Assembly (NCBI GenBank): GCA_025451775.1
Contig: JANWJU010000085.1
Location: 1 to 47,410 of the forward strand
From: Terriglobales bacterium
GTDB taxonomy: Bacteria; Acidobacteriota; Terriglobia; Terriglobales; SCQP01
Length of the DNA: 47,410 nucleotides
Reading direction: 5' to 3'
Positions 1 through 47,410 of the stretch are shown here, in pieces. Every line of letters begins with the position of its first letter. The stretch's first letter is position 1. Made by a program: the position numbers and the translations under genes. Below the pieces are notes generated by a model, which made no database searches, was not told where the DNA came from, and saw only the letters and a list, made by a program, of their open reading frames with translations.

Positions 1-1
1 C

Positions 2-1930
2 AACGCCGTTCTTAGCCAGCATCCCGGCGACGCCGAGGCGAGCATTCTGCTTGCCAACGTGGATGCCGCCCAGGGCAAGAGCGCGGCCGCCATCCAGCGG
101 CTCACGGCTCTGGTGCAGGCGCAGGACGGCAACGTGGACGCCCATCTCAGTCTGGGCATCCTCTACGCCGCCACCCGTAACGCTGCGGAAGCGCAGCGGC
201 AGTTTCAGCGTGCCATCGATCTCGATCCGCACTCGGCCGCCGCGCGCAACGATATGGCCAGCCTGCTCGGCAGCCAGGGCAATGCGGCGGGGGCGGAGGC
301 GGTCTACCGCGCCGACCTGCGCGACAACCCCCAATCGGCGGAGGCGCTGCAGGCGCTGGCGGATTTCCTCTTTGGCCGCAAACGCTACGCCGAAGCCGAG
401 CCGCTCTACAAGCAGTTGGTCACCCTGCGCCATAACTCGACCCAGGCCCAGTTCGTCCTGGCCTCGTTCTATTTGGCGCAGGGCAAAAGCGCGCAGGCCG
501 AGGCCATCGACAAGAAACTGGCGAGCCAAGCGCCCAACTTCGTGCAGGCGCGGGAGCAGTGGGCCAAGATCGCCGCGCAAGCCCAGAATTACACCGAGGC
601 CAATCAGGTGCTGAGCGCCCTGCTCAAGGACCAGCCCAACGACCTCACCGCCCTGCTGTTGCAGGCGGCGGTGCAACTCGATCAGCACCGGCCCGACCAG
701 GCTTTGAACACGCTCGCCAGCGCCCAGCGCCTCAACCCCACCCTGGCGCAGGTAGCCTACGAGCAGGCGCAGGCTTACATCCAGCAAAACGAAATTGATC
801 GCGCGCAGGACAGCTTGCGGCAGGCGCTGGCCCTCGACCCCAGAAATTACAGCGCCGAGGCGGGTATGGCGCAACTGCTGCTGGAGCAGGGTAATTCCAG
901 TTCAGCCCTGACCTATGCCCGCCAGATGCAAGCGCAAGCCCCCAACGATCCCCAGGGCTTTTTGCTGGGCGGCAACGCCGCCGCCGCGCTGAACCAGTTC
1001 GCGGACGCGGCCACCGCCTATCACCGCTATGCCGCCCTCGCTCCGGCCTCCTCCGACGGTCCCACCCACCTCGGCTTGCTGGCGCTCCTGCAGCAGCAAC
1101 TGCCGGCGGCGGAGACGCAATTCGAGAGCGCGTTGAAGCTCAATCCCAGCGATTCGGCCGCCTTGGCGGGTTTGTTGACCGTCTATCAACGCCAAGGCCA
1201 CTTGGACAAGGCCGTGCCCCGCATTCAGACGCAATACGCGGCGGCGCAAGCCGCCCACGCCACTGCCGCCACGCTGGCCACGATCGACAACCAGCTCGCC
1301 CGCACCTACGTGCAGGAGAAAAAGCCCGACCAAGCCGAGGCCACCCTGCGCCGCTCCCTGGCCGAGGATCCGAACAACTTCAACACCTACGTGATCCTGG
1401 GCACGATCTACGCCCAGCGCAACTCCTTTGCCCAGGCGCAAGCGGAGTTCACCAAAGCCACCGCCGCCAACCCCAACAGTCCCGGGCTGTGGACGCTGCT
1501 GGGCATGATCGACGAACAGGTGCAGCAGCCGGCGCAGGCCGAGACCGCGTATCAGCGCGCGCTGGCGATCGATCCCAATAATGGCGTGGCCAACAACAAC
1601 CTCGCCTCCCTCTACTCCAACACCCCGGCCGAGTTGCAGCAGGCCCTGGTGCTGGCGCAGCGGGCCAAGCGGGCGCTCCCGGCGGTGGCCAACGTCAACG
1701 ACACCCTGGGCTGGATCTACGTCAACCAAAGCGTCTATCAACTGGCGATTCCGCTGCTGCAGCAGGCGGTGAAGAGCCAACCGGCCTCGGCCGACTTCCG
1801 TGTCCACCTCGCCACCGCCCTCTACCGCAACGGCCAGAAGCAGCAGGCCCGGGATGAGTTGCGCCAGGCCATCCACCTCGATCAGGGCTTGGCGCAACAG
1901 CGCGAGGTCCAACAGATGCTGGCGAACTAG
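2..1930 (+). CDS. TPR-repeat protein, probably PEP-CTERM-system TPR protein (PrsT-like), 5' partial
   Basis: Frame is open from base 2; many degenerate TPR units (e.g. AEAQRQFQRAIDLDPHSAAARNDMASLL, AETAYQRALAIDPNNGVANNNLASLY); first gene of an exosortase/EPS locus. Confidence 0.85.
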   Translation, partial: NAVLSQHPGDAEASILLANVDAAQGKSAAAIQRLTALVQAQDGNVDAHLSLGILYAATRNAAEAQRQFQRAIDLDPHSAAARNDMASLLGSQGNAAGAEAVYRADLRDNPQSAEALQALADFLFGRKRYAEAEPLYKQLVTLRHNSTQAQFVLASFYLAQGKSAQAEAIDKKLASQAPNFVQAREQWAKIAAQAQNYTEANQVLSALLKDQPNDLTALLLQAAVQLDQHRPDQALNTLASAQRLNPTLAQVAYEQAQAYIQQNEIDRAQDSLRQALALDPRNYSAEAGMAQLLLEQGNSSSALTYARQMQAQAPNDPQGFLLGGNAAAALNQFADAATAYHRYAALAPASSDGPTHLGLLALLQQQLPAAETQFESALKLNPSDSAALAGLLTVYQRQGHLDKAVPRIQTQYAAAQAAHATAATLATIDNQLARTYVQEKKPDQAEATLRRSLAEDPNNFNTYVILGTIYAQRNSFAQAQAEFTKATAANPNSPGLWTLLGMIDEQVQQPAQAETAYQRALAIDPNNGVANNNLASLYSNTPAELQQALVLAQRAKRALPAVANVNDTLGWIYVNQSVYQLAIPLLQQAVKSQPASADFRVHLATALYRNGQKQQARDELRQAIHLDQGLAQQREVQQMLAN

Positions 1931-1956
1931 ACCACCACCCTATCTGCGAGCCGTTC

Positions 1957-2871
1957 ATGCCCTCTCCCGGTCACAACCCGCCGCGCATCGCCCTGAGCAT
2001 CGACCTGGAGGAGTATTTCCAGGTCGAGGCCATGACGGGAGTGGTGCAGCGGGCGGATTGGGACGCCCTGCCCTCGCGGATCGAAGCCAACACCCATCGA
2101 GTTTTGGAGGCGTTCGCGGCGGCCTCGGCGCGGGCCACGTTCTTCGTGGTGGGGTGGGTGGCGGAACGTTTTCCGCGGCTGATCGCCGAGGTGGCGGCTG
2201 CCGGCCATGAAATCGGCTGCCATAGCTACTGGCATCGCCCCGTGTTTGGCCTCTCCGCCCAGGAGTTCCGCGACGACACGCGGCGCGCCAAGGCGGTCAT
2301 TGAGGCGGCCGCCGGTTGTGAGGTGCGGGGGTACCGCGCCCCCAACTTTTCCATCCGGACCCCAAGCCCGCAAGGACCGGGCGCCGTTGACGCCCCGGAT
2401 GCCATGGACTGGGCGCTGGAGGTGCTGGCGGAAGCGGGCTTCGCCTACGACTCCAGCGTCCATCCCGTGCGGCATCCGCTCTACGGCGCGGCCACCGCCC
2501 CGCGCGGGCCGTTTTATCTGCCGCGCTTTGGGCTGTGGGAGTTTCCCCTGGCCACGGTGGCGCTGGGCCGCCACCGCCTGCCGATGGCCGGCGGCGGCTA
2601 CTGGCGCCTGGCGCCGTGGGTCTACACCCGCTGGGCGATTCAGCAGGCGTTGCGGCAAGGGTTGCAGCCGGTCTGCTACCTGCATCCGTGGGAACTCGAC
2701 CCCGGCCAGCCCCGGCTGTCGCTGCCCGCCGCCCGCCGCTTCCGCCACTACGTCGGGCTGGCGGGCACGCAAAGCAAACTCCGCCGCCTGCTGCAAGAGT
2801 TTGGCAGTGAGACGCTGCGGGAGTTGTTCAGCGCCGAATTAGAGCCCACCCGCGCCGGAGCGCTGGCGTGA
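1957..2871 (+). CDS. Polysaccharide deacetylase, DUF3473 / XrtA-system type
   Basis: NodB-like motifs: ALSIDLEEYFQVEAM, ATFFVVGWVAERFPRLIAEVAAAGHEIGCHSYWHRPV, RGYRAPNFSI; C-terminal YLHPWELDPGQPRL. Confidence 0.9.
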   Translation: MPSPGHNPPRIALSIDLEEYFQVEAMTGVVQRADWDALPSRIEANTHRVLEAFAAASARATFFVVGWVAERFPRLIAEVAAAGHEIGCHSYWHRPVFGLSAQEFRDDTRRAKAVIEAAAGCEVRGYRAPNFSIRTPSPQGPGAVDAPDAMDWALEVLAEAGFAYDSSVHPVRHPLYGAATAPRGPFYLPRFGLWEFPLATVALGRHRLPMAGGGYWRLAPWVYTRWAIQQALRQGLQPVCYLHPWELDPGQPRLSLPAARRFRHYVGLAGTQSKLRRLLQEFGSETLRELFSAELEPTRAGALA

Positions 2872-2996
2872 TCCAGCAGGTGCTCATCGGCTTGGGGTGG
2901 CTCTCCGGCTTGGCCGGGCGCCGGTTAAACCCGTCCCGCGAAGGGGCCGCGCCGGGGGGCGCGGTTCAACCACGGGACCGGAGCGTCCAGCCATGA
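2868..2996 (+). CDS. Candidate small protein, 42 aa (VIQQVLIGLGWLSGLAGRRLNPSREGAAPGGAVQPRDRSVQP), not in supplied ORF track
   Basis: GTG start overlaps the upstream TGA (GTGA) and its TGA overlaps the likely downstream ATG at 2993 (ATGA); hydrophobic N-terminal segment. Confidence 0.45.
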   Translation: MIQQVLIGLGWLSGLAGRRLNPSREGAAPGGAVQPRDRSVQP

Positions 2997-4399
2997 AGAT
3001 GGAGGCTTACTCCGGACCCCCGCCGCGTCGCTTGGGCGAGCGCCTGGCAGGCGGCGTTGTTTTTCCCGCGTGGGCGCGGCGCGAGCACGCCGGATACCAC
3101 CGTTTCCGGCGCGACTTGGAACAAAGCCAGTTCGCCGCTCCAGCCGAGTTGGAGCAGTTGCAGCAGCGGCGCTTGGGGAAGCTGCTGGAATACGCCAACG
3201 TTCACTGCCCCTTGTATCGCGAACGCTTCCGGGCCGCGGGTTGGCGGGAGGGGGAGATGCCCGATGCGGCCGCATGGCGCTCGCTGCCGCTGCTCACCAA
3301 ACGCGACCTCCAGCAGCACGGCTCCGCAATCGAGTCGGAGGCTTTCCCGCGCGCGCAGCGGCAGCGCAATCAGACCGGCGGCTCGACCGGCAGTCCGCTG
3401 CAGTTCCAGGTCGATCGGGCGCGATTCGCCACCCGCATGGCCAGCACGCACCGTCACAACGCCTGGGCGGGCCATCAGCCCGGCGACTGGATGGCGGTAC
3501 TTTGGGGCGCCCGCCTCGATGCCCACGCGCAGGACGGACTGTGGGACCGCTGTCGCGAGCGGCTCTTGTATCGCACCGTCGAGCTCAACACCTCCAGCGT
3601 CACGCTTCCGGACTGGGACCGTTTCGTGCAGGCGGTGCGCCGCCGCCGTCCGCGTTTCCTGCTGGCTTATGCGCGCGCCGCCGTGGCGCTGGCCGAATAT
3701 CTGGACGGGTGCGGCATCGGCGACCTGCGTTTCCACGCCATCATCACCAGCGCGGAGGTGTTATCGCCGGCGCACCGCCAGATCATCGAGTGCACCCTCG
3801 GCGGGCGCGTCTTCAATCGCTATGGCTGCCGGGAGGTCAGCGTCATCGCCAGCGAGTGCGCCGCGCACTCCGGCATGCACGTCAACGCCGAGGCCCTGTT
3901 GGTCGAGGTGGTCCCCGATCCCGGACTGTCGGCGCCCTGGGGCCGGGTGGTGGTCACTGACCTGTTAAACTTCTCCATGCCGCTGATCCGCTACGACATT
4001 GGCGATGTGGCCCGTTGGTCGGAGGCGCCCTGCGTGTGCGGGCGCGGCCTTCCGATGCTCGCCGAGGTGCAGGGCCGTACCACCGAGTTTCTCCGCCTGC
4101 CCGGCCCCCGGGTCGTGTCCGGACCCGCCCTCACCCTCGTGTTCGCCGATCTTTCCAGCGTGCGCCAAGTGCAGATCGTGCAACGGCCCAGTCAGGAGGT
4201 CATCCTCAAGGTGGTGCCCGGCGCCGGCTATGACGCAGGCGTGCGCGCGGAACTGCGCCAGCGCCTCGACCTCTACCTGCGCGGCTCGGTGCCGCTCGCC
4301 ATCGAGGAGGTCGACGCCATCCCCTGCCTGGCTTCGGGCAAGTATCTCTTTGTGGTTCAGGAAGCGGCCGCGGCCGAAGCCACCGTCCTGGAAAGATGA
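2993..4399 (+). CDS. Phenylacetate-CoA ligase-like adenylate-forming enzyme (CapK/PaaK family)
   Basis: QTGGSTGSPLQFQ, FNRYGCREVSVIASECAAHSGMHVNAE, VVTDLLNFSMPLIRYDIGD, CVCGRGLPMLAEVQGRTTEFL. Start chosen at 2993 (ORF open to 2897). Confidence 0.88.
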   Translation: MKMEAYSGPPPRRLGERLAGGVVFPAWARREHAGYHRFRRDLEQSQFAAPAELEQLQQRRLGKLLEYANVHCPLYRERFRAAGWREGEMPDAAAWRSLPLLTKRDLQQHGSAIESEAFPRAQRQRNQTGGSTGSPLQFQVDRARFATRMASTHRHNAWAGHQPGDWMAVLWGARLDAHAQDGLWDRCRERLLYRTVELNTSSVTLPDWDRFVQAVRRRRPRFLLAYARAAVALAEYLDGCGIGDLRFHAIITSAEVLSPAHRQIIECTLGGRVFNRYGCREVSVIASECAAHSGMHVNAEALLVEVVPDPGLSAPWGRVVVTDLLNFSMPLIRYDIGDVARWSEAPCVCGRGLPMLAEVQGRTTEFLRLPGPRVVSGPALTLVFADLSSVRQVQIVQRPSQEVILKVVPGAGYDAGVRAELRQRLDLYLRGSVPLAIEEVDAIPCLASGKYLFVVQEAAAAEATVLER

Positions 4400-4476
4400 G
4401 AACTGTGGCTGAGCGTGGCGATGGGGCGGTGGCCGCGCCGGGGCGCCGCCCGCGGCTGCAGGCTGCCTGAGTTAAT

Positions 4477-5880
4477 ATGTCGCTTCTCCATCACTTCTAT
4501 ACACGCGCGGTCTGGCCGTTTTTCGAACCGCCGATGCGCGGCCTCAGCGGCCGTCTCACCGACCTGCGGCGCCAGGCGCGGGAATCGCGGGCGGAGATCG
4601 AAGACCGGCAATGGCAGTCGCTGCGGCGCCTGCTGCAGCACGCCTACGACACCAGCCCATTCTATCGGCGGCGTTTTGAAACCGCCGGTATTGACCCCGC
4701 CCGGCTCGCAGCGCCGGCGGACCTGGGCGCGCTGCCGCCGCTCACCCGCGGTGATCTGCGGGATCATCTGCCCGAGATTACCTCCCGCCGCTACCGCCCG
4801 GAGGAGCTGTTGCGGGCGGCCACGGGCGGCACGACGGAGCTGCCGATGGCGATCGTGCGCGACGCGGCCGCCGTCGCCGCCAAAAACGGGGTGCAGCAAG
4901 CGCTGTGGGAGTGGGCCGGCGTGCGGCCGGGGGCGAAGGTCTTTTGGCTCTGGGGCGCGGTCGCCGATTACGCCGCGAATCCGAGCTGGCGCTGGCGCAT
5001 CTACGAGCGTCACATCATGCGGAAGATTTGGGCCCCCACCGGCCGCATGAACGCCGAGGTCATGGAGCGCTACCGTCAGCAGTTCAATCGTTTCCGGCCT
5101 GACGCTGTTTGTGCCTTTCCCACGCCGCTCTTTCTTTTCTGTGAGTTTCTGCGGAACACGGGCCGGCCCATCGTGCCGCCGCGCGCTGTCATCTGTACGG
5201 CCGAGGCGCTGCTGCCCCACCAGCGCACGCTGGTGGAGCAGGTATTGCGGGCGCCGGTTTTTGAGCAGTACGGCTGCCGCGAGTTTGGCATGGTGGCGGC
5301 CGAATGCCCAGCCCACCAAGGGATGCACGTTGCCACCTCCGCGGCCTATATCGAGTACCGCGCGATCAGCGCCAGTGCCGATGCTCCGTATGAGATGTTG
5401 GTGACTGACCTGTTGAATTATGGTATGCCATTGATCCGCTATCAGATCAATGACTGTGTCGCCGCCCCCCCGGCGGCGGCGGGCCGATGCGCCTGCGGCC
5501 GCAACCTGCCCCGCCTGCCGGCCATCATCGGCCGCACGAGCGACACCCTGCGTTTGCCCGACGGCAGCCTGATGCCCGGCGTCGCCCTGATTGCCGCGCT
5601 GGCGGAGGGGGAGGCCCTCGGCTCGGCTGCCCCGCGCCTCGACAAAGCGCAAATCGTGCAAGAGGATCTGGGCCAGTTCCGCCTGCGCTACGTCCCCGGG
5701 GCGGGTTTCACCAGCGCCCAACTCGAACCGCTGAGGCGCAAGCTGGATGCAATTCTGGGCACGGAGATCCACTGGGAGTTCGAAGCCGTAGCCGAGATCG
5801 CGCGCGAGGCTTCGGGCAAGACGCGCTTCTGCGTCTCCAAGGTGGGAGCCGCAAAAGCGGGTCCAAGGCAAGGGAGCTGA
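4477..5880 (+). CDS. Second CapK/PaaK-like adenylate-forming enzyme
   Basis: Paralogue of preceding gene: RAATGGTTELPM, FEQYGCREFGMVAAECPAHQGMHV, MLVTDLLNYGMPLIRYQINDC, CACGRNLPRLPAIIGRTSDTLRL. Confidence 0.88.
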   Translation: MSLLHHFYTRAVWPFFEPPMRGLSGRLTDLRRQARESRAEIEDRQWQSLRRLLQHAYDTSPFYRRRFETAGIDPARLAAPADLGALPPLTRGDLRDHLPEITSRRYRPEELLRAATGGTTELPMAIVRDAAAVAAKNGVQQALWEWAGVRPGAKVFWLWGAVADYAANPSWRWRIYERHIMRKIWAPTGRMNAEVMERYRQQFNRFRPDAVCAFPTPLFLFCEFLRNTGRPIVPPRAVICTAEALLPHQRTLVEQVLRAPVFEQYGCREFGMVAAECPAHQGMHVATSAAYIEYRAISASADAPYEMLVTDLLNYGMPLIRYQINDCVAAPPAAAGRCACGRNLPRLPAIIGRTSDTLRLPDGSLMPGVALIAALAEGEALGSAAPRLDKAQIVQEDLGQFRLRYVPGAGFTSAQLEPLRRKLDAILGTEIHWEFEAVAEIAREASGKTRFCVSKVGAAKAGPRQGS

Positions 5881-5882
5881 AC

Positions 5883-7514
5883 TTGCCGGCGAGCCCGGAA
5901 TCGGTGCGCGTCGACAGCGGCGGTGCCGCCGCGGCCGCGGCCCCTGTCCCGGACGCCAGCGCCCACCGGCGCGTCGCGCGCAACTTCCTCTTCAACGCCG
6001 GGGGGTACGTGCTCACCGTCGGGGTGGCGTTTCTGATCGCTCCCCTGCAGGTTCATAAGCTGGGCAACGCGGCCTATGGCATCTGGGTGGTGATGCAGAA
6101 TCTGATCAGCTACAGCATCCTGATGGATTTTGGCATGCGCTACGCGGTGCAACGCGAGGCCGCCCGCATCTACGCGCTGCATCAGTCGGAGGAGCTCAAT
6201 GGCATGCTCTCCACGGCGGCGCTGCTGGCCTGCATTCCGGCCGCGGTGGCGCTGCTGGCCGGCGGCGGGGCGGCACTTTTTTATCCCCATTGGTTTACCG
6301 CTCCGCCCGGCTTGATGACGCCGACGCGGGTCGCGCTGGCATTCACGGCGGTGGCCGTGGCCCTGGCCTTTCCCGGGGTCGTCTTCAACTCCGTGCTGGC
6401 CGCGCTCTCGCGCTACGACATCCTGGGTGTCCGGAATGCGGCAGTGCTCGTGGCGCAGGCGCTGCTGCTCTGGTATTTCCTGACCCACGGTTACAGCTTG
6501 ATCAGCGTGGCCGCCATTTACCTGGGTACGGTCGCGGCCGGGCAGATGCTGGATGCCATCTGCGCCTTCAGGCAGATCCCGCAGCTGCGTCTGCGCTTGC
6601 GCCTCGTGAGCCGCGCGCGCGCACGCTCGTTTTTCCGCTTCAGCAGCTACGCCTTCGTGGTCTCGATTGCGGTCCGGCTCATTTATGAGACTGACAATCT
6701 CGTCGTGGGCTGGAGTTTGGGGGCGGCGGCCGTGGCCTTTTACGCGGTAGCCGGCGGCCTGGTCGGCTACGCCCGCGATTGGATGTCCACGGTGACGCGC
6801 CTGTATAACCCGATTGCCGCGCGCATGGACGCCTTGGGCGAAGGCGAGGGCTTGCGCGAGCTGTTCGTGTCCGGCACCCGTGTGGGCATGCTGCTCGTTC
6901 TCCCCGCGTGTTTTGGCCTCTGGGCGGCCGGCCGGGCCTTTCTGTCTCTCTGGATGGGGCCTGCGTTCGCGCTCAACTCCGGACCGGCGCTCATGTGGCT
7001 GACGGTGACAGCGCTGATTTGCCCCTTTTCCGGGACCTACATGCCCATTTTTTACGCCACCAACCGCCATCGCATCTCGGCCTGGATGGCGCTCGGCGAA
7101 GCGGTGGCGAACCTCGCCTTGAGTTTGCTGCTGGTGCGGCGCTGGGGCATTGTGGGCGTGGCCGTGGGCTCGGTCATCCCCGCCCTGATCAACCAGCTGG
7201 TGCTCCAGCCCGCCTACGCCATGCGGTTGCTGGGGGTCGGCCCGCTCCGCTTCTACGGCCAGGCGCTGCTCCGGCCCCTGGCCTTGGCGGTGGTTCCCAC
7301 GGCCGGGCTGGCCGCACTCGCTACCAGCGGGCATCTGCAAACCTGGCCCACCTGGCTGGCGGGCTGCGTGGCCGCCACCTTGGTGTACGGCGGCTTGGTC
7401 TGGGCCCTGGGATTGGAGGCGCGGGAGCGGCAGCTGGTGGCCCAGAGCTGGTCAAAACTCCGGTCCATGGGTGCTATGCTGGCGAGGCGCACTGGGACGG
7501 CGGAAGAAAAATAG
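5883..7514 (+). CDS. Polysaccharide flippase (Wzx/MATE-like, oligosaccharide flippase family)
   Basis: Multi-TM protein; NFLFNAGGYVLTVGVAFLIAPLQVHKLGNAAYGIWVVMQNLISY. TTG start at 5883 abutting the previous stop; the upstream part of ORF 5487 overlaps the previous gene. Confidence 0.85.
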   Translation: MPASPESVRVDSGGAAAAAAPVPDASAHRRVARNFLFNAGGYVLTVGVAFLIAPLQVHKLGNAAYGIWVVMQNLISYSILMDFGMRYAVQREAARIYALHQSEELNGMLSTAALLACIPAAVALLAGGGAALFYPHWFTAPPGLMTPTRVALAFTAVAVALAFPGVVFNSVLAALSRYDILGVRNAAVLVAQALLLWYFLTHGYSLISVAAIYLGTVAAGQMLDAICAFRQIPQLRLRLRLVSRARARSFFRFSSYAFVVSIAVRLIYETDNLVVGWSLGAAAVAFYAVAGGLVGYARDWMSTVTRLYNPIAARMDALGEGEGLRELFVSGTRVGMLLVLPACFGLWAAGRAFLSLWMGPAFALNSGPALMWLTVTALICPFSGTYMPIFYATNRHRISAWMALGEAVANLALSLLLVRRWGIVGVAVGSVIPALINQLVLQPAYAMRLLGVGPLRFYGQALLRPLALAVVPTAGLAALATSGHLQTWPTWLAGCVAATLVYGGLVWALGLEARERQLVAQSWSKLRSMGAMLARRTGTAEEK

Positions 7515-7530
7515 GTCACAAGAAGGACCG

Positions 7531-8475
7531 ATGGACGTCCCATTAATCTCCGTCATCGTGCCCGTCCACAATGACGAGCGCCATCTTGCCCAGGCGCTGG
7601 AGAGCATCCTGGCGCAGTCGTTTCACGATTTTGAAATCATCGTGGTCGACGACGCTTCAACCGATGGCACCGCCAGCCTGCTGGATGGGTTCCGCGACCG
7701 CTTGACGCTGGTGTTACACAACGACACCGCGCTGGGCCCGGGGCCGGCGCGCAACCGCGGATTGGCGCGGGCGCGGGGCCGCTGGATCGCCTTCCTCGAT
7801 TCCGATGACCGTTGGCTCCCCCGTAAACTCGAATGCCAGGTGGAGTTTGCCCGCACCCATCCCGGATTTGGTGTGATCACCACCGATGTTCGCTGGTTCA
7901 ACGGCGAGCAGGTGTTGCAGCCCTCGCTGAAGCAGGTCTACCCTATCCGCAGCGGCATGGTGGCGAAGTACCTGCTCCGCGACAACTGGGTGACCACCTC
8001 CGCCGCGCTGGTTCCGCGCGCCTTGATGGCGGAACACGGCGATTTCGAACCGATTGTGAGCGAGGACTGGATGTTGTGGATGCGGATTGCGGACCGCCAT
8101 CCGGTCTATTTTATCGATGACGTGCTGGCCGAACGCCGGGTGCATGCGGCCAGCCTGGCCCACACCCGGCCGGACCACGTGGCGGAATTACTGGCCAATA
8201 TTGAGCGTTTCCGCGACCTGGTGCGGTTGCCGCCGGGAGCCATTGAAAACGCCGCGGCGCGCGTCTGCCGCATCAACGCTTGGTCGGCACTGCAGGAGCT
8301 GAACCCGCCGCTGGCACGCTCGCGGGTGCGCCGCGGGCTGGGCTACCAATGGTGCAGTCCCCGTCTGTGGGTGACCGGTGTCGTCGCCCTCCTGCCCGCC
8401 GCCGTCCTGCGGGCGGGCCGATCCAGTCTGCGCGGCCTGCGCCGCGCCGTGCCTGGGGCCGGCCGGCCGGGTTAG
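7531..8475 (+). CDS. Family 2 glycosyltransferase
   Basis: ISVIVPVHNDERHLAQALESILAQSFHDFEIIVVDDASTDGTASLL, PARNRGLARARGRWIAFLDSDDRWLPRKLE. ATG at 7531. Confidence 0.92.
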   Translation: MDVPLISVIVPVHNDERHLAQALESILAQSFHDFEIIVVDDASTDGTASLLDGFRDRLTLVLHNDTALGPGPARNRGLARARGRWIAFLDSDDRWLPRKLECQVEFARTHPGFGVITTDVRWFNGEQVLQPSLKQVYPIRSGMVAKYLLRDNWVTTSAALVPRALMAEHGDFEPIVSEDWMLWMRIADRHPVYFIDDVLAERRVHAASLAHTRPDHVAELLANIERFRDLVRLPPGAIENAAARVCRINAWSALQELNPPLARSRVRRGLGYQWCSPRLWVTGVVALLPAAVLRAGRSSLRGLRRAVPGAGRPG

Positions 8476-8491
8476 GGCGGCCCGCCACCGC

Positions 8492-11400
8492 TTATTGGGT
8501 GGGGCAGGCGCTCAGGCTCGCATGCGAGCTGCTCGGCGCCACACAAACCATGGCGGACTCATTCCCTTGGCGGTCCACCGCCGTGACCCCCAGCACCGGG
8601 GGATAGGCGGGCGCCGCCTGCCAAAAAATGTAGCTGGTCTCGCCCAGGGGGGGGGAATCGACCCGGTATTGCTGCTCCGGCAAGCCGGTCGCGGCGCTGA
8701 CGGGCGCCATCCCTTCCCCGTAGTAAATGTTGTAATAGCGCACCTCGGCCGAGGTGCTGGGGGTCCAGCTAATCTTCCAGGCCGAAAAGTTGTTCGTGTC
8801 GGGCTGGCTGATGGTCACCTGGGTGGGAGGCGCAGGCGGAGTGGTGTCCCAACCGCTCAGGCCCGCCGCGGCCGCCTGGCTGGAGGCGCCGCCCGCGACT
8901 ACGGCCATGACGTTTGAAAGCTGCTGGCTCTCCAATCCCGAGCGCTCCTCGCTGGTGAGCGCATAGTAATAGGTCGTGCCGGCGACGGCGCTGGTATCCG
9001 TGTAGGCTTGCGTGTTGTTACTCAGGCCATTATCGGCGGGGGCGGCGATCTCCTGAAATCCGGCGGTGGGACCGGTTGAACTCCGGTAGATGTGGTAAAG
9101 AGCCGTCTCGCGATGGGTGACATATTTGGTCCAGGTGAGGGTCACCGGGTTGGTGGACGTCACCGCCAGCGTGGGTGCGACGGGAGCATGAGCCACGGCG
9201 ATATAGATCCGTTGGCAAGCGATGTTGGCGTTCCCCGTGGGTTGGGGCGGGCAGGGCCCGGTGGTGGCGAAGCCCTCCGGCAGTCCCACGGCGATTTTCG
9301 TCGCGTCCGGGCTCTGGGTCGGCGAGTCGTAAATCAGCGGCGATGTCGCCGGGTTCCGGTAGGGATATTTCATCACCCGCCGGATGTAGCTCCCGTCCGG
9401 ATAGGGCTGCAGTGCAGCGCCCTCATACAGATCATATTGCCCCACGCCGCAGCCGGCCGCGCCGCCGAGCACCTGGGGGTTGCAAACGGTGCCGGAAACC
9501 GCGGTCTGGTCGTTGAGCCACCCGTCGGCAGCGAAGAAATTGGGGTCGTAGCCCTCCCAGTCGCTGTGCCCGCTTTCGAAGGGGAACAGTCCGTAGGAGC
9601 GCACCCATTGGCCGGTGCTGAGGTTGCGCAGTTGGAGGCCGAAATTGCCGTCCCCCAGAACCTCTTCGCCTTCGTAGACCACCGCCGTGTTGCCGAAGTT
9701 GTAGCCGGGATGGGAATAGTAGGGGGTGGTCCCAAGCGGATACAGCAGCTGCGTCCCGCCGCCCAGGAACGGGATGTCGAAATCCACTTGCTCGCCAGGG
9801 CTCCCGCGCGGACCGTAGTTCAGCACAAAGTCGTCGTTGGAGTTGCGGGAGAAATCGATATCGTGCAGATGCCACTCCTGCCCTGGATCGTGGCAGGTGG
9901 GCACGGCATAGACACCGTTGGAGTCCGGCAGCGAGGCCTCGCCCGGAAGGCAGGGCAGGCTGGCGATGTTGAAGCCGATGGAGAACTGGTGCAGGATCGT
10001 CCCATAGGTGGTGGGGTGATTGGGGTTCACGTCCACCATGTACAGCTCGGGAAAATAGCAGGCCGGGGTCCCGGTGGCGGTGCATCCCGGCGTCGCCGGC
10101 GACTCGCTGGCGTTGACGTCCTCCACCATCAGCACGTCATCCTCCGCCACCTGGGAGTAGATCACCTTCTGCAGGCTGGGGTTGGGCAAGGCCAGGATCT
10201 TGGTCGCGGTGTAATGGTAGCCGTTGGCGGCGGTGGCGCTGGACAGGTCAAGGGAATACAGGGTCGAGGGATCGAAGGCATCATCGGTTGCGGTCAGGGT
10301 GAAGACGATGTTGCCCTGGAGGCGGTCGGGGGGCGTGTAGGTGTTATCCAGGCCCACGTATTGCTGACCGCTGGGCCGGCTGGGGTCATAGGCGAGCAGC
10401 GGGAATTGGTTCCCGCCACGGGCGTTGTAGATGAAATCGGAGTCCCAACCGTACTGACTCTGCGAACCGTTGCGGTCGGATTCGAGGATGAGGTGCGATC
10501 CGTCCGCCGTCCAAGGCGAGCGCGCGACGTTGGGTAGCTGCGTATCGCTCTGGTCGTTATCCATCAGCCACACCTCGGTGCCGGGCACCCCCGCCGCTTC
10601 GGGGACGCCGATGCTGGAGGCGACGCTGGGGATATCGCGGAAGATCAGCATCTCCGGCTGGTAAATCCCGGGGAAGACGCTCGTCCCTTGCACGCGGGTA
10701 AGAATCGGCCAGGGCTTGGTTATTTTCGAAGCCTCGTCGCGCTCGAACTGCACCCGCTCATCCCAAGCCGGGACGGCGGGCGCCTGGAGACTCACGACGA
10801 CGGTGGCCGTCTTGCTGGGATCGGCGACGGCGGCCGTGGTGATGGTTACGGTCCCGCTCTTGGCAACATCGGGCGGGGCCGTATATAAGAGGGTGCAGAC
10901 GCCGGCGGCGCAGTTATCCAGGGCCGAGACGGTGCCATTGTCACCGGATTCGGGGCCGGCAAACGTCGCGCTCACACCAGCGCCGGTCGGATCGTTGGTG
11001 AAAGCGGCCGTGAAGGTGGTGTCTTGCAGCGGCCCCAGGGCGGTGCTGGTGCCGGTCAAGGTGTCGGTAATGGTCAGCGGCGGCAGCAGCTGCAAGTTCA
11101 GAGTAGCGCTCTGGGAGGCGTTACTGACCGAAGTTGCGGTCAGGGTCAGGCTGCTGGCGCTACTCACGGTGGCCGGGGCGGTGTAGGTAGCATGGAGGCC
11201 GTCCACCATCGTCAGCGTGCCGGCCGCACCGCTGGCGGTGGCAAAGGTCACGCCGCCGTTCTGGGGATCGTTGGCGACGGTGGCGGTAATGGCCGCCGTC
11301 TGGCCGGCATGAACATCGGCGAACGGGGCCGCGGCTAAACTGATTTGCACGGGCAGCAGGTTGAGGTTGGTGGAGCTGCTCTGGCTGGGATCGGTGACGG

Positions 11401-12577
11401 AGGTGGCAACCACCTTGGCGGTGGCTGCCGCCGGAACGGTGGCCGGGGCGGTATAGGTGGCGTTGAAGCTATCCACGGTGGTTAGGGTGCCTGCGGCCCC
11501 AGCCGCCAAGGACCAGGTGACACCGGCGGCCGCGGTGTCGAAATTCACGGTCGCCTTCAGCGCTGCGGTCTGTCCGCCCGCCAACCCCGCGGGCGTGGCT
11601 GCCACGGTGACTTGGACCGATGCCAGATTCAGGCTGACCTGGGAGCTCACGCCGGAGTTGGTGGCGGAGGCGGCGGTCACCACCACGGTGGCGTCCGCCC
11701 GCACGGGCGAGGGCGCGCTGTAGGTGGCGTGCAAGCCATCGACCACGGTCAGGGTGCCCGGGGCGCCGGCCGCCAGCGTCCAGGTCACGCCGCCGCCGGC
11801 CGCGTCGTTGGTCACGACCGCCGTGAGGGTCGTCGTCTGGCCGGCATAGACGGTGGCGGAAGCGGCGCTGGCGCCCACCGCAATGGCCTGCAGATTAATG
11901 GAGGCCTGCGCCGTGACATGGGGGTTGGAGACCGAGGCCGCCGTAACCGGGATGGCCGCGGACGCGGACACGAGCGCGGGCGCGGCGGAGGTGGCGTGGA
12001 GGCTGTCGACGGTGGTGAGGGTTCCCGGCGCGCCCGCCGGGAGCGTCCAAATAACGCCGGTGGTGTTGGGATCGCCGCTCACCGTAGCCGTTAGATTCGC
12101 GAGTTGGCCACCGTCCATGGAGCTCATATCGGAGGTCACGGCGACGGCGACCGGTACGAGCTGAATGGCGACCCCGTTGCCGGCCGTGGTGGAGGCCACC
12201 GAGGTGGCCACCACGGTGACCGTGCCCACCGCGCTGATGGTGGTGGGGGCGGTGTAGATGGCGTGGAGCTTGTCGGTGGTGGTGAGCGTTCCCGGGTCGC
12301 CGGGGGCTAATTGAAAGGTGACTCCCGCACCGCTCGTATCGTTAGCGACCGCCGCCGTGATGGTGGTGGTTTGACCCATCTCCAGGGATGGATTGCTGGC
12401 GGCCACCGTCACCGACGCGCTCGGCGGGGGGGGGGGGGTCAGGTTGACGGCGGCGCCACCGCCACCGCCGCCGCATCCCGCCAAGCCGAGCAGAGCGGCG
12501 AACAGCGGTAGAGTGGTGCCGCACCGGAACCGGAGGAGCTTGCGGCGGGCGGAGCACTGACTCGAAACTAGAGGCAT
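8492..12577 (-). CDS. Large surface lipoprotein: Ig-like repeats, beta-propeller-like middle region, C-terminal fibronectin III-like domains
   Basis: Lipobox LLGLAGC followed by GGGGGG and PPPPP; six ~80-85 aa repeats (GVTWTLAAGAPGTLTTVDSLHATYTAPATV...VTATSVSNP); propeller-like segment and FnIII-like C-terminus (TLAVTSTNPVTLTWTKYVTHRETALYHIYRSS). Confidence 0.8.
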   Translation of the reverse strand: MPLVSSQCSARRKLLRFRCGTTLPLFAALLGLAGCGGGGGGAAVNLTPPPPPSASVTVAASNPSLEMGQTTTITAAVANDTSGAGVTFQLAPGDPGTLTTTDKLHAIYTAPTTISAVGTVTVVATSVASTTAGNGVAIQLVPVAVAVTSDMSSMDGGQLANLTATVSGDPNTTGVIWTLPAGAPGTLTTVDSLHATSAAPALVSASAAIPVTAASVSNPHVTAQASINLQAIAVGASAASATVYAGQTTTLTAVVTNDAAGGGVTWTLAAGAPGTLTVVDGLHATYSAPSPVRADATVVVTAASATNSGVSSQVSLNLASVQVTVAATPAGLAGGQTAALKATVNFDTAAAGVTWSLAAGAAGTLTTVDSFNATYTAPATVPAAATAKVVATSVTDPSQSSSTNLNLLPVQISLAAAPFADVHAGQTAAITATVANDPQNGGVTFATASGAAGTLTMVDGLHATYTAPATVSSASSLTLTATSVSNASQSATLNLQLLPPLTITDTLTGTSTALGPLQDTTFTAAFTNDPTGAGVSATFAGPESGDNGTVSALDNCAAGVCTLLYTAPPDVAKSGTVTITTAAVADPSKTATVVVSLQAPAVPAWDERVQFERDEASKITKPWPILTRVQGTSVFPGIYQPEMLIFRDIPSVASSIGVPEAAGVPGTEVWLMDNDQSDTQLPNVARSPWTADGSHLILESDRNGSQSQYGWDSDFIYNARGGNQFPLLAYDPSRPSGQQYVGLDNTYTPPDRLQGNIVFTLTATDDAFDPSTLYSLDLSSATAANGYHYTATKILALPNPSLQKVIYSQVAEDDVLMVEDVNASESPATPGCTATGTPACYFPELYMVDVNPNHPTTYGTILHQFSIGFNIASLPCLPGEASLPDSNGVYAVPTCHDPGQEWHLHDIDFSRNSNDDFVLNYGPRGSPGEQVDFDIPFLGGGTQLLYPLGTTPYYSHPGYNFGNTAVVYEGEEVLGDGNFGLQLRNLSTGQWVRSYGLFPFESGHSDWEGYDPNFFAADGWLNDQTAVSGTVCNPQVLGGAAGCGVGQYDLYEGAALQPYPDGSYIRRVMKYPYRNPATSPLIYDSPTQSPDATKIAVGLPEGFATTGPCPPQPTGNANIACQRIYIAVAHAPVAPTLAVTSTNPVTLTWTKYVTHRETALYHIYRSSTGPTAGFQEIAAPADNGLSNNTQAYTDTSAVAGTTYYYALTSEERSGLESQQLSNVMAVVAGGASSQAAAAGLSGWDTTPPAPPTQVTISQPDTNNFSAWKISWTPSTSAEVRYYNIYYGEGMAPVSAATGLPEQQYRVDSPPLGETSYIFWQAAPAYPPVLGVTAVDRQGNESAMVCVAPSSSHASLSACPTQ
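12426..12438 (-). repeat. Homopolymeric C13 tract (G13 on + strand) in the Ig lipoprotein ORF
   Basis: Read directly; encodes the PPPPP run shortly after the lipobox. Confidence 0.9.
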
Positions 12578-12630
12578 TTACTGGTCACCTCGGCAAACAC
12601 TATAATACACATCGGCGGAACGTTGCTCGC

Positions 12631-13497
12631 TCATGAGTCCACCGCGCACAGCCAGTTGCGGAACTCGCGGTCGGGGACGATCGCGGGCCGTATCTCGAGC
12701 CCGCGGCGGCGGATGAGGCGGAAGCGGTAACCGTGGCGCGCCAGGATCTCGGTGACCGCCTCGGCGGGGTCGCCGGGGTTGGCTTCCAGCACCATGCGCG
12801 GGTGGAACCGATGCAGCACCGCGGCCGCGCCCTGCAGCACGGCGTGAGTAAAGCCCTCCACGTCGATCTTGAGAAAATCCGGGGAGAGCCGCCCGTCCCG
12901 TACCACCTCGTCCAGGGTCCGGCTGGACACCTCGATCACGCGTCCCTTGCGCCCCAGGTAGCCCTCCACCGCCAAGCTGCCCATGGTGGCGTCCTCGGCC
13001 TCGTGGAACCCGACCCTGCCGCTGGTCGCGCCGAGTGCGATATTGAGGGTGGTGACGCGGTGGCCGATGCGGTTTTCGGCAACGTTGCGCACCAGCGCCG
13101 CAAACACGCTGGCCACGGGTTCGGCGGCTAGCACCTGCAGGGCGGGGTTGGCACGGCAGCCCAACACGGTGTAGATTCCGCAGTTGGCCCCCACGTCCAC
13201 AAAGCACCGTGCCGCGCGCAGATGCTGCAGCATGACCGGCAGGGTCTCGGCCTCCCAGCCGCGCAATCCCGACCAGAAGATGCGGTGGCCCACGCTGTCA
13301 AACTCGGTGGGGACCCAGCGGCAGGGGCCGTCGGGCCCATAGATGGTGAAGGGCTCGAGCATCCAACGTTCGGGCAAAATCGCCCGGATGTGCCCGGGCA
13401 GGATCCCGTGCTGGGTGGCCCAGGTGACGGGGCCGCGGAGCGGGTGTAACACGCGGGCCACCCCGCAAGCGGCGGCCATGCGGCGCAAGCGCGGCAT
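12631..13497 (-). CDS. FkbM family methyltransferase
   Basis: CFVDVGANCGIYTVLGCRANP, VAENRIGHRVTTLNIALGATSGRVGF, PDFLKIDVEGFTHAVLQGA. Confidence 0.88.
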   Translation of the reverse strand: MPRLRRMAAACGVARVLHPLRGPVTWATQHGILPGHIRAILPERWMLEPFTIYGPDGPCRWVPTEFDSVGHRIFWSGLRGWEAETLPVMLQHLRAARCFVDVGANCGIYTVLGCRANPALQVLAAEPVASVFAALVRNVAENRIGHRVTTLNIALGATSGRVGFHEAEDATMGSLAVEGYLGRKGRVIEVSSRTLDEVVRDGRLSPDFLKIDVEGFTHAVLQGAAAVLHRFHPRMVLEANPGDPAEAVTEILARHGYRFRLIRRRGLEIRPAIVPDREFRNWLCAVDS

Positions 13498-13498
13498 C

Positions 13499-14872
13499 TT
13501 AGCGCCGGGCGCTCCGGCGCCAGGCGGCCACGCTCAAGCTGCCCGGCCCCGCCGCCACGAAGCCGGCGGCGGCCTCCGGCGGCGGGGCTGGCGCGGGGGC
13601 GGCGAGCTCGAACTCCCCCGGCGTTTGCGCCGCCACCATGGCGGAGGTGGCCGCCGTGAGACCGGCGAGGAGATACCAGGTTGAGCGGTAGACGTCGTGG
13701 GAGGCGTAGCCCGCAAAAAGCAGGACAAAAATCACATAGTTCGTCGCCCGTGGCAATGCGCAAAGCCACGGCGGCCCGTTGGCCTTCTCGAGCTGCTTGC
13801 GAATGTCGATATTGGTGCGCACGAGAATGGTGACCATGCCGGCAAAGGTGATCAGCCCGAACAATCCGAGCTCCCCGATTATCTTAAAGAACATCGAATG
13901 CGCATCCAAATAAATCCGCCGTTCGGCAATCGGCCAGTACTGGCCCCCGTTCGCGTCGGCATAATCGCCGACCCCGATACCGGTGAGCGGATTATGCAGG
14001 AACATATGCCAACCACCCTGCCAGGAGAGCAGGCGCAGTTGGTAGGCCTCGTCGCTGGCGCGTCCGGCCGCGGTCATGGTGGATTCGTAACGGGTCTGAT
14101 ACTGGTTGGGGAGCACCATCCAAACGACTGCGCAGGCGGCCAAGGTGATGGGGAGCAGCACGAAGCGTCGCTTCGAGCCCAGGATGTAGAGCCCCAACAG
14201 GACGGCCAGGGTGTAGAGCCCGGTGCGCGACCCGGTCAGCAACATGCACCAGAGGCAGGTGGCGGCGAGCCCCAGCATGACCAGCCGGAGTTTGCCGTTG
14301 CCCTTGCCCAAAAACATCAGCAGCATCGGGAGGGCGGCCACCATGGTCAAGCCCAGCGTGTCGGGCGCATTGGAATCGTTGGTCAGACCGACGAGCCGGT
14401 CAAAGGTGCCGTCAAAGTAGAATGAGCCGCTATAGAATTTGATCAAGGCGGATACGGCAATATAGCCCAACAGCAGGCCGTAAACCGTGAGGAACGTGCG
14501 CAGTCGCTTCGGCGTGTTGACCAAGTTCACGATCAGCAGCGACAGCAGCACGGTCTTGCCGAAATCCAGGGCGTTGTCGAGCGCGTTGGAGATCCAATAA
14601 GCGAGCGGAACGCTGGCCAGCACGGCCGCGTAAAAGGCCAGCATCCAGCCGCCGATCCGGGTCACCCGCAGACGGTGGCTGCGGATCACAAAACTAAGGA
14701 TAATCAGGATGCCGCAGATCTTTTCAACGTGAAGCGCGCCCAGCAGCGTGAACACCTGCTCCGGCTGGGCCACGTTGAACACCAGCAAGCCCAACAAGCC
14801 GGCGTAGGGGTTCAGGAGCCCCCAGGTGCACAACCCCAGTGCCGCCGCCGCCGTGACATAATTCAGCCACAT
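13499..14872 (-). CDS. O-antigen ligase-like membrane protein (Wzy/WaaL family, exosortase-associated O-glycosylation ligase type)
   Basis: Multi-TM; LTGSRTGLYTLAVLLGLYIL, MFLHNPLTGIGVGDYADANG, AHSMFFKIIGELGLFGLITF. Confidence 0.85.
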   Translation of the reverse strand: MWLNYVTAAAALGLCTWGLLNPYAGLLGLLVFNVAQPEQVFTLLGALHVEKICGILIILSFVIRSHRLRVTRIGGWMLAFYAAVLASVPLAYWISNALDNALDFGKTVLLSLLIVNLVNTPKRLRTFLTVYGLLLGYIAVSALIKFYSGSFYFDGTFDRLVGLTNDSNAPDTLGLTMVAALPMLLMFLGKGNGKLRLVMLGLAATCLWCMLLTGSRTGLYTLAVLLGLYILGSKRRFVLLPITLAACAVVWMVLPNQYQTRYESTMTAAGRASDEAYQLRLLSWQGGWHMFLHNPLTGIGVGDYADANGGQYWPIAERRIYLDAHSMFFKIIGELGLFGLITFAGMVTILVRTNIDIRKQLEKANGPPWLCALPRATNYVIFVLLFAGYASHDVYRSTWYLLAGLTAATSAMVAAQTPGEFELAAPAPAPPPEAAAGFVAAGPGSLSVAAWRRSARR

Positions 14873-14909
14873 TTCAGGCTCTGCCGGTCCCCGATCCGGC
14901 GCCGGATTT

Positions 14910-15983
14910 TCAGATCGGCGCCGCGGAGGAGGCGATGGTCACGAGATCGGCGGCGGGACTGCGTTCTTCGGGAAGAAAGGTCACATAGCCGTGGTAGATG
15001 CGGCAGCGTTGGCATTTGCTCGGCGGCCCCGCCTGCGGCTGGCTGCTCATCAGCGAGCGCGCCGCCTGAATTTTGGGGCTGTTCAGCAGTGAGCCAAAAT
15101 CCTCCGTCAGCACGTTGCCAAAGCTATCGTCAACGGAGTCGCAGCAGGGAGAGAAGCTGCCGTCCCAGTTGAAGCAGGCCATGGTCCACAGCGCATGGCA
15201 CTTCTCCGGCAGGACCGGTTTGCCGTTCTCAACCATCGCCTCCTCGCGGGATTTGCTCTCGATAAAGGTGAGGCGATCCACCCCCAGGCGATGCGCCAGG
15301 GCCTCCACCTCCTCGATCTGGTGGCGGTTGTGGGGAAACACGATGAATTGCAGCTCCACAAAAGGAAAACGCTTCCCCGCGCGCGCCCGTTCGCCGAGGA
15401 TGGCCGCGACGCCGTTAATCACCTTGTCCACCTTCCCGCCCACGCGGTACTTCTCATAGACATCCTGGGTAATGCCGTCGAGTGCCACGATCATGTGTTC
15501 CAAGCCGCTGGCCACCACCTTGGGGGCATCAACTTCCGGCCTGAAAACGTTGAGATTCGTCGAAATCTGGACGCCGAGGTTCTTGGCCGCGGCGTACTCA
15601 ATCATGCGGTAGATGTTTTTATTGATGAACGGCTCGCCCCACATGTAGAGGATGAGCTTGAACGAGTGTTTATAGGTCCGGTCGACGATTTTTTGGAAGT
15701 CGTCCCAGGCGATCTGACCGCGCGGGCTTTTGTCCTCCCCGCTGCCGGTACGGCAGCCGGGGCATTGGAAATTGCAGAGATTGGTCGGCTCGATTTTAGT
15801 GACGAGCGGACGTGAATGGGTACGGGTGCGCCGCAGCCCCATTTCGACGGCCAGGAGCGCCGCGTTGCCGAGGCGGGGCAGGGTGATATGGCGACGCACA
15901 CTGGGACCGTGCCGCTGCCACAACTCGCGCATGCGCTGAAGACTGAATCCCCAACTGTTCTCCTTGAGCCAAATCGTTCGCAT
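14910..15983 (-). CDS. Radical SAM protein with SPASM-like C-terminus
   Basis: KIEPTNLCNFQCPGCRTGSGEDKSPRGQI (CxxxCxxC), LYMWGEPFINKNIYRMIEYA; C-terminal Cys motifs CFNWDGSFSPCCDSVDD and KCQRCRIYHG. Confidence 0.88.
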   Translation of the reverse strand: MRTIWLKENSWGFSLQRMRELWQRHGPSVRRHITLPRLGNAALLAVEMGLRRTRTHSRPLVTKIEPTNLCNFQCPGCRTGSGEDKSPRGQIAWDDFQKIVDRTYKHSFKLILYMWGEPFINKNIYRMIEYAAAKNLGVQISTNLNVFRPEVDAPKVVASGLEHMIVALDGITQDVYEKYRVGGKVDKVINGVAAILGERARAGKRFPFVELQFIVFPHNRHQIEEVEALAHRLGVDRLTFIESKSREEAMVENGKPVLPEKCHALWTMACFNWDGSFSPCCDSVDDSFGNVLTEDFGSLLNSPKIQAARSLMSSQPQAGPPSKCQRCRIYHGYVTFLPEERSPAADLVTIASSAAPI

Positions 15984-16139
15984 TACTACCCCTATGGCCT
16001 ATTGGTTCCGCATGCCGATCGCCAAATTCTAAACCATTTAGGAGTCTGGCGCAACCAGGGCCGGGGGCACTCACCGGAGCGTGGCTAGCCCCGGAGTGTT
16101 TCCTGGTTCCGCTTGTAAGGGTCGGCGGAGCCAGCCATA

Positions 16140-18401
16140 ATGGGTCTTTCCGCCGGGGCCTGGCGCTGGCGTATCCCGTATTATCGCGTGCCCTCTGTGT
16201 CCCAACTGGTCGGCCGACTGGCTCAGGCCATCCCCGGGGGCGTCTCCTTGTTGCAGCGCGGGGCCGGTGTCCGGGCGGGCGCGCGCGCCCCGATCTTCAT
16301 GTTGCACCGCGTTCTGCCCGCCGGCGCGCCCTGTTATGACCCGGAGATGGCGCTCGATGTGGAGGCGTTCGCGGCATTGCTGGCGTGGCTGGTGGAACGT
16401 TTTGAGGTGGTTGGGCTGGAGCAAGTGCCGGAACGTCTCCGGACCCGGCAGCGCCGCCCCGTCTGCGTATTGACCTTTGACGATGGCTGGCGTGACAACT
16501 TCGAGCACGCTTTCCCGCTGCTGCAGCGGTATGGTCTGCCGGCGACCGTGTTTCTCCCGGCCGGTTTCATCGGTACCGGCCGCCACTTCTGGCAGGAGCG
16601 GCTGTTTTTTGCCCTGCGGCGGCTGCGGCCGCAACCGGGCGCGGCGGCGGCGTTGGCCGCCGTGGGCCGGGGGTTCCCCTGGTGCCCGCTGCTGCCGGCC
16701 GGCGAGCTTGATCCGGGGCGGCTCCGAACCATCCTGTTGCGCCGGGCCAGTTCCGAGGCCGAGACCTTCGTCGCTGCGCTCGAGGCGGTAGCGGGGCCAG
16801 GCGAGGGTAGGGCGGAGCCCGCGTTTATGGATTGGGGCCAAGTTCGGGAGATGCAAGCCGGCGGCATCGTGTTCGGCTCGCATACCGTGAACCACACCTT
16901 GCTGCGGGTTGAGCCGCCGGGCGCCGCCGCCGGCGAATTACTGCAATCGCGGCAGGTGTTGGAGCGGGAGCTCGGCCATCCGGTCACAGCGGTCTCGTAT
17001 CCTTGGGGCGGAATGAGTCCGTTCACGCGTCGGCAGGCCGCCGCCGCCGGGTATAGTTTGGCGGTGACGACCGTACCCGGATTGGCAAACGCCGGCAGTC
17101 ATCCTCTCGAACTTCCCCGCATTCCGCTGAGCAACGCCTGCTTGGGCTGGCCCGCGCGCCGGGCGCGGTTCGGGCCGGGGACGTTGAACGTCCATTTGAT
17201 GCGAGCGCGCTTCGCTCGCCCCCAGCCGCGCCCGGTCGCGCTGAGCCGGGACGCGGTTGGGAGCGGTGAACGGCTGCGTATAGGTGTCTTGGTGGACAAT
17301 CCAACGCGCTGGGCTGACGTCCCCGACGGGTACTTGGCGGGTTCGGAGCTGCAGTTGCGCCACACGCTGGAGGCCCTGGACCCCGGTTTTTTCGACCTCG
17401 AATTTTATTTTCTGCGTATGCCGGCCGGCGGCCTACCTTCAAAGTTACCCTGGCCCAGCTTTGCCGCCGCCCCCGCGGCGGCGGGCCGTGCGGCGGCGGT
17501 GATGGGGCTGCGCCGTCTGCTGCGGGAGCGCCGCCCGGCCATGGTGCAATCGATGTTCATGGCGAGCACCTTCCTGGGCGTCCCCGCCGCTTGGCTCGCC
17601 GGCGTGCCGGGTATCGTCTGCGCCCGCCGGAACGCCGGCTATTGGAAGCGTTGGCACCACCGGGTGGGATTGCGCGTCATCAATCGTATGGCGACGGCGT
17701 GGCAGACGAACGGGGCGGCCATTGAACGGATGTTGGCGGGCGCAGAGAGGGTCCGGCCCAGCGCCATCGAGATTTTGCCCAACTGGCTCGACCTCGCACG
17801 GTTCCAACCCGCCGGACCGGCGGCGCGCACGGCCGCGCGCACCGCCTTGGGCTTGCCGGCGGCAGGGTTGATCGTGGTCTGCGTGGCCAATTATAACCCC
17901 GTCAAAAACCTGGAATGTTTGATCAGCGCCGCGGCCTTGGTGGCCAGCCGGCTTGCCGAGGTCAGCTTCATACTGGTCGGGGAGGGCCCCGAGCGTGGGC
18001 GCCTGGCCGCCGCCGTGGCGGCGCATGGCCTGGGCACCTGCTTGACCCTGGCGGGGAGCAGTACGCAGATTGACCGTTATTTAGCGGCTGCCGATGTTGG
18101 CGTGCTCGCCTCCCGCAGCGAAGGCAGCTCGAACGCTGTTTTAGAGTACATGGCAGCCGGTTTACCGGTGGTCCTGTCCGATATTGCTGCCAATCGTGAA
18201 TTGGCGGATGAGGAGCTGTTCCCCGTGGGCGATGCCGCCGCGCTGGCCGCGGCCCTTCTCCGGCTCGCCGACCCGGAGGCACGGGCGCGCCAAGGAACCC
18301 GCAACCGCCGGCGCGCAGAGCAGTATGGGGGCGCGCTTTATGATGAGCGCGTCCAGGGTCACTACCTGCGGGTGGCTCAGGGCGCGCGGCGAACCCGGTA
18401 G
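16140..18401 (+). CDS. Polysaccharide deacetylase - GT4 glycosyltransferase fusion
   Basis: N-terminal RPVCVLTFDDGWRDNFEHAFPLLQRYGLPATVFLPAGFI, FGSHTVNHTLL, VSYPWGG; C-terminal GT4 PVKNLECLISAAALVASRLAEVSFILVGEGPERGRL, ASRSEGSSNAVLEYMAAGLPVVLSDIAANREL. Confidence 0.88.
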   Translation: MGLSAGAWRWRIPYYRVPSVSQLVGRLAQAIPGGVSLLQRGAGVRAGARAPIFMLHRVLPAGAPCYDPEMALDVEAFAALLAWLVERFEVVGLEQVPERLRTRQRRPVCVLTFDDGWRDNFEHAFPLLQRYGLPATVFLPAGFIGTGRHFWQERLFFALRRLRPQPGAAAALAAVGRGFPWCPLLPAGELDPGRLRTILLRRASSEAETFVAALEAVAGPGEGRAEPAFMDWGQVREMQAGGIVFGSHTVNHTLLRVEPPGAAAGELLQSRQVLERELGHPVTAVSYPWGGMSPFTRRQAAAAGYSLAVTTVPGLANAGSHPLELPRIPLSNACLGWPARRARFGPGTLNVHLMRARFARPQPRPVALSRDAVGSGERLRIGVLVDNPTRWADVPDGYLAGSELQLRHTLEALDPGFFDLEFYFLRMPAGGLPSKLPWPSFAAAPAAAGRAAAVMGLRRLLRERRPAMVQSMFMASTFLGVPAAWLAGVPGIVCARRNAGYWKRWHHRVGLRVINRMATAWQTNGAAIERMLAGAERVRPSAIEILPNWLDLARFQPAGPAARTAARTALGLPAAGLIVVCVANYNPVKNLECLISAAALVASRLAEVSFILVGEGPERGRLAAAVAAHGLGTCLTLAGSSTQIDRYLAAADVGVLASRSEGSSNAVLEYMAAGLPVVLSDIAANRELADEELFPVGDAAALAAALLRLADPEARARQGTRNRRRAEQYGGALYDERVQGHYLRVAQGARRTR

Positions 18402-18420
18402 CCGGTGCTCCCGCCGGAGC

Positions 18421-19560
18421 CTAAGGGGTGCGGCGCGGGGGCCGCGCGCGCTTGAGGGTATGCAGCAGCCGGCCGCCCAGGGTGTTGGGAAAGGCCGACA
18501 GGAACACATGGGGGGTGCCGGATGCCGACCACTTGCGCTCGTATTCAAAGGGCTCGCCGGTGAAGGCAAACAGCACCTTCCGCTCCGCCACGCACGCGTT
18601 GAGGATCTCCTCGATGAGCAGGTGGCCGGGGCCGCTGGCGGCGAATCGCTCATCGTAGCACCAGCGCATCGGGTAGAAAGAGTCGGGGCCTCGCAGGCCG
18701 TAGCTCATGGCAATGGTCTCATCACCTAGCCGCAGGCGATGCATGATGAAGGCCCCGGTGCCTGCGGTCGTGCGCGCTAATTCCTCGTAGAAGCGGCGCA
18801 CCGGGGCGGGCTTGCGCAAGATGGCATTACCGCCGGGGCGCCCTTTCCAGCCGGAGGCCTCCAAGCGAAAGAAATCATCAAGGTCGGCGGCGAGGGCGGC
18901 GGTGGTGGAGGTCAACTGAAGCGGCCCCAGCGCCTGGAGGCGGCGGCGGGTGCGGCGCAGTTCGGCGCGAAACTTGCGCGAGGTTTGCTCGAAACCCGGC
19001 GGCACGGTCGAGTTGGGGGTGGCGAGCAGCGGCAGCGCACGGGTCTCGATGGGCGAGGAGCGGCGGACGACGTGGCAGCCGTCGCGGGCGGCCGCATGCA
19101 GCAGCGCCTCGGCGCCGCCACCGGGCGGGGTATCGCGCAGCTCGAGGTAACTCCAGCCCCGGTCCCGCGCCAGGAAGCGCCACATGGCGGTGGCGACGGG
19201 CTCGCGTGCGGCGCCAGTGGAGCAGATAAAATCAAAGCGCAGCGTATGGTGATTCGCCGCCGCGCGGAGGCGGCGCACGTAGACGCCGCGGAACCAGGCC
19301 CGCTCCGCAATGAGGGGCAGAACGCCCAGCAGCCGGCCCGCTTGGTGGGCGACAAGCAGGCGCAGTTGCGCCGGATTTTCGAAGGTGCGCACGTGAGCGC
19401 TGACCCACTCCGGGCTCATGAAGGGGGAGAGCCCGGAGTGATCGCAGAGTTCGCGCCACGCCGGGGCGAGCTGGGGAAGTTCGGCGAGGCCGCCCGCGAC
19501 GCGGACCTCAATGGGCACTGCCCCGCCGCCATCATCGGACCCGGCACGGTGGCCACTCAT
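18421..19560 (-). CDS. BioF2/FemAB-like GNAT acyltransferase
   Basis: PLIAERAWFRGVYVRRLRAAANHHTLRFDFI, RKFRAELRRTRRRLQALG, MHRLRLGDETIAMSYGLRGPDSFYPMRWCYDERFAASGPGHLLIEEIL. Confidence 0.82.
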   Translation of the reverse strand: MSGHRAGSDDGGGAVPIEVRVAGGLAELPQLAPAWRELCDHSGLSPFMSPEWVSAHVRTFENPAQLRLLVAHQAGRLLGVLPLIAERAWFRGVYVRRLRAAANHHTLRFDFICSTGAAREPVATAMWRFLARDRGWSYLELRDTPPGGGAEALLHAAARDGCHVVRRSSPIETRALPLLATPNSTVPPGFEQTSRKFRAELRRTRRRLQALGPLQLTSTTAALAADLDDFFRLEASGWKGRPGGNAILRKPAPVRRFYEELARTTAGTGAFIMHRLRLGDETIAMSYGLRGPDSFYPMRWCYDERFAASGPGHLLIEEILNACVAERKVLFAFTGEPFEYERKWSASGTPHVFLSAFPNTLGGRLLHTLKRARPPRRTP

Positions 19561-19567
19561 TGCCGCC

Positions 19568-22015
19568 TCACGTGCCGGATGGGAGGCGCCAGCTCAGCCC
19601 TCTGCTTGGCCTTTCCCAAAGGCCCCGCGCCCATGGTGTCACCGCACATTTTATCCAGCACAGCAACCTGCCGAAGGAGCCGCGCGGAAAAATATAAACA
19701 TAGCCCACGGGGAGCCCGCTGTGGGTCCATTTGCGCTTGTACTGCGACTCCGCGCCGTTGAAATAGAAGCGCTCAAGCCCAACCGGCGGTTGGGCACATT
19801 CGCCCAGGATCGCCTCAATCAGAAGATGACCCGGGCCGAAGCGGGCCAGGTCCTCGTCGTAGGTCAGCTTGAGGAGTTCGTAGGTGTGGCCGTCGCACAC
19901 GCTCAGATCCATGGCGATCGGCTTGCCGTCAAGCTCGAGGCGGTGCAGAACCAAGGTCCCGCGCTGCGCCAAGGCGGCTGCGGCCTGATCGTAGAAGCGG
20001 CGGGTGGCGGGTCGGCACCGGATGGCGGATTTCTGCCGGCCCTTCCAGCCCGCCGCTTCGAGATCGTAAAATGCACCCAACCCGGCGGCGAGATCCCCGG
20101 CTGCGGTGGAGGCCCGCACCAAGCGGATTTCGGACGCGCCGCCCTGAGCCGCCGCCCAGGACTGGAGATTACGCCGGGTGCGGCGCAAATCTGTGCGGAA
20201 GCTTCCCTTGGTAGCGTGCATGCCCGGGGGGAGGCCGGGGAGCGGCGGGGTGTTCAGGTCGAGGTAGAGGCTCCGTGTGCCTTCCCGGCGTCCGGCCCGG
20301 AGGTCGCGGGCGCGCGCTTCCCCCACCAAGGCGTCCGCAGCCCCGCCCTGCGGGGCTTCCGGCAGCACCACCGCGTCCCACCCGCGACGCTGGGAGAGGT
20401 AGCACGCGATCTCGCCGACGGCTTGCCGGCCACGCTCGCCTGCGGCCGTGACCAGGTCGAAACGCACCGAATGCGCGTTCGCAGCGCCACGGAGCCGCCG
20501 CACCGGGAGGCCGAGAATCCACCCTCGTTCCTGGAGCAGTGGTAACACCGCCGCCAGCGCTCCCCGATAACGGGCGGAAAGCAGCGTCAGTTTGGCCGGG
20601 TTCTCGAAGGCTTGCAAATGGGCGCGCAGCCAGTCTGGGTGCAGAAACGGCGAGAGCGCGGGATGGTGGGCGGCGCACAACCCCGCCCACTCCGGTGCCA
20701 ACGCCTCGAACCCCTCCAGGCCCGCTGTCTCCGCGACCGCCCAACCCTGCGAATTAAGGTTGGGCGGGGCTGCGGCGGGTGCGGTGCGCGGGCGCGGGCG
20801 CCGCGGGGGGCCGGCGGCGCGCACCGCCCGCCAGCGCGCTCCCGCCCGTCCGCGCCAGCGCGCGGCAACCTGCCGCACGCGCCAAGCCTGGCGGCTCCAG
20901 CCGCCCTTGAACGTCGGCTCCCATCCGTAGAGGGTGGTGGTGTGACGGGCCCCGTCCGCCCATTGCGCCTTATAGGCCTCGTCGCCCCGCAAAAAATCAA
21001 ATCCGTTCAGATGCAGCCGGGTGATCGCATCTTCAAAAACCTCCGCCAAGAGGATTTTGCCCACGCCGTCCGCCTGCAGAGCGGTATCAAAACCCGACTG
21101 GTAGAAAAAAAGCACCTCGCCTTCCACCATGCCGTAAAAGACGGCGGCAATGCGCCCGTCGCACTCCAAGCGGGCCAAGTAGAGCTTGCCTTGAGCCGCC
21201 AGGCGCTGGATGAGTTCCTTATGGAAGGCGAGGTAGGCGGCACGGTCGAAGTTGCTGGTTTGGCCTTGGCGGGCGCGCGCGAGGCGATGGAGCCGGGCCA
21301 GTGCCGTCAGCGTGGGTTCAAGTTCAGCCGGTGAGGGGTCAGCCAGGAAGCGGGTCTGATACCGTCGGTCCAGCCGCCTCCGGTCGCGCCGCAGGCTGCG
21401 CACGAACTCGGGATGGGAGCGCTGGATTTCACCCCATAATGCGGTCGCGTCCGCAGGCAGGCGACGGTAATAGCAGGTTTCCGCTGCTTGAGCTTGCAAG
21501 GCGATGCTGGAGTCCATCGTCCGCAAAGCCTCAGGCAGAGGCGAATCCTCCGCCAGATCCGCCAGGACCAGGGTGTCCCAGCGCGAGCGCCGGCGTAGCA
21601 CCTCGCGCATTAGCGCCGCCGCAACCTCGCCTCGCTCCTCCGGCCGAGCCAGCAGGTCCAGGTGGTCGGCGCACACCGCCGATCCCCGGTGGCCCAGGAA
21701 CTCCAAGGAACGCACCGGCATCCCCGCCGCCCGGCGGCGAACGATGTGCAAGGGCAACAGGCCGCGCAACCGGCCGTCAGGCGAACGCGCGGTGACGACC
21801 ATCAGCTCCGAGCTGCCGTGGAAATGCCGCCACCAGGTGAGGATCCAATCCCAGCACAAAAAGGGGGTGGGCCTTGCGCTCGCCGTTGCCAGCTCGTCCC
21901 ACTCGGGCGCCAGGCTGCACAGGCCCGACTCGGTCTCAACGCAATCGGGAGTCAGTTCGCCAACCTCTGGGCCCAGTGGGACGCGCGTTTGATTTGCCGA
22001 TGCCTCTCCCGCCAT
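19568..22015 (-). CDS. Tandem double BioF2/FemAB-like GNAT protein
   Basis: Two homologous halves: HPEFVRSLRRDRRRLDRRYQTRF...GKILLAEVFEDAI and GSFRTDLRRTRRNLQSWAA...FGPGHLLIEAILGECA. ORF open to 22246, start chosen at 22015. Confidence 0.82.
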   Translation of the reverse strand: MAGEASANQTRVPLGPEVGELTPDCVETESGLCSLAPEWDELATASARPTPFLCWDWILTWWRHFHGSSELMVVTARSPDGRLRGLLPLHIVRRRAAGMPVRSLEFLGHRGSAVCADHLDLLARPEERGEVAAALMREVLRRRSRWDTLVLADLAEDSPLPEALRTMDSSIALQAQAAETCYYRRLPADATALWGEIQRSHPEFVRSLRRDRRRLDRRYQTRFLADPSPAELEPTLTALARLHRLARARQGQTSNFDRAAYLAFHKELIQRLAAQGKLYLARLECDGRIAAVFYGMVEGEVLFFYQSGFDTALQADGVGKILLAEVFEDAITRLHLNGFDFLRGDEAYKAQWADGARHTTTLYGWEPTFKGGWSRQAWRVRQVAARWRGRAGARWRAVRAAGPPRRPRPRTAPAAAPPNLNSQGWAVAETAGLEGFEALAPEWAGLCAAHHPALSPFLHPDWLRAHLQAFENPAKLTLLSARYRGALAAVLPLLQERGWILGLPVRRLRGAANAHSVRFDLVTAAGERGRQAVGEIACYLSQRRGWDAVVLPEAPQGGAADALVGEARARDLRAGRREGTRSLYLDLNTPPLPGLPPGMHATKGSFRTDLRRTRRNLQSWAAAQGGASEIRLVRASTAAGDLAAGLGAFYDLEAAGWKGRQKSAIRCRPATRRFYDQAAAALAQRGTLVLHRLELDGKPIAMDLSVCDGHTYELLKLTYDEDLARFGPGHLLIEAILGECAQPPVGLERFYFNGAESQYKRKWTHSGLPVGYVYIFPRGSFGRLLCWIKCAVTPWARGLWERPSRGLSWRLPSGT

Positions 22016-22135
22016 CCGCAACATTATAGCCAAAGAGCCAAAGAGCCAACGCCAAGCCGACCAGGATTTCAGGGCTGCGCCCGACTCCGGCCAGCGGCGG
22101 CATGGGGGCGAAGCCACTGGGGCTGCCGGTTGGTG

Positions 22136-22155
22136 GTGCGCAGGCTTATGCGCAC
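22136..22155. promoter_or_regulatory. Candidate enhancer (UAS) site 1 of pep1: GTGCGCA-GGCTTA-TGCGCAC
   Basis: Perfect 7-bp inverted repeat with 6-bp spacer, centre 130.5 bp upstream of the -24 element. Confidence 0.6.
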
Positions 22156-22197
22156 ATCCGCCCCTGCCGCTCCCGCCGGCACCATTGGGATCGGGAA

Positions 22198-22216
22198 GGC
22201 GCAACCGGTTGCGCAC
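22198..22216. promoter_or_regulatory. Candidate enhancer (UAS) site 2 of pep1: GGCGCA-ACCGGT-TGCGCAC
   Basis: Perfect 16-bp palindrome GCGCAACCGGTTGCGC (22199-22214); same 6-bp-spacer architecture as site 1, centres 61 bp apart. Confidence 0.6.
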
Positions 22217-22275
22217 GGCCAGCCAGGGCGGTGGAGTTAAGTCCAATCATTGCAGCATCAGGTTCGTGGCCAATG

Positions 22276-22291
22276 TGGCCGATGACGTGCA
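22276..22291 (+). promoter_or_regulatory. Sigma54-type -24/-12 promoter of PEP-CTERM gene 1: TGGCCGATGACGTGCA
   Basis: GG-N10-GC spacing; 14/16 identical to the element upstream of the second PEP-CTERM gene; sigma54 activator encoded in the locus. Confidence 0.65.
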
Positions 22292-22347
22292 ATCTGACCG
22301 GCGAAGGCGTCCCCCCAGCGGCTGGCCGCCCAGTGAGGAAAATTGTC

Positions 22348-23064
22348 ATGAAAGCAAAATTAATAAAGATCGTGTTCGCTATCCTGGGACTGGGCGCAAT
22401 GGCATTTGCCGGCTCAATTCCAATCACCTTCATCGCCGGGGGACCGAGTAACCCTGGTGGCACCCAATACTACCCCTACACCATCAATGCGAATGGGCAA
22501 GATGTCACCGTCGCTTGCGACTCCTACTTTGAGCACGTCACGAAAGACGAAAACTACACCGGGTGGGCCAGCACCTATAACGACCTGAGCAATACCGTGT
22601 TCAACCATGGCGTTGCCGCGCCAGACCTGCAATACCAGGAGCTTGCCTACCTCTACACGGAGGTGCAGACGTTCTCCAGCCCGAGCCCCGAGGCCGCGGC
22701 CGTCAACTACGCCATTTGGGATTTGTTCGAGGCCGCACCTGGAATTGACGGTGGCAGCCAAATCACCCAGGCGCAGGCAGCGACCGATTTCGCCAGCGAC
22801 TCCAGCGATACCGACAACTCGGCATACTGGCTGAATCTGGCATCGCTTCAGAATTACACCAATTTCAACTTCTCCAATTTCGTGATCTACAGCCCGGACC
22901 TCGCCAACACGACTGGCTGGACCGACGGTCAGCCGCAGGAGTTCATCGGAGAAGTGCCGGAGCCGGCGACGCTGGCGCTGTTCGGCAGCGGCCTTCTGGG
23001 TCTGGGACTGTTCTTCAAGCGGCGTTTAGCGGTTGGTGATGCCGACCTGAACCTCAACGCCTAA
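22348..23064 (+). CDS. PEP-CTERM sorting-domain protein 1
   Basis: Signal peptide MKAKLIKIVFAILGLGAMAFAG; C-terminus VPEPATLALFGSGLLGLGLFFKRR. ATG at 22348. Confidence 0.92.
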   Translation: MKAKLIKIVFAILGLGAMAFAGSIPITFIAGGPSNPGGTQYYPYTINANGQDVTVACDSYFEHVTKDENYTGWASTYNDLSNTVFNHGVAAPDLQYQELAYLYTEVQTFSSPSPEAAAVNYAIWDLFEAAPGIDGGSQITQAQAATDFASDSSDTDNSAYWLNLASLQNYTNFNFSNFVIYSPDLANTTGWTDGQPQEFIGEVPEPATLALFGSGLLGLGLFFKRRLAVGDADLNLNA

Positions 23065-23078
23065 TCCCCAATTGCGCT

Positions 23079-23128
23079 ATCCTGGGGGCTAGATCATCAC
23101 GGGCGGACCCGGTTCCCAGGATTTTCTT
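23079..23128 (+). terminator. Putative intrinsic terminator after PEP-CTERM gene 1
   Basis: ATCCTGGG (23079-23086) / CCCAGGAT (23115-23122) with inner CGGG-CGGA-CCCG stem, followed by TTTCTT. Confidence 0.45.
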
Positions 23129-23147
23129 ATCGGCGCACATCAACCCC

Positions 23148-24098
23148 ATGCCCTCCTTTCCTCCTGCGGTCCGGGCGGACCCTGCCGGCCTCAACCCTCG
23201 CGCCGCCGCCCCTGGGGCCCGCACCGCCGCCGCGGTTGCGGCTAGCGGCAGCCTGAGCCGCCAGCGTCTGCTGTTCGGGCTGGGGGCGGTGGCGGTGGCG
23301 CTGGCCTACCTGCCGGTGCTGGCGGGGTTAGCCTCGGATTGGGCTACCAACCCCAATTACTCCCACGGTTTCGTCATCCCCTTCGCGGTCGCTTACATAG
23401 TCTGGCGGCAGCGCGCGCAACTGCGGCGGTTGCCGGTGCGGCCGAGCGCCTGGGGATGGGTGCTGGCCATCGTCTCCCAGGTGATCTACTTGGTGGGCTA
23501 CCTGGGCGCCGAGTATTTCCTGCAGCGCATCTCGTTGTTGTTCCTGATCGCCGGCGGCATTGTGCTGCTCTATGGCTGGCGCCATCTGCACTCGCAGCTG
23601 TTTTCGCTGGCGCTGTTGCTCATCGCCATTCCCCTGCCGGCGCTGATCTTCAACGCCATCGCCTTCCCGCTGCAATTGCTCGCTTCGAGTTGGGCGACGG
23701 GGCTGCTGCATGCGGTGGGCATCCCGGTATTCCGCTCCGGCAACATCCTGGTGCTGCCGCACCGCAGTCTCGATGTGGCCGAGGCCTGCAGCGGCATCCG
23801 CTCGCTCTTTAGTCTGATCGCGCTGGCCATGATCGTGGCCTACTTCGTGCCGGCCCGCGCCTGGATGCGGCTGGGTCTGGTGCTGACGGCGGTACCCATC
23901 GCGCTCGCCGCCAACGCCTTCCGCATCGGCGCGACCGGCGTGCTGGGGCAGTGGATGGGCGCGGCGGCCAGCGAGGGCTTCTTTCACGCTTTTTCCGGAT
24001 GGCTCATCTTCGTGGTCGCCTTCGCCGCCCTGCTCGGCGAAGCCGCCTTGGTGCATCGCATGGCCGAGCGCCGGGGTGGGGCGCGCGCCGCCGTTTAA
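23148..24098 (+). CDS. xrt: Exosortase (exosortase/archaeosortase family)
   Basis: Multi-TM; NPNYSHGFVIPFAVAYIVW; catalytic Cys in VAEACSGIRSLFSLIALAMIVAYF; Arg in PIALAANAFRIGATGVLGQW; His in GFFHAFSGWLIFVVAF. Confidence 0.93.
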   Translation: MPSFPPAVRADPAGLNPRAAAPGARTAAAVAASGSLSRQRLLFGLGAVAVALAYLPVLAGLASDWATNPNYSHGFVIPFAVAYIVWRQRAQLRRLPVRPSAWGWVLAIVSQVIYLVGYLGAEYFLQRISLLFLIAGGIVLLYGWRHLHSQLFSLALLLIAIPLPALIFNAIAFPLQLLASSWATGLLHAVGIPVFRSGNILVLPHRSLDVAEACSGIRSLFSLIALAMIVAYFVPARAWMRLGLVLTAVPIALAANAFRIGATGVLGQWMGAAASEGFFHAFSGWLIFVVAFAALLGEAALVHRMAERRGGARAAV

Positions 24099-24100
24099 CA

Positions 24101-24130
24101 AGATTGGAATCGATCAGAATCGATCGGAAT
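24101..24130 (+). repeat. Three 10-bp tandem repeats between exosortase and epsI (AGATTGGAAT CGATCAGAAT CGATCGGAAT)
   Basis: Read directly. Confidence 0.85.
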
Positions 24131-24132
24131 CA

Positions 24133-24780
24133 ATGGCTTCAACCCAGCGCCGTTCTTGGATGTTGTTGATCGTGCTGCTGCTCATCACCGTGGGCGTCCG
24201 CACCCGCCTCGGCGCTTCGCCGGCGGTGAATCTGGAACAGCCGCTCGCCCTGTTTCCCAACCAAGTGGGGACGTGGCGACTGGTGGGCCAGCCGGCGCTG
24301 AGCGCCGACGTGGTGCACGTGCTGGACGCTGACGCCTACATGGTCCGCAACTACGCCACCCCGCGGGGGCAGCAGGCGCAATTGTTCGTGGCCTACTACC
24401 GCAGCCAGCAGGCGGGCGAGAGCATGCACTCCCCCAAGAACTGCCTGCCAGGATCGGGCTGGGAGCCCATCCAAAACGACGAGGTGGCGCTCGCCGCCGG
24501 GCCGGCGGGCGCGATGGCCAACCGTTACGTGGTAGAAAACTCCGGCAACCGCGCGCTGGTGCTGTACTGGTACCAGGCCCAGAGCCGCATCATCGCCAAC
24601 GAGTACTTCGGCAAGGTCTATCTGGTGTGGGACGCCATGCGCCATGGCCGCCGCGATGGCGCCATCGTCCGGGTGCTGGTGCCCATGGATCCCGGGCAAA
24701 GCGTGGCCGCCGCCACCAGCGCAGCCTTGAGCCTGGCCAACCCGAGCCTGCCGCTGCTGCGGCAATTTCTGCCGCAATAA
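24133..24780 (+). CDS. Exosortase-associated EpsI family protein
   Basis: LALFPNQVGTWRLVG, VAYYRSQQAGESMHSPKNCLPGSGWEP, LVLYWYQAQSRIIANEYFGKVYLVWDAM. ATG at 24133. Confidence 0.9.
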   Translation: MASTQRRSWMLLIVLLLITVGVRTRLGASPAVNLEQPLALFPNQVGTWRLVGQPALSADVVHVLDADAYMVRNYATPRGQQAQLFVAYYRSQQAGESMHSPKNCLPGSGWEPIQNDEVALAAGPAGAMANRYVVENSGNRALVLYWYQAQSRIIANEYFGKVYLVWDAMRHGRRDGAIVRVLVPMDPGQSVAAATSAALSLANPSLPLLRQFLPQ

Positions 24781-24794
24781 CCACAGGCGCAGAG

Positions 24795-26330
<1,536 letters not shown>

Positions 26331-26424
26331 CGGCCAATGTTAGCACTGAAATGGATTGAGCCACCGAGGCCCTAAGGGAAGCTACTGAGACCGCGGCCAC
26401 CTCTATGCCGGGCGCCGTAACGGC

Positions 26425-27432
26425 TCAGTTGGCCAGGGCGTCGACGTTATCGAGACCTGGCGGGAGGATGATGGTGAAGGTGCTTCCCTGGTCGGGTTCG
26501 CTGTCGACCCAGAGGCGGCCGCCATGCAGCTGCACCAAGCGCCAAGCCACCGCCAGCCCCAGCCCCAGCCCCAGCCCGGGGGCTTTATCCTCGCGCCGGC
26601 GTTGATAGCGCGAGGCGCCCGGCTGAGGCCCGACTTCCAAGGGTGCGCGCTGCTGATGCAGGCGCACAAAGGGCACGAAAATCTCCTGTTGGGCCTTCTC
26701 CGGGATGCCACAGCCGGTATCTTTCACGGTCACGAGCAGGCTGTAAGCCTCCGGTGGCACCTGTACCGACGGTTCCATCGCCGCCAGGCGCACCCGCTGG
26801 CCGGCCTCGGCAGGCTTGGTTGGGGCCTTGGCGCCGTCCTCGTACCAGAGGCAGCGGTCCCAACTCAGAATCACCTGCCCCGCGGCGGGGGTGAACTTGA
26901 GGGCATTCTCGATCAGCGCCGAAACCATGCGCAACAGCTTATGGGGGTCGCAAACGAAGGACTCGAGCGCCGCCGAAGGCACCAGGGCCAAGCCCACGCC
27001 TTTACGGGCAAACGCCGGCTCCCACGCCGAGGCCAACTCCTGGAATAGTTCGGGGATGTTCGACCGCTGGACGGATAGTAAAACGCTGCCGTTGACCATG
27101 CGCCCGTAGCTGAAGCAGTCTTCCACCAGGCGTTGCATCCGCAGGCAAGTCGAAGAGATGTTCTGCGTGATCGCCGCCTGATCGGGCGTCAGGGGGCCGT
27201 TGGCGGGATCTTGCAAGGAATCGACCTGATGCAACAGGCGCGCGAGGGGAGACCGCAACTCGTGAGCGGCGTTCAAGTAAGTGGCCGGGAGGAGACGTTC
27301 GCCGACGCCATCCATGCCGCCGGGGGCCGCGTTGGCGGTGGCACCGCGGTCAGAGTCGCAGGGCGGGGCGGCTGCTGGGACCAGATACCCGCCATCCTGC
27401 ACTGCGATCGGGTCTGGCTTGGTGCGAGACAC
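26425..27432 (-). CDS. Soluble histidine kinase, candidate PrsR partner (GTG start)
   Basis: H-box YLNAAHELRSPLARLLHQVDSL; ALIENALKFTPAAGQVILSW; VTVKDTGCGIPEKAQQEIFVPFVRL; GLGLGLGLAVAWRLVQLHGGRLWVDSEPDQGSTFTIILPPG. No TM or recognisable sensor domain. Confidence 0.85.
   Translation of the reverse strand: MSRTKPDPIAVQDGGYLVPAAAPPCDSDRGATANAAPGGMDGVGERLLPATYLNAAHELRSPLARLLHQVDSLQDPANGPLTPDQAAITQNISSTCLRMQRLVEDCFSYGRMVNGSVLLSVQRSNIPELFQELASAWEPAFARKGVGLALVPSAALESFVCDPHKLLRMVSALIENALKFTPAAGQVILSWDRCLWYEDGAKAPTKPAEAGQRVRLAAMEPSVQVPPEAYSLLVTVKDTGCGIPEKAQQEIFVPFVRLHQQRAPLEVGPQPGASRYQRRREDKAPGLGLGLGLAVAWRLVQLHGGRLWVDSEPDQGSTFTIILPPGLDNVDALAN
26555..26577 (-). repeat. ~3.8 copies of AGCCCC hexamer in the histidine kinase G2 box
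   Basis: Encodes GLGLGLGL on the minus strand. Confidence 0.8.
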
Positions 27433-27463
27433 AGACTATCAGAGTAGTCACCCCGCACCAAGC
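27417..27463 (-). promoter_or_regulatory. Nested inverted repeat and possible sigma70-like promoter over the histidine kinase start
   Basis: 10-bp outer arms GCTTGGTGCG / CGCACCAAGC; inner GACTA-CTCTGA-TAGTC; TTGACA on the minus strand just upstream, with a 17-nt spacer to TACTCT. Confidence 0.4.
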
Positions 27464-27487
27464 TGTCAAGATAGGGAGCCATCGCCC

Positions 27488-28210
27488 CTAGACGGCCGCG
27501 TCGCCTCCGTTGCTCGCGGAGGCAACGGCGAGCCACTCCTCCGGCTGGCGCTTCCACGCCAGCAAGGCCAGCCCGGCCAGCCCGGTGAGCATGAGGAAGA
27601 CGGTGCCCGGCTCCGGAACTTCGCCGATGTACTCCTGCGGCGTCCCGTCCTGGCTGGGCCAGCCCGAGGCCGGGGTGTAAATCACAAAATCGGAAAAATC
27701 AACCCCGCTGAACCCACCGAGGGCCGCCGCACTGGCCTTATTTAACCAGTAGGTGGAGGAGGTATTCGAGGTGGGATGCGAGGTGTTGACGCCAGGAGCG
27801 GCCTCGAACAGGTCCCACATGGCGTAGTTGATGGCCTCGTTGATGCTGTTGTTCGGAAGGAGCGGGGTTGAGAACTGGGTAAACAGCCACGCCGCCTTCT
27901 CGTATTGCAGCGTATCCGCCGTGCCGAACATGGTTCCGCTCAGGGTCGAGAAGGTATTCACGTTCGCCTGCCACGACTCACCCAGCTGGACGTCGTCGAA
28001 ATAGTCGTCGCAGGCCACGTTCATATTGACGCCGTTGACATTGAGGACATAAGGGAAGTAGTACACCCCGGTGCTCGCCGGTCCTCCGTAGTCAGCCGCG
28101 TTGGTTCCCATCGATACGGTGATCGGGCTGGCGGAGGCCAGCGCCCCCAGCCCAAGTACAAGAAAGGCCAGTGAGCACAGAAAATGGAATGGACGCCGTT
28201 GAAGTGACAT
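27488..28210 (-). CDS. PEP-CTERM sorting-domain protein 2
   Basis: MSLQRRPFHFLCSLAFLVLGLGALASA signal peptide; C-terminus VPEPGTVFLMLTGLAGLALLAWKRQ; homologous to protein 1 across the ectodomain. Confidence 0.9.
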   Translation of the reverse strand: MSLQRRPFHFLCSLAFLVLGLGALASASPITVSMGTNAADYGGPASTGVYYFPYVLNVNGVNMNVACDDYFDDVQLGESWQANVNTFSTLSGTMFGTADTLQYEKAAWLFTQFSTPLLPNNSINEAINYAMWDLFEAAPGVNTSHPTSNTSSTYWLNKASAAALGGFSGVDFSDFVIYTPASGWPSQDGTPQEYIGEVPEPGTVFLMLTGLAGLALLAWKRQPEEWLAVASASNGGDAAV

Positions 28211-28283
28211 TAAATTTGGCCGTTTCCTCGAATCGTTATGAGTTCTGGCGTCCTGGGCGCAGTCGTGAATCAAGTTTCTAATC

Positions 28284-28299
28284 TGCACGTCGTCCGCCA
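28284..28299 (-). promoter_or_regulatory. Sigma54-type -24/-12 promoter of PEP-CTERM gene 2: TGGCGGACGACGTGCA (minus strand)
   Basis: 14/16 identical to 22276-22291, GG-N10-GC spacing. Confidence 0.65.
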
Positions 28300-28346
28300 T
28301 GTAGTTTGCGCTGAAAACAAGACACTTAGCTCCAGTTCCGGCCAGG

Positions 28347-28370
28347 GCATGTGCACGCGGATGCACATGC
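28347..28370. promoter_or_regulatory. Candidate enhancer (UAS) proximal site of pep2: GCATGTGCA-CGCGGA-TGCACATGC
   Basis: Perfect 9-bp inverted repeat, 6-bp spacer, centre 59.5 bp upstream of the -24 element. Confidence 0.6.
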
Positions 28371-28412
28371 GCCGTGTCGTTTCTTCCCGCGCCTCGTGCC
28401 GGGGACCATTAA

Positions 28413-28428
28413 GTGCATGCGCATGCAC
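28413..28428. promoter_or_regulatory. Candidate enhancer (UAS) distal site of pep2: GTGCA-TGCGCA-TGCAC
   Basis: Perfect 16-bp palindrome, centre 62 bp from the proximal site. Confidence 0.6.
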
Positions 28429-28512
28429 CTTGTCGCGCGCCGAGCCCGATGTGGGCGGGCGCGCGGGGCCAAAAATGGGCAAGCGACCGTCGTCCGTTTC
28501 AAGCTAAAATCA

Positions 28513-28541
28513 CGGTGGCGGTGCATCCGCCGCCGCTTTTT
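28513..28541 (+). terminator. Terminator-like hairpin plus T5 directly upstream of the epimerase ATG
   Basis: CGGTGGCGG-TGCAT-CCGCCGCCG (one G:U pair) then CTTTTT; ATG at 28544. Confidence 0.5.
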
Positions 28542-28543
28542 GC

Positions 28544-29509
28544 ATGGCCACCACCTATCTTGTCACCGGGGTCGCCGGGTTTATTGGCTCCTCCATCGCC
28601 CAAGCCCTGCTGGAGCGCGGCGACCGGGTGCGCGGGGTGGACAATTTTTCGACGGGTAAGCGCTCCAACCTCGAGCGGCTGCCGGGCCTGGCGATGATCA
28701 CCGGCGACCTCGCCGACCTCGAAACCGCGCGCGCCGCCTGCCGTGGGGTTGGGGTGATCTACCATCAGGCCGCCATTCCTTCGGTGCCGCGGTCGGTGGC
28801 CGACCCGCTCACCACGAACCAAGCGAGCGTGGTCGCCACCTTGAACCTGCTGGTCGCCGCCCGCGAAGCCGGGGTCGAGCGGATCATCTACGCGGCCTCC
28901 TCCTCCGCCTACGGCAACAACCCCGAGCTGCCCAAACGCGAGGATTTCCTGCCGGCTCCGCTGTCGCCCTACGCGGTGGCCAAGCTGGCCGGCGAGCACT
29001 ATTTGGCGGCCTTTCATGCGGTCTATGGGCTGACGACGGTCAGCCTGCGTTATTTCAACGTTTTTGGTCCCTATCAGGACTCGGAATCGGCCTACGCCGC
29101 CGTACTCTCGAAGTTCATCACCAGCATGCTGGCCGGCGAGGCGCCGATGGTGCACGGCGATGGGGAACAGAGCCGGGATTTCACCTACATCGACAACGTC
29201 GTCCACGCCAACCTGCTGGCGGCGAAGGCGCCGGCGGACGCGGTGGGTGGCCAGGTGATTAATATCGCCACCGGCACACGCGTCACGCTGAACCAGATCC
29301 TCGCCCAGCTGCGTCCCTTGCTCGGCTACCAAGGCGAGGTACGGTACGGTCCGGCGCGCGCCGGCGACGTGAAACACTCGCTCGCCGACATCACCCGGGC
29401 CCGGCAACTGCTGGGATACGAGCCCCAGGTGAGTTTCGAAGCCGGGCTTGCGCGCGCGGTGGAGTGGTACCGCGCGCTGGCTACCACCGCAGCGGCACCC
29501 CGCTCCTGA
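28544..29509 (+). CDS. NAD-dependent epimerase/dehydratase (NDP-sugar epimerase, SDR)
   Basis: YLVTGVAGFIGSSIAQALLERGDRVRGVDNFSTG; AASSSAYGNNPELPKREDFLPAPLSPYAVAKLAGEHY; LRYFNVFGPYQDSESAYAAVLSKFI. Confidence 0.92.
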   Translation: MATTYLVTGVAGFIGSSIAQALLERGDRVRGVDNFSTGKRSNLERLPGLAMITGDLADLETARAACRGVGVIYHQAAIPSVPRSVADPLTTNQASVVATLNLLVAAREAGVERIIYAASSSAYGNNPELPKREDFLPAPLSPYAVAKLAGEHYLAAFHAVYGLTTVSLRYFNVFGPYQDSESAYAAVLSKFITSMLAGEAPMVHGDGEQSRDFTYIDNVVHANLLAAKAPADAVGGQVINIATGTRVTLNQILAQLRPLLGYQGEVRYGPARAGDVKHSLADITRARQLLGYEPQVSFEAGLARAVEWYRALATTAAAPRS

Positions 29510-29591
29510 TCTTCAGGTCGGCAAAAAGCGGCGAGCCACAATCGGCGCACAGCGCCCATGCGGCTGGTGCCCTGGGGGAGAGTATGACGCT

Positions 29592-30569
29592 TCAGGCTCC
29601 GCCTGCCGCCAGAAGGCGCTTGCGAAATTGCCGGGGCGCGACGCGGACCACCCGCGTGAAGGCCTTGCTGAAGGCGGCGCCGGAATCGTAACCGACGGAT
29701 GCGGCGACGCCGGCCACTGTTGCATTTCCCCTCTGGAGCAGCGCAGCGGCTTTTTGCATGCGCCAGCTGGTGAGGTATTCGAGCGGCGTTTCCCCGACCA
29801 GCTCCTTGAAGCGCAACGCGAAGGCGGAGCGGGACATGCCGCAAGTCCGGGCCAACGTCTCCACCGTCCACGGCGCCTCCGCCTTCTCATGCATCGCGCG
29901 CAGGGCCGCGCCGATGCGGGGATCGAAAAACGCCCGCAGCATGCCCTGCGTGCAGCCCTTGGAGGCGATATGCGCCCGCAGGCATTGCACGAACAGCACA
30001 TCCGCCAGGCGGTTCACCAGCAGTCCCGATCCCGGCGCCGGCTCTTCCATCTCGGACGCGAGCATGTTCATGATCGCGCCCAGCGCCGGCGCTTGCGGCT
30101 GGTCGGCTTTCACCAGGATGAGCGGCGGCAGCAGGCGCGCGAGCGGCTGCAGGCTGGCCGCGCCGAAGCGGAACCAGCCGGAAATGATCGTGGTGGGGGC
30201 GCCCCCACCGCCATACTGGACCGTTCCGCTTCCGGTCTTGGGGACGACCGTGCAGAAGCTCACGGCGCGCGTTCGCGGATTGTCGCGAAGGGTGTACGAA
30301 CTTCCCGGCGCCAGCAAAAAGCAATCGCCGCCCGCCAGCGGCCGCGCGTCGGGCACGCCGTCGACGCGCAACCAACAGTTGCCGCGGGTGATCACCCCGA
30401 AGTGAGCCAACTGAAAGGCGCAGGCGGCGGTAGCCTTGCCGCCGTCTTCCTCCGCATTCGCGGCGCGCTTCAGTCCCCAAGGCGCGGTGGCTTCCAGCCG
30501 CGCTTGCACCACGCTGAGGATCTCCATGCTCTGGAAGATGTCCGTGAGTGCGTCCATCGCAGCCTCCAT
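29592..30569 (-). CDS. AraC family transcriptional regulator (AraC_binding/cupin + HTH)
   Basis: C-terminal WTVETLARTCGMSRSAFALRFKELVGETPLEYLTSWRMQKAAALLQ...VGYDSGAAFSKAFTRVVRVAPRQFRK. Start uncertain (30569 or 30557; ORF open to 30641). Confidence 0.9.
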   Translation of the reverse strand: MEAAMDALTDIFQSMEILSVVQARLEATAPWGLKRAANAEEDGGKATAACAFQLAHFGVITRGNCWLRVDGVPDARPLAGGDCFLLAPGSSYTLRDNPRTRAVSFCTVVPKTGSGTVQYGGGGAPTTIISGWFRFGAASLQPLARLLPPLILVKADQPQAPALGAIMNMLASEMEEPAPGSGLLVNRLADVLFVQCLRAHIASKGCTQGMLRAFFDPRIGAALRAMHEKAEAPWTVETLARTCGMSRSAFALRFKELVGETPLEYLTSWRMQKAAALLQRGNATVAGVAASVGYDSGAAFSKAFTRVVRVAPRQFRKRLLAAGGA

Positions 30570-30702
30570 GTTCTGGACTTCTAGACAACAATTATGGACT
30601 ACACCGGCTTTACCGTCTACCACAATGGACATGTACCGCATTGGGGAGGAGGTTCACAACCTCTCGAACCCATTTCAATGCAGTGAAAAGGAGAAAGATC
30701 AC

Positions 30703-31251
30703 ATGAACGCCACAGCGACTGCCACATCCACTTGGACGATTGATCCGGTTCATTCCGCCGCCGAATTCAAAATCAAGCACATGATGGTCTCGAACGTGAA
30801 GGGGCGGTTCACCGCCCTCACGGGAACCGTGACCCTGGACGAGACCGACGTGGCCCAATCGAGCGTCGAGGCAACGATCGAGGCCGCCTCCATCGACACC
30901 CGCAACGAGCAGCGCGATGCGCACCTGAAAAGCGCCGACTTCTTCGACGTGGAACAATTCCCCACGCTGGCCTTCAAGTCCACGGCCGTGCAGCGCGTCG
31001 CTCCCGGCCAGTTGCTGGTCACAGGCGACCTCACCATCCACGGCGTGACGCGCAGCGTGAGCTTCGAGGTGGAAGGACCCTCGATGCCCACCAAAGATCC
31101 GTGGGGTGGAACGCGCATCGGCCTGGAAGCGGTAGCGAAGATCAAGCGCAAGGACTTCGGCCTGGTCTACAACGCCGCGCTGGAGACGGGCGGGGTGGTC
31201 GTGGGCGACGAGGTGACGATCAGCCTCGATGTGGAGCTGACGGCGGCCTGA
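30703..31251 (+). CDS. YceI family protein
   Basis: TWTIDPVHSAAEFKIKHMMVSNVKGRFTALTGTV, DAHLKSADFFDVEQFPTLAFKST, DLTIHGVTRSVSFEVE; AAGGAG before ATG. Confidence 0.93.
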   Translation: MNATATATSTWTIDPVHSAAEFKIKHMMVSNVKGRFTALTGTVTLDETDVAQSSVEATIEAASIDTRNEQRDAHLKSADFFDVEQFPTLAFKSTAVQRVAPGQLLVTGDLTIHGVTRSVSFEVEGPSMPTKDPWGGTRIGLEAVAKIKRKDFGLVYNAALETGGVVVGDEVTISLDVELTAA

Positions 31252-31264
31252 ACGAGATTGAACA

Positions 31265-31299
31265 GCGCGCCCCCCGGCGGCTTCCCCGGGGGAGCGCGC
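31265..31299. terminator. Strong GC hairpin between convergent YceI and ABC-F genes
   Basis: GCGCGCCCCCCGG...CCCCGGGGGAGCGCGC; no T tract. Confidence 0.35.
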
Positions 31300-31379
31300 G
31301 GCGCTCAGGCATGAAGAGGGGCGCCGCGACCGACGCGTGTGGGGGCTTGGGAAGGCGGCCGGGCCGTCGAGAGGCGTGG

Positions 31380-33188
31380 CTACAGGCGCCCCGCCTTTTC
31401 TTCCAACTCCAGCCAGCGGTGGTCGAGGGCCGCCGAGCGCGCCTCGGCGGCGGCCAGTGCTTCCAGCGCCGGCAGCAAGCGGCCGGGGTCGCTGGTGACG
31501 GCGGGATCGGCGACGGCCGCGCGCGTCTGCGCCAAGGCGCGGTCGGCGGCGGCAATCTCGGACTCGATAGCGGCGAGCTCGCGCGCCTCCAGGTAGCCGA
31601 GCTTCTTGGGCGCCGGTGGCGCGGCGGCTGGCGCCATGGCCGTCTTCGCGGACTTGGCCGGCTTGGCGGCATTTTCGGTGCTCGCCTGCCAGCGCTCCCA
31701 CTGCGCGCAGTCGGCGAACAGCTCGGCGCCGCCGCGGCCGTCCAGGCCCAGCACTGCGGTCGATACGCGGTCGAGCAGGTACCGGTCGTGGGTCACCAGC
31801 GCCAGCGCGCCCCGGTACTCCAGCAGGCTCTCCTCCAGAATCTCCAGCGTGGGGATGTCGAGATCGTTGGTGGGTTCATCAAGTAGCAGCAAGTCGGCCG
31901 GCTCCAGCATGAGCTTGGCGATCAGCACCCGGGCGCGTTCGCCCCCCGAGAGCCGGGACACCGGTTGTCCGAGCTGCTCACCGGTGAACAGGAAGCGCTC
32001 GGCCCAGGCGGCGACGTGGATGACCCGGTCCTGATAGATGACCGAGTCGCCATCGGGCGCGAGGGCGCGGCGCAGGCTGAGCGTGGCATCGAGATGCCGC
32101 GTCTGGTCGAAGTAGACCACGCGCAGCCCCGGCGCCGGGCGCACCGCGCCGGCATTGGGGGGAATCTCCTGCCGCAGCAGGCGTAACAGCGTGGTCTTGC
32201 CGCTGCCGTTCGCTCCCACCACCCCCAGGCGCATCCCGGCGTGCAGCGCCAGCTCCAGGCCGCCGAACACGACGCGCTCGCCCCAGCTCAAATCGACGCC
32301 CGCGCACTCGATCAGGCGCTTGGTCTGGCGCCCGCTGGCGGCGAAGGTGATGCCGGCCTGGCCCTCGCGGCCGCGCTCCTTCATCGCCGCCAACTCGCCG
32401 ATCATGGCGTGGGCGGTGTCGATGCGCGCCTTGGCCTTGGTGGCGCGCGCCTTGGGCCCGCGCCGCAGCCACTCGCGCTCGGTCCGCACCCGGTTCTCGA
32501 GCGCCGACTGGTGCTGGTTCCGCGCCGCCAACACCTCTGCTTTCTTCTCCAGAAACGCGCTGTAGTTGCCGGCCACGCGCAGCGCGCCCTCGGGGTAGAC
32601 GCGGTGCAGCTCGACCACCGCCAGCGCCACATTCTCCAGGAAGTAGCGGTCGTGGGTGACCACCACGGCCGCGAACCGGGCCCCCAGCAACAAGCGCTCC
32701 AGCCATTGAATGCCGGCGATGTCGAGGTGGTTGGTGGGCTCGTCCAGCAGCAGCACGTCGGGCCGGCGGGCGATGGCCTCGACCAGGGCCAGGCGCTTCT
32801 TCCATCCGCCCGAGAGCGCCGCGGCCGGCAGCCCCGGATCCTCAAACCCGGCGCGGCCGAGCGCCTCGGCCACCCGCGCCTCGCGTTCTGCCGGGCTCAG
32901 CGGCTCGCCGCCGAGCGCTGTGTGCAGGACCGAGTACGGCGTCGCCCCCGGCTCAAACTCCGACACCTGCGCCACGTACGCCACCCGCGCCAGCTTCCGC
33001 GCCGTGACCGCGCCGGCATCGGGCTCCAACTCCCCGGCCAGAATGCGCAGCAGGGTGGACTTTCCCGAGCCGTTGGGCCCGATCAGCCCGATGCGTTCGC
33101 CCTCGCCCACCGTGAACGACAACTCCTGGAACAGCGGCGCCGCCCCGAAGGCCTTGGTGATGGATTGGGCGTTGAGAATGGGAGGCAT
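31380..33188 (-). CDS. ABC-F family ATPase (Uup-like)
   Basis: Two ABC domains: LIGPNGSGKSTLLRILAGE, LSGGWKKRLALVEAIARRPDVLLLDEPTNHLDI, VVGANGSGKTTLLRLLRQE, LSGGERARVLIAKLMLEPADLLLLDEPTNDLDI; C-terminal coiled region. Confidence 0.92.
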   Translation of the reverse strand: MPPILNAQSITKAFGAAPLFQELSFTVGEGERIGLIGPNGSGKSTLLRILAGELEPDAGAVTARKLARVAYVAQVSEFEPGATPYSVLHTALGGEPLSPAEREARVAEALGRAGFEDPGLPAAALSGGWKKRLALVEAIARRPDVLLLDEPTNHLDIAGIQWLERLLLGARFAAVVVTHDRYFLENVALAVVELHRVYPEGALRVAGNYSAFLEKKAEVLAARNQHQSALENRVRTEREWLRRGPKARATKAKARIDTAHAMIGELAAMKERGREGQAGITFAASGRQTKRLIECAGVDLSWGERVVFGGLELALHAGMRLGVVGANGSGKTTLLRLLRQEIPPNAGAVRPAPGLRVVYFDQTRHLDATLSLRRALAPDGDSVIYQDRVIHVAAWAERFLFTGEQLGQPVSRLSGGERARVLIAKLMLEPADLLLLDEPTNDLDIPTLEILEESLLEYRGALALVTHDRYLLDRVSTAVLGLDGRGGAELFADCAQWERWQASTENAAKPAKSAKTAMAPAAAPPAPKKLGYLEARELAAIESEIAAADRALAQTRAAVADPAVTSDPGRLLPALEALAAAEARSAALDHRWLELEEKAGRL

Positions 33189-33332
33189 GGTTGCAAGCCC
33201 GCCGTCGCGGCTGCCAAGCCGGCGATCGCTGCCGAGGATCCGAAATGACGGTTGCGCCGGGTAACTATCGCTGGTCCGGCGGAGGTCCAGCGGTGGTCGA
33301 TCGATGGTCTATTGTACCCGGCGGAACGCGGT

Positions 33333-33851
33333 TTATAAATCGCGGGGGCCAGGGCCGGGATCAAGCTCGGGTGGGGCGTCGAGCAGGAGGTGGTGGAGAT
33401 CGAGCGGGTGGGTGTACATCGCCAAGCCCCCTTGCGGATCGCGTGGCCACTCGGCCCGCGGGCGGTCGCGGTAGAGCTCGACGCCATTGCCGTCGGGATC
33501 ACGCAGGTAGAGCGATTCGCTGACGCCGTGATCGGCGGCGCCGTCGAGCGGGATCTGGGCGGCGATGAGGCGGCGCAAGGCGTCGGCCAGCAGCGGACGG
33601 GTGGGATAGAGCAGGGCGAGGTGGTAGAGGCCGGTCGAGCCGGGCGGCGGCGGCGCGGCGCCCAGGCTTTCCCAAGTATTCAGGGCGATGTGGTGATGGT
33701 AACCGCCGGCGGCGAGGAAAGCGGCACGGGTGCCCAGGCGCTGGGTCAGCTCCAGCCCCAACACGCCCTGGTAAAAGGCCAGCGCGCGCTCGAGATCGGC
33801 GACCTTGAGATGCACGTGGCCGACGCGGAGTCCGGCGTCGATGGAAGCCAT
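33333..33851 (-). CDS. VOC family (glyoxalase/extradiol dioxygenase-like) protein
   Basis: VGHVHLKVADLERALAFYQGVLGLELTQR, GGYHHHIALNTW, SESLYLRDPDGNGVELYRDRP. Confidence 0.88.
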   Translation of the reverse strand: MASIDAGLRVGHVHLKVADLERALAFYQGVLGLELTQRLGTRAAFLAAGGYHHHIALNTWESLGAAPPPPGSTGLYHLALLYPTRPLLADALRRLIAAQIPLDGAADHGVSESLYLRDPDGNGVELYRDRPRAEWPRDPQGGLAMYTHPLDLHHLLLDAPPELDPGPGPRDL

Positions 33852-33912
33852 GGCCCATTGTCCCACTGCGGGGGTGGCGGCGCGGGTGCGGGCGGCGGCG
33901 CGCCCCGCAGGA

Positions 33913-34986
33913 TTATTGGTAGACGATGTAGCTGGGCTGGGGCGAGAGGGCCAGGATGTCGGCCGGGGTCATGACGCGGCCGCCCCACTTCACGTCGTTG
34001 TGGTAGAAGAGCTTGAAGCCGGTGAACTGCACCGGCTGGAGGGTGATGAAGTGCCGGTAGGCATCGGTTTTCATGGTGGGCGAGCCGAAGCCGTCCATAT
34101 CCATCACGATCTCGACCTGCGGCAGCGGCCGGATGGCGCTGGAGCCGGTGACCATGGCCTGGGTGAAGCGGTGGACGACGAGGATCTTGGGAGGCAGATG
34201 ATTGGCCACGACGATCTTCGCCAGCCATTGGGCGGCAAAGTTGATATCGGCGGCGCTCATTGTGCCCCGCCACGCGCCCGGGCGCCGTCCCGGTATCAGG
34301 GCAAACTCGGGATCGAGCGCCAGCTCCACGTTCGCCTGCTTCATGTAGGACTCGAGCGGCGGCAGCTCGGCGGCGAGGCTGCTCCAACCGGGCTGGACGT
34401 CGAAGAAAACCAGGCCGTTGACTTGATCGGCCATCTGGACGGCTTTGTCGAGCTGGCTCGAGGGCATGCGCAGGCGGTACTTGCCGTCCTTGCCGGCTGC
34501 CGCTTGCGCGGAGGTGGCGATGTAGTCCAGCGCCGGGATCACCGGCGTGGAAGGATCGGCCGCGGTCCACTCGGCGACGACGTTGTGCAGCCTGGCCAGC
34601 ACCTCGGCAGGGGGGTACTGACCTAGAATCCCCATCTGGGTCGAGGAGAAGTTGCCGTAGTAGGCGACGATGCGATGAAAGGGCAGGAGCGCGCCCGCAT
34701 CTGGATAGGCGGCGTGGACGGGCCAGAGCGGCTTGGGCGGCTTCGGCGGCAAGGGTGGCGGCGCGGCGGCCGCATGCCGGGAGTGCCCGCGCCCAGCGCT
34801 GTGCGCCGCCTTGGGCGGCGGCGGCGCGGTAATTTTAGGCGGCTTGCGGTTGGCGAGGGCCAGCATTTTAGCGTCATACGCCGCCTGATTGACGCTAGCC
34901 GGCGGAGCCGGCGGGAGGGATTGGGCCGCCAGGGCGCTGGCGGTTACGAGAACGAATAGTGACGAAATCAGCCCGCGTGTGCTCAC
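33913..34986 (-). CDS. Secreted conserved hypothetical protein, possible TIM-barrel/hydrolase-like fold
   Basis: Signal peptide MSTRGLISSLFVLVTASALAAQ, Pro-rich linker, HRIVAYYGNFSSTQMGILGQYPPAEVLARL, NGLVFFDVQPGWSSLAAELPPLESYMKQANVELALDPEF. Confidence 0.7.
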   Translation of the reverse strand: MSTRGLISSLFVLVTASALAAQSLPPAPPASVNQAAYDAKMLALANRKPPKITAPPPPKAAHSAGRGHSRHAAAAPPPLPPKPPKPLWPVHAAYPDAGALLPFHRIVAYYGNFSSTQMGILGQYPPAEVLARLHNVVAEWTAADPSTPVIPALDYIATSAQAAAGKDGKYRLRMPSSQLDKAVQMADQVNGLVFFDVQPGWSSLAAELPPLESYMKQANVELALDPEFALIPGRRPGAWRGTMSAADINFAAQWLAKIVVANHLPPKILVVHRFTQAMVTGSSAIRPLPQVEIVMDMDGFGSPTMKTDAYRHFITLQPVQFTGFKLFYHNDVKWGGRVMTPADILALSPQPSYIVYQ

Positions 34987-35035
34987 CCTTCCAGTCTACA
35001 GACCCGCCGCGCGGTTGCGGGCTATAGTGACTTCC

Positions 35036-35989
35036 ATGGCAACGAAAACCCGTTCCCCATCGCAATCCATTAAGGTGGGGCCGCTGCGGCGCGGCGAAGT
35101 GGACGAAGCAGACCGGATCATGCGGGTGGCGTTCGGGACGTATCTGGGGGCGCCGGACCCGCCCACGTTCATGGGCGACCGCGGGTTTCTGCGGCCGCGG
35201 TGGGGCGTGCCCCACGTCCAGATGCTCGGCGCGCGCGCTGGCGCGCGGCTGATCGGCTCCAACGTCGTCACCCGCTGGGGCGCGTTCGGGTTTTTGGGCC
35301 CGTTGACGGTGCTGCCCGAGTTCTGGAACCGCGGCGTGGCCCAGCAATTGCTCGGCGCCACCATGCCGGTGTTTGAGCGCTGGGGCGTGCGGCGCACCGG
35401 GCTGTTCACGTTTTCCAACAGCGCCAAGCACGTCGGGTTATATCAGAAGTTCGGCTACTGGCCCGGCTACCTCACCGCGATCATGACCCGCGCGGCCGCA
35501 CCGCAGGCGGGGCCAGCTCCACGGCTGCTCTCCAGCTTGGGCCGGGGCGCGCGGGAGCAGGCTGTCCGGGAGTGTGCGGCGCTGACCGGCGCCATCGATC
35601 CCGGGCTCGACCTCAGCGATGAGATACGCGCGACGCTCGCCCAGCACGCCGGGGAGGTCGTGCTGACCGGTGGTCTCGACGGTTTCGCCGTGTGCCTCAC
35701 CGGCGCCGGCACGGAGGGCGGGGCGAAGACCTGTTATGTCAAATTCGGCGCCGCGCGTGGCGGCGCGGGCGCGGGTGCGCGCTTCGACAAGCTGATGGAC
35801 GCGGTGGAAGCGTTCGCGGATGCGCGCGGCACGGCGGTCGAGGCCGGCGTCAATTTGGCGCGCGAGGGCGCCTTCCGGCGATTGCGCGCCCGCGGCTACC
35901 GCACCGGCACCCAAGGCGTTGCCATGCAGCGCCCCCACGCCGCCGGGTTCAACCGCCCCGGCGCCTACGTCCTCGACGATTGGCGTTAA
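35036..35989 (+). CDS. GNAT family N-acetyltransferase
   Basis: GARLIGSNVVTRWGAFGFLGPLTVLPEFWNRGVAQQLLGATMPVFERWGVRRTGLFTFSNSAKHVGLYQKFGYWP. ATG at 35036. Confidence 0.82.
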   Translation: MATKTRSPSQSIKVGPLRRGEVDEADRIMRVAFGTYLGAPDPPTFMGDRGFLRPRWGVPHVQMLGARAGARLIGSNVVTRWGAFGFLGPLTVLPEFWNRGVAQQLLGATMPVFERWGVRRTGLFTFSNSAKHVGLYQKFGYWPGYLTAIMTRAAAPQAGPAPRLLSSLGRGAREQAVRECAALTGAIDPGLDLSDEIRATLAQHAGEVVLTGGLDGFAVCLTGAGTEGGAKTCYVKFGAARGGAGAGARFDKLMDAVEAFADARGTAVEAGVNLAREGAFRRLRARGYRTGTQGVAMQRPHAAGFNRPGAYVLDDWR

Positions 35990-36013
35990 GCAAGCGGCGC
36001 GCCACTGTCATCC

Positions 36014-36721
36014 CTAAGCCGCCTTTTCCGGCTTCTCCGCCGCTTCCGCAGCGAACACCCGCAACAGCGCCTGCGCCGCCGCGGTCGAGGAGGCTGGGTT
36101 CTGCCCGGTCACGAGACGGCCATCCACGACCGCGTGGGGCTGCCAGTTGCGGACCTTTTCAAAGATGGCGCCGAGGCGCATCAGCTCATCCTCGACCAGA
36201 AACGGCACCACGTGAGTGAGCTGGGCGTCTGCTTCCTCACCGTTGGTAAAGCCGGTCACCCGCTTCTTCTTCACTAGGGGCTCACCTCTGTAGGTGACGT
36301 GGCGCAGGACCCCGGGGGAGTGGCAGACCAGCGCCACCGGCTTGCCGGAGTCGTAGAACGCCTCGATCAGGGCGATTGAAACCGGGCTCTCGGCCAAATC
36401 CCACATGGGGCCGTGCCCGCCAACATAAAAGATGGTGTCGAACTCCTCCGCTCGGATCTCGGCCAGGGGATGGGTGTGCGCCAGCGCCTTCTGGGCGGCC
36501 GTGTCATTTTTGAAGCGCGTCATCGCCGCCGTTTGACTCTCGGGGAGATCGCTTTTCGGATCCAGCGGCGGCTGGCCGCCGCGGGGCGAGGCCAAAGTGA
36601 GCTCCACGCCCGCATCCCGGAACACGAAGTAGGGAGCGGCGAACTCCTCCAACCAGAAGCCGGTCTTGCGGCCGGTGGCGCCGAGCTGGTCGTGCGAGGT
36701 GAGTACCATGACGATTTTCAT
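36014..36721 (-). CDS. Type 1 glutamine amidotransferase / DJ-1-PfpI family (Hsp31-like)
   Basis: MKIVMVLTSHDQLGATGRKTGFWLEEFAAPYFVFRDAGVELTLASPRGG, FDTIFYVGGHGPMWDL, VALVCHSPGVLRHV. Confidence 0.88.
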   Translation of the reverse strand: MKIVMVLTSHDQLGATGRKTGFWLEEFAAPYFVFRDAGVELTLASPRGGQPPLDPKSDLPESQTAAMTRFKNDTAAQKALAHTHPLAEIRAEEFDTIFYVGGHGPMWDLAESPVSIALIEAFYDSGKPVALVCHSPGVLRHVTYRGEPLVKKKRVTGFTNGEEADAQLTHVVPFLVEDELMRLGAIFEKVRNWQPHAVVDGRLVTGQNPASSTAAAQALLRVFAAEAAEKPEKAA

Positions 36722-36868
36722 GTATGTTCCCCATTCTCCAGGCAACCGATTTCGTCCGGTTCGATGCTTCGCTCCGAGGGCTTGTTGTCCAAGGGCCGCT
36801 CACCAGAGGTTCGGGTTACTCGGGGCCGTGGGGCGGCATCGGAATAGAGCCGGGGGAACATCACCAGG

Positions 36869-38290
36869 ATGGTCGACACAGGCCAGCGCAAAGTGGCGAG
36901 CCACTTTGATGCGATCGTCATCGGCACCGGCCAAGCGGGACCATCGCTGGCCGTGCGCCTGGCGCAAGCCGGGCAGCGGGTCGCCGTTGTGGAGCGGGGC
37001 CGTTTTGGGGGAACCTGCGTCAACACCGGCTGCACCCCGACGAAGACCTTGGTCGCTTCTGCGTATGCCGTACACCTGGCTAACCGTGGGACGGAGTTCG
37101 GCTTTGCCGTCGAGGGTCCCGTGCGCGCCGACATGAGGCGGGTGAAAGCACGCAAGGATGCCATCACGGGCACATCCAGCGCGGGGGTGGAATCGCGGCT
37201 CAGGGGCACGCCCAACTGCACGGTCTATCAGGGGCATGCGCGTTTCGAGTCGCCGAACCAGGTGCGGGTGGGGGAGGAGTTGCTCGAGGCATCGCAACTG
37301 TTCATCGACGTGGGGGGACGCGCGGCGATACCGCCGCTGCCCGGAGTCGCGACCACGCCCTATCTGACCAACTCCACGCTGCTGGACGTCGACTTCTTGC
37401 CGCGGCATCTTGTCATCGTCGGCGGCGGTTACGTGGGATTGGAGTTTGGGCAGATGTTCAAGCGCTTCGGCAGCGAGGTGACCATCATCGAGAAGGCCGC
37501 CCGCCTGATCGCTCATGAAGACGAGGACGTATCCACGGAAGTTCAGGCGATCCTCGAGCGCGAGGGCATTGCGGTGCGGCTCAACGCCACCTGCATCGAG
37601 CTGACGCGCCACGGCGATGAGGCCGGCGTACGCGTGGATTGCACGGAGGGCGCGGCGGAGGTGCGCGGATCGCACCTGTTGCTGGCCATGGGCCGGACGC
37701 CGAATACCGGGGACCTGGGCCTGGACAAGGCGGGCGTGGCCCGCGATGCCCGCGGATATATCGTGGTGGATGACCAACTGCGCACCGGCGTGCCTGGCAT
37801 TTGGGCGCTGGGCGACTGCAACGGACGGGGAGCGTTCACGCACACCGCTTACAACGACTTCGAGATCGTCGCCGCCAACCTGTTGGATCACGGGACGCGC
37901 AGCGTCGCCGATCGCATCCCCGCTTACAACGTCTATATCGATCCGCCGCTGGGACGATGTGGCATGACGGAGCGTGAAGCGCGCGCCTCCGGGCGGCGCG
38001 TATTGATCGCCCGGCGGCCGATGACCCGGGTGCTCCGGGCGGTTGAGAAGGGCGAGAGCCAGGGGTTCATGAAGGTGTTAGTGGATGCAGATTCGAAAGA
38101 GTTCCTGGGAGCCGCCATTCTCGGCACCGGCGGCGATGAGGTGATTCACTGTGTGCTGGACATGATGTATGCGCGCGCGCCGTACACGGTGATGCAAAGC
38201 GCCGTGCATATTCATCCCACGGTTTCTGAACTGATTCCTACCATGCTGGGCCAACTGCAGCCCCTGGAGCAGAACGCACAGGGGAGATGA
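36869..38290 (+). CDS. FAD-dependent pyridine nucleotide-disulfide oxidoreductase (mercuric reductase-like)
   Basis: VIGTGQAGPSLAVRLAQAG, GGTCVNTGCTPTKTLVASA (redox CxxxxC), HLVIVGGGYVGLEFGQMFKRFGSEVTIIEK, GIWALGDCNGRGAFTHTAYND; C-terminal dimerisation domain. Confidence 0.92.
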   Translation: MVDTGQRKVASHFDAIVIGTGQAGPSLAVRLAQAGQRVAVVERGRFGGTCVNTGCTPTKTLVASAYAVHLANRGTEFGFAVEGPVRADMRRVKARKDAITGTSSAGVESRLRGTPNCTVYQGHARFESPNQVRVGEELLEASQLFIDVGGRAAIPPLPGVATTPYLTNSTLLDVDFLPRHLVIVGGGYVGLEFGQMFKRFGSEVTIIEKAARLIAHEDEDVSTEVQAILEREGIAVRLNATCIELTRHGDEAGVRVDCTEGAAEVRGSHLLLAMGRTPNTGDLGLDKAGVARDARGYIVVDDQLRTGVPGIWALGDCNGRGAFTHTAYNDFEIVAANLLDHGTRSVADRIPAYNVYIDPPLGRCGMTEREARASGRRVLIARRPMTRVLRAVEKGESQGFMKVLVDADSKEFLGAAILGTGGDEVIHCVLDMMYARAPYTVMQSAVHIHPTVSELIPTMLGQLQPLEQNAQGR

Positions 38291-38560
38291 GAATGGAAGT
38301 CAACCCACCGTCAGCGCCGTCGGCGGGGGAGGAGGAGATTCGCGCCGCCCTGAATACGCACTGGCACGCGTCGGCAGCCGGCGATTTAGAGACGGAACAC
38401 AATATTTCCGATGACAATGCCGTTTGCGATTATCCCCAGTCAGGCGAGCGCACTCTCGGACGGAGCAATTTGCAGGCCGTGCGGAGCCATCATCCCGGCA
38501 AGCCGTCCGGCTTCAACGTCAAGCGCATTCTCGGAAGCGCCGGAGCGTGCGGCGTGAGTG
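38287..38560 (+). pseudogene. Truncated SnoaL/NTF2-like domain gene
   Basis: EEEIRAALNTHWHASAAGDLETEHNISDDNAVCDYPQSGERTLGRSNLQAVRSHHPGKPSGFNVKRILGS matches the SnoaL N-half, then the ORF continues as antisense of the MFS gene. ATGA-coupled to the upstream oxidoreductase. Confidence 0.6.
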
Positions 38561-38589
38561 GCTCGCCTGATCCATGCATGAGCCACTCA
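38555..38589. terminator. Inverted repeat TGAGTGGCTC-(15 nt)-GAGCCACTCA at convergent junction
   Basis: 10-bp perfect arms overlapping the MFS stop codon; no T tract. Confidence 0.4.
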
Positions 38590-40152
38590 GCGAAGGTGCG
38601 CGGCGTTGGCGTTGAGGGCGAGGGCCGCGACCAGAGCGCTGGCGAGCGCCAGCCCGGCAGCGATCACCAGGATGGCGCGGAAGCCGCTGACGAAGGCTGC
38701 GCCGACGGCGGCCTGGACTAAAGGGTTGCCGGTGGCGATCGCGCCCAGTTGGTCCCGCTGCGCCAGGATCGCCTGCCGGGTGGCGGTGGAGAGGGGCACG
38801 AGGCCGAGGCGTGCGCTAAGGGTCCGGGTGAAGACTTCCATCAGCACCCAGCCCAGCCCCGCGACCGCCAACAGGCTGGCGAGCCGGGAGACGGCGTTAT
38901 TCACGCCGGAGGCGGCGCCGGCACGCTCGGGGCCGGCCGCGTCCATCACCGTTGTGGTGAGCGGCGCCACGCTGATCGCCATCCCCAGGCCGAGCACGAC
39001 GACGGCGGGGAAGAACGTGGCCCAGTACGTTCCGCCCACCCCCGGCTGCGCGAACAGCAAGAAGCCGGCCGCGACGATGGCCGGACCGGCCACAAGCGGC
39101 GCCCTGGCGCCGTAGCGTTGCACCAGCCCGCCCGACCAGCGCGACAGCAGGAACATGAGCAGGATAAAGGGCAACAGCGCCGCCCCGGCAGCGGTGGCGG
39201 TGTAGCCCTGCACTTGGATCAGATTCAAGGGAAAGAAGAACAGCACGCCGCCCAACCCGGCGTACAGGAAAAACGTGATCAGGTTGGCAGCGGAGAATGC
39301 GCCCATACCGGGGGAGCGAGGATGGAACAAATCCAGCGGCAACAGCGGCGCGGCCGCGCGCACCTCCACCAGAACAAAGGCGGTGAGCAGGGCGATTCCG
39401 GCGGCTCCGGCGAGCCCCGCCCAGAGGCGGTGGCGGTGGGCCTCGATGAGCGCGAAGGTGATGCTCCCGAGCCCGGTCGATGCCAGCAGCGAGCCCGGCC
39501 AATCGGGGCGCGGTGGCTCGCCCGCCGCGCGGCTCTCGGGAACGCCGGTGAAGACCAGCGCCAGCACCGCCGCCGCGAGCGGCAGGTTGACGAAGAACAC
39601 CCAACGCCAGGAGAGATGCTGTACCAGCCAGCCGCCCAGCACCGGGCCGATGGCAGCGGTGACGGAGGTGAATCCAGACCAGGTCCCGATGGCGCGTCCG
39701 CGCGCGGCGGGCAGGAAGGCCACGCTGATCAGCGCCAAGCTGCCGGGCACCAGCAAGGCCGCACCCACGCCCTGCACGCCGCGGGCGAGGATGAGCTGGG
39801 CGAGGTTCGGAGCCAGGCCGCACCAGGCGGAGGCGGCAGCGAAGACCGCGACGCCCACGGCGAAGATCCGGCGGCGTCCATAGATGTCACCGAGTGACCC
39901 GCCGGTCAACACCAGCGCTGCCAGCAACAGCGCGTACGCCTCCACCACCCACTGCTCGCCGGCGATGCTGGCGCCCAAATCCACCTGCAGCGCGGGCAGG
40001 GCCACGCTGACCGCGGTGCCGTCGATGAAGGCCATGCTGGAGCCCAGGATGGCGGCAGCCAGGACCCAGGTGGCGGCGCGGGAGGCACAGCGCTGCGCCG
40101 AGGCGGACGCGATCGTCGCCGTGGTGCAGGGCGGATTGGCGATGGTGGCCAT
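38587..40152 (-). CDS. MFS transporter, DHA2/EmrB type (14-TM)
   Basis: FIDGTAVSVALPALQVDLGASIAGEQWVVEAYALLLAALVLTGGSLGDIYGRRRIFAVG, ARGVQGVGAALLVPGSLALI, GWLVQHLSWRWVFFVNLPLA. Confidence 0.92.
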   Translation of the reverse strand: MATIANPPCTTATIASASAQRCASRAATWVLAAAILGSSMAFIDGTAVSVALPALQVDLGASIAGEQWVVEAYALLLAALVLTGGSLGDIYGRRRIFAVGVAVFAAASAWCGLAPNLAQLILARGVQGVGAALLVPGSLALISVAFLPAARGRAIGTWSGFTSVTAAIGPVLGGWLVQHLSWRWVFFVNLPLAAAVLALVFTGVPESRAAGEPPRPDWPGSLLASTGLGSITFALIEAHRHRLWAGLAGAAGIALLTAFVLVEVRAAAPLLPLDLFHPRSPGMGAFSAANLITFFLYAGLGGVLFFFPLNLIQVQGYTATAAGAALLPFILLMFLLSRWSGGLVQRYGARAPLVAGPAIVAAGFLLFAQPGVGGTYWATFFPAVVVLGLGMAISVAPLTTTVMDAAGPERAGAASGVNNAVSRLASLLAVAGLGWVLMEVFTRTLSARLGLVPLSTATRQAILAQRDQLGAIATGNPLVQAAVGAAFVSGFRAILVIAAGLALASALVAALALNANAAHLR

Positions 40153-40287
40153 GGGGGCGGGTGCCGGAGGTGGGTCATGGAGGTGGGCGAAAAGATGCGG
40201 TGAGCGACGGGGTATTCCCTGGCTTGATGCTCGCCAGAGGCAAGCTGTTCGCTGTGGCGATCAGCAGACGGGCGGTAAAATCAAGGC

Positions 40288-41316
<1,029 letters not shown>

Positions 41317-41415
41317 ATGCGGGAATCCGGTATCGATGCGGGATTTATCCTGCCTTACCCTACTCACTGAGTGACACCTGCTATATAATCGGCGCGTCCC
41401 CGGAAAAGGAGGCGT

Positions 41416-41958
41416 ATGAGTCACTCGGCCTACGTCCTGTTCGCGGCCACGTTGATGACCGGTGCGGCCATGGCGGGATGCCAACGCAGCACCACCGCTG
41501 TCTCCACCACGGCTGCCCCTGTTGCGGTCGCTTCCGGCGACACCTCGGCGGCCCGCGGTGCGCAATTGGTGCTGCTCGGCGGCTGTGACGACTGCCACAC
41601 CCCGCAGTTGCCCAACGGTGAGCCGGACATGTCGCGCCGCTTCTCTGGGGTCCCTGCCGGCAGCGCGGCGCCGCCGTCCATTGCTAACGTGGTGGCCACC
41701 GAGAACCTGGCCTGGAGCGGTCCCTGGGGGACCAGTTTCCCCCGCAACATCACCCCCGATGTCCAGCACGGTATCGGCAGTTGGAGCCTGCAGGATTTCA
41801 TCCGCACCATGCGCACGGGCACCGATCCGCAAGGCCATGCGCTGCTGCCACCCATGCCGTACAAGGAGTTTGGCAGGCTTCCAGACGCCGATCTGACGGC
41901 GATCTACAATTTCATGCGCACCGTGGCGCCCAGTTCCAACGCCGTCACCGGGCCTTAG
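41416..41958 (+). CDS. Cytochrome c-like lipoprotein
   Basis: Lipobox-like MAGC; haem motif LGGCDDCHTPQLP; LPPMPYKEFGRLPDADLTAIYNFMRTV; TATAAT at 41384 and AAGGAGG before ATG. Confidence 0.85.
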   Translation: MSHSAYVLFAATLMTGAAMAGCQRSTTAVSTTAAPVAVASGDTSAARGAQLVLLGGCDDCHTPQLPNGEPDMSRRFSGVPAGSAAPPSIANVVATENLAWSGPWGTSFPRNITPDVQHGIGSWSLQDFIRTMRTGTDPQGHALLPPMPYKEFGRLPDADLTAIYNFMRTVAPSSNAVTGP

Positions 41959-42512
41959 CGCTGTCCTGAACTGCCGCCGGCGGGGCAGGTGGCGCCCAGC
42001 CAGTGGTTGTCAATTTTGTAGGTGGATTGCATGGTGTGCCCGCCCATGGTGACGCTGCCCTCACCCTGGCCAGTGACATGTTCCTGATCCTGGGCATGGA
42101 CCATGAAGTGCATGTCCATTTGCGCTTCCCCGGTGCAGGTGATGTGCATCTCGAGGTCACTCGCGGTTGAGTGGATCACCTGGCCCTGGCACTCCATGTT
42201 CCCGTTGGGGTGCAGCAGCCGGGCCGGGTCCTGGGTGAGGTCCTGTTGGGTCAGGCAGCCCTTGTCGGTGTTCTCAGTGGTGTGCGGCGTGCCCGCCGCG
42301 GCCATCGCGGCCGCCGCCTGGGCCCGCTGTTCCGGGGTCATCTTCTCGGCGACATCCGGCGGAATCCCAATCATGCCCGACGTCGCGACCGTCGTGTGGT
42401 TTTCCCAGAGTCCAGTTTTCACGTTCAGGGGCACCACAGGCGCCGTTTGGGCCAGGGCCAGGCCCGCCAAGGCGAGCAGGCCCAGGAGCGCATGCGGGTA
42501 CGTCTTGGACAT
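41955..42512 (-). CDS. DUF3617 domain-containing secreted protein
   Basis: Signal peptide; PLNVKTGLWENHTTV...TDKGCLTQQDLTQDPARLL...MECQGQVIHSTASDLEMHITCTGE; stop overlaps the convergent cytochrome stop. Confidence 0.8.
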   Translation of the reverse strand: MSKTYPHALLGLLALAGLALAQTAPVVPLNVKTGLWENHTTVATSGMIGIPPDVAEKMTPEQRAQAAAAMAAAGTPHTTENTDKGCLTQQDLTQDPARLLHPNGNMECQGQVIHSTASDLEMHITCTGEAQMDMHFMVHAQDQEHVTGQGEGSVTMGGHTMQSTYKIDNHWLGATCPAGGSSGQR

Positions 42513-42672
42513 ATCAGCCTCCTGTTAGGTCATGGATGCGAGCCGGCCAACGCGCCGGCCGAGATGGCGCTGGTGTAATACTTTTGGCCACGCTGAACCT
42601 AGGAATGGGCGGCGGCGCAGTATGCTGGAAGGATGCCTCCGGGGCTCGCCCGCCGGCGGAAAGGTCGCCACC

Positions 42673-43149
42673 ATGAGCGCAGTGCCGGCTCCAAATCCGA
42701 TACCACCGTTTACCCGGGAAACGGCCACGCTGAAAGTTCGCAAGGCCGAAGATGCCTGGAATCGCCGCGATCCCGAAAAGGTCGCGCTGGCCTATACGGT
42801 GGACAGCCGCTGGCGCAACCGCGCCGAGTTCGTGAATGGGCGGCAGGAGATTCTGGAGTTCCTGACGCGGAAGTGGCGGCGGGAGCTCGACTACCGGCTC
42901 ATCAAGGAGATGTGGGCTTTCGATGGCGAGCGGATCGCGGTGCGTTTCGCCTACGAGTGGCACGACGATTCCGGGCAGTGGTACCGCTCCTACGGCAACG
43001 AGAACTGGGCCTTCGACGCCGCCGGCATCATGCACCATCGCCACGCCAGCATTAACGATCTGCCGATTGCGGCATCGGAGCGCAAGTTCCATTGGCCTTT
43101 GGGCCCGCGGCCAGAAGGCCATCCGGGCCTCTCCGAGCTGGGCCTTTAG
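42673..43149 (+). CDS. DUF1348 / NTF2-like protein
   Basis: [73 protein letters not shown]...[26 protein letters not shown]. Confidence 0.9.
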
Positions 43150-43196
43150 CCGCCCAGCAGCTGCGGTCCTGGCGCTTTCACGCGGCCGCGTTTAGG

Positions 43197-43682
43197 ATGG
43201 CCACGTCAACGCATCCGTCCCCCGCTCCGCAGCCCAACCCGAGTGCGATTCTGCAAATCGGCATGGGGTTCTGGGCTTCGAAAACGCTGCTCAGCGCGGT
43301 CGAACTCGGGCAGCGGCTGCGCTTCCAGCCGGGCGATTTTTGGAGCGATCCGCTGCCCGCGGTCGAGGTGCTGATCATGGGCCACATCCTGCACGACTGG
43401 GACCTGGACGGCAAGCGGCGCCTGGTGGCCAAAGCCTATGCCGCGCTGCCGCCGGGCGGGGCGCTGGTGGTCTACGACGCCATGATCGATGACGAGCGGC
43501 GGCGCCATGCCTTTGGCCTGCTGTCGAGCCTGAACATGCTGATCGAGACACCGGGCGGCTTCGACTACACCGGCGCCGATTGTTGCGGCTGGCTGCGGGA
43601 GGCGGGCTTCGTCGAGGTGCGCGTGGTAGCGTTGGACGGGCTGGGCGGTACCGCTTCCATGGCCATCGGCGTTAAACGCTAG
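43197..43682 (+). pseudogene. Internally deleted SAM-dependent O-methyltransferase-like ORF (161 aa)
   Basis: N-terminal [24 protein letters not shown] joined directly to C-terminal [61 protein letters not shown]; the central dimerisation/Rossmann glycine region is absent. Confidence 0.65.
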
Positions 43683-43686
43683 GCGC

Positions 43687-44658
43687 TCAAGGCACCAAGA
43701 CGATTTTCCCGGCGGCGCCGGGGGTGAGGATGTCGCGGTGGGCTCGGGCGGCATCGGCCAGCGGCAGCTCCTTGGCGACCACCGGGCGGAGCGTGCCGTT
43801 CTCCAGCCCGGCGTAGAGGCCGGCATGGATTTCGCGCTGCTCGGCTTCGGTGACGTTCCACAGCGTGAGCGCCAGGATGGCGGCGTGGTGTGCCATGAGT
43901 TCGCGGGGCGCGATCGTGACGTCGCCGCGGCTGCCGATGATGATTACGCGTCCGCGCGCGGCGAGTAACTTGAGATCGTGGCCCAGGTTCACGTTGGCCA
44001 GCATTTCCAGGATGAGGTCGACGCCCTGGCCGCCGGAGGCTGCCAGGATCTGGTCCAGGTAACCGGGTTCAGCGTGGTTGAAGACACGGTGAGCGCCCTC
44101 GTGCTGGGCGAGTTCCAACCCACGCGCGGTGCCCGCCGTTCCCCAGACGGTCAAGCCCAGCGCCCGCGCCAGTTGCACGGCGGCGATGCCGACGCCGCCG
44201 CTGGCGCCGTGGATCAACACGGTTTCGCCGGGGCGGGCGTGAGTGCGCTGGTAGAGTGCATGAAAGGCGGTGCCGTAGGGCACCCACACGCCGGCGCCTT
44301 GAGAGAAGCTCACCCGCTCGGGCAGCGGATGGACCTGGCTTTCGAGTGCGAGCGCGTACTCCGCGTAGGCGCCGCTCAGGGTGGTGGCGGTATAGACGCG
44401 GTCGCCGGGCGCCACCCGGTTCACGTCCGAGCCCACGGCTTCCACCACGCCGGCGGCATCGGAGCCGGGCGTGTAGGGCAGCGTGGGCGGCCGGTAGTTA
44501 CCCGAGCGCATGTAGGTGTCGTAGGGGTTCACGCCGGCGGCGTGAACGCGCACCAGCACCTGCCCCGCCTCCGGACGCGGCGTGGCCATATCCACATAAC
44601 GCAGCACTTCGGGACCACCAAAATCGCTCACGACGATTGCTTTCATGGTTGCCTTCAT
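43687..44658 (-). CDS. NADPH:quinone reductase / zinc-type alcohol dehydrogenase-like protein
   Basis: MKAIVVSDFGGPEVLRYVDMATPRPEAGQVLVRVHAAGVNPYDTYMRSG, VLIHGASGGVGIAAVQLARALGLTVWGTAGT. Confidence 0.92.
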   Translation of the reverse strand: MKATMKAIVVSDFGGPEVLRYVDMATPRPEAGQVLVRVHAAGVNPYDTYMRSGNYRPPTLPYTPGSDAAGVVEAVGSDVNRVAPGDRVYTATTLSGAYAEYALALESQVHPLPERVSFSQGAGVWVPYGTAFHALYQRTHARPGETVLIHGASGGVGIAAVQLARALGLTVWGTAGTARGLELAQHEGAHRVFNHAEPGYLDQILAASGGQGVDLILEMLANVNLGHDLKLLAARGRVIIIGSRGDVTIAPRELMAHHAAILALTLWNVTEAEQREIHAGLYAGLENGTLRPVVAKELPLADAARAHRDILTPGAAGKIVLVP

Positions 44659-44762
44659 AGTTGCCTCCAGCCCCGCCGCGGCGTCACGCGCAAATCCTCC
44701 AAATAGAGAGCCGCCATGGTTTATCGTAGCAGCGTCGCTACCATGGCTGACGAGGAAGGCCG

Positions 44763-45338
44763 ATGAACAAAGCCCGCATGGAAGCCTTCAGTGATGGCGT
44801 GCTCGCCGTCATCATTACCATCATGGTGCTGGAGTTGAAGTCCCCGCATGGGACCAGCCTCGCCGCCATGCGGCCGCTGATTCCGGTCTTCCTGAGTTAC
44901 GTTTTGAGCTTCGTCTACGTGGGTATCTACTGGACCAACCATCATCACCTGCTGCACGCCATCCAGCACGTCAACGGGGCGGTGCTGTGGAGCAACCTCC
45001 ACCTGTTGTTCTGGCTCTCGCTGATACCCTTCACGACCGCGTGGATCGGCGAGAACCAGGTGGCCGCTTGGCCCTTCGTGGTGTACGGATTCGACCTGCT
45101 GATGGCGGCGATCGCCTATTTCATCCTGACCCAGGCGCTGATCCGGCTGCACGGACGGAACTCAACCCTGGCGCGCTCGGTGGGCCGCGACTTCAAGGGG
45201 AAGGTGTCCATCATCGTATATGCGGTGGCGATTCCACTCGCTTTCGTGCAGCCGTGGATCGCCTGCGCCGGCTACGTGGCGGTTGCGGTCACGTGGCTGA
45301 TTCCGGACCGGCGGATTGAACGGAAGCTGGCGGATTAG
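44763..45338 (+). CDS. TMEM175 family (DUF1211) ion-channel-like membrane protein
   Basis: RMEAFSDGVLAVIITIMVLELKSP, FLSYVLSFVYVGIYWTNHHHLLHAIQHVNGAVLWSNLHLLFWLSLIPFTTAWIGEN. Confidence 0.92.
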   Translation: MNKARMEAFSDGVLAVIITIMVLELKSPHGTSLAAMRPLIPVFLSYVLSFVYVGIYWTNHHHLLHAIQHVNGAVLWSNLHLLFWLSLIPFTTAWIGENQVAAWPFVVYGFDLLMAAIAYFILTQALIRLHGRNSTLARSVGRDFKGKVSIIVYAVAIPLAFVQPWIACAGYVAVAVTWLIPDRRIERKLAD

Positions 45339-45370
45339 GGGCCGTTTCGTATTGTGGCGCCCCGTGATAT

Positions 45371-47164
45371 TTATGCCCAGATTCTCATCGGGCGGCCCCG
45401 GGCATCCGGTGGGTCGGTGCCGAACGAGCGGGCATCACCCCTCGCCAGGCGCGCCGCGGTCCATAGCGCGATCGCCGCGTCGATCGCGTCGTCCCGCTTG
45501 GCGCTTGCCCCTGAGACACCGCGAAGCGCGACCTCCAAATCAACCTCAATTCCATGCCGTCGCAAGACCTTGAGCCTTTCGTCACGGCCTGGCTTGTCGG
45601 CCTTCCTGAACTTAAGCGGCTCGTCATGGGCAACCGCGAACGACACCTCGGGATGGACTTCATAAAACGCCGATCGGACAACGCCATCGAGGGCAGAGTC
45701 CACATCGCGGATTTTGCCAATAATTCCCCAGGTCTGCTTGGAAAGGCTCCGATTGAGCGCCTCTCGGTTCAGCGCACATGCGGATTCGTAACTCTCGCCT
45801 GCGAGCGCAGCGCGCGCCGGCACAGGGAACACGCGACAGCTTTGGCCCTTTCCGAGTTGCTTTCGTGCTTCCAGGTCGGCACTGCGCGGCTCGTGATCAG
45901 GCAGCCCGATGGGAACATCGATCGCCACCACGGCGTGGTTCAATTCGGCGAGCTCAATGATGTCATGAATGTTGGGCACGATTGAGAACGCAATCTCGGA
46001 CAGATCGGGGTTGCTCGTGGCCACCATCCAACCGTCGTGGCATCCATCGACTCCGATGATCTTCGACGGGGACACTGCGGGCCTCCTGTCCGACTTACCG
46101 CGGCGGTGTGCGCTCTCCGGGCTTGGCAAGAGCGATTCGTGCCGGGGCGAACGGATACTGGCAGGTTGGGACCCGCCAGCCGTCACAAGCACTACTTTGC
46201 CCTGTGCTGCCGCTACGCGCTCGTAGGCGCGGACGCCTTCGGCGAGCGGGTAACGTTCGGCAACGCGGGGCGGGGGCAGGGCGCCGCTTTCGAACAACGG
46301 CGTCAACTGCGCGAGGATCTGCGCGCCGGCGGCTCCGCTCATGGTGCCGGTATTCAGTCCCAGCAACTGGTGGCGCCGGCGGTAGAGCGCGAAAAGATCG
46401 AGTGGGACTTCGCGTCCGCCGTAGGTCACGCTATAGATCACCATGCGGCCGAGGTCGGCGAGCGCGTTAAGAAAGGCGGGAAATACCGAAGCGCCGATGC
46501 CGTTCAGGATCACGTTCACGCCCTTGCCGCCGGTGGCGTCGCGCGCAACTTGTTCCAAGTCGTTGCGGTTCGCCAGCGCCACCGCGCTCACCTTGTTGGG
46601 CTCGAGGCGCTGTGCCTGTTCGTCGTCTTTCACCAGCGCCAGCACGCGGGCGCCCCGGGCATGGGCCAGATCGATGGCGGCGCTTCCCACCGCGCCCGCC
46701 GCGCCCGAGACGAGGATCCATTCGCCGGCTTCGAGGCGGGCGAGTTCGAGCGCCGTCCACGCCGTGACATACGGGACGCCAGCGGCCGCGGCTTCTTCCG
46801 CCGATAGATTCCCCGGCCGCCGGGAGACGGAGGTGGCGGGGAGGTTGAGGAACTCGGCGTGGCTGCCATCGCGGGTAAAGCCGAGGTCTCCCCCCGATCC
46901 CCACACCGGGACGCCGATCAGGCCGGACGGTCCTGCGATCACCGTGCCCGCAAAATCGCGGCCGGGAACGCGGGGCAGGGTGGTGTTCGGGAATTTGCCG
47001 CCGATGTTGGCCACGTCGCTGGGGTTGATCCCGGCGGCGTCGATGCGCACCCGCACTTCGCCATTGGCGAGCGGCGCGGCTCCCCTACCGAGGTCATCGG
47101 CCGTATCAAGGAGCTTCAGAACGTCGGCGGGCGCGCCGAATCCCTCAAATCTCAATGCTTTCAT
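45371..47164 (-). CDS. Quinone oxidoreductase-like domain in frame with DUF429 domain (possible fusion of two genes)
   Basis: N-terminus MKALRFEGFGAPADVLKLLDTADD, ILVSGAAGAVGSAAIDLAHARG...AQGKVVLVTAGG; C-terminus KIIGVDGCHDGWMVATSNPDL...VVAIDVPIGLPDHEPRSADLEARKQLG (DUF429). Internal GGAGG + GTG at 46075. Confidence 0.8.
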   Translation of the reverse strand: MKALRFEGFGAPADVLKLLDTADDLGRGAAPLANGEVRVRIDAAGINPSDVANIGGKFPNTTLPRVPGRDFAGTVIAGPSGLIGVPVWGSGGDLGFTRDGSHAEFLNLPATSVSRRPGNLSAEEAAAAGVPYVTAWTALELARLEAGEWILVSGAAGAVGSAAIDLAHARGARVLALVKDDEQAQRLEPNKVSAVALANRNDLEQVARDATGGKGVNVILNGIGASVFPAFLNALADLGRMVIYSVTYGGREVPLDLFALYRRRHQLLGLNTGTMSGAAGAQILAQLTPLFESGALPPPRVAERYPLAEGVRAYERVAAAQGKVVLVTAGGSQPASIRSPRHESLLPSPESAHRRGKSDRRPAVSPSKIIGVDGCHDGWMVATSNPDLSEIAFSIVPNIHDIIELAELNHAVVAIDVPIGLPDHEPRSADLEARKQLGKGQSCRVFPVPARAALAGESYESACALNREALNRSLSKQTWGIIGKIRDVDSALDGVVRSAFYEVHPEVSFAVAHDEPLKFRKADKPGRDERLKVLRRHGIEVDLEVALRGVSGASAKRDDAIDAAIALWTAARLARGDARSFGTDPPDARGRPMRIWA

Positions 47165-47213
47165 CTACAGCCTCTGGTCGATGCTAGCGTATCTGGCGGC
47201 TATAATCGCCGCT

Positions 47214-47410
47214 ATGCAGAGGAGAACGTTTCTCAAGGCCTCGCTGGCGGGGATAGGCGGGGCGTGTCTGGGCGCGCCGGCGCTAGCGGCGGCTCCGGCG
47301 ATCGACGTCGTCGTTTATGGCGGGACAGCGGCGGGGGTGGCGGCGGCGGTGGCGGCGGCGCGGCAGGGGGCGCGGGTGGCGCTGCTCGAGCCGGGGGAGC
47401 ATTTGGGCGG
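47214..47410 (+). CDS. FAD-dependent oxidoreductase with Tat-like signal, 3' partial
   Basis: MQRRTFLKASLAGIGGACLGAPALAAAPAIDVVVYGGTAAGVAAAVAAARQGARVALLEPGEHLGG; TATAAT at 47201-47206. Confidence 0.82.
   Translation, partial: MQRRTFLKASLAGIGGACLGAPALAAAPAIDVVVYGGTAAGVAAAVAAARQGARVALLEPGEHLG

Follow-up and report, generated by a model that had tools for sequence, protein, structure and literature searches.

A 42-codon reading frame that overlaps both of its neighbours in an exopolysaccharide locus is probably the truncated front end of a ligase gene

In the stretch of Terriglobales DNA analysed here (47,410 nt, hereafter the window), the gap between a polysaccharide deacetylase gene and a CapK-like gene is occupied by a 42-codon ORF (MIQQVLIGLGWLSGLAGRRLNPSREGAAPGGAVQPRDRSVQP; 2868–2996, + strand) that opens with GTG and shares four nucleotides with each neighbour: with the deacetylase TGA at GTGA (2868–2871) and, through its own TGA, with the CapK-like ATG at ATGA (2993–2996). 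A sequence-only reading of this DNA had described both overlaps, exactly as we find them, and had proposed that the ORF is an overlooked, independent small gene. We therefore asked what this ORF is and how it came to lie there. Our analysis indicates that it probably stems from an O-antigen-ligase-like gene of the XrtA/exosortase exopolysaccharide system, of which it preserves the truncated front end. The features on which the argument draws are the following.

1957–2871, + strand: XrtA-system polysaccharide deacetylase (TIGR03006, PF01522, DUF3473)
2857–2860, + strand: Shine-Dalgarno (SD)-like GGAG, identified from the sequence, 7 nt from GTG 2868
2868–2996, + strand: 42-codon ORF, without a Pfam or NCBIfam match or a convincing homologue
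2868–2939, + strand: probable 5' remnant of about 22–24 codons from a TIGR03097-related, O-antigen-ligase-like gene (DNA identity, shuffles, third-position GC content)
2930–2981, + strand: GC-rich imperfect inverted repeat in the ORF tail, single copy in the genome
2980–2983, + strand: SD-like GGAG of the CapK-like gene, identified from the sequence, 9 nt from ATG 2993
2993–4399, + strand: CapK/PaaK-like gene of the AMP-dependent ligase family (NF045666 below cut-off, paralogues, start comparison)
13499–14872, - strand: intact TIGR03097-related O-antigen-ligase-like gene of the window locus (47% identity to the ligase of the congener G003, E 6e-110)

The deacetylase matches TIGR03006 (NCBIfam) at 305.6 bits against a cut-off of 276.2 (E 2.5e-91), and the top NCBIfam match of the CapK-like gene, NF045666 (E 1.7e-36), falls under its cut-off. 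For the start of the CapK-like gene we compared it with homologues in the congener G003 and in C55, a second exopolysaccharide cluster of the same genome. In these homologues 13–14 residues separate the start Met from a conserved LGER/LSDR (13 in the window), and that Met aligns with the window's to within one residue; nothing upstream of ATG 2993 was conserved in this comparison, and the upstream extension of the frame scored poorly for coding (-14.8). The gene thus likely begins at ATG 2993, as the sequence-only reading had it, and a start at 2897 was rejected on the strength of the start comparison and the coding score. Further along the window, an exosortase-like membrane protein gene (23148–24098) and the gene that follows it (24160–24780) adjoin a gene for a PEP-CTERM protein (22348–23064; GEVPEPATLALFGSGLLGLGLFFKRR), and a second PEP-CTERM protein is encoded at 27488–28111 (- strand). 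A very long ORF at 19568–22024 (- strand) appears as two fused FemAB/GNAT-like halves and lies beside a related single-copy gene (18421–19560).

The case for a small gene had leaned on the supposed improbability of two 4-nt overlaps within a single gap. As a baseline we used 593 kb of the same genome, about a fifth of it; the gene finder and start choices were home-made, so the overlap counts are approximate. Direct 4-nt (NTGA) overlaps joined 54 of the 323 co-directional pairs. In a further 160 pairs the gap measured 20–400 nt, and 4 of these gaps contained an ORF overlapping both neighbours by 4 nt (42, 11, 24 and 34 codons), where the component frequencies would give about 1.2. For the deacetylase–CapK gap the chance came to about 0.8% (0.181 x 0.256 x 1/3 x 0.526), and at this rate per gap several double overlaps are expected genome-wide. 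The double overlap is therefore uncommon yet not remarkable, and its claimed improbability does not stand. One ORF of 24 codons (MKRRNAAPLPGAGRKWKRKREGTR), with a 4-nt overlap at both ends, lies between a CapK-like gene and the ligase gene in C55 (L199, 8311–8379), and may reflect chance or a second coupling bridge.

If the ORF encoded a functional peptide, perhaps a membrane-associated one, relatives might be expected to carry it. Pfam and NCBIfam held no family match for the 42-residue product, a plasmid search returned no match, and no convincing homologue was found among 60 related genomes. The peptide search in these relatives gave many matches at E 0.01–1 and one at 2e-4, which we judged to be composition noise; the frame of the 2e-4 match holds three stops. 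At the DNA level the junction was found solely in the window's contig across the 60 genomes, with short weak matches elsewhere, and the gap had no Rfam match at E <= 1. Scanning the named genomes with CapK yielded no relatives with the same junction, and a scan by deacetylase alignment found relatives, none of them above ~50% identity. In C55, whose CapK-like gene shares 62–65% identity with that of the window, the paralogous deacetylase–CapK gap measures 536 nt, differs in content and contains no counterpart of the ORF. The reading frame is thus conserved at this locus neither in the 60 relatives nor in the C55 paralogue, an outcome that the sequence-only reading had itself named as speaking against its proposal.

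We next considered what stands at this junction in sister loci. The genome carries three diverged XrtA-type exopolysaccharide clusters (C55, C57 and the window's own, C85), whose deacetylases are ~62–65% identical to that of the window. In C57 the deacetylase TGA is overlapped by 4 nt by GTGATC, and in G003 by GTGATT, and in both cases this GTG opens an O-antigen-ligase-like gene of 436–446 aa, preceded in G003 by a similar GGAG at the equivalent position. These ligases match Wzy_C (PF04932) above its cut-off and fall under the curated cut-off of TIGR03097 (PEP_O_lig_1), the family of putative O-glycosylation ligases associated with the exosortase A system. A ligase gene also follows the deacetylase in G230, with an overlap of 1 nt, and in G316, at a distance of 3 nt; these genomes belong to two other families of the class. 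The gene order in C57 is deacetylase–ligase–CapK–CapK–flippase, and that in the window is deacetylase–small ORF–CapK–CapK–flippase, with the intact ligase gene elsewhere (13499–14872). Since the two orders match around it, the ORF holds the ligase's place, within a neighbour arrangement of the ancestral type. The CapK-like genes of C57 and the window are not one-to-one orthologues (the first one in the window is closest to those of C55 and G003); hence shuffling has taken place in the locus. The ligase gene occupies three different positions across C55, C57 and C85, which suggests that such shuffling was repeated. The 536-nt spacer of C55 (L199, 6431–6967) begins with GTGATCCTCGTC, which is suggestive of a ligase start (MILV); no significant ligase remnant was found in this gap. 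Moreover, 86 nt of the spacer recur at L199 15384–15463 with 87% identity, indicating that it includes a repeated element.

Beyond its place after a TIGR03006 deacetylase, the ORF shares with these ligase genes the GTGAT(C/T) overlap, an SD, a hydrophobic N-terminus running to (L/S/F)NP and the DNA of the first ~22 codons. Over codons 2–24 its DNA identity with the ligase starts of C57, G003 and C55 is 62%, 62% and 54%, respectively, and these starts are themselves mutually 54–75% identical over the same stretch. This alignment requires one two-codon indel near the start, which counts against a remnant, and the null sequences were given equal freedom. Over codons 2–22 the mean identity to the ligase starts of the genus was 0.59, as compared to 0.40 ± 0.03 for codon shuffles and 0.41 ± 0.03 for block codon shuffles that kept the hydrophobic part separate; none of 2,000 shuffles of either kind reached the observed value. 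Of 517 gene starts tested, one scored as high as the ORF (0.767), evidently the C55 ligase itself, because C55 was among the scanned sequences; no unrelated gene start reached 0.59. Likewise, among 513 same-register sequences after stop codons the only one to reach the observed score was the ORF, and separate tests against the three ligases of the genus gave P of about 0.0007, 0.0007 and 0.0013. The similarity has clear limits: it fades past ligase codon ~20–28, it was not significant with ligases outside the genus or with the window's own ligase, and at the protein level it was weak (P 0.02 with residue shuffles, 0.14 with the hydrophobic block preserved), so that the case for a remnant rests on DNA identity and position.

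These results bear on the reading that the ORF arose purely by chance in a GC-rich spacer, with no coding-gene ancestry. The expected number of double overlaps per genome would accommodate such an origin, as would the 3' half of the ORF, which is non-coding in appearance, yet no shuffle equals the 5' DNA similarity of the ORF to the ligase starts that stand at this junction in sister loci. We consider this already disfavoured reading unlikely.

The coding character of the ORF changes along its length. GC content at third codon positions falls from 100% over codons 1–19 to 74% over codons 20–42; summed along the frame, the codon log-likelihood climbs to +6.8 before dropping to -0.3. The final value compares with -21 to -22 in the other forward frames, and this coding-like composition, along with the SD and the hydrophobic N-terminus that the sequence-only reading had correctly noted as coding-like, is what a genuine small gene would offer. 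However, the coding-type signal is confined to the ligase-like part and fades after about 22 codons, the uninterrupted hydrophobic stretch spans only ~13 residues, which is short for a membrane span, and neither DNA nor protein is conserved or matched by a known family. A functional 42-residue peptide is thus very improbable, and the proposed independent gene gives way to an ORF whose position is held by a ligase start in sister loci. Nor can the ORF be a ligase: the TIGR03097/Wzy_C ligases are polytopic proteins of ~430–460 aa, whereas its 42 codons include none of the Wzy_C domain and none of the further membrane spans.

The tail is of a different nature. Its last 15 codons show a marginal resemblance to the 3' ends of ligase genes (P 0.037 in codon shuffles, 0.015 when set against the 3' ends of genes), in a comparison of low-complexity Ala/Pro tails; an internal deletion in frame, sparing both ends of the ligase gene, is therefore conceivable. 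The inverted repeat in the tail was considered as a repeat element and as a strongly structured leader, and both ideas were dropped: allowing 3 mismatches, the genome still contains a single copy of the hairpin sequence, and the hairpin structure, which gave a z of -4.0 in a chosen 86-nt window, gave -1.8 in fixed windows, where 17 of 54 other gaps were as structured, so that it is not unusual for this genome. Judged by its sequence, the ORF most likely combines a ligase-gene remnant with a low-complexity tail.

Gene remnants and deletion scars occur in bacterial operons, and the ORF would likewise be a truncated 5' end with its start signals, lying between intact neighbours. According to this scenario, a ligase gene once lay directly 3' of the deacetylase gene, overlapping its stop at GTGA, and a deletion or gene rearrangement took away nearly all of it. 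Left behind would be the SD, the GTG and about 22–24 codons, up to the Leu-Asn-Pro motif past the first hydrophobic stretch, and the remnant frame would by chance read through the GC-rich tail to a TGA on the CapK-like ATG. We infer both this order of events and the absence of a functional peptide. Support for the remnant comes from the DNA identity and from the position and start overlap that the ORF has in common with the intact ligases of C57 and G003. Counting against it, no close strain shows the deletion in progress, and the junction may have been misassembled, since the genome is represented by one incomplete assembly of 161 contigs (82% complete).

A remnant could still be translated. 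Ribosomes finishing the deacetylase could reinitiate at GTG 2868 and end on the CapK-like start, as the -4 spacing at each end puts the start and stop of the ORF within coupling distance of both neighbours. This leads to a further reading, compatible with a remnant origin, in which the ORF is a coupling bridge that passes deacetylase ribosomes to the CapK-like start across 121 nt, the peptide itself being irrelevant. A review describes short ORFs whose sole role would be to deliver ribosomes (PMC12548453), and the ORF shares with such uORFs and with NTGA coupling the 4-nt overlaps at both ends, an SD and a short frame that ends on the next start; it differs from them in that the putative bridge is not conserved. 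An SD and an overlap are present at both ends of the ORF, and the genome has many direct NTGA overlaps, yet the CapK-like gene carries its own GGAG. The slight excess of double overlaps over expectation depends on four cases, and the stem-loop just upstream of the CapK SD is ordinary in fixed windows. As for comparative support, a doubly overlapping ORF does lie between CapK and ligase in C55, but the deacetylase–CapK gap of that cluster has no bridging ORF, and the bridge itself finds no support among relatives. On balance we regard such a bridge as a tentative possibility. That the decapitated ligase start has been kept under selection, as a 42-codon uORF coupling the deacetylase to the CapK-like gene, seems rather improbable; if true, it would mean that losing a gene from within an operon can give rise to a coupling element.

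Returning to the ligase remnant, the ORF is most likely evolutionary debris of an ordinary kind rather than a newly discovered small protein, and in other respects, too, the biology here is ordinary. Its interest lies in showing that a larger gene, once lost, can leave a doubly overlapping small ORF as its scar, which makes overlap of stops and starts weak evidence for a new microprotein. Seeing which gene holds the same junction in sister loci offers a cheap filter for small-gene predictions.
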